Positions 1 to 64,000 of a stretch of DNA of 64,000 bases are shown here, piece by piece. The first letter of the stretch is position 1. Each line of letters opens with the position of its first letter. This DNA is from Natronolimnobius sp. AArcel1 (GTDB lineage Archaea > Halobacteriota > Halobacteria > Halobacteriales > Natrialbaceae), in NCBI RefSeq assembly GCF_011043775.1, contig NZ_JAAKXY010000003.1, positions 496,001 to 560,000 of the forward strand, given 5' to 3'. A model generated the notes under the pieces. That model saw only the letters and a list, made by a program, of their open reading frames with translations. It was not told the origin of the DNA and did not search any database. The translations under genes were made by a program, and so were the position numbers.

Positions 1-41
1 GATACCAGCCACGATGATGTCGATGTTAATCGGTTTTAACC

Positions 42-293
42 GTGACCTCCCTGCGCGATCTGCTCGCTGAATCACTGGCAATCGGTGAGACAGTGCAGGT
101 CAGACTCGAGCGAGCGGACGACAGCGATACGCTTGTTGGGCCCCACCCTCGAGAAGCGAGTCCGATGGATATCGTCATCATTGACGGCGAGGAGTTACTC
201 AAGGAACGCCCGCCGGCCGACCCAGTCACCGTCGAAATCGTCGGCGAAGTCGTCGATGGTCGGATTGCCGGTCGAATCCTCGAGGATGCATAG
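42..293 (+). CDS. Small conserved-type hypothetical protein
   Basis: An 83-residue acidic protein starting with GTG at 42 and ending in TAG. The N-terminal half starts with TSLRDLLAESLAIGE and the C-terminal half (about residues 45-80) looks like a small beta-rich domain (VTVEIVGEVVDGRIAGRI). No signal peptide, membrane segment or cysteines are visible. I do not recognise the family. The codon usage and acidity match the genome, and the opposite frame gives no better protein. It faces pyrF tail to tail, with a hairpin-rich spacer of about 240 bp between. The true start could lie just outside the window. Confidence 0.6.
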   Translation: MTSLRDLLAESLAIGETVQVRLERADDSDTLVGPHPREASPMDIVIIDGEELLKERPPADPVTVEIVGEVVDGRIAGRILEDA

Positions 294-414
294 ACACTGT
301 TTCGGGCGAAAAACAACTATCGTAGCCACTGAAAGTCAGTGCACACCCAATCGCACGACAACAGCGCGGTTCGGGGCGAATGATGTGAGTGAGAACCGCG
401 GAAACGCGAATAGT

Positions 415-461
415 GCGAGACCAGCGGTCTCGCATACCATGCGAACGGCGCTTCGCGCCGT
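415..461. repeat. Paired hairpins with 11-nt linker between convergent genes
   Basis: Two perfect hairpins follow each other: 415-422 pairs with 426-433 (GCGAGACC/GGTCTCGC, loop AGC), and 445-451 pairs with 455-461 (ACGGCGC/GCGCCGT, loop TTC). The linker ATACCATGCGA (434-444) is 11 nt. They lie between the convergent 42-293 gene and pyrF and could act as a bidirectional terminator. The geometry (hairpin, 11 nt, hairpin) is the same as in the modules inside the IS element at 6-8 kb, although the bases differ. Confidence 0.6.
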
Positions 462-537
462 GAGCAGACGGGGAGCGAAGCGAGCCGTGAGCTATACGAT
501 TGGTGTGTAAACAGTTTCAGTTGTTACTATAGAGCGC

Positions 538-1338
538 TCAGTCTCGATACTGGTTCAACCGCTTTTTGAGCCGTTTGGCTGCCTGTTCGCTCGCCGTTGC
601 GAACTCTGTCCCTTGATTTTCGCCGGCGAAGATGATCCCGCGCGAGGAGTTGATGAGCCCGACCTCTCCCGAGAGCCCGTACTCGACTGCAGCCTCCGCA
701 TCACCGCCCTGTGCACCAACACCCGGCACGAGGAAGGGCAGGTCCGGTACCTGTTCGCGTAACTCCTCGAGTTCCTCGGGTTTCGTCGCGCCGACAACGA
801 GGCCGACATTGTCATTTTCGTTCCAGAGATCCGCCAACGCGGCGACGCGTTCGTACAGCGGTTCGCCGGTCTCGAGTTCGAGATCCTGGAGGTCCTCGCC
901 ACCGGGGTTCGAGGTTCGACAGAGGATGAACACACCAGCCTCCTCGTTCGACAGGAACGGCTGCAACGAGTCCCGGCCCATGTAGGGGTTGACCGTGATC
1001 GCATCGACGGTCTCGAGGATCTGGGCGTACTGGCGGGTCGTGTTTCCAATGTCTGCCCGTTTGGCGTCGAGCAAGACGGGGACGTCCTTCCCGTGGGCGT
1101 ACGCGATGGTTTCCTCGAGGGCTGCCCACCCGTCAGGATCCTCATAGAAGGCAGCGTTTGGTTTGTAAACCGCAGCATGTTCGTGCGTTGCGTCGATAAT
1201 TCGGCGGTTGAACGCCCAGCGTGGGAGGTCATAGTCATCCAGATGATCGGGAATCCGCGCTGGATCTGGATCGAGGCCGACGCTCACGACGCTGTTGACC
1301 GTCCGAATGCGGTCGTGCAACCGATCGAAGAAGTTCAT
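538..1338 (-). CDS. pyrF: Orotidine 5'-phosphate decarboxylase
   Basis: Decarboxylates OMP to UMP, the last step of de novo pyrimidine synthesis, in the cytoplasm. The 266-residue product has the catalytic DxKxxD array in LLDAKRADIGNT, the substrate-binding VGLDPD near the N-terminus, and the C-terminal phosphate-gripper region PGVGAQGGD. Length and motifs fit the longer type 2 OMP decarboxylases common in haloarchaea. I chose the ATG at 1338 (MNFFDRLHDRI) over the upstream in-frame ATG at 1386, because the family starts with this amphipathic helix and the extra 16 residues look untranslated. It is monocistronic and convergent with the gene before it. Confidence 0.95.
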   Translation of the reverse strand: MNFFDRLHDRIRTVNSVVSVGLDPDPARIPDHLDDYDLPRWAFNRRIIDATHEHAAVYKPNAAFYEDPDGWAALEETIAYAHGKDVPVLLDAKRADIGNTTRQYAQILETVDAITVNPYMGRDSLQPFLSNEEAGVFILCRTSNPGGEDLQDLELETGEPLYERVAALADLWNENDNVGLVVGATKPEELEELREQVPDLPFLVPGVGAQGGDAEAAVEYGLSGEVGLINSSRGIIFAGENQGTEFATASEQAAKRLKKRLNQYRD

Positions 1339-1519
1339 GGAGACGAGTGACGCCGCAACTATCGAAAAGGTTGCTATACGTGTCACTCCGAGTCAGTGGC
1401 GACGATACCAGTTCGTCTCAGTGTGTACGTTGGTACCACTACACCCTAAATTCTCGTACCGCTGACAACCAAATATATTAGACGGTATCTACTTTTTACG
1501 TATCATTGTTGGTCAGTGT

Positions 1520-1783
1520 ATGAGCATTCGATGTCAGATGCGAGAACGATTTGATTTCGGGACGGTCGGACAACAGGTCCGGTCTGCACTCGGACTCTCG
1601 CACTCTCCTCAAGGAGATGACGAAACCGCTCGGGACCACGCTGACGAAAACGCCACAGACGCACCGGGCAATCTCTTTCACTGTGAAGACTGTGGCGTTG
1701 TCTACATCGCTGCCAAGAAACAATCCTGTGCGACGTGTGAAACCGACGTTGAGCAGGTTCGGTCGACACTGTCGTGCCAGTAG
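1520..1783 (+). CDS. Small zinc-ribbon protein
   Basis: An 87-residue protein with an acidic low-complexity middle (about residues 28-48) followed by a zinc-binding ribbon: CEDC and, about 14 residues later, CATC. This four-cysteine layout is typical of the many small CPxCG-like zinc-finger proteins of haloarchaea, several of which affect stress or biofilm phenotypes, but no specific role can be assigned. An AT-rich TATA-like stretch lies at 1471-1480. It is convergent with the next gene, which is also a small zinc ribbon. Confidence 0.7.
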   Translation: MSIRCQMRERFDFGTVGQQVRSALGLSHSPQGDDETARDHADENATDAPGNLFHCEDCGVVYIAAKKQSCATCETDVEQVRSTLSCQ

Positions 1784-1837
1784 AATCTCAGTAGAAGAAC
1801 CACTCGAGACTGTGACGTTCTATTCAGAGAATTCGTC

Positions 1838-2065
1838 TCAGTGGTCGTCGGGGTCCTTGTCTTCGCTTTCGTCCTGAAGTTGGGCACCAGTATCGAACGT
1901 GTATGTTGCAATCTCAGCAGAATCGCAGACTGGACAGGTATCTCGCTGTTCGTCGAAATCGGTCCCGCAGTGACGACACTCGTAGATAATGGTCGCGTTG
2001 GGATTGCCTTCGTGGTCGTCATCGTCCCCTTGGAGGAACTCGGGAAGGTATTTACTGAGTGACAT
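1838..2065 (-). CDS. Small zinc-ribbon protein
   Basis: A 75-residue protein starting with MSLSKYLPEFLQG. An acidic linker is followed by the knuckles CRHC and CPVC, which are 16 residues apart, and then by a very acidic tail ending DPDDH. This is the common haloarchaeal mini zinc-finger layout, probably mediating nucleic-acid or protein contacts. It starts only 9 nt after the stop of the Lrp-RCK_C gene upstream on the same strand, so the two are probably co-transcribed. That makes it a candidate accessory factor of the potassium-related regulator, which is an inference from position only. Confidence 0.75.
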   Translation of the reverse strand: MSLSKYLPEFLQGDDDDHEGNPNATIIYECRHCGTDFDEQRDTCPVCDSAEIATYTFDTGAQLQDESEDKDPDDH

Positions 2066-2074
2066 GGCTAGCGA

Positions 2075-2869
2075 TTACTGGTGTCGTGTCCGCAGATCGG
2101 GTTCTCTGTTCGGGCCGTGAAAGCCCTGTATTGTCGGCCCATTGGTCTCGTTCGGTGCGAATACCGTGACGATATCGTGGGCATGAATCTCTGTCTCTCC
2201 GTGTGGCGTAATCACGTCATCGTCGCGCTCAATTGCGATCACCAACGTCCGGTCATCCAACAGACCATCAGTTGCGGCTTCCTCGAGCGTGGCGCCGGCG
2301 ATTGGGGCGTCCTCGTGGACGTTCACTTCGACGACTTCGGCACCGCCAGTAAGGCTGATGTAGTCGGTCAACTGTTCTCGCGGATGCCCGTCGGCGGGTC
2401 CGTACGGCGTATACGGGAAGTCGTGTTCAGTCTGCAGGAGGAACTCGTCTTCGATTTCAACATCCAGTTGCGCGAGTTCCCGTCCGATGCGACGCAGGTC
2501 GCTGGTGTTGGTTCCGACGGCGAGGACGTGGAGGTTTATGCGACCACCCATTAACTCTCTGACGTTGATCACGCCGGGGATCGTTCCAATCCGTCTGGCA
2601 ACACCTTCGATTTCGTCGAACGAGACGTGACAGAGAAACAGGTTCATCAGCGAGCCATCCGCGTGTTCGAAATCCACGGTTGCATGATACCCCTCGATGA
2701 TACCATGTTCCTCGAGTTGGGCGATTCGGTTTCGCACCGTTGCGCCGGAGACGCTTACCTGTTCAGCGATCGTCGGTGCTGATGTATTCCGTGCGTCGGC
2801 CATCAACGCATAGATGATCCGACGGTCAATTTCATCAAGTCGGTAGGTGCTGCCAGTCCCGTCTCCCAT
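2075..2869 (-). CDS. Lrp/AsnC regulator fused to an RCK_C (TrkA-C) domain
   Basis: A 264-residue transcription factor (ATG at 2869; a GTG at 2875 is also in frame). Residues about 10-58 form the AsnC-type winged helix (YRLDEIDRRIIYALMADAR, then SGATVRNRIAQLEEHGII). Residues about 65-145 form the Lrp ligand-binding/dimerisation domain. Residues about 175-243 form an RCK_C domain (PIAGATLEEA, VITPHGETEIHAHD), the small-ligand sensor of TrkA and other K+ channel regulators. The gene diverges from trkA, so it probably controls potassium uptake in response to a ligand bound by RCK_C. A TATA-like box at 2891-2902 supports a leaderless or nearly leaderless transcript. Confidence 0.88.
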   Translation of the reverse strand: MGDGTGSTYRLDEIDRRIIYALMADARNTSAPTIAEQVSVSGATVRNRIAQLEEHGIIEGYHATVDFEHADGSLMNLFLCHVSFDEIEGVARRIGTIPGVINVRELMGGRINLHVLAVGTNTSDLRRIGRELAQLDVEIEDEFLLQTEHDFPYTPYGPADGHPREQLTDYISLTGGAEVVEVNVHEDAPIAGATLEEAATDGLLDDRTLVIAIERDDDVITPHGETEIHAHDIVTVFAPNETNGPTIQGFHGPNREPDLRTRHQ

Positions 2870-2875
2870 AGACAC

Positions 2876-3273
2876 CAGTGCGTGATAGCGGAATATATAT
2901 CCTCGGTACTTTGTATTCGATAGCGTCTAAGACTGTCCTTTTCGAATCGAAAAAGGTGCATGCGGGTTTGAGTCGGCTACAACAGGGTGGATCGTAGCCG
3001 ACTGGAGGGTTCGATATCCAGTCTATGGCGGTGTATCTCGGTTTCACACTGGAAACCGATGAACTCCGACGATAATTCCTACTGTGTTCGCCACTCTGTA
3101 TCGACGTCTCGAGGACTCCCCGCTCGAGACAGAGGGGAGCAATTATGGTTTTGAACCAACTCATACGGACTAATGGAAGTCTGGGCAGAGATGACCACGA
3201 CAGACGGTTACACGGCCACTGACCGATACAGTCGCCTCACGAGCGCAGACACCAGACAGGCACGGGTCACTGT
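2876..3273. other. Divergent intergenic region, Lrp-RCK_C / trkA
   Basis: About 400 bp between two divergently transcribed potassium-related genes. I see the TATA-like box of the regulator, a CTCGAG-flanked GC patch near 3110-3125, and no convincing ORF. An obvious TATA box close to the trkA start is not visible. This is the natural place for an operator of the Lrp-type protein. Confidence 0.5.
2891..2902 (-). promoter_or_regulatory. TATA-like box of the Lrp-RCK_C gene
   Basis: On the minus strand the sequence reads GGATATATATTC, about 22-33 nt upstream of the ATG at 2869. That is the spacing expected for an archaeal TATA box on a leaderless transcript. Confidence 0.55.
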
Positions 3274-4608
3274 ATGCACGTAGTAATCGTCGGAGCCGGT
3301 GACGTCGGACAGGCAATTGCCAGTAATCTAGAGGACTCTCACGATGTCGTCGTTATCGATCAGGACCAAGACGTCGTTGAGGAACTCACGTACTCGATGG
3401 ATGTCCTCGCATTACAGGGCGATGGAACCGAACTCGAGACCTTGCGAGCCGCAGATGTCGACGAGGCGAGTCTCGTCATCGCCTGTACTGACAACGACGA
3501 GGTCAACGTCGTCGTCTGTGGGGCGGTCAAAACGGTGAGTAATTCCTTTACGATTGCCCGCGTCCGACGACGAACCCTTCTCGAGACCTGGGAGGGCTCT
3601 CAGGGCGCGTTTGGCGTCGATTTCATGGTCTGTACGGATCTCCTGACTGCGCGGACGATATTCCGGATTTCAGGACTCCCTGCGACACAGGATGTCGATA
3701 TGTTTGTCGGTGGTCTCGTTCGGATGGCCGAGTTCGAACTTGGGCCGGGAAGTTCGGTCGTCGACATGACTGTTCAGGAGGCAGACTGTTACGATTCGAT
3801 GACCTTCGCCGGGATTTTCCGTGGGGACGAGATGATTGTCGCACGCGGTGATACTGTACTCCGGGCTGGCGACCGCGTCGTCGTCATCGGAAGCCCTGAC
3901 TCAGTTGTTGATTTTGCAGATGATGTCACGAGGCGAGAGACGACCGAGACCGACGAGGTCGTCATCGTCGGCGCGAGCGAAATCGGCTTTCAGGCCGCCC
4001 GCGAGTTCGAAGAACACGGCTACCGGCCACGGCTGATCGAACAAGACCATGATCGCGCACGCGAGGTCGCCGAAGCGCTGCCAAACACGCTCGTCATGGA
4101 AAGTGACGCCACGGACGCCGAGTTTCTCGCACGCGAACACATTGATGAGGCTGACGTAGTTATCGCCGCCCTCGATGGCGACGAGAAGAATCTGTTAGTC
4201 TCGCTGCTTGCGCGCCGACTCGGCGTCGACCGAACCGTCGCCGTCATCGAGAACCTCCAGTATGCGGAACTGTTCGAAACAGTCGGCATCGACGTGGCGA
4301 TCAACCCGCGCGAGGAGACCGCTGAAGAGATCGTCCGCTTTACCCGCGCCGGCCACACCGAAAAAGTCGCCATGCTCGAGCACGACCGGGCAGAGGTAAT
4401 CGAGTTCGAGGTCAACGACAGCAGCGTTCTGGCCGGTGAAACAATCGTTGACGCGATGGGCGACCTTCCTGATGGTGTCGTCATCGGTGCGATTTCACGT
4501 GGCGGTGATCTGGTAACGCCTCGTGGTGAAACGATGATCTACCCCGGCGATCACGTCGTCGTCTTCGTAGACGCAGCTGTCTTGGACGAGGTCGTCGAAG
4601 CGATCTGA
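3274..4608 (+). CDS. trkA: Trk potassium uptake regulatory subunit TrkA
   Basis: Cytoplasmic NAD(H)/nucleotide-sensing subunit that gates a TrkH-type potassium channel. The 444-residue protein has two tandem RCK modules. RCK_N1 (about 1-120) has VVIVGAGDVGQAIA with the following acidic VVIDQD. RCK_C1 covers about 135-218. RCK_N2 (about 228-345) has VVIVGASEIGFQAA, a degenerate glycine motif. RCK_C2 covers about 360-444 (ETMIYPGDHVVVF). Length matches canonical TrkA. No trkH is in the window. It is divergent from the Lrp-RCK_C regulator and lies 5 kb from four CPA2 antiporter genes. Confidence 0.95.
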   Translation: MHVVIVGAGDVGQAIASNLEDSHDVVVIDQDQDVVEELTYSMDVLALQGDGTELETLRAADVDEASLVIACTDNDEVNVVVCGAVKTVSNSFTIARVRRRTLLETWEGSQGAFGVDFMVCTDLLTARTIFRISGLPATQDVDMFVGGLVRMAEFELGPGSSVVDMTVQEADCYDSMTFAGIFRGDEMIVARGDTVLRAGDRVVVIGSPDSVVDFADDVTRRETTETDEVVIVGASEIGFQAAREFEEHGYRPRLIEQDHDRAREVAEALPNTLVMESDATDAEFLAREHIDEADVVIAALDGDEKNLLVSLLARRLGVDRTVAVIENLQYAELFETVGIDVAINPREETAEEIVRFTRAGHTEKVAMLEHDRAEVIEFEVNDSSVLAGETIVDAMGDLPDGVVIGAISRGGDLVTPRGETMIYPGDHVVVFVDAAVLDEVVEAI

Positions 4609-4640
4609 GCAGCCGCCAAGGAAAGACGCCGTCAAAAAGA

Positions 4641-5072
4641 CTAGTCTGTAAGCTCGAGTACTTCGACGAGGTTTTCTTCTGGGTCTCGGATGAACAGTAT
4701 CGAGTTCCCCGTTGCCGTCGTCTGTGGCTCGCTTAACGTCTCGACAGACTCGGGCAGGGACGCCGCAAAGGCCTCGAGATCGTCCACGGTAAAGCCAAGA
4801 TGCATGCCACCGGGCTGGTTCAGTCCGACGGGTGAGACCGTTTCGCCTTCAGGGTCGTACTCGACGAGTTCGATACGGATGCCGTGGCCATCGAGATGGA
4901 CGAACGTCCCGGCGGCATCGTCGACGGACACAGCATCGGAAAATTCCTCGCCCGCAACTGCAAACTCACTGGCAATCTCGAAGCCGAGTACGTCCTGATA
5001 GAACGGGACGACGGCCTCGAGATCGGTAACAGTAACGCCAATGTGGTGTGCCTCGAGTGATTGTGTCGACAT
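4641..5072 (-). CDS. VOC (glyoxalase/dioxygenase superfamily) protein
   Basis: A 143-residue protein with the paired beta-alpha-beta-beta-beta modules of the vicinal oxygen chelate fold: AHHIGVTVTDLEAVVPFYQ at the N-terminus and MHLGFTVDDLEAFA, then FIRDPEENLVEVLEL at the C-terminus. Metal-ligand candidates are His9 or His10, the Glu in RIELVEY, the His in GGMHLGF and the Glu in LVEVLEL. It may be lactoylglutathione lyase-like, a methylmalonyl-CoA epimerase paralogue or a dioxygenase; the substrate cannot be told. It sits next to mgsA, so a methylglyoxal-related role is tempting but not shown. It is convergent with trkA. Confidence 0.85.
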   Translation of the reverse strand: MSTQSLEAHHIGVTVTDLEAVVPFYQDVLGFEIASEFAVAGEEFSDAVSVDDAAGTFVHLDGHGIRIELVEYDPEGETVSPVGLNQPGGMHLGFTVDDLEAFAASLPESVETLSEPQTTATGNSILFIRDPEENLVEVLELTD

Positions 5073-5153
5073 CTGTCAGGTGCGTTTGGCGAGCAGCGAA
5101 GTAATGGTGTCGGTGGCCGCCAGCCGTCGGTCGCACGGTCGTGAGTGACACAC

Positions 5154-5163
5154 GCTTATTTTC
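5154..5163 (+). promoter_or_regulatory. TATA-like box of mgsA
   Basis: GCTTATTTTC centred about 26 nt upstream of the ATG at 5184. This spacing fits leaderless transcription and supports the downstream start. Confidence 0.5.
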
Positions 5164-5183
5164 CCGGCAGCCGACCTGCCAGT

Positions 5184-5552
5184 ATGACACGCGTTGCACT
5201 CATTGCACACGACGAGAAGAAGGCTGATCTCATTGCGTTCGCACAGGACCACGAACAGCAACTACAGGAGTACGACCTGCTTGCGACGGGCACGACGGGA
5301 CAGCGCCTGATGGAAGAGACCGACCTCGAGGTCGAGCGCAAGCAGTCTGGCCCTCTCGGTGGTGACCTGATGATCGGCGGCGAGATTGCCGAAGATAAGA
5401 TTGATGGCATCATCTTCCTCCGAGACCCGCTTCGTGCACAGCCACACGAGCCGGATATCTCGGCACTACTGCGGATCTGTGACGTTCACGACACCGCGCT
5501 CGCGACGAACCTCGCCTCGGCAGAGTTTCTGATCGAGGGACTCGCATCGTAG
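5184..5552 (+). CDS. mgsA: Methylglyoxal synthase
   Basis: Converts dihydroxyacetone phosphate to methylglyoxal and phosphate, a bypass of lower glycolysis. The 122-residue protein starts MTRVALIAHDEKK. It carries the phosphate-binding ATGTTGQRL, the GPLGGD loop with a catalytic Asp, and the family signature FLRDPL followed by PHEPDISALLR with the active-site His and Asp. I chose the ATG at 5184 because the family starts with (T)RIALIAHDxKK and a TATA-like box lies 26 nt upstream; the in-frame start at 5145 would add 13 atypical residues. Length is normal for the family. Confidence 0.93.
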   Translation: MTRVALIAHDEKKADLIAFAQDHEQQLQEYDLLATGTTGQRLMEETDLEVERKQSGPLGGDLMIGGEIAEDKIDGIIFLRDPLRAQPHEPDISALLRICDVHDTALATNLASAEFLIEGLAS

Positions 5553-5693
5553 CTGTTCTCGAGGTGGGATTCACTGGTTCGCGTTTGCGCGTGCTCGAGG
5601 TGGTCCGCCCACACGATCGAGAAGCGGAAAACGCCGGGGGCGACGACAGTTGCTAAGGCCGGCCGGGGGTGAGAGGCCACCAACGACTGCTGA

Positions 5694-5813
5694 ATGGCTG
5701 TTCGGAAACTCTTGGGACAGGAAGCGTCGGCGCTCTGGGGTAACGGCAAAGGACTATCACTGATCGCGGTCGCGACGACCTGGGGGCTGCTGGTCGGGAC
5801 GCGCATGATCTAC
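5694..5813 (+). pseudogene. MFS transporter, 5' part (split by IS element)
   Basis: Forty codons from ATG 5694 (MAVRKLLGQEASALWG) run into a first membrane helix (LSLIAVATTWGLLVGTRMIY) that is cut at TAC 5811-5813. Reading continues into the IS element and stops at TAG 5868-5870 after foreign, hydrophilic codons. The rest of the protein resumes at 7988 in the same frame as CCG GTC GTG. Joining 5694-5813 to 7988-9088 restores a 406-residue MFS protein with TM1 running into PVVLSYLQTDYG. As it stands the gene is inactivated unless the element excises. Confidence 0.85.
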
Positions 5814-5832
5814 AGAGAAAACAAGGCGAGTG

Positions 5833-5853
5833 CCTCGGGGCGTGACCCCGAGG
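5833..5853. repeat. Left-end hairpin of the IS element
   Basis: CCTCGGGG (5833-5840) pairs with CCCCGAGG (5846-5853) around the loop CGTGA. The same arms recur at the right end (7901-7908 and 7972-7979), so these are the structural ends recognised by TnpA. Confidence 0.8.
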
Positions 5854-6058
5854 GTGAAGCCGACACTTAGACGTGTTCTGTCCGCTCGATGTACCGCTCA
5901 ATCGTTTCTGTTGAGACTGTTCCTGCCGTTCCGATGTAGTACGACTGTTCCCAGAATCCACCACCCCACAGATACTCCTCCAAGAACGACTCGTGCTGTT
6001 CCCACATCTCCCGCGCCGTGATGCTCTTGACAGTTCGTACAATCTCGCTCGGGGCGTG

Positions 6059-6091
6059 TCGTTCGAAAATCTTCGATTCTCGTGATGACGA
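6059..6091 (-). repeat. Hairpin module, half copy (module 1), inside tnpA
   Basis: Given on the plus strand: TCGTTCG (6059-6065), a hairpin centred on ATCTTCGAT (6066-6080), then the exact linker CGTGATGACGA (6081-6091). The second hairpin and the closing CGAAC arm are absent. It occupies the place where the family normally has the HxH motif of TnpA. Confidence 0.65.
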
Positions 6092-6181
6092 CAGTATCTT
6101 GTAATCGTACTCGTCGCACACGTTGCGAAAACTCGCTTCCAGCGAATTCTCGATGGGTTCGAGAATCGAGTGGCGGTACTA

Positions 6182-6271
6182 AGCGGGATCGAAGGTCCCG
6201 CGAGGTACGCAAAGTGGTTCGAAACGTGCGAGCACGTTTCGTCATCACGAGACGGCGCGCCGTCTCGAACG
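6182..6271 (-). repeat. Hairpin module, full copy (module 2), inserted in tnpA
   Basis: Read on the minus strand from 6271: TCGTTCG, the 16-nt perfect palindrome at 6264-6249, the linker CGTGATGACGA (6248-6238), a second perfect inverted repeat at 6237-6222 (AACGTGC/GCACGTT), then TCGAACCAC (6221-6213). GTTCG and CGAAC pair to close a three-way junction. A third hairpin (GCGGGA/TCCCGC, 6200-6182) follows and belongs to the same insert, which separates CPK from YRH of TnpA. Confidence 0.75.
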
Positions 6272-6380
6272 ACTTCGCTTTGCTTGATTTCGGACACCAC
6301 ACGAAGTGGTAGTTGACGTTGTACACCGTGTGATTTGACCGCTTCTCGCCCATATCGAACCCACTCCACCAACACAGTTA

Positions 6381-6390
6381 AGTATATCCA
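6381..6390 (+). promoter_or_regulatory. TATA-like box of the DUF2080-tnpB operon
   Basis: AGTATATCCA lies about 22-30 nt upstream of the tandem GTG starts at 6407/6410, in a short AT-rich patch between divergent tnpA and tnpB genes. Confidence 0.55.
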
Positions 6391-6406
6391 AAATATATAC
6401 ATTGGT

Positions 6407-6562
6407 GTGGTGAATCGCTTTGAAATCGACGGCGAGGAAGTTCTCGACGGTGAGGTCAAACCGTTCGGGAACAGTGCCCACGTCACCGTTCCTAAACGCT
6501 GGCGTGGGGCCGACGTGAAAGTCGTCCGAACCTCAGAACCCGCCAAACAAGACGAAGAATGA
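6407..6562 (+). CDS. DUF2080 family transposase-associated protein
   Basis: A small basic/acidic protein (about 51 residues) starting at GTG 6407 or 6410 (NRFEIDGEEVLDGEVKPFG) with the conserved NSAHVTVPKRWRGADVKV segment, which resembles an AbrB/SpoVT-like swapped-hairpin DNA-binding fold. The family almost always sits directly upstream of IS1341-type tnpB in haloarchaea. Here its TGA overlaps the tnpB ATG (ATGA, 6559-6562), so the two are translationally coupled. The role is unknown; an antitoxin- or autorepressor-like control of TnpB is an inference from fold and position. Confidence 0.88.
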   Translation: MVNRFEIDGEEVLDGEVKPFGNSAHVTVPKRWRGADVKVVRTSEPAKQDEE

Positions 6563-7764
6563 CAGGATCACAGGCTCTCGTCAAGACTCTGGACTTCCAA
6601 CTCAACATCCAGAGTGACAACAAGAGCCTGTTGTACGACGCCACGCTCGAAGCCCGACGAGTGTACAACGAAACCATCCGTCTCGCCAAAGAAGGTGTGG
6701 ACTGGAATACGATTCCCGACCGCGTGGCAGACGACGCCAACCTTGTGAAGAACACGACTCAGCGCGTTGTCGCCAAGGCTCTCGGAGCGATGGAGAACTA
6801 CTACGAGTACGACGACTTCGGGCTCCCGAGCCACACCAAGGACGGTGCGTACCCGCTTCGTGCGAACTACGAGGAGGGGCACAATTTGTCGCTTACCGAC
6901 GATGGCAACGTGGCGTTCCGAATCAGCGCGAAACCGTACAACCACGTCAAGGGCGTCCTCGAAGGGAGTGACGCTCACCTCGATATTCTCAAGACCGCAC
7001 TCGAAAGTGACGAGTGGAAGATTGGGACGGCGGAGGCCCTGTTCCATAACGACACTCCTGAGTTGCACGTCAACGTCACCAACACCGAACAAACAGTTCG
7101 GGACAAGCAGGACTCACGGACGGTTGTCGGCGTGGACGTGAATGAGGACAACGTGGCTCTCACCGCACTCTCCGAGGATGGCGTCGAGGACTCGTTGGTC
7201 ATCGACTTCCCCGAAATCAAGTTCGAGCGCCACCGCTACTTCACGATGCGGAAGCGCGTGCAGAACGCCGGGAAAGACAGCATCCACGACACGTTGGAAG
7301 GGCGCGAAGAACGGTTTGTCCGCGACCGACTCCACAAGGTATCTCGGCACATCGTGGAGTGGAGCCAACAGTTCGAGAAGCCGTGCATCGTCTTTGAAGA
7401 CCTCAAAGAGATGCGCGACAGTATCGACTACGGCACGCGAATGAACCGACGCTTGCACCACCTCCCGTTCCGCGCCCTACAGTTCTATACGTCGTACAAG
7501 GCGTCGTTCGAGGGTATCCCGACTGCGTGGATTAATCCCGAGTACACGAGTCAGCGGTGTCCGATGTGTGGACACACAGCACGTGCGAACCGTAACAAGA
7601 AACGGTTCAAGTGCCGGGACTGTGGGCATCAAGACCACAGCGACCGTAGTGCAAGCGTCAATATCGCCGTGAAAGGCGTGAAGAAACTCGATTGGAATGT
7701 GCCTGCTCTCAACAGCCTTCCCGTTGTTCGGAAGGTGTCGACCGAGAGACGGAGTCTCTCGTGA
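6559..7764 (+). CDS. tnpB: RNA-guided nuclease TnpB (IS1341-type)
   Basis: A 401-residue TnpB, the ancestor-like relative of Cas12, expected to cut DNA at the donor site using an omega RNA. The RuvC-like triad appears intact: Asp193 in VVGVDVNEDN, Glu280 in IVFEDLKEMR and Asp362 in HSDRSASVNIA. The zinc ribbon is complete (C334, C337, C352, C355). The N-terminal half has the usual helical recognition region. It is translationally coupled to DUF2080. The last residues (STERRSLS) and the TGA stop are encoded by a hairpin module rather than by a typical tnpB 3' end, so the natural C-terminus may have been altered. TnpA is broken, so this TnpB probably persists without mobility. Confidence 0.92.
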   Translation: MTGSQALVKTLDFQLNIQSDNKSLLYDATLEARRVYNETIRLAKEGVDWNTIPDRVADDANLVKNTTQRVVAKALGAMENYYEYDDFGLPSHTKDGAYPLRANYEEGHNLSLTDDGNVAFRISAKPYNHVKGVLEGSDAHLDILKTALESDEWKIGTAEALFHNDTPELHVNVTNTEQTVRDKQDSRTVVGVDVNEDNVALTALSEDGVEDSLVIDFPEIKFERHRYFTMRKRVQNAGKDSIHDTLEGREERFVRDRLHKVSRHIVEWSQQFEKPCIVFEDLKEMRDSIDYGTRMNRRLHHLPFRALQFYTSYKASFEGIPTAWINPEYTSQRCPMCGHTARANRNKKRFKCRDCGHQDHSDRSASVNIAVKGVKKLDWNVPALNSLPVVRKVSTERRSLS

Positions 7765-7794
7765 TCACGAAACGGCTGCGCCGTTTCGGACGAC
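7737..7794 (+). repeat. Hairpin module (module 4) at the tnpB stop codon
   Basis: GTCGACC (7737-7743) is followed by a hairpin with 7-bp arms GAGAGAC/GTCTCTC (7744-7760, loop GGA), the linker CGTGATCACGA (7760-7770, one base different from the other copies), a hairpin AACGGC/GCCGTT (7771-7785, loop TGC), and TCGGACGAC. The outer arms GTCG-CC and GG-CGAC pair although they differ from the GTTCG/CGAAC of other copies, which looks compensatory. TGA inside the linker ends tnpB. Confidence 0.7.
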
Positions 7795-7987
7795 GACGGC
7801 AGGCATCGGGGGCCGTGGACGCCCCGACCGTGACCCGCCCGACCGTTCGAGGCTATCAGGCCGATGGTCGGATGGGAGTGTCCGACTAAACCACGGGAAG
7901 CCTCGGGGTCGTTCGGAAGATCTTCGATCTTCCGTGATGACGAGACGCCGTAGGCGTCTCGAACCACTTGACCCCGAGGCAGTTCAC
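7765..7987 (+). ncRNA. Predicted omega RNA / right-end region of the IS element
   Basis: IS1341-type elements make a non-coding RNA from the 3' end of tnpB through the right end; in haloarchaea sense-overlapping transcripts from tnpB 3' ends have been reported. This 220-nt stretch is GC-rich and structured and finishes with the right-end hairpin and the tip GTTCAC. The guide would be the adjoining host sequence starting at 7988 (CCGGTCGTGC...). Limits are approximate, and the large module at 7909-7967 sits in the terminal hairpin loop, so function may be altered. Predicted from position and structure only. Confidence 0.4.
7909..7967 (+). repeat. Hairpin module, full copy (module 3), in the right-end hairpin loop
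   Basis: TCGTTCG (7909-7915), a perfect hairpin GAAGATC/GATCTTC (7916-7932, loop TTC), the linker CGTGATGACGA (7933-7943), a hairpin GACGCC/GGCGTC (7944-7958, loop GTA), TCGAACCAC (7959-7967). GTTCG 7911-7915 pairs with CGAAC 7960-7964. It is flanked by the IS arms CCTCGGGGT and ACCCCGAGG, so it has grown in or inserted into the loop of the right-end hairpin. Confidence 0.75.
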
Positions 7988-9088
7988 CCGGTCGTGCTTT
8001 CGTACCTGCAGACCGACTACGGGCTGAGTCTGACAGTCGCTGGCTTGCTCGTGACTGTGCTCTGGCTGTTCGGCTCGCTCGGGCAACTCCCCGGTGGTAT
8101 CCTTGCCGATCGGTACAACGAGCGGACGCTCATGGGGCTGAGCGCACTTGGTGTCGGGATTGCACTCGGCATCGTCGTCAGTTCATCGACGGCGATCATC
8201 CTGTTCGGTGCAACCGCGCTCTGGGGACTGGCCCACTCGCTGTACCCGATCGCCCGAATTACGTTCCTCTCGAGGCAGTACGAGGACCGTCTTGGGAGCG
8301 CACTCGGTGTCACGATGGCGACGGGCGATATTGGCCAGACGGTGTTGCCCCCGATTGCGACCGTCATTGCCGCAGGAGTTGCCTGGCAGGCGGGGCTGGG
8401 ATTCGTCGCGCCGCTGTTGCTTCTGGCCGGTCTTGGCATTTTCATCGCTGTGCCGGCGCTGCAAGATCACTCTGCGGACGGATCTGACGAAGTCGATGAG
8501 ACGACATCGCTCCGGGAGACACTTGGCGTGTTTCGTGAACTTCGAAATCCGGAGATGGCCGTCATGTCGCTCATCCTGTTTCTCTACATATTTATCTGGC
8601 AATCATTTACGGCGTTTTATCCGACGTATCTGACGAGCGTAAAAGAGATCGATCCGGCGGTCGCGAGCCTGCTCTTTGGCTTTTTCTTCGCGGTCGGTGT
8701 CGTCGTCAAACCCGTCGGTGGCGCGGCGTACGACCGCATCGGCATGCGTGGCTCGCTCGTCGGTGTCTTGCTCCCACCAGTCGCCGGCTTCCTACTGTTG
8801 CCGATGGTCGACCAGCTGTGGGCGCTTGTCGTCATCACCGCCCTGATCAGCACGATGCTTGGCTCCGGTGCGATCACACAGTCGTATCTGGCAGACTCCT
8901 TCTCGGACGCAATGCAGGGAACCGGCCTCGGCGTAATTCGGACAACGACGGCAACGCTCGGTGCCGGCGGGCCACTCTTCTTCGGGATTGTCGCCGACTA
9001 CGGCTTCTTTAATGAGGGATACATCGCGCTGGCCGTAATCATGGCCGCAATAATCGTGCTTACGCTCCGGATGCCACAGTCACCGTAA
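7988..9088 (+). pseudogene. MFS transporter, 3' part (split by IS element)
   Basis: 366 residues carrying TM2 to TM12 of a major facilitator transporter, including motif A between TM2 and TM3 (GGILADRYNERTL). The natural N-terminus (TM1) is 2.2 kb upstream at 5694-5813. The frame is open back to 7697 through the IS right end (463 residues from ATG 7697), so a chimeric protein with about 97 foreign N-terminal residues is formally possible but would lack TM1. Substrate unknown. Haloarchaeal homologues are generic MFS exporters or organic-anion transporters. The reconstructed length (406) is normal for the family. Confidence 0.85.
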
Positions 9089-9199
9089 CACACGAGTGGG
9101 TTTCACACCCAGACATCTCGGAGACGGCGCAACGACTCGAGTTCCGAGAAGCCAACGTATAAACGCGAGATGGGGTAAACAAGAGCACATACATCGCCG

Positions 9200-10972
9200 A
9201 TGAGTGAAATTGCTCTCGCGGCCGACTTTGCGATTATCGTCGTTGTTGCGACTGTAATCGGTCTACTCGCCCGTCAGACAGGGCAACCGACGATCATCGC
9301 CTACATTCTGACTGGCATTCTCCTCGGCCCGGTTGCGTTAGACATCGTGACCAACGAAGGACTCGTCGAGTTGATGGGCGATCTTGGTTTTGCGTTCTTG
9401 CTGTTCTTGCTTGGGCTGAAGATGCGTTTCGAGGATATTCGCGAAATCCTTCCGTCTGTTACGAACATTGCGTTCGGACAGACGGTGATGCAGACTGCGC
9501 TTGCGTTTCTGGTTGCGCTGGCGCTTGGCTTCGATACCAATGAAATCCTCGTTATCTCGCTTGCAACTGTCTTCGGCGCGACGCCAATCATCGTCAAGAT
9601 TCTCACCGACAAAGACGAGATCACCAGCCTGCCGGGCAAAATCGATGTCGGCGTCCTCATCGTTCAGGATATCTACCTCGTCGTCGTCCTTGCGCTGTTT
9701 ACGGCCGACGATCTCGGGAACGCAAGCGAGATCGCCTCGACACTCGCCGTGATCCTCGTCATGATGTCCTTTATCGGCATCTTCTCGCTGCTTTCCTCTC
9801 GATACATCTTGCCACAGCTCTTCCGACGGATCGCAGACAACAAAGACGTCTTCCTCATCGTCGCCATTGCGTGGGCATTTCTGTTCGTCGCCATTGCCGA
9901 AGGATCCGACCTCGATCCGAAAGTCGGTGCGTTCCTCGCCGGTATCAGCCTCGCCCAACTCCCCTACAGCAAGGAACTCGAGGATCGGATCACCCCGATT
10001 ACCGACTTCTTCATCCTCGTCTTCTTCGCCACCATCGGCCTCCAAATCGACGGTCTCTCGAGTCTGCTTGCCTACTGGTGGCAAGCAATCGTCGCTTCGA
10101 TCATCCTCATGGTCGGGAACTTCTGGATCATGTTCTATCTGATCGACCGCGAAGGGTTCGCCGTCGAGACCTCCTTCCTCGGCTCGATCAATATGGTGCA
10201 GGTCAGTGAGTTCTCACTGATTGTCGGTGCACTCGCGATTGACCAGGGGCTCATTGACTCGGACATACTCGGCTATCTGAGCCTAATGGCGTTGCTCACG
10301 ATGGGTATTTCGACGTACATTATCGCGTACAATCACGCTATCTACGAGCGCCTCGAGCCGTGGTTCCGGCGGTTCGAATCCGGTGACGAGAAAGATGCGG
10401 ATATCAGCAGGTACGAAAATCATGCAGTCGCCATCGGCTACGATGAAATCACCGAGCGTGCGCTCCCGCTTCTCGAGGAACATTTCGAGGAGGTGGTGAT
10501 CATCGATAGACAAACCGATCATATCGAAGAACTCGAAGAGGAGGGCCGGTACGAGTATGTCTTTGGCGATTTCAGACACACCGAAGTACGGAAGGAATCG
10601 AACCTCAAAGGCGCGGAGTTCGTGTTGAGTTCGAGTGTCGAACGTGAGGTCAACGAGGCGCTGTTGGCAGAGGTTAACGAGGATGCGACAGTGTTCGTTG
10701 AAGCCGAGCGAATTGACGACGCACGTGCACTGTACGACCGCGGAGCGACCTACGTCATCATGACATCCCATCTCGCCGCCGAAAAGCTCAGCGAGTACGT
10801 TGAGTTGTACGTCACCGACCAGACGTCGTTCGACGAGGCAATCAGCCGTGATATCGACGCGATTGAAGCACGACAACACCGAGCAGTCAGACGATTCGGC
10901 GACGACGCCGAAGATGACACCGAAACACTCGAGGACGGCGATCAGCGCCAGGGAGGTGAGTCCGATGGCTGA
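9200..10972 (+). CDS. CPA2 cation:proton antiporter with RCK_N domain, subunit type 1
   Basis: A 590-residue membrane protein of the KefB/NapA-like CPA2 family: about 12 helices in residues 1-385, with the QP...AYILTGILLGP signature in TM2 and the acidic VQD (156-157) expected in the ion path. A cytosolic RCK_N domain starts near residue 405. Its nucleotide loop is degenerate (AVAIGYDEITERAL instead of GxGxxG), although the acidic VVIIDRQ strand is retained. The tail after residue 555 is acidic. It probably exchanges K+ or Na+ for H+. Its TGA overlaps the next antiporter gene by 8 nt (10965-10972), which implies coupled translation and possibly a heteromer. The pair has an inverted counterpart at 12938-16403. 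Confidence 0.92.
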   Translation: MSEIALAADFAIIVVVATVIGLLARQTGQPTIIAYILTGILLGPVALDIVTNEGLVELMGDLGFAFLLFLLGLKMRFEDIREILPSVTNIAFGQTVMQTALAFLVALALGFDTNEILVISLATVFGATPIIVKILTDKDEITSLPGKIDVGVLIVQDIYLVVVLALFTADDLGNASEIASTLAVILVMMSFIGIFSLLSSRYILPQLFRRIADNKDVFLIVAIAWAFLFVAIAEGSDLDPKVGAFLAGISLAQLPYSKELEDRITPITDFFILVFFATIGLQIDGLSSLLAYWWQAIVASIILMVGNFWIMFYLIDREGFAVETSFLGSINMVQVSEFSLIVGALAIDQGLIDSDILGYLSLMALLTMGISTYIIAYNHAIYERLEPWFRRFESGDEKDADISRYENHAVAIGYDEITERALPLLEEHFEEVVIIDRQTDHIEELEEEGRYEYVFGDFRHTEVRKESNLKGAEFVLSSSVEREVNEALLAEVNEDATVFVEAERIDDARALYDRGATYVIMTSHLAAEKLSEYVELYVTDQTSFDEAISRDIDAIEARQHRAVRRFGDDAEDDTETLEDGDQRQGGESDG

Positions 10973-12665
10973 GGAACTCGTCATTACGCTGGCGGTCGTT
11001 TTCGTTGCCGCTGGCGTGCTCTCGCTGATCGCCAATCACTTCGGCCTCTCGCCGATTCCGTTTTACATCATCGCCGGATTGATCGCCGGCAGTTTCGAGT
11101 CCGTAACGCAATCTGAGATTATCGTCCTCGCACAATGGGGAATCGCGTTCCTCGTGTTCGTCTTTGCGATTCGTATCGATTTCGGAGATCTCGAGTCAGT
11201 ACTCCGAGATGCGGAAGTCGCAGCACTGACACAGCTGATTATCGTCGCGCCGATTGCGTTTGGCGTTGGCTATCTGTTTGGCGAACTGTTTGGCTTCGAA
11301 TACCAGCTTCGAAACGCGGCCTACTTCGCTGCGGCTGTCGTTCTGAGTTCGTCACTCGTCGGCGGCGTCTTGCTTGGCTCTGAAATTCGGGCGAACCTCG
11401 TTCACGGTCGACTCGCGTCGTCGATTCACTTTTTCGACGATCTGGTCGCGATTGCGCTCCTGTTGATCCTCAGTACGGAAGTCGTCACAGCGGACGGCAT
11501 CGCTGCACAGATCGGCTACGGCGTGTTGTTCGTCATCGCAGGACTGGTGATTTACCGCCATGGCTTCCCGCTCCTCGTTCGACTCGCTGACGGTGATGGC
11601 GAACTCGTACTCGTCGGCAGCATCTCGATTCTCATCGCGTTCATCGCTGCCGCAGAGTACGTCGGTCTCTCGCTCGTCGTCGGCGCGTTCGCCGCCGGCA
11701 TCGCAATCCGCAGCGACGGGACGCAGGCTCTCGAGGTACAAAACGGAATCAGTTCGATCACCGATTTCTTCGTCGCAATCTTCTTCGTCACTGTCGGTGC
11801 GCTCGTCGCGATTCCATCACTCGAGGTCCTCGTCATTGCGGGTGCGATTACGCTGCTCGTACTGGTTGTGAACCCCATCGTCCACATTGCCTCGTTCATC
11901 TATGAGGGATACGACGCTCGAACGGCGTTTCTGGCAGGCTCGAGCCTCAATCAGGTCAGTGAGTTCGCACTCATCATCGCGATTCAGGCGCTGTTGATGC
12001 AAACGATAGCCGAACCGTTGTTCGACGCGATTATCCTCGCTGCCGCCGCAACGATGGTGCTGACGTTCCTCGGTCGACGAACCGAAGACGCTGTCTACCG
12101 GACTGTCGTCGCGCGGCTGTTTCGCAGCCAGCGAACACGGAAAGTCGACGACCGAAGCAGCGTCGGTGACCTCGACGATCACATCATTATCGTCGGCTAC
12201 GGTCGGATTGGCCGCCAACTCGTCGAAACGCTTGAGACACTCGACCAACCCTACGTCGTCATCGAAAACGATCCTGTTCTCTGGGACGAACTCGATACCT
12301 CCTGTCAACACTACGTCCTCGGCGATGCGCTATCTGACTATCCCTGGGAGAAAGCTCGGGTCGAAAACGCCGCGCTCGTCTGCTCGACCGTGGATCATCA
12401 GGGCGTCTCGGAAACAATCCTCGAGCGCGGGATTGACGCCGATATTGTCCTTCGAGCGGAGTCAACCGGCGATGCAGAATCGTACCTTGAGGCGGGCGCA
12501 ACGCACGTTGCTGTGCCGGACGTCCTCGCTGGCGAGCAACTCGTTTCGACCGTCGAGGCGCTGGCTGCCGGCGAGACGAATCCTGAAACGCTCGAGCAAG
12601 AGCACATGGAATACTTCCGAACGCTCGAACAGGACGGGTTTGCAAGTCGTGACGAACGGCTCTAA
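10965..12665 (+). CDS. CPA2 cation:proton antiporter with RCK_N domain, subunit type 2
   Basis: A 566-residue CPA2 antiporter starting at ATG 10965 (MAEELVITLAVVFVAAG), inside the end of the previous gene. It has about 12 helices, with IPFYIIAGLIAG in TM2 and HFFDDLVAIALL at the expected ion-path aspartate. The RCK_N domain from about residue 405 keeps a canonical GxGxxG (IIIVGYGRIGRQLVE) and the acidic end of beta2 (VVIEND), so it should bind NAD(H) or another nucleotide, unlike its degenerate partner. An upstream in-frame extension to 10800 overlaps the first gene and was rejected. It is followed by a small hairpin and the convergent antiporter operon. Confidence 0.92.
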   Translation: MAEELVITLAVVFVAAGVLSLIANHFGLSPIPFYIIAGLIAGSFESVTQSEIIVLAQWGIAFLVFVFAIRIDFGDLESVLRDAEVAALTQLIIVAPIAFGVGYLFGELFGFEYQLRNAAYFAAAVVLSSSLVGGVLLGSEIRANLVHGRLASSIHFFDDLVAIALLLILSTEVVTADGIAAQIGYGVLFVIAGLVIYRHGFPLLVRLADGDGELVLVGSISILIAFIAAAEYVGLSLVVGAFAAGIAIRSDGTQALEVQNGISSITDFFVAIFFVTVGALVAIPSLEVLVIAGAITLLVLVVNPIVHIASFIYEGYDARTAFLAGSSLNQVSEFALIIAIQALLMQTIAEPLFDAIILAAAATMVLTFLGRRTEDAVYRTVVARLFRSQRTRKVDDRSSVGDLDDHIIIVGYGRIGRQLVETLETLDQPYVVIENDPVLWDELDTSCQHYVLGDALSDYPWEKARVENAALVCSTVDHQGVSETILERGIDADIVLRAESTGDAESYLEAGATHVAVPDVLAGEQLVSTVEALAAGETNPETLEQEHMEYFRTLEQDGFASRDERL

Positions 12666-12671
12666 ACACGT

Positions 12672-12687
12672 ATCTGTCTCAACAGAT
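12672..12687. terminator. Hairpin between convergent antiporter operons
   Basis: ATCTGT (12672-12677) pairs with ACAGAT (12682-12687) around CTCA. It lies 7 nt after one operon end and 17 nt from the end of the opposing one, as expected for a shared terminator. Confidence 0.4.
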
Positions 12688-12703
12688 GGTGTGAAACCAG
12701 ACC

Positions 12704-12898
12704 TCAAACTGGACCATTGAAGAATTCGTGGACGACAAACACGAGGGCAAGTCCAACGACAAATAAGGGGGCTGCAACGAGTGCCTCGAGCTCGATGGCA
12801 TCTGCAAGTCCAAGTGCGGCAACGACCAGCAGTCCAACACCAACGGTGTAGACGGCGAGATTTCGACCAATCCGAAGCACTTGCCCGAGTTCAAACAC
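12704..12898 (-). CDS. Small two-helix membrane protein
   Basis: About 64 residues from the GTG at 12898 (FELGQVLRIGRNLAVY); a TTG at 12925 would add nine residues. Two hydrophobic helices are visible: VYTVGVGLLVVAALGLADAI and, after an acidic turn, LVAAPLFVVGLALVFVVHEF. The end is NGPV. It is the last gene of the minus-strand antiporter operon, beginning about 40 nt (or 12 nt with the TTG) after the antiporter stop. The other antiporter pair has no equivalent. It could be an accessory subunit, but I do not recognise the family. Confidence 0.65.
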   Translation of the reverse strand: MFELGQVLRIGRNLAVYTVGVGLLVVAALGLADAIELEALVAAPLFVVGLALVFVVHEFFNGPV

Positions 12899-12937
12899 AG
12901 CGATTTCTTCGCACAGACAGACCAAAGGCTTGCTGAT

Positions 12938-14644
12938 TCACTGTAAATGTGGCTGCATCGAATCAGCTTGTAATTGCAGATCCTGCTGGCGTGCTGCTCG
13001 AAGTTGTTCGGCAGTCAAGTCACCCTCGAGTAAGTCTTCAACGTGTTCGACGAGTTGCTGGCCGGCGAGAAGTTCGGGGAGGGCAACGTACAGCGCACCT
13101 GCCTCGAGCAACTCGAGTGCGGTTTGCTGCTCACGCGCACGGACGATACAATCCGCGCGGAAGTCATAGGAGAGGATCCGTCTCGAGACGGAATCAGACT
13201 CAATCGTCGAGAAAACCAGCCGTGCTTGCTCGACGTTTGCTTTCTCCCAGGTGTACTGTTCCATCGCGTCGCCAACGACGAGTGCGTTGCACTCCTCACG
13301 AACGGTTTCACGGCGAGCCGGATCGTTTTCGATGACGACGTAGGGCTGATCGAGATCTTCACAGGTTTCGACCAGTCGCTTCCCCTGTCGCCCGTAGCCG
13401 ACGATGACGACGTGATCGGAGAGGTCCACTGGCACGTCACTCCAGGCATCAATCTTGCCGTGTGCACGTGGGAGGAGTCCGCGTGCGACTACCCAGCGAT
13501 ACAGCTGCTCGTCGTACCGCTGGCTGAGGCTCGAGGTGATCATCGTAATGGCTGCAGCGAGGATGATCGCGTCAAACACCGTCTGAGAGATTGCGCCTAT
13601 CAGTAGTGCCTGAATCGCGATGATGAGCGCGAACTCACTGACCTGATCGACGCTGAGGGCAGTCAACGTTGCCGTGCGTCGTTCGTAGCCCTTCGCCAGC
13701 AAGATCGCCGTCGTTAGCGCTGGTTTTACGACGACTGTAAGCACAACGAGAGCGCCAGCAAGCACCACCTTCTCGATGGACTCGGCTTGGCCCGTCTCGA
13801 GGAACGGGAACGTGATGAGCGCGCCGATTGTCACGAAGAAGATCGCGACAAAGAAGTCCCTGATCGACTCGAGGCCGTTGAACAGACCGAGATACTCGAT
13901 TGGATCGTGTCGAACTGCGAGTCCAGCAGCGAATGCACCGACGACGATCGAGATGCCAGCGTACTCAGCAGCCCCAATAAATGCCGCGAGCAAGGAGACG
14001 ACGCCCAGAATCATGAGTTCGTCCGACTCTCCAGCAAGCCGACCAATGAGATCGAACAGGTACCGATTGACGAGGTACGCGAGGGCGATCAAGGCCAGAC
14101 CGTAGCCGATAGCGGCCGCAACTGGGCCGACCTCGAGCGTTCCCGTCCCCAGGATGAGCACGAAGACAATTGCGAGCAGGTCTTGAACGAACTGGATCGT
14201 ACTCGCCAGTCGACCACGGATTAGCCGCAGGTCGATCTCAGTCTGGAGCAGTGCTCGGCCGACGATTGTCGAGGAGAGTGCGGCCGCAATCCCCAGATAG
14301 ATCGCTTCAGTGGGGGCAACGCCGAGGACGATGCTGATCCCGACACCGAGCGAGCCAACGACGAAAATCTGGCCAAGCGCCGCGATTTCGCTGTCGCCAA
14401 GCACCGACCGAACGGCAGTGAAATCGATTCCAACACCAAACGAGAACACGAGCAACGCAATCCCGTACTGGGCAATCTCGAGGGTGAGTTGCTCGTCAAG
14501 CCCAAAGCCTTCCATCGCAAAGCCGGCAATGACGCCTGCGAGGATGAAAAACGGCACCGTTGGTAGATCGTACCGGTTTGCTACCAGCAAGAGCGGCCCG
14601 GTGATGATGAACATGATCGAGACGGCAGTGAGTAACTCACTCAT
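12938..14644 (-). CDS. CPA2 cation:proton antiporter with RCK_N domain, subunit type 2 (paralogue)
   Basis: A 568-residue antiporter with start ATG 14644 (MSELLTAVSIMFIITGPLLL), eight nucleotides inside the end of the upstream gene. About 12 helices, VPFFILAGVIAG in TM2, FVQDLLAIVFVL for the ion path, and a C-terminal RCK_N domain with canonical VVIVGYGRQGKRLVE followed by VVIEND. It aligns by eye with the 10965-12665 protein throughout (RLAST/SIxFxxDLLAI, QVSEFALIIAIQALL), so it is a diverged paralogue. The C-terminal tail is Gln-rich (AARQQDLQLQADSMQ). Probably a K+(Na+)/H+ antiporter gated by a nucleotide. Confidence 0.92.
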   Translation of the reverse strand: MSELLTAVSIMFIITGPLLLVANRYDLPTVPFFILAGVIAGFAMEGFGLDEQLTLEIAQYGIALLVFSFGVGIDFTAVRSVLGDSEIAALGQIFVVGSLGVGISIVLGVAPTEAIYLGIAAALSSTIVGRALLQTEIDLRLIRGRLASTIQFVQDLLAIVFVLILGTGTLEVGPVAAAIGYGLALIALAYLVNRYLFDLIGRLAGESDELMILGVVSLLAAFIGAAEYAGISIVVGAFAAGLAVRHDPIEYLGLFNGLESIRDFFVAIFFVTIGALITFPFLETGQAESIEKVVLAGALVVLTVVVKPALTTAILLAKGYERRTATLTALSVDQVSEFALIIAIQALLIGAISQTVFDAIILAAAITMITSSLSQRYDEQLYRWVVARGLLPRAHGKIDAWSDVPVDLSDHVVIVGYGRQGKRLVETCEDLDQPYVVIENDPARRETVREECNALVVGDAMEQYTWEKANVEQARLVFSTIESDSVSRRILSYDFRADCIVRAREQQTALELLEAGALYVALPELLAGQQLVEHVEDLLEGDLTAEQLRAARQQDLQLQADSMQPHLQ

Positions 14645-16403
14645 TGAGACCACCTCCGACGCCACCGTCAGGTTCTGGGAACGGCTCATCACTGCTCAGC
14701 AACTCAATATCCGATTCGAGCGTTTGCTCGAGGTGGTCTTCAACGCGACCAGCCTCGAGATACGTGTGCAGGTACGCAGCAAGTCTGTCGGCGGCAAGAT
14801 ATGGGGTCATCAGTACACAGTGGACGCCGCTCTCGTAGAGGGTACGTGCGTCTTCGATTCGATCCGCTTCAACGAGAACTGTCGCGTCCTCGCTGACCGA
14901 CTCGAGCAATACCGAGTTGACCGCCGGATCGACCGACGATGAGAGGACGAAATCAGCCCGTTTCGCGGCGACATCCTTTCGGATCGTTGCATTTCGGAAG
15001 TCACCGTAGACGGCGTTGTACCCCTCTTCTTTGAGTGTTTCGACGTGTTCGACGGTTCGGTCAACGACGACTACATCCTCGTAGTGATCTGCGAGCAACG
15101 GAAGGACATTTCGCGTTACGTCGTCGTAACCGATGACGACTGCATGGTCGCGGTACTCCTGTTTATCGCCCTCAAATGCACCCTCGCCGGTGAAGCGCGT
15201 GATCGTCGACTCGAATCGCTCGAACAGCGTATGGCTAAACTCGATGAAGTACACCGAGACGGCCATCGTGAAGATGGCAAGCAGCGTCATGAAGCCAAGC
15301 ACTTCCGCCTCGATGAACCCACCTGTCACTGCGACAGCGGTGACGATAATCCCGAATTCGCTGACTTGAATCATGTTGAGGCTGCCGAGGAACGTCGTCT
15401 CGGATCCGAAGCCCTGCCAGTCGAGCAGGTAGAAGAAGATCACGAACTTTACTGGCATCAACACCAGCGCAGCGATGATCGCTTCCTGGGTGTAGGCAAA
15501 CAGTTGCGCCGCCTCGAGGTCGAGCGCAACGGAGACAAAAAAGACCATGACGAACAGGTCAGTCAGTGGATTAACCCGGTCCTGTAACTCCTTGCTGTAG
15601 GGCAGTTGGGCGATGGCGACGCCAGCCATGAACGCCCCCATCTCAATCGAGAGGTAGGCTTCGATGCCAAACGGCTCGAGAAAGAGGTTGATGTTGTCAG
15701 AGACGAAGACGAACAGAAACGCCCACGCAATGGCGACGAGGAAGAAGATTTCCTTGTTGTCTGCAATCCGGCGGAAGACAACCGGGAGGAGTGTTCGGGA
15801 AGCAACAAGCGCCGCGACTGTCACAAGTGCAACGAGCACGAGGACAACGGCGAGCGTGGTTGCGACCTCTGTAAGGCTATCCGGTTGACCGGCCGCAAGC
15901 ACGGCCAGAATAATAACGACGACGACGTCTTGGACGAGCAGGATGCCAACATCGATTTTGCCGTGTAACGAGGTCGCTTCGTCCTTGTCGTTTAGCATCT
16001 TGATGACGACCGCCGTCGAACTATACATCACTGCAAGACCGATGAGAAACGCCTCGAGCAGACCGAACGGGGGTAACGCATACGCGATTCCCGCACCCGC
16101 GAGAAAGACAAGCGCCATCTGTGGAAGCGCGATTTTGACGATTGGCGAGAGGACGTGTTGAATCTCCTCGAGGCGCATCTTGATCCCGAGTAAGAACAGC
16201 AAGAATGCGAGACCAAGTTCCGAGAGCAGTTCGGTCAGTTCGCTAACCTCAACGATCCCGAGCGCTGCTGGCCCGATCACGACGCCGGCGAGAATGTACG
16301 CGATGATCGTTGGCTGGCCAGTCTGTTTGGCGAGAAATCCAGCAAATGTCGCACAAAACAAAATAACAGCGAGATCAACAGTAAGCGCTGTTTCGGTAAC
16401 CAT
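14637..16403 (-). CDS. CPA2 cation:proton antiporter with RCK_N domain, subunit type 1 (paralogue)
   Basis: A 588-residue antiporter, first gene of a minus-strand operon. TM2 carries QTGQPTIIAYILAGVVIGP, almost identical to the 9200-10972 protein, and the ion-path segment is LLVQDVVVVIILAV. The RCK_N domain has a degenerate glycine loop (AVVIGYDDVTRNVL) exactly as in its paralogue, with VVVVDRT after it. The 8-nt overlap with the next start (14637-14644) also matches the other pair. The tail is GGVGGGLNE. Inferred: type 1 and type 2 subunits form a heteromer in which only one subunit binds nucleotide. Confidence 0.92.
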   Translation of the reverse strand: MVTETALTVDLAVILFCATFAGFLAKQTGQPTIIAYILAGVVIGPAALGIVEVSELTELLSELGLAFLLFLLGIKMRLEEIQHVLSPIVKIALPQMALVFLAGAGIAYALPPFGLLEAFLIGLAVMYSSTAVVIKMLNDKDEATSLHGKIDVGILLVQDVVVVIILAVLAAGQPDSLTEVATTLAVVLVLVALVTVAALVASRTLLPVVFRRIADNKEIFFLVAIAWAFLFVFVSDNINLFLEPFGIEAYLSIEMGAFMAGVAIAQLPYSKELQDRVNPLTDLFVMVFFVSVALDLEAAQLFAYTQEAIIAALVLMPVKFVIFFYLLDWQGFGSETTFLGSLNMIQVSEFGIIVTAVAVTGGFIEAEVLGFMTLLAIFTMAVSVYFIEFSHTLFERFESTITRFTGEGAFEGDKQEYRDHAVVIGYDDVTRNVLPLLADHYEDVVVVDRTVEHVETLKEEGYNAVYGDFRNATIRKDVAAKRADFVLSSSVDPAVNSVLLESVSEDATVLVEADRIEDARTLYESGVHCVLMTPYLAADRLAAYLHTYLEAGRVEDHLEQTLESDIELLSSDEPFPEPDGGVGGGLNE

Positions 16404-16554
16404 CTGCGCGATGCTTCCTAGTCGACTGAATTAACGGTGTCGAACCTGGCATCCATACGTCGTGGTATCGTCAGAACACACCCACGCGACACCAATAAGA
16501 ATCGGTGCAGCCAGAAGGGATAGTTTCAACCCCCTCGAGTCCGCCTTGACTGCT

Positions 16555-17214
16555 ATGACACAGGCGGTCGTCTTCGACCTCGATTATACCCTTGCGGTGC
16601 CGACGCGGGACCGCGAAACGCTGTTACAGGAGGCCGTCGACGCCGCCGACGCACCCGCGCTCACGCGCGAGGACTATCTCGAGGCCCACGGAAACCACCT
16701 CACCCAGCGTTCGCGCGAGCCGATTTTCACCGACTTGCTCGCTGAGCACGAAACGGAGGCTGACCCGGCCGCCGTTGCCACAGCCTACCGCGAGGCAATC
16801 GCAGACGCACTCGAGGCGCTGCCGGGCGTCGAATCCATGCTCGAGGACCTCAAAGCCGACTACCGCGTTGGGCTGTTGACCAACGGCCCCGTCCGCGCAC
16901 AGCGAGACAAACTCGAGACGCTCGACTGGGACAACCGATTTGACGCCGCACTCGTCACCGGCGAACTCGAGGCTGGTAAACCCGATCCGCGTGCGTTCGA
17001 GGCGATTGCAACCGAACTGGACGTCGAACCAGCGGAAACGGTCTACGTCGGCGACGACGTCGACGCCGACGTCTACGGCGCGACCAACGCCGGAATGGCG
17101 GTCATACAGGTCCTGCTCGAGGACGGCCCCGAGCCCGATTCGCGGGCTGTGGCCCACGTCGAACAGGCAGAGATTGCGACAGCGCTGCCGGACATTCTTG
17201 CTGACCTCGAGTGA
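16555..17214 (+). CDS. HAD-superfamily hydrolase
   Basis: A 219-residue phosphatase-like enzyme. Motif I is VFDLDYTL (nucleophile Asp and acid/base Asp) at residues 5-12, motif II is LLTNG, motif III Lys lies near EAGKPDPRAF, and motif IV is YVGDDVDADVYGA. A helical C1 cap occupies about residues 16-85. This is the layout of phosphoglycolate phosphatase/haloacid dehalogenase-like enzymes, but the substrate cannot be assigned. I chose the ATG at 16555 because motif I must be near the N-terminus; the open frame back to 16462 adds 31 residues without conservation. It is divergent from the antiporter operon. Confidence 0.88.
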   Translation: MTQAVVFDLDYTLAVPTRDRETLLQEAVDAADAPALTREDYLEAHGNHLTQRSREPIFTDLLAEHETEADPAAVATAYREAIADALEALPGVESMLEDLKADYRVGLLTNGPVRAQRDKLETLDWDNRFDAALVTGELEAGKPDPRAFEAIATELDVEPAETVYVGDDVDADVYGATNAGMAVIQVLLEDGPEPDSRAVAHVEQAEIATALPDILADLE

Positions 17215-17307
17215 CCGAGCGGGGCTGCAACGACTCCTCGAGGCGGAGCCTGGCTGCAGTTGTACCTGACGACTAACAAAGCCGACTGCGGTTGAGAGTC
17301 GGGTATA

Positions 17308-18183
17308 ATGTCTGCTGGAGAGCCGCCCGAGAAGCGACCGGAATCGGAGGCCGCACCTGATCCGGATGCAGACCCAGATCCACGCGCGAACACGGGAAAC
17401 AGTGCAGATCCTGGCCCGTCTGGCGTTCAGGTGCTCGGGCTGGTCGTGCTTATCGCGGCTGCGATGCTCGCGATGACATGGCTCTTGACACCGGAGATGA
17501 TCCCCGGTGGCAGTGCCGGTCCCGGCGAAGACAACGATGAGGAGTCGACGGCGCTCGAGGAACTTGGGGACGACGTTGCAGCCGAGGCAAACGAGAGTGA
17601 CAGCGAGAGCGATGACGATGATGATGATAACGAGGACGAATCCGACGATGAGGGTGATGGCGACGATGACGCTGAATCGGATGACGAAAGTGATGGTGAT
17701 GACGACGCCGAACTCGAGGATGAACTCGAGAGCGATGATGACGGCGGAGTAGGCGACGAGAGCGACGACGGTGAATCAGACGATGAAAGTGAGAGCGATG
17801 ATGACGACACTGAATTTGACGATGAGAGTGAGGGCGATGATGACGCCGAATTAGATGATGAGAGCGACGATGACGGTGAATCAGACGACGAAAGTGATGG
17901 CGATGACGACTCTGCGTCACCAGTTGACGATTTTGGCTCGCCATTCGATGATGACTCACCAGCGGATGATGCCGGCTCGCCGTTCGATGACGACTCGCCA
18001 GCGGATGATGCCGGACCACCGGATGACGCAGGGCCACCGGACGATGTGCCGGCGTCAGATGACGCGGGACCACCGGACGATGCTGGACCAGCCGATGACG
18101 CTGGCCCGCCAGACGATATTCCGGGATTAGATGATGATGGCGACGATGGCGATTCCGTCGATATTGATATCGATATCGGGTAG
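17308..18183 (+). CDS. Membrane-anchored protein with a very long Asp/Ser/Glu repeat tail
   Basis: A 291-residue protein. Residues 1-36 are Pro/Asp-rich, one membrane helix follows (VQVLGLVVLIAAAMLAMTWLL, about 39-59), and then about 220 residues are almost only D, E, S and G with the recurring unit ESDDESDGDD. The C-terminal part is built of DDAGPPDD and DDDSPADDAG repeats and ends in VDIDIDIG. With the N-terminus inside, the tail would lie outside the cell as a polyanionic brush, possibly binding cations or water. Function unknown. The DNA is correspondingly repetitive, so length may vary between strains. Confidence 0.75.
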   Translation: MSAGEPPEKRPESEAAPDPDADPDPRANTGNSADPGPSGVQVLGLVVLIAAAMLAMTWLLTPEMIPGGSAGPGEDNDEESTALEELGDDVAAEANESDSESDDDDDDNEDESDDEGDGDDDAESDDESDGDDDAELEDELESDDDGGVGDESDDGESDDESESDDDDTEFDDESEGDDDAELDDESDDDGESDDESDGDDDSASPVDDFGSPFDDDSPADDAGSPFDDDSPADDAGPPDDAGPPDDVPASDDAGPPDDAGPADDAGPPDDIPGLDDDGDDGDSVDIDIDIG

Positions 18184-18254
18184 TGAACGCCTCACTCCAA
18201 AATACGACTGCCTCGAGTCACAATCTACCCCGTCGAAGACGGACAAGACCGTGA

Positions 18255-19376
18255 TCAGCGAAGCGCTGCCGTCGCGTCGGCCATAATCTCGAGTGCTTCC
18301 TTCAACTCCTCCATGCCAGTCGCATACGAGAGTCGGGCATAGCCCGCGCCGTTCGCGCCGAAGGCATCGCCGGGGACGACAACCACGCCACGGTCGATTA
18401 CCTCATCACACCAGCCCTCAGGCACCTTCGGCATCGCGTAGAACGCACCCGAGGGCGTCGGCACCTCGAGGCCGGCATCCTCGAGGCCGTCGACGACGAC
18501 ATCGCGGCGGTCTTCGAACGCGGCGACCATCTCCGCGACAGGGTCTTGCGGTCCAGTGAGGGCGGCCTCGGCGGCGTACTGGGCGGGGGCGGACGCACAG
18601 GCCTGACCGTACTGGTGGACCCGAAGCATGCGCTCGATACGTCGATTCGAGCCGGTGACCCAGCCAAGTCGCCAGCCAGTCATCGAGTATGTCTTCGAGC
18701 AGGCGCTGACGACGACGACGTTGTCCGAGTCGGCGAACTCGAGCGGCGAGCGATGGGTTCCCTCGAAGACGATTTTCTCGTAGACTTCGTCGGAGACACA
18801 GAGTACGTCGTGTTCGTCGGCAATGCGCGCGAACTCGCGCATGTCGGCTTCGCTCTGGACGGCTCCAGTCGGGTTGGCGGGGCTGTTAACGATGAAGACG
18901 GCAGTATCGTCCGTGATCGCCTCCTCGACGGTGGCCGGATCGAGCGTGAGATCGTCACGAAGTCCGACTGGCTTCGGCGTCCCGTCGGCGAGTTTCGTCA
19001 GCGCGTCGTAGGAGACAAAGCCCGGATCGGGGAAGATGACCTCCTGTCCAGGGTCAACGTGGGCCTCGAGTGCGAGATGCAGGGCCTCACTGCCGCCCGA
19101 GGTAGCGATGATGTCGGCCGGATCGACCTCGAGGCCGTAGTCGCGATCGTACTTCGTTGCGATAGCTTCGCGCAGGGTTTCGGTGCCTTTGTTCGACGTG
19201 TAGGCGTCCGTCAGTCCGTTTTCGATAGCCTCGATTGCGCCGCGGCGGGCATGAGCCGGCGTCGGAAAGTCGGGTTGGCCGAGTCCGAGATTGATTGCGT
19301 CGTCACCGGCGGCTTCGAACACTTCACGAATGCCGCTGATCGACACCTGTTCGACCCGCTGGGAGAACTCTGTCAT
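18255..19376 (-). CDS. PLP-dependent class I/II aminotransferase
   Basis: A 373-residue fold-type I aminotransferase of the aspartate/aromatic aminotransferase family. Visible motifs are LGLGQPDFPTP near the N-terminus, YTSNKGTETLREAI, the cofactor-binding NSPANPTGA, the SDEVYEKIVF Asp/Tyr pair, the Schiff-base lysine in SKTYSMTGWRLG, and the substrate-carboxylate Arg in YARLSYATGMEEL. It probably transfers amino groups between 2-oxoacids and glutamate; substrate preference cannot be read. Start ATG 19376 gives the usual MTEFSQRVEQVSIS N-terminus. It stands alone on the minus strand, convergent with the acidic protein gene. Confidence 0.93.
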   Translation of the reverse strand: MTEFSQRVEQVSISGIREVFEAAGDDAINLGLGQPDFPTPAHARRGAIEAIENGLTDAYTSNKGTETLREAIATKYDRDYGLEVDPADIIATSGGSEALHLALEAHVDPGQEVIFPDPGFVSYDALTKLADGTPKPVGLRDDLTLDPATVEEAITDDTAVFIVNSPANPTGAVQSEADMREFARIADEHDVLCVSDEVYEKIVFEGTHRSPLEFADSDNVVVVSACSKTYSMTGWRLGWVTGSNRRIERMLRVHQYGQACASAPAQYAAEAALTGPQDPVAEMVAAFEDRRDVVVDGLEDAGLEVPTPSGAFYAMPKVPEGWCDEVIDRGVVVVPGDAFGANGAGYARLSYATGMEELKEALEIMADATAALR

Positions 19377-19522
19377 GCCTGTATGAGCGCAGTCGATCCC
19401 GATAACTCTTGATGGTTCTACGAGCCATACCGCCGACCGAATAGTCAGTCAGTACAGACACTCTTGTCTCCGAAATTGAGCAAGCCGCAACTAATATACG
19501 GGTCCTGTCGAACTATGGAGTG

Positions 19523-20176
19523 ATGACGCTCTCTCGGCGGTCGCTCCTTGGTGCGGGGGCAACTGGGGCAATTGCACTGACAGCCGGCTGTCTCGACTTC
19601 GTGACAGGCGACGGGCCACTCGAGTTCGAAGCCAACCAGGCAGCTCCGAGCGCGGACGCGCTCGCAGACACCGGCTACGAAGAATCGGCAATCGAACACG
19701 AAGCGATCCACGAGGAAGTCGATGTTGGCATCGAGCGCGAAGTTCGCGCGTCGCTGTGGGCAAGCCTCTACACGAAAGAGCGCGAACTGCAGGGCCAGAC
19801 GGAAGAAGCCGGCTTCTTTGGTGCAGTATCGATCCCTGGGATCGAAGTCCTCGGTCGCTCGTTTAATCCGCTCGCGGACCTGGATGGCGAGGAACTACTC
19901 GAGGAACTCATGTCACAACTCGACGACGGACAAGAGATTGAAAACATCGCTCACGAGGACTCTTTTGGCCTCGAAATCCTGGGCGACGGTCGCGAGGTCG
20001 ATGTCTTCGGCGGCGAGGCCGAGTACGGCGGCGAAACACTCGAGGTCGAAATCATGCTCACTTCGTTTATACACGAAGATGACTTACTCGTCCTGCTCGG
20101 TACCTACCCTCGATTACTCGCTGAGGAGTCGGCAAACATCGAGCACCTCCTCGAATCAGTCGAGCACCCGGTCTGA
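19523..20176 (+). CDS. DUF6517-like secreted lipoprotein
   Basis: A 217-residue protein whose N-terminus has a twin-arginine motif (SRRSLLGAG), a short hydrophobic stretch and a lipobox (LTAGC), so it should be Tat-exported and lipid-anchored at Cys. The mature part is acidic, with the family-type segment SLWASLYTKERE and a C-terminal half built of short strands (VSIPGIEVLGRSFNPLADL). I recognise it as a member of the haloarchaeal DUF6517 group; role unknown. A TATA-like CTAATATACG (19491-19500) lies about 28 nt upstream of ATG 19523, favouring that codon over the GTG directly before it. Confidence 0.78.
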   Translation: MTLSRRSLLGAGATGAIALTAGCLDFVTGDGPLEFEANQAAPSADALADTGYEESAIEHEAIHEEVDVGIEREVRASLWASLYTKERELQGQTEEAGFFGAVSIPGIEVLGRSFNPLADLDGEELLEELMSQLDDGQEIENIAHEDSFGLEILGDGREVDVFGGEAEYGGETLEVEIMLTSFIHEDDLLVLLGTYPRLLAEESANIEHLLESVEHPV

Positions 20177-20295
20177 GACTACGGACGAGCGCACAGCTAA
20201 TCACTGGTGTTTACAGGTCCGGAATAATCCTGTCGATGGGTGATACCGATAGTGTTGGGTACCAGAATCATGGGCCTCGAGTACGTAGCACGTAT

Positions 20296-20661
20296 ATGAC
20301 CGTCACGTGGCAGACCGAACGGTCGCCATCTGGCCCGGATGGACAGCCATCTGATGCCACGATGGAGTTCGACCGACACCCGCGGTACGTCCTCGAGTAC
20401 GAACTCACACACGGCGTTGCCGACCACCGGCCCGAGCACGAAGCGTGGCTCCTCGAGTGGAGTACCACGTGTATTGGTGTCGACGGCATCGAAGCAATCG
20501 ATATTCATCGTTCCGAAGCGTCACAACGCACGTCGTTCTCGATTCACCTCGATACCGAATTCGAGAACTGCCGGCCAGTTCCGAGTGACTTTCAGGTACT
20601 TCTCGAGGACCTCGAGCGGTGGGGAGGCGACCTGCTGGTGACGTGTATCGATCTGCGATAA
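20296..20661 (+). CDS. Conserved-type hypothetical protein
   Basis: About 121 residues from ATG 20296 (MTVTWQTERSP); an ATG at 20236 would add 20 residues. Acidic, soluble, with several His residues (ADHRPEHEAWLLEW) and Cys in TTCIGVDGIEAIDIH and VTCIDLR. No motif that I can name. A TATA-like AATAATCC near 20222-20229 favours a start downstream of 20236. It is followed after 10 nt by a strong hairpin and the convergent korB gene. Confidence 0.55.
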   Translation: MTVTWQTERSPSGPDGQPSDATMEFDRHPRYVLEYELTHGVADHRPEHEAWLLEWSTTCIGVDGIEAIDIHRSEASQRTSFSIHLDTEFENCRPVPSDFQVLLEDLERWGGDLLVTCIDLR

Positions 20662-20671
20662 GAAACTGCAA

Positions 20672-20690
20672 ACAGCGCCGGAGGCGCTGT
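20672..20690. terminator. Shared terminator hairpin
   Basis: ACAGCGCC (20672-20679) pairs perfectly with GGCGCTGT (20683-20690), loop GGA. It lies exactly between two convergent stop codons (20661 and 20692) and so probably ends both transcripts. Confidence 0.6.
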
Positions 20691-20691
20691 G

Positions 20692-21555
20692 TTAGTAGAA
20701 CTCGCGGACGAGGTCCATCGCGTCCTCAGGCGCACCGTCTGGAATCTCGGACATGTCTTCGGTGACGCCGTGTTGTTCGTTGTACGGCACCGAGTTTTCG
20801 TCCTGATACATCACGCCCTGGTACTCCTTCTCGCTGTCGAGGATGACTTCCTTGGCGGCCTCGTAGTCGTTCGGGTCGTGGCCCTCTTCCTCGAGGTCGA
20901 CGAGGTTGTCGCGGAAGTAGTCGTAGGTGTCGACGTCGTTGAACGTGACACACGGGCTGAAGACGTTGACGAAGCCAAAGCCGTCGTGTTCGATGGCTTC
21001 CTGAACGATCTCCTGATGGCGCAGGGCATCGGAGGCAAAGGACTGTGCGATGAAGGACGCGCCGGATGCCAGTGCGAGCGCGAGCGGATTGACTGGCGGC
21101 TGTTTTGGTCCTTCTGGGGTTGTCGAGGTCTCGAAGTCGGATCGCGACGTTGGCGAGGCCTGTCCTTTCGTCAGGCCGTAAATACGGTTGTCCATGACAC
21201 AGTAGGTCATGTCGACGTTGCGGCGGACAGCGTGGACGAAGTGACCGGCACCGATGGAGTAGCCGTCACCGTCACCGCCAGCGACCATCACTTCGATGTC
21301 GGGGCGGGACATTTTGACACCCTGTCCGACCGGGAGCGCACGGCCGTGGACCCCGTGAAGGGCGTAGCTGTGCATGTAGGTCCCAATCTTCCCGGAACAG
21401 CCGATTCCGGCGACCACGAACGTGTTGTCGGGGTCGTTGCCGGTTTCGGCGAGGGCTTTCATCATGCCGTTCATCGTCCCGAAGTCACCGCAGCCGGGAC
21501 ACCACGTTGGTTGCTTGTCGGATTTGAAGTCTGTGAATCGAACGTCGGAGCTCAT
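20692..21555 (-). CDS. korB: 2-oxoacid:ferredoxin oxidoreductase beta subunit (KorB type)
   Basis: The thiamine-diphosphate-binding subunit of a 2-oxoacid:ferredoxin oxidoreductase. The 287-residue protein has the iron-sulfur/TPP region WCPGCGDFG (Cys19, Cys22) and GIGCSGKIGTY (Cys53), and the TPP motif GGDGDGYSIGAGHF near residues 93-105 followed by RRN. Length (287) and partner length (584) match haloarchaeal 2-oxoglutarate enzymes (KorAB) better than the longer pyruvate enzymes (PorAB). It works in the TCA cycle, passing electrons from 2-oxoglutarate to ferredoxin. The start overlaps the stop of korA by one base. Confidence 0.9.
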   Translation of the reverse strand: MSSDVRFTDFKSDKQPTWCPGCGDFGTMNGMMKALAETGNDPDNTFVVAGIGCSGKIGTYMHSYALHGVHGRALPVGQGVKMSRPDIEVMVAGGDGDGYSIGAGHFVHAVRRNVDMTYCVMDNRIYGLTKGQASPTSRSDFETSTTPEGPKQPPVNPLALALASGASFIAQSFASDALRHQEIVQEAIEHDGFGFVNVFSPCVTFNDVDTYDYFRDNLVDLEEEGHDPNDYEAAKEVILDSEKEYQGVMYQDENSVPYNEQHGVTEDMSEIPDGAPEDAMDLVREFY

Positions 21556-23309
21556 TATGCTGGCACCTCTGCGGAGAGTTTCTCGGTGATCTGTTCGGCG
21601 AGTTCGTCCGCCTTGAAGCGGACGCCGGTGTACTTGTTAATGCGCTTGACGCGGGTAAGGGCGTCGTGTTCGATCAGATCGGCGAACTGTCCCGTCGCGT
21701 TACACTCAACGACGATAACGTCCTCTGCCGACTCGATCTCATCGGTCAGATCCGGCCGTGGGAAGATGTACGGCACCGAAATGACGCGCAGGTCGATATC
21801 GTCTTCCTCGAGATAGTCGAGGGCTTCGACGAGTGCGCCCTCGTTCGATCCCCACGAGAGGACGAGGTTGTCCGAGTCTGGGTTCCCGAACTCGCGGTAC
21901 TCCCAGCCTTCTTCTTCTTTCGCGGTCTCGACCTTGCGGTTGCGTTTGTCGACCTGCTGGACGCGCACGTCGGTCTCTTCGGTTCGGCGACCGAGTTCGT
22001 CGTGCTCGAGGCCAGTCGACATGTGTGCGCCGTCGGTTGTGCCGGGGATGGCACGCGGGCTGACGCCGTCCTCGGTGGCGGCGTGAGCGCGGAAGCGACC
22101 CTGTGAGTCGAGCCACTCGCCGACGGTGTCGTCGTCGACGAGTTTGCCGCGGTCGATCTCGACTGCGTCCATATCGAACGCTTCTGGCGGGAACGTCTGT
22201 TCGGTGACGGACATTGCCAGATCGGAGATCAGGAACACCGGCGTGTTGTACTTCTCGGCGAGGTTGAATGCCTCAATGGTTTTCCAGAAACACTCGGTGA
22301 TCGTCGTCGGTGCGACGACGAATCGTGGCACCTCGCCGTGACCGGCGTACAGCGCCATGTTGAGATCGCCCTGTTCTTGCTTCGTTGGCATCCCGGTCGA
22401 TGGACCGGATCGCTGGACGTCAGTAATGACAAGCGGGGTCTCACTGGTTGCGATCAGCCCGAACGTCTCGGTCATCAGGTCGATCCCGGCACCGGAGGTT
22501 GCCGTCATCGCTCGTGCGCCAGCGCGTGCACCGCCAAGCGCCATGTTGATCGCCGAGAGTTCGTCTTCGGCCTGGACAACGTGCCCGCCGTACTCTTCGA
22601 TACGGCCCGTCAGGTACTCCATGATGGAGGTCGCGGGTGTGATTGGGTATCCCGCATAGAAGCGACAGCCAGCGGCGATCGCACCCATGCCAATCGCTTC
22701 GTTTCCGTTCAGGAGGACGTAGTCGTTGTCCGTCGTCTCGAGGCTGTAGCCGAGGTGATCCAGGTCGTAGTTCTCCTGGACGTACTCCTGGCCGAGTCGA
22801 GCGGCTTCCTTGTTGTTCTCGACGATTTTCGATCCCTTCCCACCGAAGCGTTTCTCGAGGGATTCATCGAGATACTCGACATCGAAGTCGGCGATTTCAC
22901 ATGCCGCACCGAGTGCGACGACGTTGCGCATGATTGCGCCGCCGGCTTCTTCGGCGAGCGATTTCAGTGGTACGTCAACGGCAGTGATCTCGTCGGGGAT
23001 TTCGGCTTCCCACGAGCGCTCACCGTCGTAGATAATAGCGCTGCCCTCGTGGAGTTCGTCCAGATTCTCGTCGATTGTGCGCTGTGTCAGCGCAACGAGA
23101 ATATCGAGTCGGTCGACGACACTCTGGACGTCATCGACAGCCGTGCGGATCTTGTAGGCTGTGTAGCCGCCACGGATACGTGACGCGAAGTCTTTCGACG
23201 TGAACACGTGTCGGCCAGCACGCGAAAGTGCCTGTGCGAAGATTTTCCCGGTCGAGTCGATGCCGTCTCCGGCTTCGCCTCCGACCGCCCAGTTGAGGTC
23301 CTCAGCCAT
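21555..23309 (-). CDS. korA: 2-oxoacid:ferredoxin oxidoreductase alpha subunit (KorA type, gamma-alpha fusion)
   Basis: A 584-residue subunit starting at ATG 23309 (MAEDLNWAVGGEAGDGIDS). Residues about 1-190 form the gamma domain (GEAGDGIDSTG, RIRGGYTAYKIR) and about 200-584 the alpha/pyrimidine-binding domain (LNGNEAIGMGAIAAGCRFYAG, YPITPATSIMEYL). With KorB it oxidatively decarboxylates 2-oxoglutarate to succinyl-CoA, reducing ferredoxin. The frame is open upstream to 23648, but that extension lacks the family start and overlaps the divergent gene. CTTTTCATTTACT on the minus strand (23331-23343) is a TATA-like box about 26 nt upstream, so the operon is probably leaderless. Confidence 0.93.
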   Translation of the reverse strand: MAEDLNWAVGGEAGDGIDSTGKIFAQALSRAGRHVFTSKDFASRIRGGYTAYKIRTAVDDVQSVVDRLDILVALTQRTIDENLDELHEGSAIIYDGERSWEAEIPDEITAVDVPLKSLAEEAGGAIMRNVVALGAACEIADFDVEYLDESLEKRFGGKGSKIVENNKEAARLGQEYVQENYDLDHLGYSLETTDNDYVLLNGNEAIGMGAIAAGCRFYAGYPITPATSIMEYLTGRIEEYGGHVVQAEDELSAINMALGGARAGARAMTATSGAGIDLMTETFGLIATSETPLVITDVQRSGPSTGMPTKQEQGDLNMALYAGHGEVPRFVVAPTTITECFWKTIEAFNLAEKYNTPVFLISDLAMSVTEQTFPPEAFDMDAVEIDRGKLVDDDTVGEWLDSQGRFRAHAATEDGVSPRAIPGTTDGAHMSTGLEHDELGRRTEETDVRVQQVDKRNRKVETAKEEEGWEYREFGNPDSDNLVLSWGSNEGALVEALDYLEEDDIDLRVISVPYIFPRPDLTDEIESAEDVIVVECNATGQFADLIEHDALTRVKRINKYTGVRFKADELAEQITEKLSAEVPA

Positions 23310-23468
23310 GTTATGCCGGACCTTGCCCCCAGTAAATGAAAAGGCTTCTGAAACCCCTACCAGGTCACCTGCGTTGTGACACTGATGCGCACGTGCACAG
23401 ACGAACGCATCCAGTTTTCGACAGCCAGAACGGAACGCCTTTTCGCGCAGCAACCGAAGCGCTTCGAT

Positions 23469-24140
23469 ATGGACGGAACTCCAGTCACCGTCGAATCGGT
23501 ACGCGAAGTCGGCCCAGACACCGTTGCACTCGATCTCGAGACACCAGCCGAGTTCGATGCCGCGCCGGGGCAGTTCGTCTTGCTGCGTGCAGTTCCCGGC
23601 GAGGGCGCAGTCGACGATCCGGACGATGACGAGGTCGTCGAACGCCACTATACGCTTTCCTCGCCGTCCGTTGGCGACACCTTCGAGATCACCGTCGGTG
23701 TCGACCCCGAGGGCGATCTCTCACCGTGGCTCGCCGACCTCGAGGGCGGCGAAACCGTCCACATCGACGGCCCGTTCGGGACGATTACCTACGACGGCGA
23801 CGAAGATGGAGACGTGGTCGCAATTGCAGGCGGACCAGGCGTTGGCCCTGCAATCGCCATCGCAGAGGCAGCCCACGACGGCGGTCACGACGCTGTCGTC
23901 ATTTACCAGGATGACGCGCCCGCACACGAGGACCGACTCGAGGACCTCGCGAACGAGGGTGTCCCGGTCGAACTCGTCGCGGGCGACGACACTGCAGCGC
24001 TTACCGACGCGATTGAGACCCATCTCGAGGAGGGGCAGGTGTACGCATTCGGCTTCGACGCGTTCGTCACGACTGTCGCCGAGACGATTGAGGACGCTGG
24101 CGGCGACGCCGACGGTGCACACATCGAGAACTTCGGCTGA
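23469..24140 (+). CDS. Ferredoxin-NADP reductase-like flavoprotein
   Basis: A 223-residue FNR-fold protein: an N-terminal FAD-binding barrel with RHYTLSS (flavin phosphate/isoalloxazine site) and a C-terminal nucleotide-binding domain with AIAGGPGVGPAIAI and VIYQDDA. It ends ENFG, without the aromatic C-terminal residue of plant-type FNR. It could transfer electrons between NAD(P)H and a small carrier, for example ferredoxin reduced by the neighbouring KorAB, but that is inference from position. I chose ATG 23469 (MDGTPVTVESV) because a TATA-like GCCTTTTCGC lies about 27 nt upstream and the longer frame to 23376 is not conserved-looking. Confidence 0.85.
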   Translation: MDGTPVTVESVREVGPDTVALDLETPAEFDAAPGQFVLLRAVPGEGAVDDPDDDEVVERHYTLSSPSVGDTFEITVGVDPEGDLSPWLADLEGGETVHIDGPFGTITYDGDEDGDVVAIAGGPGVGPAIAIAEAAHDGGHDAVVIYQDDAPAHEDRLEDLANEGVPVELVAGDDTAALTDAIETHLEEGQVYAFGFDAFVTTVAETIEDAGGDADGAHIENFG

Positions 24141-24218
24141 TCGGCTCGAGCGTTCTTTCGTCGCAGCGTGATACTTGCAAGCACAGTGCCTACGCTCGCG
24201 CGGGACGAACCGCACCAC

Positions 24219-24623
24219 ATGGTGGATGACGATCTCGAACTCGAGCGTGATATCGGCCAGGCAACGATTGTCTACGACGAACCGGACGAAGGAACAGTCA
24301 GAAAGACGGTCCCCAACGAACACATCGCCTACTTTCAGGACCACTGGATAATCAAGACTGACGAGGACGAGGAGGGTCACGATATCGTTCGCCGGGTCCC
24401 TGCCCAGCGAGTGCACTACGTCGAACGCTCCGTCGAGCAGTTCGAAGAGGAAGTTGCCACGCTCGTCGATCAGGTCCAGTCGTTCGCGGCCGATCTACGG
24501 ACGAAACTGCCAGTCGGCGGCGGAAACAGCGAGCAACAACGTGTGCCTGAGGATCCGCCCGAACCCCACCGCATCAACATCGAGGAAGGAAGTCTCGACG
24601 ACGAGGACGAACCCCCCAGCTAA
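24219..24623 (+). CDS. Conserved haloarchaeal-type hypothetical protein
   Basis: A 134-residue very acidic soluble protein from ATG 24219 (MVDDDLELERDIGQ). A beta-rich first half (TVRKTVPNEHIAYFQDHWIIKT) leads into a helical segment with coiled-coil potential (RVHYVERSVEQFEEEVATLVDQVQS, about residues 69-93), and the tail is disordered (RVPEDPPEPHRINIEEGSLDD). Same strand as the flavoprotein gene, 78 nt behind it, so possibly co-transcribed. I do not recognise a functional family. Confidence 0.7.
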   Translation: MVDDDLELERDIGQATIVYDEPDEGTVRKTVPNEHIAYFQDHWIIKTDEDEEGHDIVRRVPAQRVHYVERSVEQFEEEVATLVDQVQSFAADLRTKLPVGGGNSEQQRVPEDPPEPHRINIEEGSLDDEDEPPS

Positions 24624-24706
24624 CGCCCAGTAGCAGTAGGTTGTAGCGCGGTTTCAGAATCGGGGGCTAAACTGAATCGGGCGGTTCGGTCACTACGCGT
24701 GCGCAC

Positions 24707-24880
24707 TTACCGGAGAAACAGGAGTAACAGAAGCGGCAATGGAAGGAGAAAGGCAAGCAAGATTATTCCAATAAAATACAGTATGTCTAAAGAGAAGAAA
24801 GGAATGAGCATCACTACAAGGATGCTAATCAAAAGCGCGATAATCAGATTGAGGCGGAAGACGACCGGGTTTTCGCTCAT
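24707..24880 (-). CDS. Small hydrophobic protein in an AT-rich patch
   Basis: A 57-residue protein (ATG 24880, MSENPVVFRLNL) consisting almost entirely of two membrane helices: LIIALLISILVVMLIPFF and LYFIGIILLAFLLPLPLLLLLFL. Its base composition is clearly richer in A/T than all neighbours, and its codons (ATA, TTA, AGA, CTA) are unlike the genome norm, suggesting recent acquisition or weak codon selection. Function unknown. A longer frame to 24973 exists but starts in an unlikely region. TTATAAATTT just upstream of the start on the minus strand could be its TATA box, although it is close. Confidence 0.5.
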   Translation of the reverse strand: MSENPVVFRLNLIIALLISILVVMLIPFFSLDILYFIGIILLAFLLPLPLLLLLFLR

Positions 24881-25055
24881 TGTTTCAAATTTATAACTTT
24901 TCACCAATATATGTGTTGTGAGTTGATTGCTTGGCCCGCATTGAGTGGTTACCACCCCCACAAATCGAGTCACATGCCGTGGAACATTCGTGCTCTATAC
25001 TGAACGCGAGTTTCACGAACCACTCTGAATAAAGAATCCGTATTACCAACTACTG

Positions 25056-25445
25056 TCAGTGCTCGACGAACTCGAGCAACACCCCGCCCGTATCCGCCGG
25101 GTGGAGAAAGGCGACCGTGTGGCCCCACGCACCGGGACGTGGCTCCTCGTCGATCAGTCGAACATCACTCGCGCGCGCACGCTCGAGCGCGCCATCGATA
25201 TCACCAGTCGCGACCGCGAGGTGGTGAATCCCCGCGCCGTGTGAGTCAAGATACTGCGCAATTGTTCCGTCCTCGAGTGGCTCGAGCAGTTCGAAATAGC
25301 CGTTTCCACAGTCCAGGAAGACGACGCGCATGCCGTCGAATGTCTCCTCGTGGGCGATCTCGAGGTCGAGCAGGTCCGTGTACAACTCTGCGAGCCCGAC
25401 TGCGTCGTCGGTTGCGATGCCGGCGTGGTCGAACTGTGTGTTCAT
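25056..25445 (-). CDS. mce: Methylmalonyl-CoA epimerase
   Basis: Interconverts the (S) and (R) forms of methylmalonyl-CoA for the vitamin B12-dependent mutase. The 129-residue VOC-fold protein has the epimerase pattern: FDHAGIATDD with metal-ligand His at the N-terminus, GNGYFELLEPL with Glu, GAGIHHLAV with His, and GGVLLEFVEH with Glu. Length is that of single-domain epimerases. The mutase large subunit is encoded 2 kb upstream on the same strand, which supports this call over other VOC enzymes. Confidence 0.9.
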   Translation of the reverse strand: MNTQFDHAGIATDDAVGLAELYTDLLDLEIAHEETFDGMRVVFLDCGNGYFELLEPLEDGTIAQYLDSHGAGIHHLAVATGDIDGALERARASDVRLIDEEPRPGAWGHTVAFLHPADTGGVLLEFVEH

Positions 25446-25508
25446 ACTGTCCGTTCGCGGACAGCCCTCAAAAATCGCTGGGCGAGCCGGCTCTCGCCAG
25501 ACGTGCAG

Positions 25509-26411
25509 TTAGTCCGCTCGAGGCGAGAGTTCTCGAGAGCCAGTCGACGCCGACTGTTCAGTGCGGCCGCCGAGCGTCTCGAAGTCGAAGTTGTCGAACT
25601 CCGAGGGAGCGGTGCCTTCGACGGCGTAGACGTACAGCGCGGTCTTTGCGACGCCCCAGATCGTCTGGCCGAGAACGTACGTCAGTGCGAGTGCGCCGCC
25701 GACGAGGACGACACCGAGGACGACTCCCGGTGCGGGGACGACCGAGGCGACGGCCAGCGAAATCGCGAGTGCGCCACCGACGAACACGAACCCGATGAGT
25801 GTCGTAATGAGCGTGATGCCGAAGCCGGCACCCAGGGTTTCGCCCCACGTCTCTTTGAACGTCGAGCCGCTGCGTGTGAACATCGACGTGACCGCGACGT
25901 CTTCGAAGACGATCACCGGCACGATGAAGAAGGTCATAATCGACCAGCCCACGGCGAACAACGCCCCGAGCAGCGAGGCGACCGGGTTGTCCGAGCCCTC
26001 GAGACTCTTGAGGATCACGCTAACTGTTGCAGCGATCACCGACCAGACCAGGATTGGACCGGTTCGGTCACTGACTGCGCTGAGACAGTCTCTCACTGAC
26101 GGTTCGCGCCCGTGGAACGCTTCGTTCGTCCCATAGACCAGCGCAGCTGAACAGTACGTACTGACGAACGTCGTCAGCAGGTACAACACGAAGAGGACGA
26201 CGTACTCGAGGCCACTTCCGAAGGCGTCAGCGATCAACAGTGGGCCAAAGAAGAGCACGAAAAAGAGCAGGCTCGAGGCACCTGCGAGTGCGGGAAGGAT
26301 CAGGAGTCGTGGATGGTGTCGAATAACGTTGATACTGTCTTTGGTCAACGTCCAGCCGGTTTTGAGCCGACCGAAGAAGCCGATCTTCGTTCCGTTTGCG
26401 TTCGATAGCAT
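25509..26411 (-). CDS. DUF6159 family multi-pass membrane protein
   Basis: A 300-residue membrane protein with about six helices: LLILPALAGASSLLFFVLFFG, YVVLFVLYLLTTFVSTYCSAAL, LVWSVIAATVSVIL, ALFAVGWSIMTFFIVPVIV, FGITLITTLIGFVFVGGALAI and VVLGVVLVGGALALTYVLG. The N-terminus (FGRLKTGWTLTKDSINVIRHHPRLL) is a cytoplasmic amphipathic region typical of this haloarchaeal family. The tail is hydrophilic. Function unknown. It lies between the aldo/keto reductase and mce genes on the same strand. Confidence 0.8.
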   Translation of the reverse strand: MLSNANGTKIGFFGRLKTGWTLTKDSINVIRHHPRLLILPALAGASSLLFFVLFFGPLLIADAFGSGLEYVVLFVLYLLTTFVSTYCSAALVYGTNEAFHGREPSVRDCLSAVSDRTGPILVWSVIAATVSVILKSLEGSDNPVASLLGALFAVGWSIMTFFIVPVIVFEDVAVTSMFTRSGSTFKETWGETLGAGFGITLITTLIGFVFVGGALAISLAVASVVPAPGVVLGVVLVGGALALTYVLGQTIWGVAKTALYVYAVEGTAPSEFDNFDFETLGGRTEQSASTGSRELSPRAD

Positions 26412-26556
26412 GGGTGCTCTATGTGAGTGTCTTGTGTTAAAATATACGATGGGTTTCTGAGGAAGAAATTGGTGTGAGGATCTGGGACGACCTGTGCTCG
26501 AGTTGGCGCTCTGAACTGCCGAACTCGAGTGAGTCGCGCGTTACGTGAACCTCCCG

Positions 26557-27396
26557 TCAGCGAAGCCCCAACTTCGCAGCGAGGCGACTCCAGACGCCGT
26601 CGCCGACCGCGGTGACGGCCTCCATCTCCTCCTCTGAGAGTTCGAACTCAAATACGTCCGCATTGGCCTCGATATGTGCCCGGCTCGAGGCCTTCGGAAT
26701 CGCGGCGACTGGTGGTTGTTGAAGCAGCCATCGGAGTGCGACCTGTGTCGCGGACTTGCCGTGAGCGTCACCGACCTCGGCGAGGCGGTCGTCACCCGCC
26801 ACCGCACCCTCTGCGAGCGGACTGTACGCTGTCAGGCAAATATCGTGCTCGGCACAGAACTCGAGCAGGTCGTCTTGGTGATAGTACGGGTGATACTTCA
26901 CCTGATTGGTGACGATGGGTGTTTCAGATAGCTCCGTCGCGTCCGCGAGTTGGGTCGCCGAGAAGTTGCTGACGCCGATGTGGTCGACCGCGCCGTCGGT
27001 CTGGAGGTCGTTCATCGCCGCGAGTGTTTCCTCGAGCGGTGCCTCCTCGCTCGGTGCGTGCAACAGGAGCAGGTCCACAGTCGACAGCCCGAGTCGCTCG
27101 AGGCTCTCGCGAGTCGACTCGAGCACGTCGTCGAAGGCGGCGTTGTCGGGATGGACCTTGGTGACGACGAAGACATCCTCGCGGTCGACGTCGCTTGCGG
27201 CGATGGCGTCGCCGACCGCCGCCTCGTTGTCGTACATCTGCGCCGTATCGATGTGGCGATACCCACACTCGAGAGCGGTTTCGACCGCGCGTTGACAGTC
27301 CTTGCCAGTCATGCGAGCCGTTCCGAAGCCGAGTTTCGGGATGACAGCGTCGCCAGCGGAGACGGTGGACGACGCTGCTGACGTCGGGTGCGTCAT
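26557..27396 (-). CDS. Aldo/keto reductase
   Basis: A 279-residue NAD(P)H-dependent oxidoreductase of the AKR (beta/alpha)8 barrel family. The catalytic tetrad is visible: Asp in HIDTAQMY, Tyr in the same motif, Lys in VVTKVHP and His in LLLLHAP. The cofactor region is IPKASSRAHIEAN and the signature IGVSNFSATQL is present. It probably reduces sugar aldehydes, ketones or 2,5-diketo acids; the substrate cannot be assigned. I prefer ATG 27396 (MTHPTSAASS); the alternative at 27426 adds 10 residues. It is encoded between the mutase and DUF6159 genes on the same strand. Confidence 0.9.
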   Translation of the reverse strand: MTHPTSAASSTVSAGDAVIPKLGFGTARMTGKDCQRAVETALECGYRHIDTAQMYDNEAAVGDAIAASDVDREDVFVVTKVHPDNAAFDDVLESTRESLERLGLSTVDLLLLHAPSEEAPLEETLAAMNDLQTDGAVDHIGVSNFSATQLADATELSETPIVTNQVKYHPYYHQDDLLEFCAEHDICLTAYSPLAEGAVAGDDRLAEVGDAHGKSATQVALRWLLQQPPVAAIPKASSRAHIEANADVFEFELSEEEMEAVTAVGDGVWSRLAAKLGLR

Positions 27397-27484
27397 AGCC
27401 GGAGTATCACTGTCTCGCGTCTTCAAACCCGAGGCCCTGTTGCGTCGCGTCGGCCAGTATCAACGGATATCTCAGCGACTCGTC

Positions 27485-29167
27485 TCAGACCGCACTGCCG
27501 GGCTGATACTCGCCAAATTCGTCCCGCATCACGGTACAGATCTCACCGACCGTCGCGTACGCTTTCACGGCGTCGACGATGTACGGCAGCAGGTTGTCGT
27601 CGCCCCGTGTCGCCTCCCGCAGCGCCTCGAGTGTCGCCTCAACTGCCTCCGCATCGCGTTCGTCCCGCACCGACTCGAGGCGGTCGATCTGGCGTTGCTG
27701 GTCCTCGTCGGTGACTTCCTCGACATCCATCTCGGGGTCTTCGTCGACTTCGAACTCATTGACGCCGACGATGATGCGTTCTTTCTCCTCGATCTCTCGC
27801 TGGCGGTCGAAGGCCGTATCCTGAATCTGGCGCTGGACCCATTGCTGTTCGACCGCCTCGAGCATCCCACCCCGTTCGTCGACCGCCTCGAGAATGTCGT
27901 AGGCCTCCGCTTCGACGTCGTCCGTCAGCGATTCGACGTAGTAGCTGCCTGCGAGCGGGTCGATGGTGTCTGCCGCGCCGGACTCGTGTGCGAGGATCTG
28001 CTGGGTTCGCAGGGCGGTGCGGACGGACTCCTCGGTTGGGAGGGCAAGTGCCTCGTCTTTGCCGTTCGTGTGCAGACTCTGTGTCCCACCCAACACCGCG
28101 GCGAGCGCCTGGTAGGCGACGCGCACCACGTTGTTCTCGATCTGCTGGGCGGTGAGCATCGACCCCGCAGTCTGGGTGTGGAACTTGAGCTGTTTCGACT
28201 TGGGGTCATCCGGATCGAATCGCTCGGTCATGATGTCGTGCCACATCCGGCGTGCCGCGCGGAACTTCGCGACCTCCTCGAAGATGTTGTTGTGCCCGTT
28301 GAAGAAAAAGGAGAGTTGGGGTGCGAACTCGTCGACATCGAGTCCGGCGTCGATGGCGGCCTCGACGTACTCGATGCCGTTTCCGAGCGTAAAGGCCAGT
28401 TCCTGTGCGGCCGTCGAACCGGCTTCGCGGATGTGATAGCCCGAAATCGAGATGGTGTTGAACTTCGGTGTCTCTGCGGCACAGAACTCAAAGATATCTG
28501 TGATGATTCGCATCGACGGCTCCGGCGGGTAGATGTAGGTGTTGCGCGCGATGTACTCCTTTAACAGGTCGTTCTGGATCGTTCCGCGCAACTGCTCGCG
28601 GTCGACACCTTGCTGGTCGCCCACCGCAATGTACATCGCGAGCAACACCGATGCGGGCGCGTTGATCGTCATCGACGTCGAGACTTCGTCCAACGGAATG
28701 CCCTCGAAGACGGTCTCCATGTCCGCAAGTGAGTCGATTGCGACGCCGGCTTTCCCAATCTCGCCCGCTGCCATCGAGTCGTCCGAGTCGTAGCCCATCT
28801 GCGTCGGCAGGTCAAACGCCATCGAGAGTCCCGTCTGGCCCTCCTCGAGCAGATAGTGATACCGCTCGTTCGTATCCTCTGGCGTCGAAAAGCCCGCATA
28901 CTGGCGCATCGTCCACAGCCGCCCGCGATACCCAGTTGAGTAGACCCCGCGCGTGTACGGCGGCTCACCGGGATAGCCGAGGTCGGCTTCGTACTCTGTC
29001 TCCGCAATATCTGCGGGCGTATAGAGTCGGTCGACCTCCTGTCCGCCCGTATCCGTCGTGAACGTCTCCTGGCGTTCGCCAAACCGCTCGAGGACCGGTC
29101 CGACTGTCTCCTCACGCCACTGCTCGCGGCCCTCGCGGATTGCCTCGAGGTCGTCATCATCGAACAT
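27485..29167 (-). CDS. Methylmalonyl-CoA mutase, large subunit without B12 domain
   Basis: A 560-residue mutase catalytic chain (TIM barrel) that rearranges (R)-methylmalonyl-CoA to succinyl-CoA. Motifs: [22 protein letters not shown] with the substrate-contacting Tyr/Arg residues, [30 protein letters not shown], and [14 protein letters not shown]. It ends at residue 560 with no DxHxxG cobalamin-binding domain, so it belongs to the split archaeal form whose B12 subunit is a separate gene, which is not in this window. It serves propionate or odd-chain degradation, or methylmalonyl shuttling, together with mce. Confidence 0.94.
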
Positions 29168-29226
29168 ACCCCTTCATAGGGGGCCACGAGTGAAAAGTGT
29201 CGACCGCGAGCGGACCACGCTGGTCG

Positions 29227-29832
29227 TTACCGGCCGGTGTCGTACTTGTACGTCGCCGAGTCGGGATCGATGCCGAAATCCTCGGGTGTGTCGTCGGTTG
29301 AAACCTCCTCTGGCTGCTCGGGTGCTCGTTTGAACGCCTCACGAAGCGCTGGCGGCATCCGGAACCGGTCGACATCGATGGCATACGGCACCGCATCAGG
29401 GTCGACGCCCTCCCGTTTGTCTGCGAGGCGCTTTTGGAGCGGGTCGGGAAGCTTTGATTCGTCGATCCGTCGGAAACCGAACTGTGCGAGATAGCTACCT
29501 GTACCGGTCACCGTGTAGACAGTGTCGAAGCCCTCGTCACTGGCGTACTCGATGAGTCGTTCGACGACGTGGGCACCGACGCCCTGTCCGCGCCAGTGCT
29601 CGAGGACGCCGATACTGGTGAGTTCGCAGTATTCCGACGGCTCGTCGCTCTCCTCATGGTCGGCGCTGACGCGGTGAATCCGAATCCGCCCGAAGCCGGC
29701 CTTTTCGTTCGAGAGTTCGTCGACGGCAATCACGTAGTCGCGCGAGCGGAACGCCGTCTCGTCGAGTCCCATCGACTCGATATGATCGAGTAGCCAGACC
29801 TCCTCTCTGTTTTTCGCGTCCCGCACGTACAT
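29227..29832 (-). CDS. GNAT-family N-acetyltransferase
   Basis: A 201-residue protein with the acetyl-CoA binding motif A of GNAT enzymes, GVLEHWRGQGVGAHVVERLIEYA (about residues 76-98), preceded by the strand CELTSI and followed by YTVTGTGSYLAQFGFRRID, where the motif B region ends. The C-terminal 60 residues are acidic and polar. The acceptor substrate is unknown. First gene of a minus-strand run leading into the mutase; a 59-nt gap separates the two. Confidence 0.88.
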   Translation of the reverse strand: MYVRDAKNREEVWLLDHIESMGLDETAFRSRDYVIAVDELSNEKAGFGRIRIHRVSADHEESDEPSEYCELTSIGVLEHWRGQGVGAHVVERLIEYASDEGFDTVYTVTGTGSYLAQFGFRRIDESKLPDPLQKRLADKREGVDPDAVPYAIDVDRFRMPPALREAFKRAPEQPEEVSTDDTPEDFGIDPDSATYKYDTGR

Positions 29833-30057
29833 GGCCCACTATAGGTGATGACGGCCAAAAGCATTTGTGGGTTGCCAGGTGCAAGGAAGGTACGCCACCC
29901 CTCCGTACACACGTTGCGAACTGTGGAGACTCGCGTCGGTCTGTGTCTCATGTGTTTGCCAAACACTCGAAACAGTAGTCATTCCGTCTCGAGTGCGCGC
30001 AGTTTGTCGCGCAAGCACGTAACCTATATGTGCTCTCGTGTGTATGTGTGACATACC

Positions 30058-30348
30058 ATGGCCGAGTGTGACACGTGTGGCGATGACGTGCCCCAACTCT
30101 TTGAACACCGCGTGCGGTCCGAGACGATGACACACCAACGAACACAACGCAGTTGCGCGGACTGTCACCCATCGCTGCCGAGTACGTCGAAACAGTTGGT
30201 CACCGACGGCGGAACGACGACGGCTGACTGTCCGACCTGCTCGGGACCAACCGTCAATACCGACGGCCCACTCACCTGCGTCGACTGTGGGTGGACCCCG
30301 CGGGAGTACCACGCTCGGTTCTCACTGTCCTGGTCAGAACGACTGTAA
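30058..30348 (+). CDS. Small double zinc-ribbon protein
   Basis: A 96-residue protein with two four-cysteine knuckle pairs: CDTC and CADC in the first half, CPTC and CVDC in the second, joined by a Ser/Thr linker. The ending CVDCGWTPREYHARF is a zinc-ribbon closure. It probably binds two zinc ions; partners are unknown. CCTATATG at 30023-30030 is a TATA-like box about 28-35 nt upstream of the ATG, consistent with leaderless transcription. It is divergent from the GNAT operon. Confidence 0.75.
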   Translation: MAECDTCGDDVPQLFEHRVRSETMTHQRTQRSCADCHPSLPSTSKQLVTDGGTTTADCPTCSGPTVNTDGPLTCVDCGWTPREYHARFSLSWSERL

Positions 30349-30574
30349 CGTACGAACGCGCTGTTTTCGGCCGACACGGATTCTGTACTTGATTTCTCTC
30401 GAGCGACTGGTACTCCTCAACCGTACCCGATATATTGATTGTCGCTATATCAAATCAGCAGATATCAGCAGCAGCATCTCGAGTCGGACACACAAACACA
30501 GCTCTCGCTGTGGCTCAAGCGTGTCTGAAACAGGAAACAGCACGATGTGGACGAGCCTCCGTGCCAAAACGTGA

Positions 30575-32590
30575 CTAGTTCTCGAGGTCGATCTCGAGTT
30601 CGTGGGCAGGAACGTCAACTACTGCGAGGTCGCGACCGGGGACCGTCTCCTCACCGAGAACGAGCGTGCCGGAGCCAGCGTCGACCGTGACGGCGTCCGT
30701 TCCGAAGTTCGTGACCCACGTGTAGCCGTCGCGCTCAGTGAGTCGGACCCGCTCGGGCAAGCGCTCGCCGAATGAGACGCCCGCACGCTCGAGCAGACCC
30801 ACCGAAATCGCGTCGGCGAGGTCCACTTCGGGCCAGACGCCGACGTATTCGACGTGGCCATCGCCGACAGCGTTGCGAACGATGGCGGGTTCGTCAGTTC
30901 CGGGACCGGACTCGAGGTGGCCGATGACTGCCCCGTCGGCTGGCTCGAGCCACTCGGCCCACGTCTGATATGCATAGGAGTCACCGTCGTAGCTCACCTG
31001 CGTCTCGACGCCTGGTGAGAGGCTCTCGTGTTGTGCGACGTGTGCGCCGAGAGTCTCAGCGAGCGGGCCGGGTGCGAGTTCGTCGCGCAGGTGGTCGTGT
31101 TCGTCTTTCATCGCCGAGCGAATCGTCAACAGGAGTTCGCCGCCGTTCTCTGCGTACGCTACCAGTCTGCTCGCAAGGCCGTCGTCAACGAGATGGAGCG
31201 ACGGCGCGACGAGCGCAGCGTACGCCCCGAGATTTGCGCTCGTCGACACGAGGTCGACGGTCACGCCGCGGCGGCGGAGCGCACGGTAGTACGCACGCAG
31301 GTGTGCCCAGTAGTCGAAGTCGGGCGAGTGCGCCTCAGCATGCGTCGCCCAGAGACTGTCGTAATCGACGAGCATCGCAACATCGCCGCTTGGGGCGTCC
31401 AGGTCGGGCAAGGACTCGAACTCCACGGCGGCGTCCGTCGCCTCCTCGAGGCCCCGATCAGGTGCGCCATCGTAGTTGTTCAGCGCGCCCCAGTACTGCT
31501 CCTGGCCGAACTGGCAACGCCGCCAGCGGAAGTACGAGACCACGTCGGCTCCGTGGGCGGCGGCCTGGTGGGTCCAGAGCCGGATCATGCCGTCGTCGGG
31601 TTCGGCCGAGTAGGGAAACGCCCGAATGTCGCCGGCTTGGTTCTCCATGACCCAGAACGGGCCGTCGCTCGCGCCGCGGTAGAGGGCGTGGTTCATTCCC
31701 GTCACGTCGGGGTCGCCGGCTCGCTGGAGATCGTCGCCCATCTCCTCGGGCGCGGGGGTGTCGGGAACCTCCTGTGTGTGCAGCGTCGGGTACGAATCCC
31801 ACGCCGCGAAGTCGAGGTCTTCGGTCACGTCGAAGGCATTCAGGGGATCGAAATCGCCCATGAAATTGTGGGTGACGAACCAGTCGTCGTTGGCCTCTCG
31901 AAGAATATCGACGTGCAGGCGGTTGTACTCAACGACGCTGTCACTGGCGAAGCGGTTGTAATCGAGCAGTCGAGATGGATGATGATTCGCCGCCGTCGAC
32001 CCCGGTAGATCGACCTCGGAAAAGCTCCGATACTCCTGGCTCCAGAAGGCGTTACCCCACGCCTCGTTGAGGTCGTCAATCGAGTCGTAGTGTTCGCGAA
32101 GCCAGTCGCGAAACGCCGACGCACAGTCCTCACAGTAACAGCGGACGGTCTCGTGACAGCCGTACTCGTTGTCGGTCTGCCAGCCAGCAACGTGGTCGTG
32201 TCCTGCGAAATGGTTGGCCAGTTTCTCGATGATACGACGACTTTCGCGCCAGTAGACAGCCGAGTTGAAACAGTAATGGCGACGGCTACCGAACTCGAGT
32301 GGCGTCCCATCCGGTTGTTTCTGTCGGATTTCGGGGTACTCATCGAGCAGCCACTTCGGCGGCGTCGCCGTCGGCGTACACAGCACTGCCTGCATGTCGT
32401 GCTCGCCGATCAGGCCGACAGCCGTCTCGAGCCATTCGAAGTCGTACTCGCCGGGGTTGGGCTCCATGCGGTTCCAAGCGAACTCCGCCATCCGGACGTA
32501 CTCGATGCCCGCCTCGGCCATTCGCTCGATATCGTCCGCCCAGCGCTCGCGCGGCCAGTGTTCAGGAAAGTAACAGACGCCAGTGTGCAT
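30575..32590 (-). CDS. Beta-galactosidase, GH42 family
   Basis: A 671-residue glycoside hydrolase hydrolysing terminal beta-galactosides, cytoplasmic (no signal peptide). Start ATG 32590 gives the family N-terminus MHTGVCYFPEHWPRERW. Acid/base Glu142 is in WQTDNEYG and the nucleophile Glu316 in VMENQAGD. The zinc-binding cysteines of GH42 are present (C107, and C151, C153, C156 in CYCEDC). The C-terminal half carries the trimerisation (glutamine-amidotransferase-like) domain and a small beta domain. Length is standard. The nearby 32734-33306 gene is on the same strand but 144 nt away. Confidence 0.94.
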   Translation of the reverse strand: MHTGVCYFPEHWPRERWADDIERMAEAGIEYVRMAEFAWNRMEPNPGEYDFEWLETAVGLIGEHDMQAVLCTPTATPPKWLLDEYPEIRQKQPDGTPLEFGSRRHYCFNSAVYWRESRRIIEKLANHFAGHDHVAGWQTDNEYGCHETVRCYCEDCASAFRDWLREHYDSIDDLNEAWGNAFWSQEYRSFSEVDLPGSTAANHHPSRLLDYNRFASDSVVEYNRLHVDILREANDDWFVTHNFMGDFDPLNAFDVTEDLDFAAWDSYPTLHTQEVPDTPAPEEMGDDLQRAGDPDVTGMNHALYRGASDGPFWVMENQAGDIRAFPYSAEPDDGMIRLWTHQAAAHGADVVSYFRWRRCQFGQEQYWGALNNYDGAPDRGLEEATDAAVEFESLPDLDAPSGDVAMLVDYDSLWATHAEAHSPDFDYWAHLRAYYRALRRRGVTVDLVSTSANLGAYAALVAPSLHLVDDGLASRLVAYAENGGELLLTIRSAMKDEHDHLRDELAPGPLAETLGAHVAQHESLSPGVETQVSYDGDSYAYQTWAEWLEPADGAVIGHLESGPGTDEPAIVRNAVGDGHVEYVGVWPEVDLADAISVGLLERAGVSFGERLPERVRLTERDGYTWVTNFGTDAVTVDAGSGTLVLGEETVPGRDLAVVDVPAHELEIDLEN

Positions 32591-32733
32591 CGTCGTGAAC
32601 ACGCCTTGAAAGGCCAATAAAGCCACGGGCCGCGGCAGGGTGCACCGACTCGAGTTTGGGTTCGGTTGGGTTTTCGAGTCGAGTCTCGAACCTTGCGCGG
32701 TCTGTGAGCACGAGCGGCCCGTGACAGCGCCGG

Positions 32734-33306
32734 TTAGCTCGAGGTAAACGCCGGCACGTCACCGGGCGTATCGAAGTCGTGATAGTGCTCTCCACGCTCA
32801 GTGCTGAGAATGTCGAGTGCGGCTGTTGCCCCATCACCCGCGGCGATAACAGCTTGCCATTCTTCGGCGCGGACCATTGCACCCGTCGCGTACAGGTTCG
32901 CAACACTCGTTTGCATATTTAGATCGACATCGACCGTGTCATCGTCGTCGAACGCACAGCCCAGATCGTCCGCAATCGAGCGGTCTGCACCAGTCGCGAG
33001 GATAGCATACTCAGTCTTGTACGTCGCATCGCTTGTTTCAATCCGGAAACCATCGGCAATCGTCTCGAGTCCCGTTACCTCCTCGCCCGTATGGAGGTCT
33101 GCCCCGCGGTCACGGACCTGTCCGCGCGTCAGTTCCACGTACTCGCTGCCACTAATGCTTCGAATTCCCGGATAGTTGAATAAATGGGCCTTGTGCATCC
33201 ACGTCTCGTCTGTGTCGAACACAACCGTCTCGAGGTCGTTTTTCGCCGTAAACAGTGCTGCACTCAATCCGGCGGGGCCACCGCCGATAATCGCAACATC
33301 GGGCAT
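32734..33306 (-). CDS. Thioredoxin reductase-like flavoprotein lacking the redox cysteines
   Basis: A 190-residue protein (start ATG 33306, MPDVAIIGGGPAGLSAALFTA) with the N-terminal FAD dinucleotide motif GxGxxG/A, the second motif ILATGADRS and the C-terminal LYATGAMVRAEEWQAVIAAGDGATAA. The NADPH domain of thioredoxin reductase, with its CxxC pair, is missing; the FAD domain halves are joined directly. Haloarchaea encode such reduced reductase-like proteins; activity is unknown, perhaps flavin-dependent oxidation of a small molecule. The open frame to 33354 was not used. Confidence 0.82.
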   Translation of the reverse strand: MPDVAIIGGGPAGLSAALFTAKNDLETVVFDTDETWMHKAHLFNYPGIRSISGSEYVELTRGQVRDRGADLHTGEEVTGLETIADGFRIETSDATYKTEYAILATGADRSIADDLGCAFDDDDTVDVDLNMQTSVANLYATGAMVRAEEWQAVIAAGDGATAALDILSTERGEHYHDFDTPGDVPAFTSS

Positions 33307-33380
33307 GTCTCGAGCCACCACGACCGCCGAAATAAACGGTTTCCACTCGCTCACAGAGTGTCATCGCAGTCGACTCGATG

Positions 33381-34163
33381 TCACTCAGACAGTGAAACCC
33401 GCTCGAGGGCGATCTGTTCGGCCGCCAACTCCGACTCGTCCTCACTCGAGACGACGTACCCGCCACGATCGGACTCGACCGACGACTCCTCGTTTTCCTC
33501 GGTGTCGTCCGCTGCGAGTACGATTACACCGTCGGCGAGCAGCGGCGCAAGCACGCCCGCAATGACTGCGCGAAGGTCCGAGAACGACTCGCGAACAACG
33601 ACTCGATCACCGTGCTCGAGGCCGTACGTTGTGATCACGTCTCGACCCGCAGCGAGCGCATCGGCATGAGACAACGTTCGATCGCCGTCGGTCAACAACG
33701 CGGTGTCTGGGTCGATAGACACTGGTGGGAACGACGGATTCTCACTCCAGAGGCCGGCATCGAAGTTGTGCACGTCCGGGTCCGTTGGCTTGTCACCGTA
33801 CCCAACCCGCTGAGCCCCCGGTGGAAGCTCATAACCCCCAGTTTCGAGAACCTCGACAGGCGCGACAAGTGTCCGAAACGACTCGTCCGCGGCTCGATCT
33901 GTCGGTGGGTCGAACTGGGTTCGGGCCTCGAGTAGCGCCGTTCCGAAAAACGCGAGCAAGCCGATCGGACCGGTGCCGACGACGCCGACGGTTACTCCGT
34001 TTCGCACGCCCGAGTGTCGCAGGAAGTTGCCCGCCTTCCACGAGGTGGTACAGAGCCAGTGGAGGTCGTACTCCCGACCAGTTGCGTCGATGAGTGCCGT
34101 TCGATCGCCAGCACGTTCGCGGCGCTCGCGCGTGAACAACTCATCGACTGTCGCGACGGTCAT
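33381..34163 (-). CDS. Truncated AMP-binding (acyl-CoA synthetase-like) protein
   Basis: A 260-residue protein whose N-terminal part (TVATVDELFTRERRERAGDRTALIDATGREY) resembles the start of ANL-superfamily acyl-CoA synthetases (VGVVGTGPIGLLAFFGTALLEA). A second region repeats an N-terminal-like theme (DTALLTDGDRTLSHADALAAG). The ATP-binding loop (SGTTG) and the C-terminal catalytic lobe are absent, so it cannot be a complete ligase. It could be a regulatory or degenerate relative. Start ATG 34163. It lies 88 nt downstream of dnaJ on the same strand. Confidence 0.7.
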   Translation of the reverse strand: MTVATVDELFTRERRERAGDRTALIDATGREYDLHWLCTTSWKAGNFLRHSGVRNGVTVGVVGTGPIGLLAFFGTALLEARTQFDPPTDRAADESFRTLVAPVEVLETGGYELPPGAQRVGYGDKPTDPDVHNFDAGLWSENPSFPPVSIDPDTALLTDGDRTLSHADALAAGRDVITTYGLEHGDRVVVRESFSDLRAVIAGVLAPLLADGVIVLAADDTEENEESSVESDRGGYVVSSEDESELAAEQIALERVSLSE

Positions 34164-34251
34164 ACACCACACTCAGCAGTGCGACGAAAAAAGACCGCCG
34201 ATACCATCGTTTCCCCCGTTGTCAACGACCCGTATGTGAGGAGGTTGCTGC

Positions 34252-35406
34252 TCAGAACGCCCGCTTAATCTTCTCGAAGAAGCCTTCCTTGATCTCGATT
34301 TCGTCACCGCCTGCTTCGGCAAACGCCTCGAGAGCCTCACGCTGTTCCTCGTTGAGTTGCTCGGGCGTGACGACCTGAATCTGTACGTAGAGGTCGCCTT
34401 GTCCGCGCCGTCGGAGACGAGGCATTCCCTTCCCCCCAAGGCGGAACGTCTCGCCGCTTTGGGTGCCTGTCGGTACCTCGAACTCGACTGCGCCGTCGAG
34501 CGTCGGCACCTCGACCGTATCGCCAAAGGTCGCTTGCGGGAACGATATCGGGAGTCGGTATTGAAGGTCATCACCCTCGCGTTCGAACTCCTCGTGCTCG
34601 CGGATCGTGATGTCAATCAACAGATCGCCGTGTGGACCACCCTCGGGACTTGGTGCTCCCTCACGTTCCATCCGCAGCGTCTGGCCGTCCTGAATACCCG
34701 CCGGCACCTCGATCGTAAGCGTGGTCTCGGTCCGAACGAAGCCATCGCCGTGACACTCACTGCAACTGTCAGAGTATAGCGTCCCCTCACCCTCACACCG
34801 GCGACACGTCGTCGTCTGCTGGACCCGACCGAGCGGTGTCTGTTGAACTTGCTGGGTCTGGCCTCGTCCCTGACACTCCGGACACGTCTGGGAATCCGCA
34901 TCCGGCGGATGACCCTCGCCATCACACGATTCACAGGCCTCCGGACGCTCGATCGTAAACTGCTTCTCTGCGCCGTCGAACGCCTCCTCGAGATCGATCT
35001 CGAGTTCGGTTCGCAGATCCTGTCCCTTTCGCTGGCGACGACCGCGGCCAGCCCCGCCAGTGAACATCTGCTCGAAGATATCCCCGAGGCCGCCGCCCAT
35101 ACCGCCACCGCCCATACCGCCGAACGGACCGCCTCCCATGCCACCAGCGCCGCCACCGCCAGCGTCATAGCCGTGTTTTTCGGCCTGCTCGTAGCGGTCG
35201 TGACCCATCCGGTCGTAGGCCTGGCGTTTTTCCTCGTCAGTCAGGACCTGCTTTGCCTTCTGAATCTTCTTGAACTTCTCTTCCGCGTCGGGATCATCGC
35301 TTACGTCCGGGTGATACTCTGTGGCCTTCTCCCGATAGGCCGATTTGATCTCATCGGCGGAGGCATCCTTGCTCACACCGAGTGCGTCGTAAAAGTCCTC
35401 GCTCAT
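34252..35406 (-). CDS. dnaJ: Chaperone DnaJ (Hsp40)
   Basis: A 384-residue type I J-protein that delivers substrates to DnaK and stimulates its ATPase. J domain residues 1-70 with HPD at 32-34; Gly/Phe-rich region about 82-118; four zinc knuckles CxxCxGxG at C158, C175, C201 and C215; then the two C-terminal beta domains (VEVPTLDGAVEFEVPTGTQ). Normal length. It lies 3' of dnaK on the same strand but separated by a 322-bp hairpin-rich gap, so it probably has its own promoter. Confidence 0.97.
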   Translation of the reverse strand: MSEDFYDALGVSKDASADEIKSAYREKATEYHPDVSDDPDAEEKFKKIQKAKQVLTDEEKRQAYDRMGHDRYEQAEKHGYDAGGGGAGGMGGGPFGGMGGGGMGGGLGDIFEQMFTGGAGRGRRQRKGQDLRTELEIDLEEAFDGAEKQFTIERPEACESCDGEGHPPDADSQTCPECQGRGQTQQVQQTPLGRVQQTTTCRRCEGEGTLYSDSCSECHGDGFVRTETTLTIEVPAGIQDGQTLRMEREGAPSPEGGPHGDLLIDITIREHEEFEREGDDLQYRLPISFPQATFGDTVEVPTLDGAVEFEVPTGTQSGETFRLGGKGMPRLRRRGQGDLYVQIQVVTPEQLNEEQREALEAFAEAGGDEIEIKEGFFEKIKRAF

Positions 35407-35728
35407 TCGTTAGCCACCGATACTCGCTTGCGCCACTTGAAACGAACGTTCCGATACGAACTTTTTCCGTCTCGGGTTCGCTCGCTTCGCTCACTCACCA
35501 CTCAACGCAAAAACTTCGATGAAAAACCGGAAGCGCTGCGCGCTTCCGAACGCTCGCGTGCTTCACTCATCAGCAGGGCGCTCGCTCCCGCTGGTCGCTC
35601 GCGGGTGCAACATTTGTGATACAGCTGCGGCAGCACTCTGAACCGCCGATACTCGAGAAAGGTCCCAAATACAACGAATTGGATGGGGTCCGTCTCGGTT
35701 GCTGACGAGAACGGAACCGGCTGGAGCG
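35407..35728. other. Hairpin-rich gap between dnaK and dnaJ
   Basis: 322 bp without an ORF. It contains a perfect hairpin GGAAGCGC/GCGCTTCC (35529-35547, loop TGC), CGCTCGCT-rich repeats at 35470-35490 and 35577-35610, and a T-run (CTTTTTCC near 35461) that may belong to the dnaJ promoter region. The hairpin may end the dnaK transcript. The linker CGTGATGACGA of the IS-associated modules is not present here. Confidence 0.5.
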
Positions 35729-37636
35729 TTAGTTCTCGTCGTCGTCAACTACGTCCTCGAAGTCGGCGTCAACGAACTCCTCGCCGTCGTCGCCACCCGC
35801 GCCACCGCCTGGGCCAGGGTTCGGGCCACCGCCCATACCACCCATTCCGCCGGCGCCAGCCGCACCAGCGCCCGCACCTGCTGCACCAGCGCCTGCTTCC
35901 TGGTAGATCTGCTTGCCGATCTCCTGTAGTTCCGTGCTCAGGTCTTCGGTTGCAGCCTCGATATCATCTGCGTCGGCGTCGTTGTCGTCGATAACGGCCT
36001 CGAGGTCTTCGATCGATGCCTCGATATCTGCACGCAGATCATCGTCGACCTGCTCGTCGTTCTCCTCGAGCAGGGTTTCTGCACGCTGGATCGTCGCCTC
36101 GGCGGTGTTGCGAGCTTCGATCCGCTGGCGTTTCTGCTCGTCTTCTTCGGCGTGTTTCTCGGCTTCTTCCTGCAGGCGGTCGATCTCGGCGTCGGAGAGG
36201 CCAGCACCGCCTTCGATGGTGATCTCTTCGGTCTCGCCGGAGCCTTTGTCCTCGGCGGAGACGTTGACGATGCCGTTTTCGTCAATCGAGAAGGTGACTT
36301 CAATCTGTGGCGTGCCCGCCGGCGCTGGCGGGATGCCCGTCAGGTGGAACTCGCCGAGCATCTCGTTTTCGGCGGCGATTTCGCGTTCACCCTGGAAGAC
36401 ACGGACCTGCACCGTGGTCTGGTTGTCCGCTGCCGTCGTGAAGATCTTGGATTCCTCGGTTGGAATCGTCGTGTTCTTCTCGATCAGGCGCTCGAAGAGG
36501 CCGCCTTTGACCTCGATACCGAGGCTGAGTGGCGTCACGTCGAGCAGGACGATGTCGTCGACTTCGCCGCCGAGGACGCCGCCCTGAATCGCTGCACCGA
36601 GTGCAACGGCCTCGTCCGGGTTGACGTTCTTCTGTGGTTCCTGCCCCGTCAGTTCCTCGACCTTGTCTGCGACCTGTGGCATCCGCGTCGAGCCACCGAC
36701 CAGCAGCACCTCGTCGATGTCGTCTTTCTCGTAGCCAGCATCCTCGAGTGCCTGCTCGGTCGGTTCGACGGTGCGGTCGATCAGATCTGACGTCAGGGAT
36801 TCGAACTTCGCGCGGGTGAGTGATTCCTCGAGGTGGATCGGACCGTCGTCAGTTGCCGTAATGAACGGCAGGTTGATCTCGGTCTCTTTTCGACTACTGA
36901 GTTCGATCTTGGCCTCTTCGGCAGCGTCTTTGAGCCGCTGGAGAGCCTGTCGATCCTCGCGGAGGTCAGTGCCGTGTTCGTCCTCGAACGAGTCAGCGAG
37001 CCAGTCGATGATGGCTTCGTCCCAGTCGTCACCGCCGAGGTCGTTGTCCCCGTTGGTTGCGACGACCTCGTAGACGCCGCCGCCGAGGTCGAGCAACGAG
37101 ACGTCGAACGTCCCGCCACCGAGGTCGTAGACGAGCACGGTCTGGTCGGACTCGTCGTCGAGGCCGTACGCCATCGACGCGGCCGTTGGCTCGTTGACGA
37201 TGCGCTCGACTTCGAAGCCAGCGATTTCGCCGGCGTCTTTGGTCGCCTGTCGCTGACGGTCAGAGAAGTACGCAGGGACCGTGATGACGGCCTTTTCAAC
37301 CTCGTCGCCGAGGTACTCTTCGGCGTCGCGTTTGATCTTCTGGAGGGTCATCGCCGAGATTTCCTCAGGCGTGTACTCCTCGCCGTCAATATCGACGGTG
37401 TAGTCGTCCTCGCCCATGTGGCGTTTGATCGACTGGATCGTCCGCTCTGGGTTCTGGACGGCCTGATTCTTTGCTGGTTTCCCAACGAGTCGTTCCTCGT
37501 CGTTGAACGCGACAATCGAGGGCGTCGTTCGGTCACCTTCAGCGTTGACGATGATTTCCGGATCGCCCCCTTCCATCACCGCGAACGCGCTGTTCGTCGT
37601 CCCGAGGTCGATACCGAGAATCTTGTTACTCGCCAT
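35729..37636 (-). CDS. dnaK: Chaperone DnaK (Hsp70)
   Basis: A 635-residue Hsp70. ATPase domain: [18 protein letters not shown] at the N-terminus, [14 protein letters not shown], and [13 protein letters not shown]. The linker [11 protein letters not shown] leads to the substrate-binding domain. The C-terminus is a Gly/Ala-rich disordered segment ([15 protein letters not shown]) followed by an acidic end. It refolds proteins with DnaJ and GrpE. GTTTAAACGT at 37661-37670 is a TATA-like box about 25-34 nt upstream of the ATG, so the mRNA is probably leaderless. Confidence 0.98.
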
Positions 37637-37660
37637 TACGAGGCCATTGTGCGCACTTTG

Positions 37661-37670
37661 GTTTAAACGT
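37661..37670 (-). promoter_or_regulatory. TATA-like box of dnaK
   Basis: Minus-strand ACGTTTAAAC, 25-34 nt upstream of ATG 37636. TTTAAA-type boxes at this spacing are common in haloarchaeal leaderless heat-shock and housekeeping promoters. Confidence 0.5.
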
Positions 37671-37872
37671 TACTAGGCCGATCGACGGACCGAATAAAAT
37701 TCGACCTCGAGACCGCATTCACGGCTCTCGACTCGAGTGAGACACGGGACGACTGGTCGCACAGGCCGATTTGGCCCTCCGGGACACATTCGACTGCCTC
37801 CGTGTCTGGCAGAACATTCGGTGGCGCTCGCTGCACTCGAGTTGTGGGAAAACAGATGAAATATGCAAACGG

Positions 37873-39132
37873 CTACGAATCAGACGTCGACGAATCAGTG
37901 TCTGCGTCGGCATCAGCGTCGGCCTGGTCAGTTTCAGCTGCTGATGTGTCATCATTGCCGGCGGGCGCTGTGTCGTTCTCTGTCTCGCCGTCTGCATCAG
38001 CAGTCCCATCACCAGCCGCCTCCGTATCAGCATCGGCATCGGCGTCATCTGCGCTCTCGGCCTCAGCCGCTGTATCGGCATCGGCGTCAGCTTCTGCAGA
38101 TGCATCGTCGGCGTCTCCGTTCGCACCCGAGTCGTCTGTCTCGGGTTCAGTCGATTCCGCCTCGGTGTCATCTGCGTCGTCAATCGGTGCGTCACCGTCT
38201 GCAGACTCCGTATCAGCGTCGGCCGCGTCAGCCGTATCCGACTCAGAAGCAAGTTCGCCGTTCGAAACCGTCACCTGCGCGGTCTGGATGACCTTCTCGC
38301 CCATCTCGTAGCCGGACGTGTAGACATCTGCAATTGACCCTTCAGGCTGGTCGCTGTCGACTTTCATCATCACTTCGTGACGCTGTGGGTCGGTCTTGGT
38401 GCCCGGTTCGGGGTCGATCTCTGAGACGTTCTCATCCTCGAGCACGCGGTCGAACTCCCGCATGGTCATCTCGAGGCCATCACGAAGGCTCTCGACGTCG
38501 CTGCTTTCTTCCTCGAGTGCGCGTTTGAGGTTGTCGCGAACGTCGACGAGTCGGCCGACCAGGTCCTCCGTGGCGCGGTCTTTGATTTGGTCCTGGCGCT
38601 TTTTCGCGCGCTTTTTGTAGTTCTGGAAGTCTGCCTGTTTACGTTTGAGTCGACTCTTGAGGTCTTGGACCTGCTCTTGGTACTCCTCGAGTTGCTCGTC
38701 GCGCTCGGCGATGGCCTGCTCGCGGGCCTCGAGTTCGTCCTGTAGGTCGCCGATGGTCTCGGCCTGGGATTCGACGCGCTCGGTCAGATCCTCGAGTTCC
38801 TCGCGTTGGTGGGCAACCGTTCCCGAGAGCTCTCGCGTTTGGTCGACGATTGAGTTGACCTTGCGTGCGAGGTCGTCGTCGTATTCGGTGATCTGGTCGA
38901 GTACCTGCTGGACGTCTTCGCTGGTCTCGACGCCTGCGTTGACGGGTGACGCCGATGCGTCGTCCTCGGTGGTCACTCGAGCGTCCGATTCCGATTCTGT
39001 TTCGGCCGGGGCGTCCACAGGGACAGCGTCGGAGTCGGCAGTCTCCGTGCCGTCGCCGCTGCCGGTGCTGTCGTGGTCGTCTGCGGACGGGACACCCTGG
39101 CCGGACGAATCCGTGCCCTCGTCTTCACTCAT
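37873..39132 (-). CDS. grpE: Nucleotide exchange factor GrpE with long acidic tail
   Basis: A 419-residue GrpE, about twice the bacterial length. Residues 1-70 are disordered and acidic, about 75-165 form a long coiled coil (DLTERVESQAETIGDLQDELEAR), about 160-292 form the GrpE core (DFQNYKKRAKKRQ, RPxxHE-like DPQRHEVMMKVD, VYTSGYEMGEKVIQTAQVTVS). Residues about 295-419 are a tail almost purely of A, D, E, S and T. It releases ADP from DnaK. Start ATG 39132 agrees with a TATA-like box at 39152-39162; the upstream open frame to 39378 is not coding-like. Confidence 0.95.
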   Translation of the reverse strand: MSEDEGTDSSGQGVPSADDHDSTGSGDGTETADSDAVPVDAPAETESESDARVTTEDDASASPVNAGVETSEDVQQVLDQITEYDDDLARKVNSIVDQTRELSGTVAHQREELEDLTERVESQAETIGDLQDELEAREQAIAERDEQLEEYQEQVQDLKSRLKRKQADFQNYKKRAKKRQDQIKDRATEDLVGRLVDVRDNLKRALEEESSDVESLRDGLEMTMREFDRVLEDENVSEIDPEPGTKTDPQRHEVMMKVDSDQPEGSIADVYTSGYEMGEKVIQTAQVTVSNGELASESDTADAADADTESADGDAPIDDADDTEAESTEPETDDSGANGDADDASAEADADADTAAEAESADDADADADTEAAGDGTADADGETENDTAPAGNDDTSAAETDQADADADADTDSSTSDS

Positions 39133-39151
39133 ATCCGGGTCAACGAACAGC

Positions 39152-39162
39152 GATAATAAAAG
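39152..39162 (-). promoter_or_regulatory. TATA-like box of grpE
   Basis: Minus-strand CTTTTATTATC, 20-30 nt upstream of ATG 39132, supporting that start and a leaderless transcript. Confidence 0.5.
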
Positions 39163-39267
39163 GGTTGAGGTCCGGCCGTCTGGCCCCCGATTGGCGACAC
39201 TGCGTGGCAGACAGCGTTGGGAACCGATCCCGACAGTATATGTGCCCGCTGGCCCGAGAACGGGATA

Positions 39268-40692
39268 GTGACACCCGCTGGTGACTCGCCGCCCGAGTGT
39301 CGGTTCGAAGACGGCACCATCCATCTCGATGGCCTCGAGGAATCGCAGGTCCGGTCCCTGCGCGACTCTACCCCGCAACTCGAGTTACAGCCAGATTCGC
39401 GAACGGGTGGCTGGCGCGTACCGGCGTTTCGCTACGCAGCCATCCGAGCAGCGACTGCCGACCTGACCATTGCTGACACCGTTCTCGAGTGCGAGCCAGT
39501 TCCCGACCTGCAGTCGGCGTACGAACTCCGCGAGTATCAACACGAGGCGCTATCGGCATGGCTCGAGACGGATCGCTGGGCCGGCCACCAACTCGACATC
39601 GCGGGCCTCGAGCGTGCGCCTGCGGGCGTTCTCGAACTCCCGACAGGCAGCGGTAAGACCGTCATCGCGCTGAAAGCCATCGAACGCCTCGGTGTGCCGA
39701 CGCTCGTCGTCGTCCCCACCATCGACCTCCTCGAGCAGTGGATCGACGAACTCGAGACCGAGTTCGACATCCCCATCGGGCGCTTTGGCGGTGGCGAACA
39801 GCGCCTCGAGCCGATTACGGTTTCAACCTATGACTCGGCGTATCTGAAAGCCGATTCCGTGGGCGACCGCTTTGGCTGCGTCGTCTTTGACGAGGTCCAT
39901 CATCTGGGCGGCGAGGGCTACCGCGAGATTGCCCGCTTGCTCGCCGCGCCCGCGCGACTCGGCCTCACCGCGACGTTCGAGCGTCCCGACGGTGCACACG
40001 AGATTATTGAAGAAATCGTCGGCCCGCTGGTCCACCGCGTCAACGTCGACGATCTCGCTGGCGAGCATCTCGCCCCCTACGACGTGAAACGACTCGAGGT
40101 GGCCCTCACACCGGCCGAACGCGAGGAGTACGAGCGCGCACAGGAGACGTTCACTGACTACCTCGCCACGTCAAACATCCGAATGCAGAGCGGCTCGGAC
40201 TATCAGGAACTCGTCAAACGCTCTGGATCGGATCCGAGAGCGCGCGAGGCCCTCCTTGCCCGCCAGCGCGCCCGCGAGATCGCTCGCGGCAGCGCGGCAA
40301 AAATCGATGCACTCGAGGGGGTGCTCGAGGACCACCGGGGCGAGCGCACACTCGTCTTTACGGCGTACAACGACCTCGCGTACGACGTCAGCGAGCGGTT
40401 TTTGATCCCGACAATCACGCATCAAACGGGTGCCACAGAGCGACGCGAGATTCTCGAGCGGTTTCGCGAGGGCACCTATAGCCGGATTGCGACCTCGAAC
40501 GTGTTAGACGAGGGTGTTGACGTGCCCGACGCGTCGGTTGCCGTTGTCCTCTCGGGCAGCGGCAGCGAGCGAGAGTTTACCCAGCGGCTGGGGCGTATTT
40601 TGCGCCCGAAACACGACGGCAGCCGGGCGCTGCTGTACGAAATCGTGACCGCAGATACCTCAGAAGAGCGGGTTGCGGCCCGCAGACGGTAA
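39268..40692 (+). CDS. XPB/Rad25-type DNA repair helicase
   Basis: A 474-residue SF2 helicase (start GTG 39268; a TTG at 39217 would add 17 residues). N-terminal damage-recognition-like domain about 1-95, Walker A LPTGSGKTVIAL, Walker B VVFDEVHHLGG, motif III LGLTATFERPDG, and C-terminal lobe with TLVFTAYNDLAYDV, TSNVLDEGVDVPDASV and the arginine-finger QRLGRILRPKHDG. The RED-like and thumb insert (about residues 275-360) follow the archaeal XPB plan. It opens DNA for nucleotide excision repair with Bax1, encoded 0.9 kb downstream. Confidence 0.9.
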   Translation: MTPAGDSPPECRFEDGTIHLDGLEESQVRSLRDSTPQLELQPDSRTGGWRVPAFRYAAIRAATADLTIADTVLECEPVPDLQSAYELREYQHEALSAWLETDRWAGHQLDIAGLERAPAGVLELPTGSGKTVIALKAIERLGVPTLVVVPTIDLLEQWIDELETEFDIPIGRFGGGEQRLEPITVSTYDSAYLKADSVGDRFGCVVFDEVHHLGGEGYREIARLLAAPARLGLTATFERPDGAHEIIEEIVGPLVHRVNVDDLAGEHLAPYDVKRLEVALTPAEREEYERAQETFTDYLATSNIRMQSGSDYQELVKRSGSDPRAREALLARQRAREIARGSAAKIDALEGVLEDHRGERTLVFTAYNDLAYDVSERFLIPTITHQTGATERREILERFREGTYSRIATSNVLDEGVDVPDASVAVVLSGSGSEREFTQRLGRILRPKHDGSRALLYEIVTADTSEERVAARRR

Positions 40693-40706
40693 AATTCGTT
40701 GTGAAA

Positions 40707-41474
40707 TTAGACCGAGAAGTTGTTGTAGCCGCCGTCAATCGTGATGATCTCGCCAGTCGTAAAGGAGGCTGCGTCACTGGCCAGATACAGCGCCGCGCCG
40801 CTGATCTCGTTCGGCGTCGCCACGCGATCCATCGGCGTTCGTTCGTCGACGCCTTCGCGGAACTCCGAGCCGTCCTCGAGTTTCGGGCCGGCAAGTTCCG
40901 TTTTGACGAAGCCGGGCGAGATGGCGTTGACGCGAATGTCTGGGCCGAGATCGGCTGCCGTCGCTCGAGTCAGCCCGTTGAGGCCGGCCTTCGCGGAGAC
41001 GTAGCCCGCGCGTGCCTCGCGGGACTGGTCTGCGGACATCGAGGAGATGTTGACGATACTTCCCTCGTCCATCGCGTTCCCGAAGACCTTGATCGCGCGG
41101 AAGACGCCCGAGAGACAGATGTCGATATCCTGGTCCCACTCGTCTTCGGTCATCTCAGTCACTGGCGCGGCCGCGACCGAGCCTGCAGAGTTGACGAGCA
41201 CGTCGGGCGTGCCAAGGGCCGCTTCGACCTCGTCTTTGAGGGTCTCGAGCGACTCGAGGTCGCGGACGTTGCAGGTGACTTCGGTCGTCTCGGCACCGAG
41301 ATCGCGCAGTTCGGCTGCCGCGTCGGCGACGCTCTCTTCGCTCCGGCTCGTCGCGACGACATCCGCGCCGTTGCGTGCGAACGCGCGGGCGATCTCGAGT
41401 CCGATACCGCTGGTGCCGCCGATCACGACGGCTGTCTTGTCTTCGACACTGATCGCTCCTGATTCCTCAGTCAT
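40707..41474 (-). CDS. SDR-family oxidoreductase
   Basis: A 255-residue classical short-chain dehydrogenase. Cofactor motif TxGGTSGIGLEIA (AVVIGGTSGIGLE) near residue 15, NNAG-equivalent VNSAGSVAAAP, catalytic Ser in IVNISSMSADQS, Tyr-x-x-x-Lys as GYVSAKAG, and the post-active-site INAISPGFVKTEL. It oxidises or reduces an alcohol/ketone with NAD(P)(H); substrate unknown (glucose 1-dehydrogenase or 3-oxoacyl-ACP reductase relatives). It is placed on the opposite strand between the XPB and Bax1 genes, so it breaks what is otherwise a repair pair. Confidence 0.92.
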   Translation of the reverse strand: MTEESGAISVEDKTAVVIGGTSGIGLEIARAFARNGADVVATSRSEESVADAAAELRDLGAETTEVTCNVRDLESLETLKDEVEAALGTPDVLVNSAGSVAAAPVTEMTEDEWDQDIDICLSGVFRAIKVFGNAMDEGSIVNISSMSADQSREARAGYVSAKAGLNGLTRATAADLGPDIRVNAISPGFVKTELAGPKLEDGSEFREGVDERTPMDRVATPNEISGAALYLASDAASFTTGEIITIDGGYNNFSV

Positions 41475-41578
41475 GCATGGCTCTCTCGGGCATGGTGTGG
41501 TGATGGTTTCGATTTACTGCGACCATCCGCAGACGGCGTCGGTCGATTTTTGAACGCTGCCCGTCGAGTCCAACCCGA

Positions 41579-43114
41579 ATGCTGACGAAGGATCTGCTGC
41601 GCGTCTCGAGAGCCGGCGGGGGCTACCACCCACAGTTTTCCGACCGCGCACACCGCCCACTCGCCGCGAAAGTGATCGGGACGTTCCAGGGTCACGTCGG
41701 CGAGTCTCGAGGCGATCTCGAGGAAGCCCTAACCAGCTTAGAGCGCGAGGCGGACGATTTCAAACTCGTCCGCGGAATCGCCGCCTTGCTCGAGCGCGAA
41801 GCAACCTTCGAGACCGACGCCGAACTCGAGCCCGAACGCGCCCGGAAAGCGGTCTTCGAGGCAGCCGAAGCCGTCGGCGTCGTCAGCGAAGACGAACGGG
41901 CGATGGCGCTCATCCGCGCCGCCGAACCGCTTTCGGTTTCTGCAGACGCCCTCGAGGCGGGGCTCTATGCCGATCTTGAGGACCGCCAGCGTCTCACAGC
42001 AGTCGAGACGCGGTGGGACCCAGACGACCTGCTGGCGCAGTACAACCTCTCGCTGGCGCAAACGGCGCTGTTCGACGCGACTGAGGTTCGGGTTCGCTCG
42101 AGCGATCCGAAGGCGCTCATCTCGGCGATCAAACGACTGCGGCTGATGTACGAGATTCACGCGCCGAACAGCGACGACCTGCTCGCATCCGACGACGGCG
42201 CAAGCGAGCGCGAGGTGATCGTCACCGGCCCAACACACCTCTTTCGGGCAACCCGGCGCTACGGCACTCGCTTTGCCAGACTCTTGCGGACGGTCGCGGG
42301 CGCAGCTGAGTGGCACCTCGAGGCGACCATCGACGACCGCGGGACAGAGCGCACACTCACCCTCTCACACGAGGATCCGATCACCGTCCCCGACGCCGAC
42401 CCGGTCGCCGAGGTGACGTTCGACAGCGGCGTCGAAGCGGACTTCGCGGCCCGAATCGGGACTCTCGACCTCGAGTGGGACCTCGTACGTGAACCAGAAC
42501 CGCTCGCAACGGGCACGCGCGTGATGATCCCCGATTTTGCGTTCGAGTACGCGCATTCGAACTTTCGCGTCTATCTCGAGATCATGGGCTTTTGGACGCC
42601 AGAGTACGTCGCAAAGAAGCTCTCGCAACTCGAGGGCCTCGAGGACGTGGAACTCATCGTCGCGGTCGACGAATCGCTGGGTGTCGGCGAGGAGATCGCC
42701 GCGCGGGATTTCCGGGCGATTCCCTACACCGGCACGGTACGGGTGAAAGACGTGGTCGACGTATTGGGAGCGTACGAACGCGACCTCGTCGCCGCGAGCG
42801 CTGCCGACCTGCCCGCGGAACTGCGTCCCGATGATGACGCCGTGACGCTCGAGGCGCTCGCCGACCGCCACGGTGTCAGTGAGGACGCGCTCGCGGACGT
42901 GGTCTTCCCCGAGCACGAGCGCGTCGGGCGAACGCTGGTTCGACCCGGCGTGCTCGAGGAACTCTCGGAGGGGATTTCGGCCGGTATGTCGTTGGCTGGC
43001 GCCGAAGACGAACTCGAGGCGTACGGGATCGACGACTCGAGTGCGTTGCTTTCGGAACTTGGCTATCGCGTCGAGTGGGAGGGGCTTGCGGGCGGCACGC
43101 TCGTCGAACGGTAA
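41579..43114 (+). CDS. Bax1-like nuclease (DUF790 family), XPB partner
   Basis: A 511-residue protein that begins MLTKDLLRVSRAGGGYHPQF, the DUF790/Bax1 N-terminus. Bax1 binds archaeal XPB and acts as a structure-specific endonuclease in nucleotide excision repair. The middle contains a nuclease-like core (IPDFAFEYAHSNFRVYLEIMGFWTPEYVAKK) with Asp and Glu positioned as in PD-(D/E)xK enzymes (D in IPDF, E in LEIMG, then K). The C-terminal 170 residues are helical and acidic. CGATTTTTGAA at 41544-41554 is a TATA-like box about 30 nt upstream of the ATG. Confidence 0.88.
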   Translation: MLTKDLLRVSRAGGGYHPQFSDRAHRPLAAKVIGTFQGHVGESRGDLEEALTSLEREADDFKLVRGIAALLEREATFETDAELEPERARKAVFEAAEAVGVVSEDERAMALIRAAEPLSVSADALEAGLYADLEDRQRLTAVETRWDPDDLLAQYNLSLAQTALFDATEVRVRSSDPKALISAIKRLRLMYEIHAPNSDDLLASDDGASEREVIVTGPTHLFRATRRYGTRFARLLRTVAGAAEWHLEATIDDRGTERTLTLSHEDPITVPDADPVAEVTFDSGVEADFAARIGTLDLEWDLVREPEPLATGTRVMIPDFAFEYAHSNFRVYLEIMGFWTPEYVAKKLSQLEGLEDVELIVAVDESLGVGEEIAARDFRAIPYTGTVRVKDVVDVLGAYERDLVAASAADLPAELRPDDDAVTLEALADRHGVSEDALADVVFPEHERVGRTLVRPGVLEELSEGISAGMSLAGAEDELEAYGIDDSSALLSELGYRVEWEGLAGGTLVER

Positions 43115-43184
43115 CCAGACGAAACGCGGCTATACATTGCGTTGACGCTGTTTTTGTCCATTGAGGTCTCCGATAGCAGTCACA

Positions 43185-44081
43185 TTAGAGGCGGTCGAGA
43201 TACTCGAGCATCGCCTGCCAGGCTCGAGCGGACGCACGAGCGTTCGCGGCATGCGTTCCGCCGAACCGGTGCGTGTCGGCCGGAGACGTATCAGCGTTGA
43301 ACCGGTACGGAACTCGGATCGCGTGTCCGGCCTCGGGAAATGAACAGTGTTCAAACTGCCATGGGTGCTCGTGTTTCTCGAGTCGCTCGACGGCGCACTC
43401 CGCCATGCGTGTTGACGGCCAGATAGTGTCCTGTTCGCCAGAGATGAGCAACACTGGACCGTCGATGTCTTCGACGGGAATCTCGGCTCGTGCCCGCTCT
43501 TTAGGCGTCGGCTGATCAATTGCCGGTGTCGATGAGATCGGTTCTTCGTCCGGGAACGGCTCATCCTCCTCGCTCTCGTCCACGTATTTGTCAACGTGAA
43601 GGTGTGGTAACGGTTCTCCGTCGAGCAGCCACGTTGGCTGGTCCTCGCCGACCCCATCCATCCACGATGGTGCGGGCCAAACGTAGCAACTCGGCACGTA
43701 GGCGATGATGCAACCAATGGTGTCAAACGTCGATCCGGCTAGAAGAGATGCCTCGCCGCCTCTGGAAAAGCCGACAACTCCGACTTGATCACCCGAAACG
43801 TCGGGCCGTTGTAACAACCACTCGGCGGCATGGTTGAACTCCTCTAATGGCACTTCTAACAGTCGATCACGGACGCCCGACGCGCCGAAGTACTCAACGC
43901 ACAGCACGGTATACCCATGTTCGGCGAGCAACGCGGCATACTCCTGTTCGTACCCCCGTGCACCACCGGCACCGTGAAGAACGAGGACACCCGGTCGAGG
44001 CCCATCACCCAGTCCTTGAAAGAGTCGCCCGTTCACGTCCTCGGTCCGAATGGTCGTCCCCGAGAGGAATCGCTCGTTCAT
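43185..44081 (-). CDS. Alpha/beta hydrolase (BAAT C-terminal / dienelactone hydrolase-like)
   Basis: A 298-residue alpha/beta hydrolase. The oxyanion segment is VLVLHGAGGARG, the nucleophile elbow is VGFSRGGEASL (Ser in GxSxG), the acid Asp is in LLISGEQDTIW, and the His in EAGHAIRVPY. The GFSRGGE elbow and the long cap insert (about residues 135-205) resemble acyl-CoA thioester hydrolase/BAAT C-terminal-type enzymes. Cytoplasmic, substrate unknown. It follows the MATE gene on the same strand after a 93-nt gap. Confidence 0.85.
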   Translation of the reverse strand: MNERFLSGTTIRTEDVNGRLFQGLGDGPRPGVLVLHGAGGARGYEQEYAALLAEHGYTVLCVEYFGASGVRDRLLEVPLEEFNHAAEWLLQRPDVSGDQVGVVGFSRGGEASLLAGSTFDTIGCIIAYVPSCYVWPAPSWMDGVGEDQPTWLLDGEPLPHLHVDKYVDESEEDEPFPDEEPISSTPAIDQPTPKERARAEIPVEDIDGPVLLISGEQDTIWPSTRMAECAVERLEKHEHPWQFEHCSFPEAGHAIRVPYRFNADTSPADTHRFGGTHAANARASARAWQAMLEYLDRL

Positions 44082-44174
44082 ACCGGCGCTTCGAAGAGGA
44101 AGTGGTTAAACCCAAGACATGTTTTGATCCGTCGATGACGCTGCGACCACAAGGAGTGAGCGCCCAACATCCCG

Positions 44175-45575
44175 TTAGTCTTCATCCTCTGCTAAACTCC
44201 CGCGCTCGTGCATCATCCGTGTCCCGCGCTCGAGCCAGCCCTTTCGCGCGTAGACGATGCCGACCACGAGGTTTCGCCAGACCCAGTCGGCCACAATGGC
44301 GACGTAGGCGGCGACGACGCCGTACTCGAGGTGGACGCCGAAGACGTAGGTGATCCCGAGCAGGAAGAAGACGGCCCCGGTGAGCTTCGCGACGAACGGC
44401 GGACGGGTCTCGCTGCCGCCCCGCAGCGAGCCTGCGAGGACGGTAAAGAGCGCGATAAGGAACGTCGAGACCGCGTACGCGCGGGCGAAGTCAACGGCGT
44501 AGGGAATCGTCTCCGCATCGCGGGTGAACACGAGGACGACCCACTCGGCCGTCGCGAAGATGCCGACGCCGAGGCCGCCAACGGTGAGGACGGCAAGTCC
44601 TGCGGCCGCGAGTCCGTTGAAATAGGCCTCGTCGGGCTTGCCCCGCCCGAGTGACTGTCCGGCGATGATGTTCGCGGCCGTGCCGTAGCCTCGCGAGAGC
44701 GGCGAGGAGAGTTGTTGGTAGACCCGCCGGCCGATGTGGTAGGCCGCGTTGACCTCGGTGCCGAACATGAGCAGGATGGCGTTGAACGGGAACTCGGCGA
44801 TCAGTTCGGTGATTCCCTCGGCGATTCGGGGCGCACTGATGACGACCAGCTGTTTCATGATGACGAGCCGAGTCGGCCGGACCAGCGTAAGCTCGCTCCA
44901 GGAGCTGTAGATGACGGCGACGAACGTGATCGCCGCGAGCGTGTCGCCGATTGCCGTCGCGATGGCGATGCCGACGACCGAGAGTTCCGGAAACGGGCCC
45001 AGCCCGAACGCAAGCGTCACAGTGAGGACGATGTTGAACGCGTTCGCCGCGGCGTTGATGTACATCGGCGTCCGGGTGTCGCCCGTCCCCTGAATCGAAC
45101 GCGCCGCGATCATCGTCACATGAAATGCGGGTGCGGTCACCAGGATAATTGCCAGATAGATACCGCCCCAGCGGACCGTTTCGGCCTCCGCGCCAAGAAT
45201 TTCGATAGCCCAGAAGCTCCCGACGATTCCAAAGAGCGCGAACGGAATCCCCGCGAGCACGCCGAGCAAGAGCGCCTGACTCACCGCCTCGTCCCGGTTC
45301 GCGACGCTGCCGCTGCCCGTGTCCTGACTCGAGAGTGCAATCGCGCCGTCGCCAACACCAAGGCCGAACCACAGCGGGAGTCGGCCGTAGATGTCTGCGA
45401 GACCGACGGCAGCGACCGCGGCGGGCGAGAAAAAGCCGGCGACGATGAGGTCGGTCGTCCGCATCAGTGTTCGGAGCACCTGCTCGGCCATGACGGGCCA
45501 GGACAGGTCGAAGACCCGTCGCCAGAGGGCAAGCACTCGAGGTCGAAGGGCGGGCGTCGCTGAGTCTGACGACAC
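44175..45575 (-). CDS. MATE-family multidrug efflux transporter
   Basis: A 466-residue membrane protein with 12 helices in two homologous six-helix halves. The first half starts FDLSWPVMAEQVLRTLMRTTD and contains DIYGRLPLWFGLGVG; the second starts ISAPRIAEGITELIAEFPFNA and contains YGTAANIIAGQSLGRGKPDEA. MATE transporters export cationic drugs or metabolites in exchange for Na+ or H+. Start is GTG 45575 (SSDSATPALRP). The C-terminus is hydrophilic (HERGSLAEDED). Confidence 0.93.
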   Translation of the reverse strand: MSSDSATPALRPRVLALWRRVFDLSWPVMAEQVLRTLMRTTDLIVAGFFSPAAVAAVGLADIYGRLPLWFGLGVGDGAIALSSQDTGSGSVANRDEAVSQALLLGVLAGIPFALFGIVGSFWAIEILGAEAETVRWGGIYLAIILVTAPAFHVTMIAARSIQGTGDTRTPMYINAAANAFNIVLTVTLAFGLGPFPELSVVGIAIATAIGDTLAAITFVAVIYSSWSELTLVRPTRLVIMKQLVVISAPRIAEGITELIAEFPFNAILLMFGTEVNAAYHIGRRVYQQLSSPLSRGYGTAANIIAGQSLGRGKPDEAYFNGLAAAGLAVLTVGGLGVGIFATAEWVVLVFTRDAETIPYAVDFARAYAVSTFLIALFTVLAGSLRGGSETRPPFVAKLTGAVFFLLGITYVFGVHLEYGVVAAYVAIVADWVWRNLVVGIVYARKGWLERGTRMMHERGSLAEDED

Positions 45576-45701
45576 GTACGTATGCGGAATTTCGTCCGGG
45601 ACCCTTGTACTTTCAGAAACCGGTGACTGCTTCTCGAGTGCGTTAATGACGAGCGTCTCGGTGACACCGAGGTTTATACCGATCCGATTCCGTTCTTTGG
45701 T

Positions 45702-46400
45702 ATGACATATTCACGACGCCAATCAGCGTCGTTCCGTGAGATTGATCGCTGGACAGACGGCGTCGGCTGGATCGCCCATCCCGACGAGGACGGACTGCGA
45801 GCCAGCCACGCTGTTTGCGGTTCGGAGGGGCTCTGGCTACTCGATCCGTTGCGAGCCGCGGGCGTGACCGACCTCATAGAGACGGTCGACGACCCTGTCG
45901 CCGGCGTCGCCGTCTGCTCGAGTTGGCACACCCGCGATGCCGACTGGTTCGCCCGGACCTACGACGTGCCCGTCTCCGTGCCGACGTGGATGGGGCGCGT
46001 TCCGGAGCGCGTCGAGGCGCCAATCCGATACTACGACAGTGAACTCGAACCCGCGATCCCGGTGATGCGCTGTGAGCCGATGCCGACGTGGACCGAGGCA
46101 ATCCTCCACGCCGAGCCCCACGGAACGCTGTACGTTCCCGATTCGATGGGGACAATAGCGCCGTTTACCGTCGACGAGGAACGGCTGGGTCTGGAACTCC
46201 TGCGACGACTCGATCCGCCGCGGTCGCTTCGCCGCCTCGAGCCTGATCGCGTGCTCGTCGGGCACGGTGAGGGTGTCTTCGAGGACGCGACGCGCGCACT
46301 CGAGGATGCGCTGGCGGGCGGCAGGCGGCGGTTTCCACGGGCACTTCTCGAAAACGGGCCGGCGACGGTGCGATCAATCGCCGGCGCACTGTCTGAGTAA
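45702..46400 (+). CDS. Metallo-beta-lactamase-fold-like protein without metal motif
   Basis: A 232-residue soluble protein. The strand order resembles the MBL fold (ASHAVCGSEGLWLLDPLRAAGVTDLI, then VAGVAVCSSWHTRDADWFARTYDVPVSV, then LLRRLDPPRSLRRLEPDRVLVGHGEGVF), but the HxHxDH metal motif is reduced to SSWHTRDADWF. It is a haloarchaeal-type homologue with probably lost or altered catalysis. GGTTTATACC (45671-45680) is a TATA-like box about 27 nt upstream of ATG 45702, indicating leaderless transcription. Divergent from the MATE gene and followed at 79 nt by a VOC enzyme gene. Confidence 0.65.
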   Translation: MTYSRRQSASFREIDRWTDGVGWIAHPDEDGLRASHAVCGSEGLWLLDPLRAAGVTDLIETVDDPVAGVAVCSSWHTRDADWFARTYDVPVSVPTWMGRVPERVEAPIRYYDSELEPAIPVMRCEPMPTWTEAILHAEPHGTLYVPDSMGTIAPFTVDEERLGLELLRRLDPPRSLRRLEPDRVLVGHGEGVFEDATRALEDALAGGRRRFPRALLENGPATVRSIAGALSE

Positions 46401-46478
46401 CCAGATGGGGCGAGCCAGCGGTCGGCAGCTGTGTGACTGCCGGGGCACGTTTATTCCTGTCGGCGACGTACGAATTCC

Positions 46479-47402
46479 ATGCCTCAGACGCCCGGCATCC
46501 ACCACGTCACCGCCGTCGCGAGCGACCCGTCGCAAAACCACGAGTTCTACACCGAAACGCTCGGCTTGCGGCTCGTCAAACAGAGCATCAATCAGGATGA
46601 TGTATCAGTGTATCACCTCTTCTACGCCGACCATGAGGGCTCGCCGGGGACGAGCATGACGTTCTTTCCCTACACTGACGCCCGACCGGGCCAGGTCGGT
46701 ACCGGCCAGGTCAGTACCGTCTCGTTTCTTGTTCCCGAAGACTCCCTCGAGTTTTGGCGTGACCGCCTCGAGAGCGCAGGCGCGAATCCCGCGGAGCCAC
46801 TCGAGCGCTTCGACGAGACGGTCCTACCGTTCGAAGACCCCGACGGACTCCCGCTCGAGTTGGTCGTCCGCGCAGACGTGCCCGACGCGAACCTGCCGGA
46901 GAGTCCCGTTCCGGAGACACACGCCATCCGCGGCTTTGCCGGTGTGACGCTCTCACTGACGAGTGCCGAGCCGACGACAGAACTGCTCGAGGCGATGGGC
47001 TACGAGGCGACTGGCACCGAAGGCACGCGTCGGCGATACGAGAGTAGCGGCGAACTCGGGTCCGTCGTCGACGTTGACGAAGATCCGCAGGCACCGCAGG
47101 GAGTGCCCGGCGCGGGTACCGTCCACCACGTCGCATTCGAGGTCGGAGACGACGAGCAGGAGACGTGGCGCGAGTTCCTGATCGACCGCGGGCTGCGGCC
47201 CACAGAAATCATCGACCGCAAGTGGTTCAACTCGGTCTACACCCGCGAGTACGGCGGCGTGCTCTTCGAATTCGCAACCAAATCGCCAGGGTACACCGTC
47301 GACGAAGACCTCGAGAATCTGGGCGACCGACTCGTTCTCCCGGACTGGCTCGAGGACCGACGCGGGGAGATCGAAGCCGGATTGCCGGCGTTGTCACGAT
47401 AG
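46479..47402 (+). CDS. Ring-cleaving dioxygenase-like VOC protein
   Basis: A 307-residue two-module VOC protein: TPGIHHVTAVASDPSQNHEFYTETLGLRLV in the first module and GTVHHVAFEVGDDEQETW in the second, with ELVVRAD and VLFEFATKSPG ending each. Metal ligands are the His of IHHVTA, the His of VHHVAF and the Glu of LFEFAT. This is the layout of MhqO/YfiE-type ring-cleaving dioxygenases, which act on catechol or hydroquinone adducts. GTTTATTCC (46449-46457) lies about 26 nt upstream of the ATG. It may protect against quinones; the true substrate is unknown. Confidence 0.88.
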   Translation: MPQTPGIHHVTAVASDPSQNHEFYTETLGLRLVKQSINQDDVSVYHLFYADHEGSPGTSMTFFPYTDARPGQVGTGQVSTVSFLVPEDSLEFWRDRLESAGANPAEPLERFDETVLPFEDPDGLPLELVVRADVPDANLPESPVPETHAIRGFAGVTLSLTSAEPTTELLEAMGYEATGTEGTRRRYESSGELGSVVDVDEDPQAPQGVPGAGTVHHVAFEVGDDEQETWREFLIDRGLRPTEIIDRKWFNSVYTREYGGVLFEFATKSPGYTVDEDLENLGDRLVLPDWLEDRRGEIEAGLPALSR

Positions 47403-47656
47403 CACAGCCTCGAGTGTGTTCGTGTCTGTCGTATGCGTGTCTGTCTGTCTTGCTGTCTGTGCTGGAACCGCGACTCACTAGCAGTCCGTCGCGATCAGGA
47501 AGCGTTCCGGCCTCGGTGGGTATGACCAGATCAACCTAAATCAGTATCAGCGTGGCGACGAAGACGCCCGCCAACAGGACGCTGAGAGCATTGTGACACT
47601 TCGTGTCTCAGCCTGAACGCGGACGGATCAATGGAACGAGTGAGCAGCGCGCGAGA

Positions 47657-48184
47657 TTACAGGTCTCGCTGGCGTCCCTTCGGAACCATCGAGCGTAGTT
47701 CGCCATGAACATAGAGGCCGATGCCGAGCGGTTCGCGCTCGCCAGCCACCTGATGGGCGGCGATCAAGTAGCCCCAGTCGCCGTCCCAGCGCTCGATCTC
47801 CTGATCCTCGCCTGCGGCAAACGCCGTCGCTTCCTCGTGCTCGAGGTCGATCACGCAGGCGTCGGCGTGGTGGCCAAACCGCTGGACGAAATCCGTCGTC
47901 GGCTTCCAGTGTTCCTGTCGGGTTCGCAAGCAAGTCATCCCAATCGCCTCGATCTCGAGGGGCGAGGGCGCTTCGCCTGCGTAAACCCAGATCTTCCCAG
48001 CGCCTTTCTCCCAGAACGTATGCTCGTCGAACGTTTCAGGGGAGATAGCGAATCGGTCCGCGAAGTAGTCGACGACCTCCGCGCGGCTGGCGCGGCCCTC
48101 GACGGTTCGCTCGGCGGCTGTCGCCGGCAGCCGACCGAATCGCTGGCCGTCGTTTTGCTCGAGTGAGTTCTCAGCATCGCCCAT
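47657..48184 (-). CDS. PUA-like RNA-binding partner of the Nop2/Sun methyltransferase
   Basis: A 175-residue protein starting at ATG 48184, whose first base is shared with the last base of the upstream methyltransferase stop. The middle (HTFWEKGAGKIWVYAGE, EIEAIGMTCLRTRQEHWKPTTDFVQRFG) and the end (PLGIGLYVHGELRSMVPKGRQRDL) resemble the C-terminal PUA-like RNA-binding domain that is fused to the methyltransferase in RsmF-type enzymes. Here it is a separate gene, tightly coupled to the catalytic one. It probably guides it to rRNA or tRNA. The long open frame upstream to 48406 is a shadow. Confidence 0.78.
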   Translation of the reverse strand: MGDAENSLEQNDGQRFGRLPATAAERTVEGRASRAEVVDYFADRFAISPETFDEHTFWEKGAGKIWVYAGEAPSPLEIEAIGMTCLRTRQEHWKPTTDFVQRFGHHADACVIDLEHEEATAFAAGEDQEIERWDGDWGYLIAAHQVAGEREPLGIGLYVHGELRSMVPKGRQRDL

Positions 48185-49092
48185 TAGGCAGTCACCTCCA
48201 TTTTTGCCACGAAGAAGCCGCCCGTATCGTTCTGATGCGGGTAAATTCGCGCCGCTTGCTCGAGCGAGTCGTCGAACGCCTCGCCGTCCCACTCGGTGAG
48301 TCCAGGCGCGTGCTCGAGGCCGAGATCGAAGTCGACGACCTCGCACGATTCGGTCTCGAGGGCGTGCTGAACGACAGCTTCGTTCTCCTCGGGTGCGAAC
48401 GTGCACGTCGAGTAGACGATCTGGCCACCCTCGCGAGTCGCCTGGACCGCGCGCCGGAGAATGCCCTTCTGGATGCCCGCAATGGTGTCGATGTGGCCTT
48501 CGGACCAGTTCTCGAGTGCATCGGGGTTCTTTCGGATCGTCCCCTCACAGGAACAGGGCGCGTCGACGAGCGTGCGGTCGAACGCATCGAAGGAAAAGCG
48601 CTTGAGCGAGTAGTTGCGCGCGTCGTCGTTCGTCACTGCCAGGCTGGTCGCACCCAGCCGTTCGGCGTTAAATCGCAGCGCCGAGATGCGCCCGAGGTTG
48701 CTATCGTTTGCGACCACGGTTCCGCGGTCGTCCATCAGCGCCGCGAGTTGGGTTGCCTTCCCGCCCGGTGCGGCACAGCAATCCCAGACGCGCTCGCCGG
48801 GTTGGGGATCGAGGACGACCGGCGGCACCGCCGATACCTCCTCCTGGCCGTGCGTAAAGCCGTGAAACGAGGTCCACGTCGACCCCGGCGAATCCGTCTC
48901 GAGGCGCAACACGCGGGGGTTCCAGTCGGCCTGCTCGTAGGCGACGCCGTCGTCCTCGAGCGTCGCAAGCGTGCGCTCGACAGAGGCTTTGATCGTGTTC
49001 ACCCGCACGGCGTTGCCAAGCGGGCGCTCGCAGGCCTCGAGAAAGGCGTCGAAATCGTCGATAATCGGTCGATACCGCTCGAATGGCTCCAT
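48184..49092 (-). CDS. Nop2/Sun (RsmB/RsmF-like) RNA m5C methyltransferase
   Basis: A 302-residue SAM-dependent cytosine-5 RNA methyltransferase. SAM motif VWDCCAAPGGKATQL, motif IV VDAPCSCEGTIR with a catalytic Cys, and motif VI IVYSTCTFAPEENE with the second Cys. The N-terminus (MEPFERYRPIIDDFDAFLEA) is the usual short domain. Start ATG 49092 was preferred to ATG 49170, which adds 26 non-conserved residues overlapping the promoter region. It is the first gene of a two-gene operon with the PUA-like partner. The RNA target is unknown. Confidence 0.93.
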   Translation of the reverse strand: MEPFERYRPIIDDFDAFLEACERPLGNAVRVNTIKASVERTLATLEDDGVAYEQADWNPRVLRLETDSPGSTWTSFHGFTHGQEEVSAVPPVVLDPQPGERVWDCCAAPGGKATQLAALMDDRGTVVANDSNLGRISALRFNAERLGATSLAVTNDDARNYSLKRFSFDAFDRTLVDAPCSCEGTIRKNPDALENWSEGHIDTIAGIQKGILRRAVQATREGGQIVYSTCTFAPEENEAVVQHALETESCEVVDFDLGLEHAPGLTEWDGEAFDDSLEQAARIYPHQNDTGGFFVAKMEVTA

Positions 49093-49165
49093 TAGCGACG
49101 CGTTCGGGGGCCCGGCGCTTGTGGGTTTCGAAGCGCGTGGCTCGAGGATCGGAGGTGAAATTAAA

Positions 49166-49212
49166 TACACCAGTGTACTTTATTGTACTCTAGTGCATGG
49201 ATTTATACACTA
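49166..49212. promoter_or_regulatory. Divergent promoter with two inverted repeats
   Basis: TACAC-CA-GTGTA (49166-49177) is flanked by A/T, and TAGTG (49191-49195) pairs with CACTA (49208-49212) around the TATA-like ATTTATACAC (49201-49210). The sites sit between the divergent methyltransferase genes and look like a repressor operator overlapping the core promoter of the 49243 gene. Confidence 0.45.
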
Positions 49213-49242
49213 TTCAGGATAACAGTACCAGCAGTTGACAAC

Positions 49243-49941
49243 ATGAGCGACACAACGAGATTCGAGGTCACCGACTGTGCGATCATTGGCCGAACGTTCG
49301 AGGAGTACGTCGCGATGTTCGACCTCGAACCGACCGATCTCGAGGGAAACCGAGTGCTTGACTGTCCGTCGGGTGTTGCGTCGTTCGTTGCGACAGCCGC
49401 CGAGTACGGTATCGACGCCGTTGGTGCGGATGTCGTCTACGAACAGTCACCGGCTGCACTCGCCCGGCGCTGTCGAACGGACCGCGAGTCGGTTGCAGCA
49501 CAGGTTACAGAGAAGTCGGATCTGTTCGCGTGGTCGTTCTACGACTCGCCCGCCGAGCGCCGACAGTACCTGCGACAGGCATCCGAACGGTTTCTCACAG
49601 ATTACGCCGATGGCGTTCGGCAGGGAAGATACGTCGCTGCTGCGTTACCAACCCTCCCGTTCGACCGCGATACGTTTTCGGTCGTGCTCTCGGCGCACTT
49701 GCTGTTTCTGTACGGCGACCGCTTCGACTACGAGTTCCACCTCGAGGCGCTGGGAGAACTCGCTCGCGTCGCCGCCGACGAGGTACGACTCTTTCCGCTG
49801 CAGGGACTCGATGCACAGCCGTACGACCGACTCGAGGATGTCATCGAGACGCTCGAGTCCGAGGGATACGACCCCGAAATCGTCCCTGTTCCGTTCGAGT
49901 TCCAACGTGGATCAACGGAGATGCTCGTGCTGTCGCCGTAA
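49243..49941 (+). CDS. Class I SAM-dependent methyltransferase-like protein
   Basis: A 232-residue protein from ATG 49243 (MSDTTRFEVTDCAIIG). The SAM-binding region is VLDCPSGVASFVATAAEYGIDAVGADVVY, with motif I in the DCPSG variant and the acidic end of beta2 (GAD). Motif IV-like FSVVLSAHLLFLYGDRFDYEFH follows, and the C-terminus has strands typical of the fold (VRLFPLQGLD). Substrate unknown. Expression is probably controlled by the palindromic promoter upstream; the longer frame to 49183 starts inside that promoter. Confidence 0.8.
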   Translation: MSDTTRFEVTDCAIIGRTFEEYVAMFDLEPTDLEGNRVLDCPSGVASFVATAAEYGIDAVGADVVYEQSPAALARRCRTDRESVAAQVTEKSDLFAWSFYDSPAERRQYLRQASERFLTDYADGVRQGRYVAAALPTLPFDRDTFSVVLSAHLLFLYGDRFDYEFHLEALGELARVAADEVRLFPLQGLDAQPYDRLEDVIETLESEGYDPEIVPVPFEFQRGSTEMLVLSP

Positions 49942-50010
49942 CTTGGCCCATACACCGGCAGTCTCCTTCCCAGCCGCAATTTTATGCCGTCACCGAGACT
50001 CGTTTCACAT

Positions 50011-50754
50011 ATGGCACGGATCAACACGCAGGGAGCGCCAGTCGACCTCGAGAACCCCACACTCATCGAGGGCTTTCCGGGCGTCGGCCTCGTCGGAAAA
50101 ATCGCCACGGACCACCTCGTCGACCAACTCGAGATGCGATACTACGCGAGCGTCCACTGCGAAGGCCTCCCCCGGATCGGCGTCTATCGCGGCGGTGACC
50201 GAACCGTCCGACCGCCGGTTCGCCTCTACGTCTCCGAAGAACACAACTTGTTGGCGCTACAAAGTGATGCCCCAATCGGTGCACAGGCAGCAGGCAGCGT
50301 CGCCAACTGCGTGACGAACTGGATCGTCGACCAAGACGCCACGCCGCTGTATCTGAGCGGCCTGCCTGCTGAGCGCGAGGACGGCGATCCGAGCGTGTAT
50401 GGCGTTGCAACCGGCAACGCAGGCTCGCTGCTCGAGGACCACGCAGTCGACAAGCCACCCGAAGACGGCGTCATCACCGGTCCGACTGGCGCGTTGATCA
50501 ACCGCGGTGCACAACTCGGCTACGACACCCTCGGGCTGGTCGTCGAGTGTAACCCACAGTTTCCCGATCCCGAAGCCGCCGGCATCCTCCTCGAGGAGGC
50601 AATCGCACCGATTTCGGGCCTCGAGATCGACGTTGACGAGTTGCTCGAGCGCGCCGAAGAGATTCGCGCAAAACGTGAGCAGTTCGCCCAACAGATGCAG
50701 GCGCTGGCACAGGACGAGAGTTCTCAGGCCCAGCCCCTGCGGATGTATCAGTAA
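50011..50754 (+). CDS. Proteasome assembly chaperone family protein (PAC2)
   Basis: A 247-residue PAC2-family protein beginning MARINTQGAPVDLENPTLIEGFPGVGLVGKIA with the family motif GFPGVGLVG. VRLYVSEEHNLLALQSDAP and the segment EDGVITGPTGALINRGAQLGYDTLGLV are typical of the archaeal homologues. The end is coiled (LLERAEEIRAKREQFAQQMQ). It may assist proteasome assembly or act on other complexes. CAATTTTATGC (49977-49987) is a TATA-like box about 29 nt upstream of ATG 50011, supporting this start over 49984. Confidence 0.9.
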   Translation: MARINTQGAPVDLENPTLIEGFPGVGLVGKIATDHLVDQLEMRYYASVHCEGLPRIGVYRGGDRTVRPPVRLYVSEEHNLLALQSDAPIGAQAAGSVANCVTNWIVDQDATPLYLSGLPAEREDGDPSVYGVATGNAGSLLEDHAVDKPPEDGVITGPTGALINRGAQLGYDTLGLVVECNPQFPDPEAAGILLEEAIAPISGLEIDVDELLERAEEIRAKREQFAQQMQALAQDESSQAQPLRMYQ

Positions 50755-50841
50755 CACACCCAAACCACAGTGAGCCAGCAGCGCGTGCGTCTTCTATATA
50801 GCGATATTCAGTTTATCGTGTTGGTACAGGCCTCCGAACGT

Positions 50842-51132
50842 TTAGCTGACAACCGCCTCAAGATATTCCTGTTCCCAGGATTCCCGTTCTTGCAGCGCTG
50901 CTTTCCCGTCGTCGGTAATTGCATAGTAGTTCGTCCGACGATCGAGTTGGCCTTTTTCCACGAGATTGCGATTGACAAGCGTATCCAGATTTGGATACAG
51001 TCGCCCGTGGTTGATATCGATATCAGCATCGCGCTCGATGTTCGATTTGATTGTCTGTCCCGATGGCCGATCCAGTCCGGCGATTACGACCAGCAAGTCG
51101 CGTTGGAAGCCGGTGAGGTCAAAGAGTGCCAT
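50842..51132 (-). CDS. PadR-family transcriptional regulator
   Basis: A 96-residue winged-helix protein (ATG 51132, MALFDLTGFQRDLL; ATG 51156 is possible). HTH residues RPSGQTIKSNIERD and DINHGRLYPNLDTLVNRNLVEKG with the wing RRTNYYAITDDGKAAL are the PadR signature. It lacks the long C-terminal dimerisation helix of larger PadRs but keeps a short one (QEYLEAVVS). It probably represses genes in response to aromatic or stress signals; target unknown. Convergent with the PAC2 gene. Confidence 0.9.
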   Translation of the reverse strand: MALFDLTGFQRDLLVVIAGLDRPSGQTIKSNIERDADIDINHGRLYPNLDTLVNRNLVEKGQLDRRTNYYAITDDGKAALQERESWEQEYLEAVVS

Positions 51133-51363
51133 AAGTCGCTCCAGCAGACCATCCACTATTGTTAGTTATTGGTCTTGGCGCTGCTATATCAAGTCGGCTG
51201 GCACATTTTGTCTGAACGGTCACCAGTACGTGGCTCTTTGGCAGTCCGACGATGCAGGACTAGTCTTGCGGAGAGGAGTTCAGACGGAGGACGTGTGACT
51301 CACAGCGGCGAGTTCATAGAAGAGTGCTCAAAGCTCGCTTTCGGTTCAGTGCGTCCGCAAAAC

Positions 51364-51384
51364 TGCTCTTCTGGGATTTGAACC
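51364..51384 (-). repeat. tRNA-Glu 3'-end fragment A
   Basis: TGCTCTTCTGGGATTTGAAC on the plus strand, continuing one base to 51384, versus TGCTCCGTCTGGGATTTGAA at the true tRNA 3' end (51656-51675). The match includes the T-arm region. It was not called a tRNA because the remainder is missing. Confidence 0.55.
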
Positions 51385-51543
51385 ACGCGAAGACGATCCT
51401 GCTCACTCACTTCGTTCGCTCCGCGGTCGTCGGCGTAAAGCGCCAACTGCTTGAGGATCTCCGATCCCTCGTTGGCAGCGACTTCTCTCCCTCAAATCCC
51501 AGAGCGTGTGCTTCCTTCTTCGTTACGTCGTTCCTCAGAGGAG

Positions 51544-51564
51544 TGCTCCCTTTGGGATTTAAAC
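51544..51564 (-). repeat. tRNA-Glu 3'-end fragment B
   Basis: TGCTCCCTTTGGGATTTAAA on the plus strand resembles the tRNA-Glu 3' end with four substitutions. It lies 92 nt from the intact gene. Probable decayed attachment site. Confidence 0.55.
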
Positions 51565-51655
51565 TACGCCCAGACGTGCTCGCTACGCTGTGCGCGACTG
51601 GTCTAATTCAAATCCAGGGTCGCATTCTCACCTCACGAAGTTGTTCGCTGAGAAA

Positions 51656-51730
51656 TGCTCCGTCTGGGATTTGAACCCAGGTCATCGGCTCGAAAGGCCG
51701 AAATGATTGGCCGGACTACACCAACGGAGC
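51656..51730 (-). tRNA. tRNA-Glu (UUC)
   Basis: On the minus strand the gene runs from GCTCCGT (acceptor 5' strand) to ACGGAGC plus discriminator A. The anticodon loop CTTTCGA gives UUC. The T-arm TGGGTTCAAATCCCA and the D-arm region TGTAGTCCGGCCAATCA are intact. CCA is not encoded. A TATA-like TTTTTACTA lies about 95 nt upstream (51822-51832). A copy of the first 12 nt (GCCCCGTTGGTG) lies 46 nt upstream at 51776-51787. Confidence 0.92.
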
Positions 51731-52030
51731 GTTCACGTCGTTCACGCTCCGAGCCTCGACGGACTGCGTCCGTCTCACCAACGGGGCGTGCTACGCATTC
51801 ATTGCTTGCCGAGGCCTAGTAAAAAGACTTCCGTTCCGCGGCGACACTGCCACATGCTGACGTACCTATGTTCTGCTGGTCTGTGACTGCTCTCGTTCGA
51901 AAAATCGATACCAGACGGCGCAATTCGAAATCCTCACTCGAGAACAGTAATCTATACCAGAGATGTCTCCCTTGCAGCGAGGGACGCCGACATCTCAACG
52001 TTTTTGCCGCCGGAATCCCATCACTCGAGT
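51731..52030. other. Upstream region of tRNA-Glu and of the FAH-family gene
   Basis: Contains the hairpin GACGGAC/GTCCGTC (51758-51774, loop TGC), a 12-nt copy of the tRNA 5' end (51776-51787), a possible tRNA TATA box (51822-51832) and CGTTTTTGCC (51999-52008), a TATA-like box about 28 nt upstream of the gene at 52031. No ORF is supported. Confidence 0.5.
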
Positions 52031-52768
52031 ATGAAATACGTCCGATTCCGTGACCCCGCTGGGGCAGTCCGACGTGGCACACTCGAGGATGACCGTGTTC
52101 GATTCGGAAACCAGACCTATGCACTCGATAGCGACGAAATCGACGTATTAGCACCGACTGACCCCTCGAAGATCGTCTGTATCGGACGCAACTACGCAGA
52201 CCACGCAGACGAGATGGGCAACGATGTACCCGACCGGCCGCTGCTTTTTCTGAAGCCGCCAAACGCGGTCGCAGGCCATGGCGATACCATCACCGCGCCC
52301 GCGGGCAAAGACCGAATCGACTACGAAGCGGAACTCGGCGTCGTGATCGGCGAACAGTGCCGGCACGTCCCCGTCTCCGATGCGATGGACGTCGTCGAGG
52401 GCTTTACCTGCGTCAACGACATCTCGAACCGGGACGACCAGGAACAAGAACAGAACTGGATCCGCGGCAAGGCCTTTGACGGCGCAGCGCCACTCGGCCC
52501 GGTTCTCGCAACGCCCGACGAAGTCCCCGACGGCGCGTCCGTGCAGTCACGCGTCAACGGCGACCTCAAACAGGACGGCTCGACCGATCAGCTCATTTTC
52601 CCGATTTCCGAACTCATCGCCGAAATCACGAGCTATCTTACGCTCGAGCCGGGCGACGTAATCGCAACTGGGACGCCGGAAGGCGTCGGCCCGCTTGAGG
52701 ATGGCGACACCGTCGAAATCGAGATTGACGGGGTCGGCACGCTCGAGAACACGGTTCGGCGTCCGTAA
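52031..52768 (+). CDS. Fumarylacetoacetate hydrolase-family protein
   Basis: A 245-residue FAH-fold enzyme (hydrolase, decarboxylase or isomerase of 2-oxo dicarboxylic compounds). The conserved core is IVCIGRNYADHADEMG, FLKPPNAV, IDYEAELGVVIGE with two metal-binding Glu, and FTCVNDISNRDDQ with the metal-binding Asp, plus the late motif GDVIATGTPEGVGPLEDGD. Start ATG 52031 (MKYVRFRDPAG) fits the family and a TATA-like box about 28 nt upstream. It may act in aromatic compound catabolism; specificity is unclear. Confidence 0.92.
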   Translation: MKYVRFRDPAGAVRRGTLEDDRVRFGNQTYALDSDEIDVLAPTDPSKIVCIGRNYADHADEMGNDVPDRPLLFLKPPNAVAGHGDTITAPAGKDRIDYEAELGVVIGEQCRHVPVSDAMDVVEGFTCVNDISNRDDQEQEQNWIRGKAFDGAAPLGPVLATPDEVPDGASVQSRVNGDLKQDGSTDQLIFPISELIAEITSYLTLEPGDVIATGTPEGVGPLEDGDTVEIEIDGVGTLENTVRRP

Positions 52769-52791
52769 CCCGGGTGCGGGAGCGTCGTGCG

Positions 52792-53079
52792 TTACTCGAC
52801 GGTGAAGAGATGCCCGTCAGTCGGCACATCGAATAGTCCAACGCGTGCGCCTGCATCGAGCCACGCGTGCCCGTAGGAAAACGATGCTAACGCGTTGACT
52901 GGGTCGTCATTTTCGCGAAAGTGCTGGCCGTCGTCGAGATACGACGACGCCATCTCGTAACACTCCGCCGCAGCGTCGGCCATTGGGCTCCCCTCTCGAG
53001 GGGCGATTGTCGCTTCCTCGAGTGCCTCTGCCAGTAACGCGCCGTAGCGGTCAGTTTTCTCCTCGAGATCTGCAGCCAT
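52792..53079 (-). CDS. DUF357 domain protein
   Basis: A 95-residue helical protein (ATG 53079, MAADLEEKTDRYGALLAEALEEA) with the archaeal DUF357 pattern: three helices, with AECYEMASSYLDDGQHFREN and DPVNALASFSYGHAWLDAGARVGLF. These are small, conserved archaeal proteins of unknown function, sometimes next to tRNA or repair genes. The longer frame to 53133 was not chosen because homologues start near MAADLEEKT. Convergent with the FAH gene by 23 nt. Confidence 0.85.
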   Translation of the reverse strand: MAADLEEKTDRYGALLAEALEEATIAPREGSPMADAAAECYEMASSYLDDGQHFRENDDPVNALASFSYGHAWLDAGARVGLFDVPTDGHLFTVE

Positions 53080-53258
53080 ACTCGAGTGTCCGCTGGCGTG
53101 GTCGTAAAGCCGTCGACAGTGGTGGGAGAGCACGGCTGCTCAAACAATGTGTGCGAGACTGCCATCTCGAGCGGTTGGACGGGTAGTTGCGTCACAGGAG
53201 ACGCCCTCGAGTTGCTGAGAACGCAAGCGGTTTAGGCAATCTGTCCCAACAATGGATT

Positions 53259-54578
53259 ATGAGCGACCAGCCACGCGTCGAGATCTATACCAAAACAGAC
53301 TGTCCGTATTGCGACAAGGCCAAGGACCTCTTTGATGCGAAAGGAATCGAGTACGAGATCTACAACGTCACTGGCGACGACGACCTGTTCGAGGAGATGG
53401 TCGAGCGCGCAGACGGCCGCAAAACTGCTCCAGAAGTCTTCATCGACGACGAACTCATCGGCGGCTGGGACGACACGAGCGCACTCGACGAGACGGGCGA
53501 ACTCGACGAGAAACTGGGCATTGCAGACGACGGTAACGTCGACGTTGAACACCGCAAACTGATCATCGCCGGCACCGGAATCGCTGGCCTCACGGCAGCG
53601 ATCTACGCCGGTCGTGGCGACAACGAGCCACTCGTCATCGAAGGTGACGAACCCGGCGGGCAGCTCACGCTCACGACAGACGTTGCAAACTATCCCGGCT
53701 TCCCTGAGGGAATCGGCGGCGCTGAGCTCGTGAACAACATGAAAGAGCAGGCCCGCCAGTTCGGTGCCGAGTTGAAAAACGGCATTATCGACTCCGTGGA
53801 TGCCGACGAGCAGCCGTTCCGTGTCGAACTCACCAACGGCGATGTCTACACCGCAGATGCCGTCATCGCCGCCTCGGGCGCAAGCGCTCGTACGCTTGGC
53901 ATCCCCGGCGAAGAGGAACTCATGGGCTACGGTCTCTCGACCTGTGCGACCTGTGACGGCGCGTTCTTCCGCGGCGAGGACATGCTCGTCGTCGGCGGGG
54001 GCGACGCCGCCATGGAGGAAGCAACCTTCCTCACGAAGTTCGCAGACACCGTCTACATCGCCCACCGCCGCGAGGAGTTCCGCGCCGAACAGTACTGGAT
54101 CAACCGCGTCCACGAAAAGGTCGAAGAAGGCGAGATCGAGATCATGAAAAACACCGAAGTCACCGAACTCCACGGCTCCCAGGCCGAGGGCATCGACCAC
54201 GCAACCCTCGTCCGCAACGACAAGGGCCACCCCACCGACCGCCTCGAGGACCCCGAAACCGAGGAGTTCGACTTCGACGTCGGGGCGGTCTTCTTCGCAA
54301 TTGGTCACACGCCAAACACCGACTATCTCGAGGACACCGGCGTGAAAATGGACGACGACGGCTACCTCAAGACGAAAGGTGGCTCCGGCGGCGGCCAGAC
54401 CGAAACCCACGTTCCCGGTATCTTCGGCGCTGGCGATGTCGTCGACTACCACTACCAGCAAGCCGTGACGGCTGCAGGGATGGGTTCGAAGGCCGCACTC
54501 GACGCCGACGAATACCTCGAGGACGTAGACCGTGCAGAAGCGACCACCGACGCTGAAGCGGCCGCGGCCGACGACTGA
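53259..54578 (+). CDS. Glutaredoxin-thioredoxin reductase fusion
   Basis: A 439-residue protein with two redox domains. Residues 1-85 are glutaredoxin-like, with CPYC at 15-18 and the cis-proline TAPEVF at 56-61. Residues about 97-415 are a low-molecular-weight thioredoxin reductase: FAD motif IIAGTGIAGLTAA (about 102-114), redox pair CATC at 229-232, NADPH motif VVGGGDAAMEEA, and FGAGDVVDYHYQQAV. The C-terminus is acidic. Electrons could go NADPH to FAD to CATC and directly to the attached CPYC. Start ATG 53259 gives the normal glutaredoxin N-terminus; the frame upstream to 53187 is not conserved-looking. Confidence 0.93.
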   Translation: MSDQPRVEIYTKTDCPYCDKAKDLFDAKGIEYEIYNVTGDDDLFEEMVERADGRKTAPEVFIDDELIGGWDDTSALDETGELDEKLGIADDGNVDVEHRKLIIAGTGIAGLTAAIYAGRGDNEPLVIEGDEPGGQLTLTTDVANYPGFPEGIGGAELVNNMKEQARQFGAELKNGIIDSVDADEQPFRVELTNGDVYTADAVIAASGASARTLGIPGEEELMGYGLSTCATCDGAFFRGEDMLVVGGGDAAMEEATFLTKFADTVYIAHRREEFRAEQYWINRVHEKVEEGEIEIMKNTEVTELHGSQAEGIDHATLVRNDKGHPTDRLEDPETEEFDFDVGAVFFAIGHTPNTDYLEDTGVKMDDDGYLKTKGGSGGGQTETHVPGIFGAGDVVDYHYQQAVTAAGMGSKAALDADEYLEDVDRAEATTDAEAAAADD

Positions 54579-54789
54579 GCGAGAATCTCTGTTCGGTTTG
54601 ACTGTCGCTGATTCTGTATCGGTATTGTGTGTTACTTGGCGATTTTGTGGTCACTCTGGAGTGTCCACCAAAGCACCCATCGGTTGCACATCGTCCACTC
54701 GCGATGGCAGGGGCTATTCGAGGTCGCACTCAATTCTCCAGCAGCAAAACAAACGGTCGGTCTCAGGCACCAAATGGTCTCGAGTAGTG

Positions 54790-57135
54790 CTACGAGCGGG
54801 GCCGAGCGGCCAGAACGACAGCAATGAGAACGCCAAGAGCAACAGCCACACCGAACCCAGGCGTCCCATCGTCACTCGCTGTCGTCTCGGCCTGGTCATC
54901 CGCATCATCGCTTGTAGACTCGTTGGTCTCTCCATTCTCTGCCTCGTCGGGTTCGATATCTAGAGTTCCGCTCTCGGAATCATCAACCGTCATCGCCTCC
55001 CACTCGAGAGTGCCTTCAGCGTCCGTCTCGAACTCGTAGGTCTTTGTTTTCGACTCGTCTGTCTCGAGTTCCAGCGTCTCGTTTGCGACTGTCTCACCGT
55101 CGACAGTAACTGCGTACGTCGACTCGCCAGTGGCCGACCCAGCATTCGTCACCGTCACCTCAAGTAAGGCGTATTCACCGACCACAGCACTCGTCGGAGC
55201 CTCAGCAGCAACTTCGAAGGCTGGTTCGCCAACTTCGATAAATTCGACCTCTTCGTGTACCGCAGCAGGGTCGGACGTATCATATGGATCTTCAGCGAAC
55301 AGATCGAAGGTAATGCCGGGTTCCATCTCCTCGAAGTCGAACGAGGCATCGAACGTGTGCTCGCCAGCACTGCCTTCTGTGACGACTGCATCACTCATCT
55401 GGATGAATCCACCCTCCTCAACCGGTGAGTCCGCAGTCACGCGCACCTCAGTTCCGGGCGCAACAGTCGTCGTTCCTGTCGCAGTGGCATTCGACGCGAC
55501 CGGCATCGCCTCGAGTGACTCCCACTCGAACTCGCGCTCGACGACCGAGAGGTCACGTTCCTGTTCGATCGCGTCATCGTCGTCGATGTAGGCATTATCC
55601 TCGGTCGTCAGCATACGCACGTCGTAGTCCTCGCCAGACTCGAGCGACTCGGCCTGTGAGTCCGTCGTGACGAGCATTGAGAGGTCGCCGTCGTATGCGT
55701 CACCTGCATTGAGGATCTCGACATCGAGCGGGTCCGCCTCGGATTGGGCGTCTGCAGAGGTGTTCCAGACGTGTGTCGACGCGACTGGGCCGCTATCCTG
55801 TTCTTCGATCTCGAGTTCAAGCCCAAGCTCCTCGAGTGAGGCGCCGCTCCCAACCGTCTCGAGGAGGCCAGCTGCTCCGAAGTCCTCGATCGTGACCAGG
55901 AAGGCATCACCTTCAGCAACGGTCTCCGTGTTCGTCACGGTTGCTTCCTCCAGCGAGTCGCCGTCGGTAAGCGTTGCGTCCGCTGGAGCGGTAGCCAATG
56001 CCGTCTCGCCGATCGTCGTTCGCTCGCGGACGTTCAACACGTCGCGGTCGAACGCCGTCTCGAGTTCATGCGTGTCTTCATCTTCAAATTCGTTGCCGAC
56101 CTCGAGCGACCAACGGTGTGCTGGAAGTGGCTCATCCGTATCCAGATCCGTGTCCACCTCGGCGCTGTCGACACTCGCGTTCGAATCCTCGTGGACGCGC
56201 CACGCGTCCGTGCTGGTCGCTTTGTGGGTGTTGTACTCGAGGGTGATCTCGTCGTCGTCGATCTCCTCGAGGGCGACTGAAGACTCGAAGTGGTCTTGCT
56301 CGTCGCCGAGGACGACAGCCGCCGTGTCCGTATCTGTGACCTCGAGATCGATCGTGGCAATCTCGCCCTGTTCGGGTTGGGAGACGTCGCCGAAGGCGTA
56401 GTCTGCGCTATCAGTCACGTCGATCGTTGTGGTCGCTGTCGCGTTACTATCGGCCACGTCGAATGTGAACTCGTAGTCGCCAATGTCGATATCAGTGAAG
56501 TCTGCATCAAAGGAGTCGCCATCACTGACGTTTTCGAGAAGAATTGCATCGTCATACGCAGCAGGATGGGTGTGTTCAGCGCCGAAGATTGACTCGAGTT
56601 CATCAGCGTCGAGATCGTCTGCAGTGACGTTTAGATGTTGTTCGTCGCGCTCCGACTCAATCGAAAGCGACGTGGTGCTATCTTCGTTGACGGTTGGGCT
56701 GCTAAACTCGGCTTCGAGGTCTTCACTGGTTGCACGGAATCCTTCGCCGTGGAAGTCGAAGTTGTCACTGTCGCCGTAGGCGTAGATGTGATAGATTTCG
56801 TCGTCCTCGAGTTCGTCAGTCTCGAAGGTTACCGTGTTGTCGGAATCATTGTACCGTTCGGTGACGACGGCATCGGTGTCGTCCGAGGGTTCTGGTCCCT
56901 TTGCAATCGAAATGAAGTCTCCATCGAAGGTGCCATCATGAAGAGTTAGTTCCTGCCCGATCCATACTTCTGTGAACGACTCGCCAGTATAGGTTGGTCC
57001 ATCGTCGTAGCTGTCTGCAGTGGGCGAGAGTGCCCCCGCACCTGAGAGAGAGAGCGCAACGACAGACAGGACGAGGACGATACAAATGAGTACCGTCGTG
57101 CCTACCCCGCGAGCCATCGATTTGTTTGGTATCAT
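54790..57135 (-). CDS. S-layer-like surface glycoprotein with PGF-CTERM anchor (paralogue 1)
   Basis: A 781-residue secreted protein. Signal peptide: MIPNKSMARG, then the hydrophobic VLICIVLVLSVVALSLSG, with cleavage probably after about residue 37. The ectodomain is acidic with NxS/T sites and matches the haloarchaeal surface-glycoprotein layout: VWIGQELTLHDG near the N-terminus, beta-sandwich repeats, and CARDB-like SAVVGEYALLEVTVTNAG near the end. A Thr/Asp/Glu-rich stalk leads to PGFG (DGTPGFGVAVALG) and a final helix, the signal for archaeosortase ArtA processing. It is a paralogue of the next gene upstream. Start ATG 57135; the open frame to 57384 is upstream leader. Confidence 0.88.
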   Translation of the reverse strand: MIPNKSMARGVGTTVLICIVLVLSVVALSLSGAGALSPTADSYDDGPTYTGESFTEVWIGQELTLHDGTFDGDFISIAKGPEPSDDTDAVVTERYNDSDNTVTFETDELEDDEIYHIYAYGDSDNFDFHGEGFRATSEDLEAEFSSPTVNEDSTTSLSIESERDEQHLNVTADDLDADELESIFGAEHTHPAAYDDAILLENVSDGDSFDADFTDIDIGDYEFTFDVADSNATATTTIDVTDSADYAFGDVSQPEQGEIATIDLEVTDTDTAAVVLGDEQDHFESSVALEEIDDDEITLEYNTHKATSTDAWRVHEDSNASVDSAEVDTDLDTDEPLPAHRWSLEVGNEFEDEDTHELETAFDRDVLNVRERTTIGETALATAPADATLTDGDSLEEATVTNTETVAEGDAFLVTIEDFGAAGLLETVGSGASLEELGLELEIEEQDSGPVASTHVWNTSADAQSEADPLDVEILNAGDAYDGDLSMLVTTDSQAESLESGEDYDVRMLTTEDNAYIDDDDAIEQERDLSVVEREFEWESLEAMPVASNATATGTTTVAPGTEVRVTADSPVEEGGFIQMSDAVVTEGSAGEHTFDASFDFEEMEPGITFDLFAEDPYDTSDPAAVHEEVEFIEVGEPAFEVAAEAPTSAVVGEYALLEVTVTNAGSATGESTYAVTVDGETVANETLELETDESKTKTYEFETDAEGTLEWEAMTVDDSESGTLDIEPDEAENGETNESTSDDADDQAETTASDDGTPGFGVAVALGVLIAVVLAARPRS

Positions 57136-57261
57136 GTTGTGCGTTGTAGCGAAGAGTCGCCAGACGTCCGAGAACCCCTGAATTGTATCCCCCCAATCTG
57201 AGTACCGGATCGTTCGGTCTCGTCGCGACTCTGTCTCGAGTATCCGGCTGTCATTGTTATC

Positions 57262-57271
57262 GTGTAATAAG
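57262..57271 (-). promoter_or_regulatory. Conserved S-layer promoter element (copy 1)
   Basis: Minus-strand CTTATTACAC preceded by CAGAAGA, 127 nt upstream of ATG 57135. The same element with the same preceding bases (CAGAAAG) lies 135 nt upstream of the other S-layer gene. Probably a TATA box giving an approximately 100-nt 5' leader, as known for other haloarchaeal S-layer genes. Confidence 0.6.
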
Positions 57272-57558
57272 TCTTCTGCTGAAGTGGAACAGACGAATTG
57301 ATAGGTTTCGTTGGTGAACAGATTTACTCGAGATAGCGGTCGAAATAGATGGACCTCGAGTGGTCCGATCTCGAGAACGGACACTCAATAGCGAGGTGGA
57401 AACTGTGTGCTGTTTCTCTTGTCGGTGCCAGTCAGCAGAAGCAGTCTACGGTGCCGTGTTCAGTATGGGTGCCTCGGAGTATGAGTTGCTGTAACTGGGT
57501 CGTCTTGTAGTGCTGCCGCTTGTGGTGTAGCGGTCGAAAGAAAGTGAAAGTGCGTCAA

Positions 57559-57575
57559 ACCGAACGAAGTTCGGT
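57559..57575 (-). terminator. Terminator hairpin of S-layer paralogue 2
   Basis: ACCGAAC (57559-57565) pairs perfectly with GTTCGGT (57569-57575), loop GAA, 15 nt after the stop of the gene ending at 57590. On the minus strand it is followed by T-rich sequence. Confidence 0.5.
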
Positions 57576-57589
57576 GGTTCTACGCCGAG

Positions 57590-60022
57590 TTAGTCCTGCT
57601 TGCGGAGTGCAAGCATGGCGGCTGCGAGGAGTGCGAAGAGAGCGACTGCGACGCCAAAGCCAGGCGTGCCGTCGTCATCGTCATCGGTTGGCTCCTCATC
57701 GTCAACGCCGTCGTCGCCGTCGTCAACGCCGTCGTCGCCGTCGTCAACGCCGTCGTCAACGCCGTCGTCGCCGTCGTCAGTGCCGTCTTCGACGGTCAGC
57801 GTGTCGGAGGCATCGTCGTGGTCAGTTGCGACTTCCCACTCGATGTCACCTTCAGCGTCAGTGTCGAAGTCGTAGGACATCGTGTCCGTGGACTCCTCAC
57901 CGTCGAGTTCGATGGTGTCTTCGTCAACCTGCTCTCCATCGATTACGACGGAGTAGTTGGTCTCACCGGACTCAGTGCCGGTGTTTTCGACGACAACATC
58001 AAGCGTTGCGTCGTCACCGACTTCAACGCTCGATGGTGCGTCAGCGTCGACATCGAATGCGGCTGGCTCGCCTTCTTCACCAGCTGGGAGGAGTTCAACG
58101 TCGCTGAGATCGTCATCAGCGTCGCTGTGTGGGTCCTCAACAGTCATGTCGAACAAGACACCTTCCTGGTCAGCCTCTCCACTCAGGTCGAATTCAGCTT
58201 CGAAGGTGTATTCGCCGTATTCGCCATCAATGACATCAGCAGTCGTAATATCGACGAAGTTACCCTCGTCAGAGTCGATGTCAGCGTCAAGCTCCGAACC
58301 TGGTGCAATGTTCGTCACACCGGTTGCGGTTGCGTCTTCGTCAGCTGGGAGTCCCGAGATGGTGTCCCAGTCAACTTCGCGGTCTTCGAGGCTGAGTTCG
58401 AGTTCACTTTCGACTTCGTCGTCCTCATCGTCGATGTACTCGTTGTCCTCAGTGACTTCGAACGTGACGTAGTAGTCTTCGTCAGCGTCGAGGCCGTCAG
58501 CGCCTGCGTAATCGACAACGAAGGTCAGGTCGCCGTCGTACTCGTCACCAATGAGGTATGCGTCGAGTTCCTCGTCCTCTCCGTCATACTCATCAGAGGT
58601 GTTCCAGTAGGCAGCGTCACCGATCGGACCAGAGTCCTGCTCCTCGATCGAGATGTTAACGCCGCTCAGGTGACCGATTTCGGTGTCATCATCAATTGCG
58701 CCTTCGACACCGAAGTCGTCGACGGTCAGGATGAGAGCGTCATCGTCTGCAACTGTATCAGTTGGGGTGATGGTGGAGTCGTTGTAATCGTCGAAGTCGA
58801 CGCCGCTGTTGTCGAGTCCATCATCGTACGGTGCGGTGTAGAGCGATGCGTCGCCGATCGCTTCACGGTCTCCAACGGAGAAGACGTCGCGGTCGCGCTC
58901 GTCAGAGACTTCCCAGTTGTCACCGTTCTGCTCGAGACCTTCACCAATCGACAGGTCCCAGTTGTGGCTTGGGAGTGGCTGGTTTTCATCGAGTCCGCTC
59001 TGGATCTCGACATTATCGATGGATGCGTTGTCCTCGTAGTCCTCATGGACATCCCAACCGTAGCCTTCCTCACCGATATCGGAGTTGTTTGCACCGTGGG
59101 TGTTGTACTCGAGAACAACCTCATCACTATCGATATCGTAGAGGTCGATACCAGTTACGTGGCTGGTCTCGTTGTAGTCACCGAGCACGACACTGGCCGT
59201 GCTGGATTCTTCAACACCGATGGTGATGTTTCCGATTTCACCCTCGGAAACTTGATCAACATCTGCGAAGTAGTAATCTTCAGACGCGTCCGTCACTTCG
59301 ATCGTCGCGGTGTCGTAATCGATCGAGTCAGAGACTTCGAAGGTGAACTCGTATTCACCCGTATCGATGGATGCATTACTGAAGTTTGCTTCGAGGGCGT
59401 CGTCGTCTTCGACATCCTCGAGGAGGATGGCGTCATCATGCTCAGCTGGGTGGGTGTCAACATTGAAGAGATCCTCGAGCTGCTCTTCGTCGAGGTCATC
59501 GGCCGTGACGTTCAGGTGCTGGTAGTCACGATCGGATTCAACTTCAAGGTCAACAGAACCTTCTTCAGCGACGGTGTCGTCGGTGAATTCGGTCTCGAGA
59601 TTCTCGCTCACTGCTTCGAAGGTCTGCCCTTCAAAGTTGAAGTCGTCATTGTCTCCGTTGTGTACACGGATGTGGTAGTACTCATCCTCTTCGAGGTCGT
59701 CGGTCTCGAAGGTTACTGTGTCACCATCAACCGATTCGGTTTCAACGGTGTCTCCCTCGTCAAGTTCTGGACCCTCAACGATGGAAACGAGACCACTATG
59801 GTGGTCGTCGTCATCGCTAATGAGAGTTAGTTCCTGACCGACCCATACATCTTCATCAATTACGCCGTCATTGAAGGTAACACCTTCGTCGTAGTTGTCC
59901 TCGTTGACTGCTGCTGCCGCACCGCCCGCAAACGCAGCGGACATGGCAACAACCGAGAGGACCATCATCGCAGCAAGGAACAGTGCACGTCCCTTCTCGC
60001 GATATGAAGTTTCGTTTGTCAT
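57590..60022 (-). CDS. S-layer-like surface glycoprotein with PGF-CTERM anchor (paralogue 2)
   Basis: An 810-residue protein, the probable main S-layer component. Start ATG 60022 gives the classical haloarchaeal S-layer signal peptide (TNETSYREKGRALFLAAMMV... ending GGAAAAVN). The ectodomain contains VWVGQELTLISDDD and a series of acidic beta domains with many NxS/T sites (NVTADDLD, NTSDEYD). A stalk of VDDGDDG repeats precedes PGFGVAVALFALLAAAMLALRKQD, the PGF-CTERM sorting signal. Acidity is extreme. Its paralogue lies downstream on the same strand. Confidence 0.92.
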   Translation of the reverse strand: MTNETSYREKGRALFLAAMMVLSVVAMSAAFAGGAAAAVNEDNYDEGVTFNDGVIDEDVWVGQELTLISDDDDHHSGLVSIVEGPELDEGDTVETESVDGDTVTFETDDLEEDEYYHIRVHNGDNDDFNFEGQTFEAVSENLETEFTDDTVAEEGSVDLEVESDRDYQHLNVTADDLDEEQLEDLFNVDTHPAEHDDAILLEDVEDDDALEANFSNASIDTGEYEFTFEVSDSIDYDTATIEVTDASEDYYFADVDQVSEGEIGNITIGVEESSTASVVLGDYNETSHVTGIDLYDIDSDEVVLEYNTHGANNSDIGEEGYGWDVHEDYEDNASIDNVEIQSGLDENQPLPSHNWDLSIGEGLEQNGDNWEVSDERDRDVFSVGDREAIGDASLYTAPYDDGLDNSGVDFDDYNDSTITPTDTVADDDALILTVDDFGVEGAIDDDTEIGHLSGVNISIEEQDSGPIGDAAYWNTSDEYDGEDEELDAYLIGDEYDGDLTFVVDYAGADGLDADEDYYVTFEVTEDNEYIDDEDDEVESELELSLEDREVDWDTISGLPADEDATATGVTNIAPGSELDADIDSDEGNFVDITTADVIDGEYGEYTFEAEFDLSGEADQEGVLFDMTVEDPHSDADDDLSDVELLPAGEEGEPAAFDVDADAPSSVEVGDDATLDVVVENTGTESGETNYSVVIDGEQVDEDTIELDGEESTDTMSYDFDTDAEGDIEWEVATDHDDASDTLTVEDGTDDGDDGVDDGVDDGDDGVDDGDDGVDDEEPTDDDDDGTPGFGVAVALFALLAAAMLALRKQD
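57701..57779 (-). repeat. Short tandem repeats coding for the Asp-Gly stalk
   Basis: GTCGTCGCC and GTCGTCAAC units repeat for about 80 bp, coding for VDDGDDG-type repeats just before the PGF-CTERM anchor. Length variation by slippage would be expected. Confidence 0.7.
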
Positions 60023-60508
60023 TATATGTTGTGTATTGTTGTGTTTCGCGTTGGTTAGTGTTCGATTCACCGGAGGCGATGGCCGACATTCGTCCGACAG
60101 ATCATCACAGACCGACTCAGCCTTCCGGGTAGGGGTATCCCGACCTATTAGGCAATGTGTAATAAGCTTTCTGGAACCACGAGATGCCCAGTAATGGAGC
60201 TATACTCCTGCTGTGACCCGCTGAAACGCCTGATTCTCGAGATTGTATTCGGCTTTATCTTGAAACCAAGAAACTACGAGTACACTAGTTGTATGCTACA
60301 CCCTCGAGCCCGTTATCCCTTGTTTCCACGCAGTAATAGCGTTTTAACCCCCGTTTAGCCGAGACTGTTCACTGACGCAGCAGGAACGGGGAGCACTGAA
60401 ATAGGAACCGAAACAGACGGTTGAGAACGCACGCGCGAACAAACTATATTGACACCGAATCGTCCCAGTGGCGCTCCCCCAGACGACGCAGTGCAGGCGA
60501 ATCAGCGC
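60023..60508. other. Upstream region of S-layer paralogue 2
   Basis: 486 bp without a supported gene. The CTTATTACAC element at 60157-60166 (minus) and about 110 nt of leader lie nearest the gene. The distal part (60200-60500) is AT-richer, with TTCTTGGTTTC-like tracts, and abuts the 3' end of the TetR gene. Confidence 0.5.
60157..60166 (-). promoter_or_regulatory. Conserved S-layer promoter element (copy 2)
   Basis: Minus-strand CTTATTACAC preceded by CAGAAAG, 135 nt upstream of ATG 60022; matches the copy at 57262-57271. Confidence 0.6.
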
Positions 60509-61099
60509 TCAGCGATAGACACGCGCCTCGAGATAGGCCTCGAGTTCCTCGCGAATCGCTGCGACCGGCAGGTCGGTCGTGGTCGAGCGCCGAAGCGAGG
60601 TGCCAGTCATGATCGCGACCAGCGTTGTCGCGACGGCGTCTGGGTTACACGCCTGAAACTCGCCGTCTTCGATGCCCGCGTGGATGATACCCGCGAGCGT
60701 ATCCTCGAACTGCTGATCACTGCGCGTGAAATGATCGCGGTAGGCCTCGTCGTGTACTGCCTGCGCGCGGAGTTCGAACAACGTCGCAGCACGCTCCTGG
60801 CGATCGGCAGAATCCACTGCGAACACGTACTCGAGGACGGTCTCGAGGCACCCGCGTGGATCGTCGTCGATATCCGTGACGGCTCCTTCGTAGGTCTCGA
60901 GCAAGTACTCGAGACACTCGAGGACGAGTTCGTCTTTGCCGTCGTAGTGGTGGTAGATCAGCGATTTGCTCTTTGCGAAGTTCGAGCCGATTTTGTCGAC
61001 CGTCAGCTCCGAGTAGCCGTATTCTCGGAGTGACCGGAACGTCGCCTCGAGAATCTCTTCGCGCGTTCCAGAGACGTCTTCAAACGGGTGTTCAGTCAT
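60509..61099 (-). CDS. TetR/AcrR-family transcriptional regulator
   Basis: A 196-residue regulator. The N-terminal HTH (about residues 12-58) reads TREEILEATFRSLREYGYSELTVDKIG and SKSLIYHHYDGKDELVLECLEYLL, the TetR signature. The C-terminal helical domain (about 65-190) binds an unknown ligand and dimerises. It is divergent from the COG1361-RND operon, with the palindrome TGAACGTTCA in the shared region, so it most likely represses the transporter genes and possibly itself. Confidence 0.93.
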   Translation of the reverse strand: MTEHPFEDVSGTREEILEATFRSLREYGYSELTVDKIGSNFAKSKSLIYHHYDGKDELVLECLEYLLETYEGAVTDIDDDPRGCLETVLEYVFAVDSADRQERAATLFELRAQAVHDEAYRDHFTRSDQQFEDTLAGIIHAGIEDGEFQACNPDAVATTLVAIMTGTSLRRSTTTDLPVAAIREELEAYLEARVYR

Positions 61100-61253
61100 T
61101 TGGCTGCCCCGCTATCGTGTAGGTGGTACCCGAGATAGTGATAATGAGAGAAACTCACTGGTACCTCACTCGTGGTGGCCCGGTATACCGCTTGTGTCCG
61201 ATGCGACTGCCCATACAGGCTGACACGAAGGGAGCCATCAAAAACTGATTGAC

Positions 61254-61263
61254 TGAACGTTCA
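61254..61263. promoter_or_regulatory. Candidate TetR operator
   Basis: The perfect palindrome TGAACGTTCA sits in ATTGACTGAACGTTCAAT (61248-61265), 155 nt from the TetR start and 138 nt from the COG1361 start. TGAACGTTCA-type palindromes are common sites of TetR/AcrR repressors. A TATA-like AGATATATCT follows at 61324-61333. Confidence 0.5.
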
Positions 61264-61302
61264 ATAGAAAAGCCCATAATGGAGCCTTACAGATAGTCGG
61301 CA

Positions 61303-61404
61303 ATGAGTAACCGGTCCCCTCCCAGATATATCTCGACGAGACAACAGTTTTCGGTCGGTGCATCTGGACCGGCAGATCTCGAGCGAACGGAGTGGTCGTT
61401 ATGA
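61303..61404 (+). CDS. Possible 33-residue upstream ORF
   Basis: ATG 61303 opens 33 codons (MSNRSPPRYISTRQQ...) ending in TGA that overlaps the ATG of the next gene by four bases (ATGA, 61401-61404). Coding potential is low and it spans the TATA-like box at 61324-61333, so if that box is the promoter the ORF is not translated. Listed because of the exact coupling overlap. Confidence 0.2.
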   Translation: MSNRSPPRYISTRQQFSVGASGPADLERTEWSL

Positions 61405-63080
61405 CCGACACCCGTGAGACGGTTGTGACGATCACGATGGCTGCACTCATGGCGCTCAGTCTTGTCGCAATAGGCGTCGCCGGGACAACGCCCGTCGCTG
61501 CCAACGACGCTGGTGGTGACGAAGACCTGGACATGGGTTCGAGTGGCAGTTCAGGATACGTGCCACCTGACCGCGGCGAACCCGACCTCTCGGTTGGCCT
61601 CTCCGATGCCGAAGTTATGCCAGGAACGATCGAAAGCCTCGAGTTCGACATCCAAAACGATGCCACGGTCACCACGGGTGCGGGCGATGGCGTCACAACC
61701 GCACGTGGTGTGACAGTCGAAATCGACGACAGCGGGCCATTCGAACGCGAGACAGGACCAGTCGCAATCGGCCCAATTCAGGATGGCGAGTCCGTGCCTG
61801 CCACCCAGCAACTCGCAGTACCTGATGACCTCGAGGCCGGCGAGTACGACATTCGCGTTGAAGTGAGCTATAGCTACAACAGCTACATGTCCTCAGACGG
61901 CAGCCACACACGCGAACAGACTACCGAGACAGAGACGGTGACGATCGAAGTGCCAGACGAGCCACGGTTCGAAATTACCGATGTCGACACTGACGTCGAA
62001 CCTGGTGCGAGCGGGCCGGCAACCCTCGAGGTGTCTAACGTCGGCACCGAGTGGGCAAACGAAACCCGTGCAAGCATCGCCGGCGGGAGCGGTGTCACCG
62101 TCGATGGCGGCTCGGCTGACGCACCTGTCGAGGAGATCATCGGCGATATCGCCCCGAACGAATCCACCACAATGCTCGTCGACGTTGCGGTCGCCGGCGA
62201 ACTCAGTTCGGGTGAACGCCCCCTCGAGATCGACTTCAGTTACCGCGATAGTGGCGGGGTCGAACGCGAGGGCGAATCACGGACCGCGTCGCTGACCCCT
62301 GGTGCAGAACAGTCCTTTGCAATCGGCGACGTGACGGATACGCTCTCAGTTGGCTACGATGGTCACATCGGCGGCGAGATTACAAATGAAGGGCCACGAA
62401 CGATTGACGACGCCGTTCTCGTCGTCGAGCCGATGAGTGAATCGCTGTACATCGAGGATACCCGGTATGCGCTGCCAGAACTCGAGCCCGGTGAGACGAC
62501 GGCGTTTACGTACCCGACTGATGTCAGTGGGCAGGCCGACGCCGGGCCGCGACAGCTCCAGTTCTCCGTCGAGTACACTGGCTCGAGCGGCGATGCCACG
62601 CTCGAGGATGGGCCATTTACCGATCGCGTGACGGTCGACGAACGGACTGACGAGTTCGCCCTCGGTGATGACGGGATCATCGTCGAGCAAGGCGACCGAA
62701 CGGAGTTCGAACTCGAGATCACCAACCAGCGCGAAGAGACGCTTTCGAACATCGACGCGCAGTTGTACACCGACAGCCCGCTCAGCACATCGAACGACGA
62801 GGCGTTTGTCCCGGCCCTCGAGCCGGGCGAGTCGACGACGATCACCTTCGACGTGGCGGCGGGAGCGGATGCCACAACTGAGTATCACCCGGTCGAACTC
62901 GACTTCCAGTACGATACGGAAAGCGGTGACACGGTCGTCTCCGATGTCTACCAGCACCCGGTCGAAGTGGTCGCGGGCGAAGACGACGATAGCGGCGGTA
63001 TTACGGGTACGGTTGTCGGGCTCATGGCACTGCTCTCGATTGCTGGACTCGGTATCGGGATGTGGTGGCGCCGGACGTGA
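61401..63080 (+). CDS. COG1361-type surface protein with NEW3/CARDB-like domains
   Basis: A 559-residue secreted, membrane-anchored protein (ATG 61401, MTDTRETVVTITMAAL). Signal peptide about 1-34 (ending in AGTTPVAAND). The exterior has repeated beta-sandwich units with the pattern DVEPGASGPATLEVSNVGTEW, LSVGYDGHIGGEITNEGP and IVEQGDRTEFELEITNQRE, typical of COG1361 S-layer-like/NPCBM-associated NEW3 modules. It ends in one TM helix and basic residues (TGTVVGLMALLSIAGLGIGMWWRRT). It precedes an RND transporter in many haloarchaea and probably works with it at the cell surface. Confidence 0.88.
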   Translation: MTDTRETVVTITMAALMALSLVAIGVAGTTPVAANDAGGDEDLDMGSSGSSGYVPPDRGEPDLSVGLSDAEVMPGTIESLEFDIQNDATVTTGAGDGVTTARGVTVEIDDSGPFERETGPVAIGPIQDGESVPATQQLAVPDDLEAGEYDIRVEVSYSYNSYMSSDGSHTREQTTETETVTIEVPDEPRFEITDVDTDVEPGASGPATLEVSNVGTEWANETRASIAGGSGVTVDGGSADAPVEEIIGDIAPNESTTMLVDVAVAGELSSGERPLEIDFSYRDSGGVEREGESRTASLTPGAEQSFAIGDVTDTLSVGYDGHIGGEITNEGPRTIDDAVLVVEPMSESLYIEDTRYALPELEPGETTAFTYPTDVSGQADAGPRQLQFSVEYTGSSGDATLEDGPFTDRVTVDERTDEFALGDDGIIVEQGDRTEFELEITNQREETLSNIDAQLYTDSPLSTSNDEAFVPALEPGESTTITFDVAAGADATTEYHPVELDFQYDTESGDTVVSDVYQHPVEVVAGEDDDSGGITGTVVGLMALLSIAGLGIGMWWRRT

Positions 63081-63147
63081 GTAAACGCAGTTCACCACAG
63101 CGAACGGCCTCGAGCATGCGGTTTGTGACATACAGAGATACCTATCG

Positions 63148-64000
63148 ATGACTGACTCCGATCGCACTGAGTACGACTCGGGCGAGTCGTCGTCCGACGG
63201 CGAGCCCGCAACCGCTGAGTCAGGTGGGTCACAGTCGGACTCGGCGACAGCAGACGGACCCCGCAGACGTGGCCTCACAGATCGACTGGCTGCGATAGAC
63301 TTCCGCGAGAAGTTTGGACGCGGGCGCAAACGTGGACGCAACAATGACGGCGTGGCGAGTGAAACGGCTCCCAACAGCACCGCAGACCGGCAGGACGCGA
63401 GTACTCGTGGCCGCGATGCTGGTGGCCGCGATAGCAATGACGGACGCGGAGACGATCCGTTTACCCGTCGAATCAATCCGCTGATCACGAATCGGCCGTG
63501 GACGGTCGTACTCGTCTTCATCCTGCTCACTGGGTTATTCCTCGGCGGAGCGATGCTTGGCGGTGGCGAGCAAGAAGCCGGAACCGACCAGTTCACCGAT
63601 GGCTCCGAGGAACAAGAAGCGTTCGAGGACATGCAGGAGAACTTCGATCGGGGCGTGCGTGATTCGGGTGGCACGACTGCCCAGTTGTTCATTACAGACG
63701 ATCGAAACGTTCTCTCGGAGCCGAATCTATTGCGAATGCTCGAGTTCCAAGATCGCCTCGAGAACGAAGATAGCCTAAGAGTCGAGTCGACAACGAGCCC
63801 GGCCTCGCTGGTTGCACTGGAACTCGATCCGTCGGCCGAGACAGCAGAACAACAGCATCATACCGTTGCATCGGCCTCACAGCGCCAACTCAATACGGCT
63901 ATCGCGGACGCAGATGAGAACTCGGGGCTGCCGGTGAGTACTGACTTTACCCGCGAATCGGCCAGCGCGGATGTCGCGCAGTTGGCGATTACGTACGATA
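63148..64000 (+). CDS. MMPL/RND-family transporter, 5' part (runs off the window)
   Basis: 284 codons from ATG 63148, open to the window edge. An N-terminal cytoplasmic region of about 115 residues rich in Ser, Asp, Arg and Gly is followed by the first membrane helix (NRPWTVVLVFILLTGLFLGGAML) and then the large exterior loop (FEDMQENFDRGVRDSGGTTAQLFITDDRNVLSEP), as in archaeal MMPL/RND exporters. RND proteins move lipids, drugs or hydrophobic compounds. It lies 67 nt after the COG1361 gene, presumably one operon under the TetR regulator. The 3' end is not seen. Confidence 0.85.
   Translation, partial: MTDSDRTEYDSGESSSDGEPATAESGGSQSDSATADGPRRRGLTDRLAAIDFREKFGRGRKRGRNNDGVASETAPNSTADRQDASTRGRDAGGRDSNDGRGDDPFTRRINPLITNRPWTVVLVFILLTGLFLGGAMLGGGEQEAGTDQFTDGSEEQEAFEDMQENFDRGVRDSGGTTAQLFITDDRNVLSEPNLLRMLEFQDRLENEDSLRVESTTSPASLVALELDPSAETAEQQHHTVASASQRQLNTAIADADENSGLPVSTDFTRESASADVAQLAITYD

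Follow-up and report, generated by a model that had tools for sequence, protein, structure and literature searches.

Strictly paired genes for two types of KefC-like antiporter in haloarchaea, an apparently undescribed two-protein variant

The window, that is, the whole stretch of 64,000 nucleotides analysed here, carries two operons for antiporters of the CPA2 family. Operon A lies on the forward strand and operon B on the reverse strand; they converge tail to tail, and in each the type 1 gene precedes the type 2 gene (Table 1). An MFS-like ORF (7697-9088) flanks A1 upstream and a HAD-like ORF (16462-17214) lies beyond B1. The window's ORF list contained no KefF-like ancillary gene.

Table 1. 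Genes, RCK loops, overlaps and SD-like motifs of the two operons, in window coordinates.
Feature	Position	Strand	Description
A1, type 1 CPA2 antiporter	9200..10972	+	590 aa; QD ion motif, Asn at KefC K307 position, degenerate RCK
A2, type 2 CPA2 antiporter	10965..12665	+	566 aa; DD at KefC 155-156, Asn at 307, canonical RCK loop
B1, type 1 CPA2 antiporter	14637..16403	-	588 aa; QD and Lys (KefC-like site), degenerate RCK
B2, type 2 CPA2 antiporter	12938..14644	-	568 aa; QD and Lys, canonical RCK loop
A1 RCK loop	10436..10453	+	GYDEIT, degenerate
A2 RCK loop	12195..12212	+	GYGRIG, canonical
B1 RCK loop	15114..15131	-	GYDDVT, degenerate
B2 RCK loop	13382..13399	-	GYGRQG, canonical
8-nt overlap in operon A	10965..10972	+	ATGGCTGA, A1 stop with A2 start
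8-nt overlap in operon B	14637..14644	-	ATGAGTGA, B1 stop with B2 start
SD-like motif in A1 tail	10952..10959	+	GGAGGTGA, upstream of A2 start
SD-like motif in B1 tail	14650..14657	-	GGAGGTGG, upstream of B2 start

All four proteins matched Na_H_Exchanger (PF00999) over the whole membrane domain with 115-179 bits (Pfam gathering cut-off 26.2) and TrkA_N (PF02254) with 53-65 bits (gathering cut-off 23.8), and the Pfam domain search returned no TrkA_C match in A1, A2, B1 or B2. Identity is 49% between A1 and B1 and likewise between A2 and B2, against 27% within each operon (A1-A2 and B1-B2). The type 1/type 2 pair therefore predates the split between A and B and was duplicated as a unit. An earlier sequence-only reading had described duplicated pairs in tail-to-tail orientation, which the strands and identities confirm; the lengths, 8-nt overlaps and loop sequences that it gave for both pairs were recovered when the window's ORFs were re-read. 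The convergent A/B layout was found in 23 surveyed genomes.

The AF2 models of A1 (pLDDT 82, pTM 0.70) and A2 (pLDDT 86.5, pTM 0.83) matched KefC best among PDB structures and NapA next. KefC, the K+/H+ antiporter of E. coli (PDB 8bxg, 8by2), shares the fold and the domain order of a CPA2 core plus RCK. It forms homodimers, in which transport is inhibited by the RCK pair with bound AMP (PMC11150392). KefC comes from one gene and has an AMP site in each chain and a GSH site, whereas here two chains, 27% identical, are encoded by overlapping genes. Scores against the KefC equivalog model NF002924 reached at most 142 bits, far below its cut-off of 752. For type 2, the nearest NCBIfam model is YbaL, a putative K+ efflux transporter of E. 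coli (A2 86 bits, B2 137 bits); its cut-off of 700 bits is far above these scores, and YbaL is a single gene. The sequence-nearest solved RCK domain is that of YbaL (3fwz). NapA, the Na+/H+ antiporter of Thermus (PDB 4bwz, 5bz2), has the transmembrane fold in common but no RCK domain. Since both KefC and NapA are homodimeric, homodimers would be the default expectation.

The K+ ligands of KefC are T127, Q155 and D156. Type 1 proteins carry Thr and Gln at the first two positions in 127 of 127 cases and Asp at the third in 125 of 127, and, judged by these residues, a Q-D site of the KefC type fits K+. Type 2 proteins have an invariant Asp156 and vary at position 155 (Gln in 50, Asp in 42, Glu in 26, Asn in 7, and two others). 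Their residues at 155 and 307 are strictly linked: an acid goes with Asn, Ser or Thr (68 proteins) and a neutral residue with Lys (59 proteins). The equivalent of KefC E337 is lost in type 2 of clade C. Within the window, B1 and B2 hold T127, Q155, D156 and K307 alike, A1 differs by Asn for K307, and A2 has Ser, Asp, Asp and Asn at the four positions. The D-D of A2 resembles the NapA motif; in NapA, however, the D-D is paired with a TM11 Lys, whereas a type 2 acid at 155 never occurs with Lys at 307. No pair showed the complete motif of electrogenic NapA-type antiporters, a D-D in TM5 together with a TM11 Lys; the D-D itself is confined to type 2 of clade A, where the Lys is missing in every case. 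Given the kept Asp156, type 2 may transport too.

For the pairing analysis, we surveyed 101 genomes of the family, 292 of the class and 295 of the phylum, and then retrieved 99 regions. Together with the window, these regions yielded near-full genes for 132 type 1 and 133 type 2 proteins, including 127 intact pairs from 59 haloarchaeal genomes, each with type 1 before a neighbouring type 2 on a single strand. An intact orphan of either type was found in none of the 292 class genomes, the 101 family genomes and the 71 named loci; the idea of the earlier reading thus survived the refuting condition that it had set itself, namely that the two types commonly occur alone. The named loci are an independent collection and showed the same pairing pattern. 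Unpaired copies sit at contig ends or adjoin a frameshifted or stopped partner. The class survey (n = 292) detected type 1 in 45 genomes and type 2 in 43; in the two genomes with type 1 and no type 2 at the threshold (G002 and G094), the contig is cut nearby. Candidates for intact orphans were rejected as follows. The copy in G063 is a deletion chimera with a type 1 front, a type 2 rear and an in-frame TAG; a type 1 remnant of 28 residues adjoins the type 2 gene on C84 of G071; and the type 1 gene is broken in each of G020, G141 and G200.

The gene overlap is exactly 8 nt in 107 of the 127 pairs, always with the form RTGNNTGA, and its retention in so many homologous pairs indicates that it is not due to chance. 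All 107 of these pairs have a loosely defined SD-like match directly upstream, inside the type 1 tail, and in many of the listed 8-nt pairs this motif is GGAGGTG. Coding of the motif would explain an invariant Gly close to the type 1 C-terminus. Coupled translation at a fixed ratio would be the natural reading of the overlap and the SD-like motif.

The two types are inherited jointly as separate clades. Distances among type 1 proteins correlate with those among their type 2 partners (mirror-tree r = 0.92). When genomes with several pairs were compared, the nearest type 1 and the nearest type 2 in another genome belonged to one and the same pair in 3180 of 3340 comparisons, and the exceptions among those listed were near-ties. 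When methanogen homologues encoded by single genes and E. coli KefC were included in the tree, type 1 formed one clade and type 2 another, each with SH-aLRT support of 100. Two methanogen single-gene relatives cluster with type 1 (support 86) and carry a canonical GMGRFG loop, which makes a derived state probable for the loop of type 1. Both clades include pairs from Nanohaloarchaea, Aenigmatarchaeota and a Diapherotrites MAG. Misbinning as the sole source of these DPANN pairs was rejected, as their contigs have 39-47% G+C (56% in L261) and their sequences are strongly divergent, so that most look genuine. Three contigs from MAGs labelled 'Bacteroidetes' or 'Salinibacteraceae' (L257, L265 and L267) may be misbinned.

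These observations bear on how the two proteins work together. They might form two homodimeric antiporters that are only co-expressed, type 1 being nucleotide-independent, type 2 nucleotide-gated, and the two differing in ion sites and ligands. Such an arrangement agrees with the homodimeric state of the known relatives (PMC11150392), with the ion-site Asp kept by both types and with the A1 and A2 models, which both look complete. However, independent antiporters should sometimes separate, whereas these pairs duplicate and move as units, lack intact orphans in hundreds of genomes and keep a fixed overlap. We consider the co-expressed homodimers rather unlikely. The obligate heteromer suggested by the sequence-only reading would be the best of the explanations considered.

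The RCK domains of the two types differ at the nucleotide site. The GxGxxG loop is present in 102 of the 127 type 2 proteins, both of the window included, and in 0 of the 127 type 1 proteins; the first Gly of the type 1 loop is kept in 132 of 132. In KefC, R409 and R496 hold the AMP phosphate (PMC11150392). The R409 position is occupied by Glu or Asp in 98 of 127 type 1 proteins and by Arg in 97 of 127 type 2 proteins, and the R496 position by Glu in 99 of 127 type 1 and by Arg in 122 of 127 type 2. Compared with KefC, type 1 has the K+ site, and type 2 mostly has both phosphate arginines. From these residues, the change in type 1 would usually exceed the loop, both phosphate contacts being replaced by conserved acids where KefC holds the AMP phosphate. 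This extends beyond the loop the earlier argument that the type 1 site would not be a nucleotide site.

The proposed combination of one canonical with one degenerate loop stood for the 102 pairs just mentioned and failed for the other 25 and for the DPANN pairs. Neither member has a canonical loop in these 25 pairs, of which about 20 belong to clade C (type 1 GYSRLT-like, type 2 DFEHGG-like), 4 have GYDPVV/GYDREG-like loops and 1 is a further case. The DPANN pairs also lack a canonical loop, and GYDVQG is one example of their type 2 loops. Having only one nucleotide site per dimer is thus not family-wide; we infer that this would be a feature of the commonest clades, including both clades of the window.

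A heteromer could also be gated jointly by a nucleotide and a cation, the type 1 RCK domain reading Ca2+, Mg2+ or another cation on its conserved acids. The acids that stand in for R409 and R496 suit such a role, and the Ca2+-gated RCK domains of the MthK type likewise combine a degenerate nucleotide loop with acids. However, MthK proteins are homomeric K+ channels, the type 1 match to them is not significant (E about 0.1), and YbaL and TrkA match equally well or better. We regard cation reading by type 1 as improbable. Decay of one of two ordinary tandem duplicates without joint function is hardly credible: the two paralogues do lie side by side, and tandem duplication is a common event, but the 'degenerate' positions are conserved (the acid at R496 and the first loop Gly, counted above), invariant positions are more numerous in type 1 than in type 2, and the pairing is ancient enough to be common to DPANN archaea. 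A similar logic to that of the heteromer is found in unrelated proteins, the heterodimeric ABC exporters such as TM287/288, in which two paralogous subunits combine a canonical with a degenerate nucleotide site; there the nucleotide powers transport, whereas here it would only regulate it.

The distribution of the pairs was compared with the habitats of their hosts. Among the matches are about 31 named isolates, most of which we take to be haloalkaliphiles from the species name or from general background on their biology. The carriers that we assume to be haloalkaliphilic include Natronorubrum, Natronococcus, alkaliphilic Natrialba, Natrarchaeobius, Halorubrum vacuolatum, Halorubrum alkaliphilum, Halobiforma nitratireducens and others. 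Saliphagus, Halorientalis, Halobium and Natronococcus jeotgali, which are not known to be alkaliphiles, have more distant pairs, with 51-57% identity to A1. Nearly all hosts of the close relatives are haloalkaliphiles or come from soda lakes, by labels taken mostly from species names and general background. In the genus Halorubrum (that of H. alkaliphilum), 5 of 52 genomes were positive, including H. vacuolatum, H. alkaliphilum and strain CSM-61; another positive is apparently a soda-lake MAG. In Natrialba, 4 of 7 genomes were positive, namely N. magadii (with a match via plasmid NC_013924), N. hulunbeirensis, N. chahannaoensis and strain SSL1, and the three negatives are probably, by elimination, the neutrophiles N. 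asiatica, N. aegyptia and N. taiwanensis. Many carrier MAGs bear the sample codes CSSed, T1Sed and B1Sed, which belong to the Kulunda soda lakes (PMC6146748). The genome paper of N. magadii stated that it had not been possible to identify the genes required for survival under alkaline conditions (PMC3403918), and the pairs are candidates for such genes.

Taken with this host range, the reading that we prefer, with a probability of roughly 0.55, is a heteromeric, nucleotide-gated KefC-like K+/H+ antiporter that would serve pH homeostasis in alkaline brine. Each pair would form a two-subunit exchanger of cations and protons, most probably a heterodimer of type 1 and type 2 with the architecture of the KefC homodimer. 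The type 1 subunit would keep the K+ site of KefC and would have lost nucleotide binding in its RCK domain, and type 2 would provide the nucleotide-binding RCK site, for an AMP- or NAD-like ligand. One nucleotide per dimer would gate transport, and the ion site of type 2 would be under less constraint. The overlap would couple translation of the two genes and so supply both subunits in equal amounts. At an outside pH above 9, an electroneutral Na+/H+ exchanger is unable to import H+ against the pH gradient, while the molar internal K+ of salt-in archaea is able to drive H+-importing K+/H+ exchange. We therefore propose K+ efflux with H+ influx as the likely direction; the steep outward K+ gradient of these archaea would be the driving force, and the cytoplasm would be acidified at high external pH. 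A wider version of this scheme, which we hold only tentatively, has type 1 in charge of K+/H+ exchange and type 2 of the nucleotide, the heteromer having spread by pair duplication and transfer among soda-lake archaea, including DPANN, as a main determinant of haloalkaliphily.

A search of the open-access literature found no description of the two-subunit arrangement, in line with the earlier statement that no precedent was known. Plasmid annotations name such genes 'cation:proton antiporter', and a soda-lake genome report only counted Kef-type genes (PMC5609402). The pairs are a real and strongly conserved two-protein variant of KefC-like antiporters that is apparently undescribed. The nearest solved antiporters are homodimers, and a natural two-chain form with opposite losses would split transport from sensing and would allow the two to be studied separately. 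The presence of the pairs in part of Natrialba and Halorubrum and their absence from the rest of both genera mean that gene deletion would test the idea directly.

At the ion site of the type 2 antiporters, the second members of the overlapping KefC-like gene pairs, two positions numbered on E. coli KefC were found to change together. When position 155 is acidic, position 307 is always Asn, Ser, or Thr (n = 68); when 155 is neutral, 307 is always Lys (n = 59). These counts cover all type 2 proteins, A2 and B2 of the present window included, and the charge switch is without exception. The pattern is the reverse of NapA's D-K pairing.

Between the converging operons of pairs A and B lies an ORF of 64 residues (listed below with a mobile element), for which the Pfam search gave no match. 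In 14 other loci a relative of this ORF follows a type 2 gene; the pair is of the B type in 13 of them, and in the last the relative comes after pair A of a tandem arrangement. The product could be a small accessory subunit, for which it is a candidate.

Features flanking the antiporter genes in the window
Feature	Position	Strand	Location	Basis
IS200/IS605-like element	5898-7764		upstream of pair A	ORF list only
TnpA-like ORF, broken by its looks	5898-6353		part of the IS200/IS605-like element	ORF list only
TnpB-like ORF with zinc ribbon	6559-7764		part of the IS200/IS605-like element	ORF list only
64-residue ORF, predicted two-helix membrane protein	12704-12898	-	directly downstream of B2

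Plasmid-borne type 1 genes were found in N. magadii and on two Natrinema plasmids. The chromosome and a plasmid of Natronorubrum bangense (L222 and L232) seem to share one A-type pair, as judged from equal ORF lengths and model scores.

Two loci hold damaged copies. In L281 (5044-6698, genome G063), the front half of a type 1 gene is fused to the rear half of a type 2 gene, and the chimera, which contains an in-frame TAG, seems to be what a deletion within a pair left behind. In Natronocalculus amylovorans (L157, 2286-4022, genome G141), a single in-frame TAG breaks the type 1 gene, and the adjoining type 2 gene is intact.

Divergent type 1/type 2 pairs were also detected on low-G+C contigs (L245, L250, L254, L256, L258, L259, L261, and L276). 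These contigs belong to MAGs of Nanohaloarchaea, Aenigmatarchaeota, and Diapherotrites, and soda-lake samples are the source of most of them. The type 1/type 2 pair may be common to haloarchaea and their DPANN neighbours.
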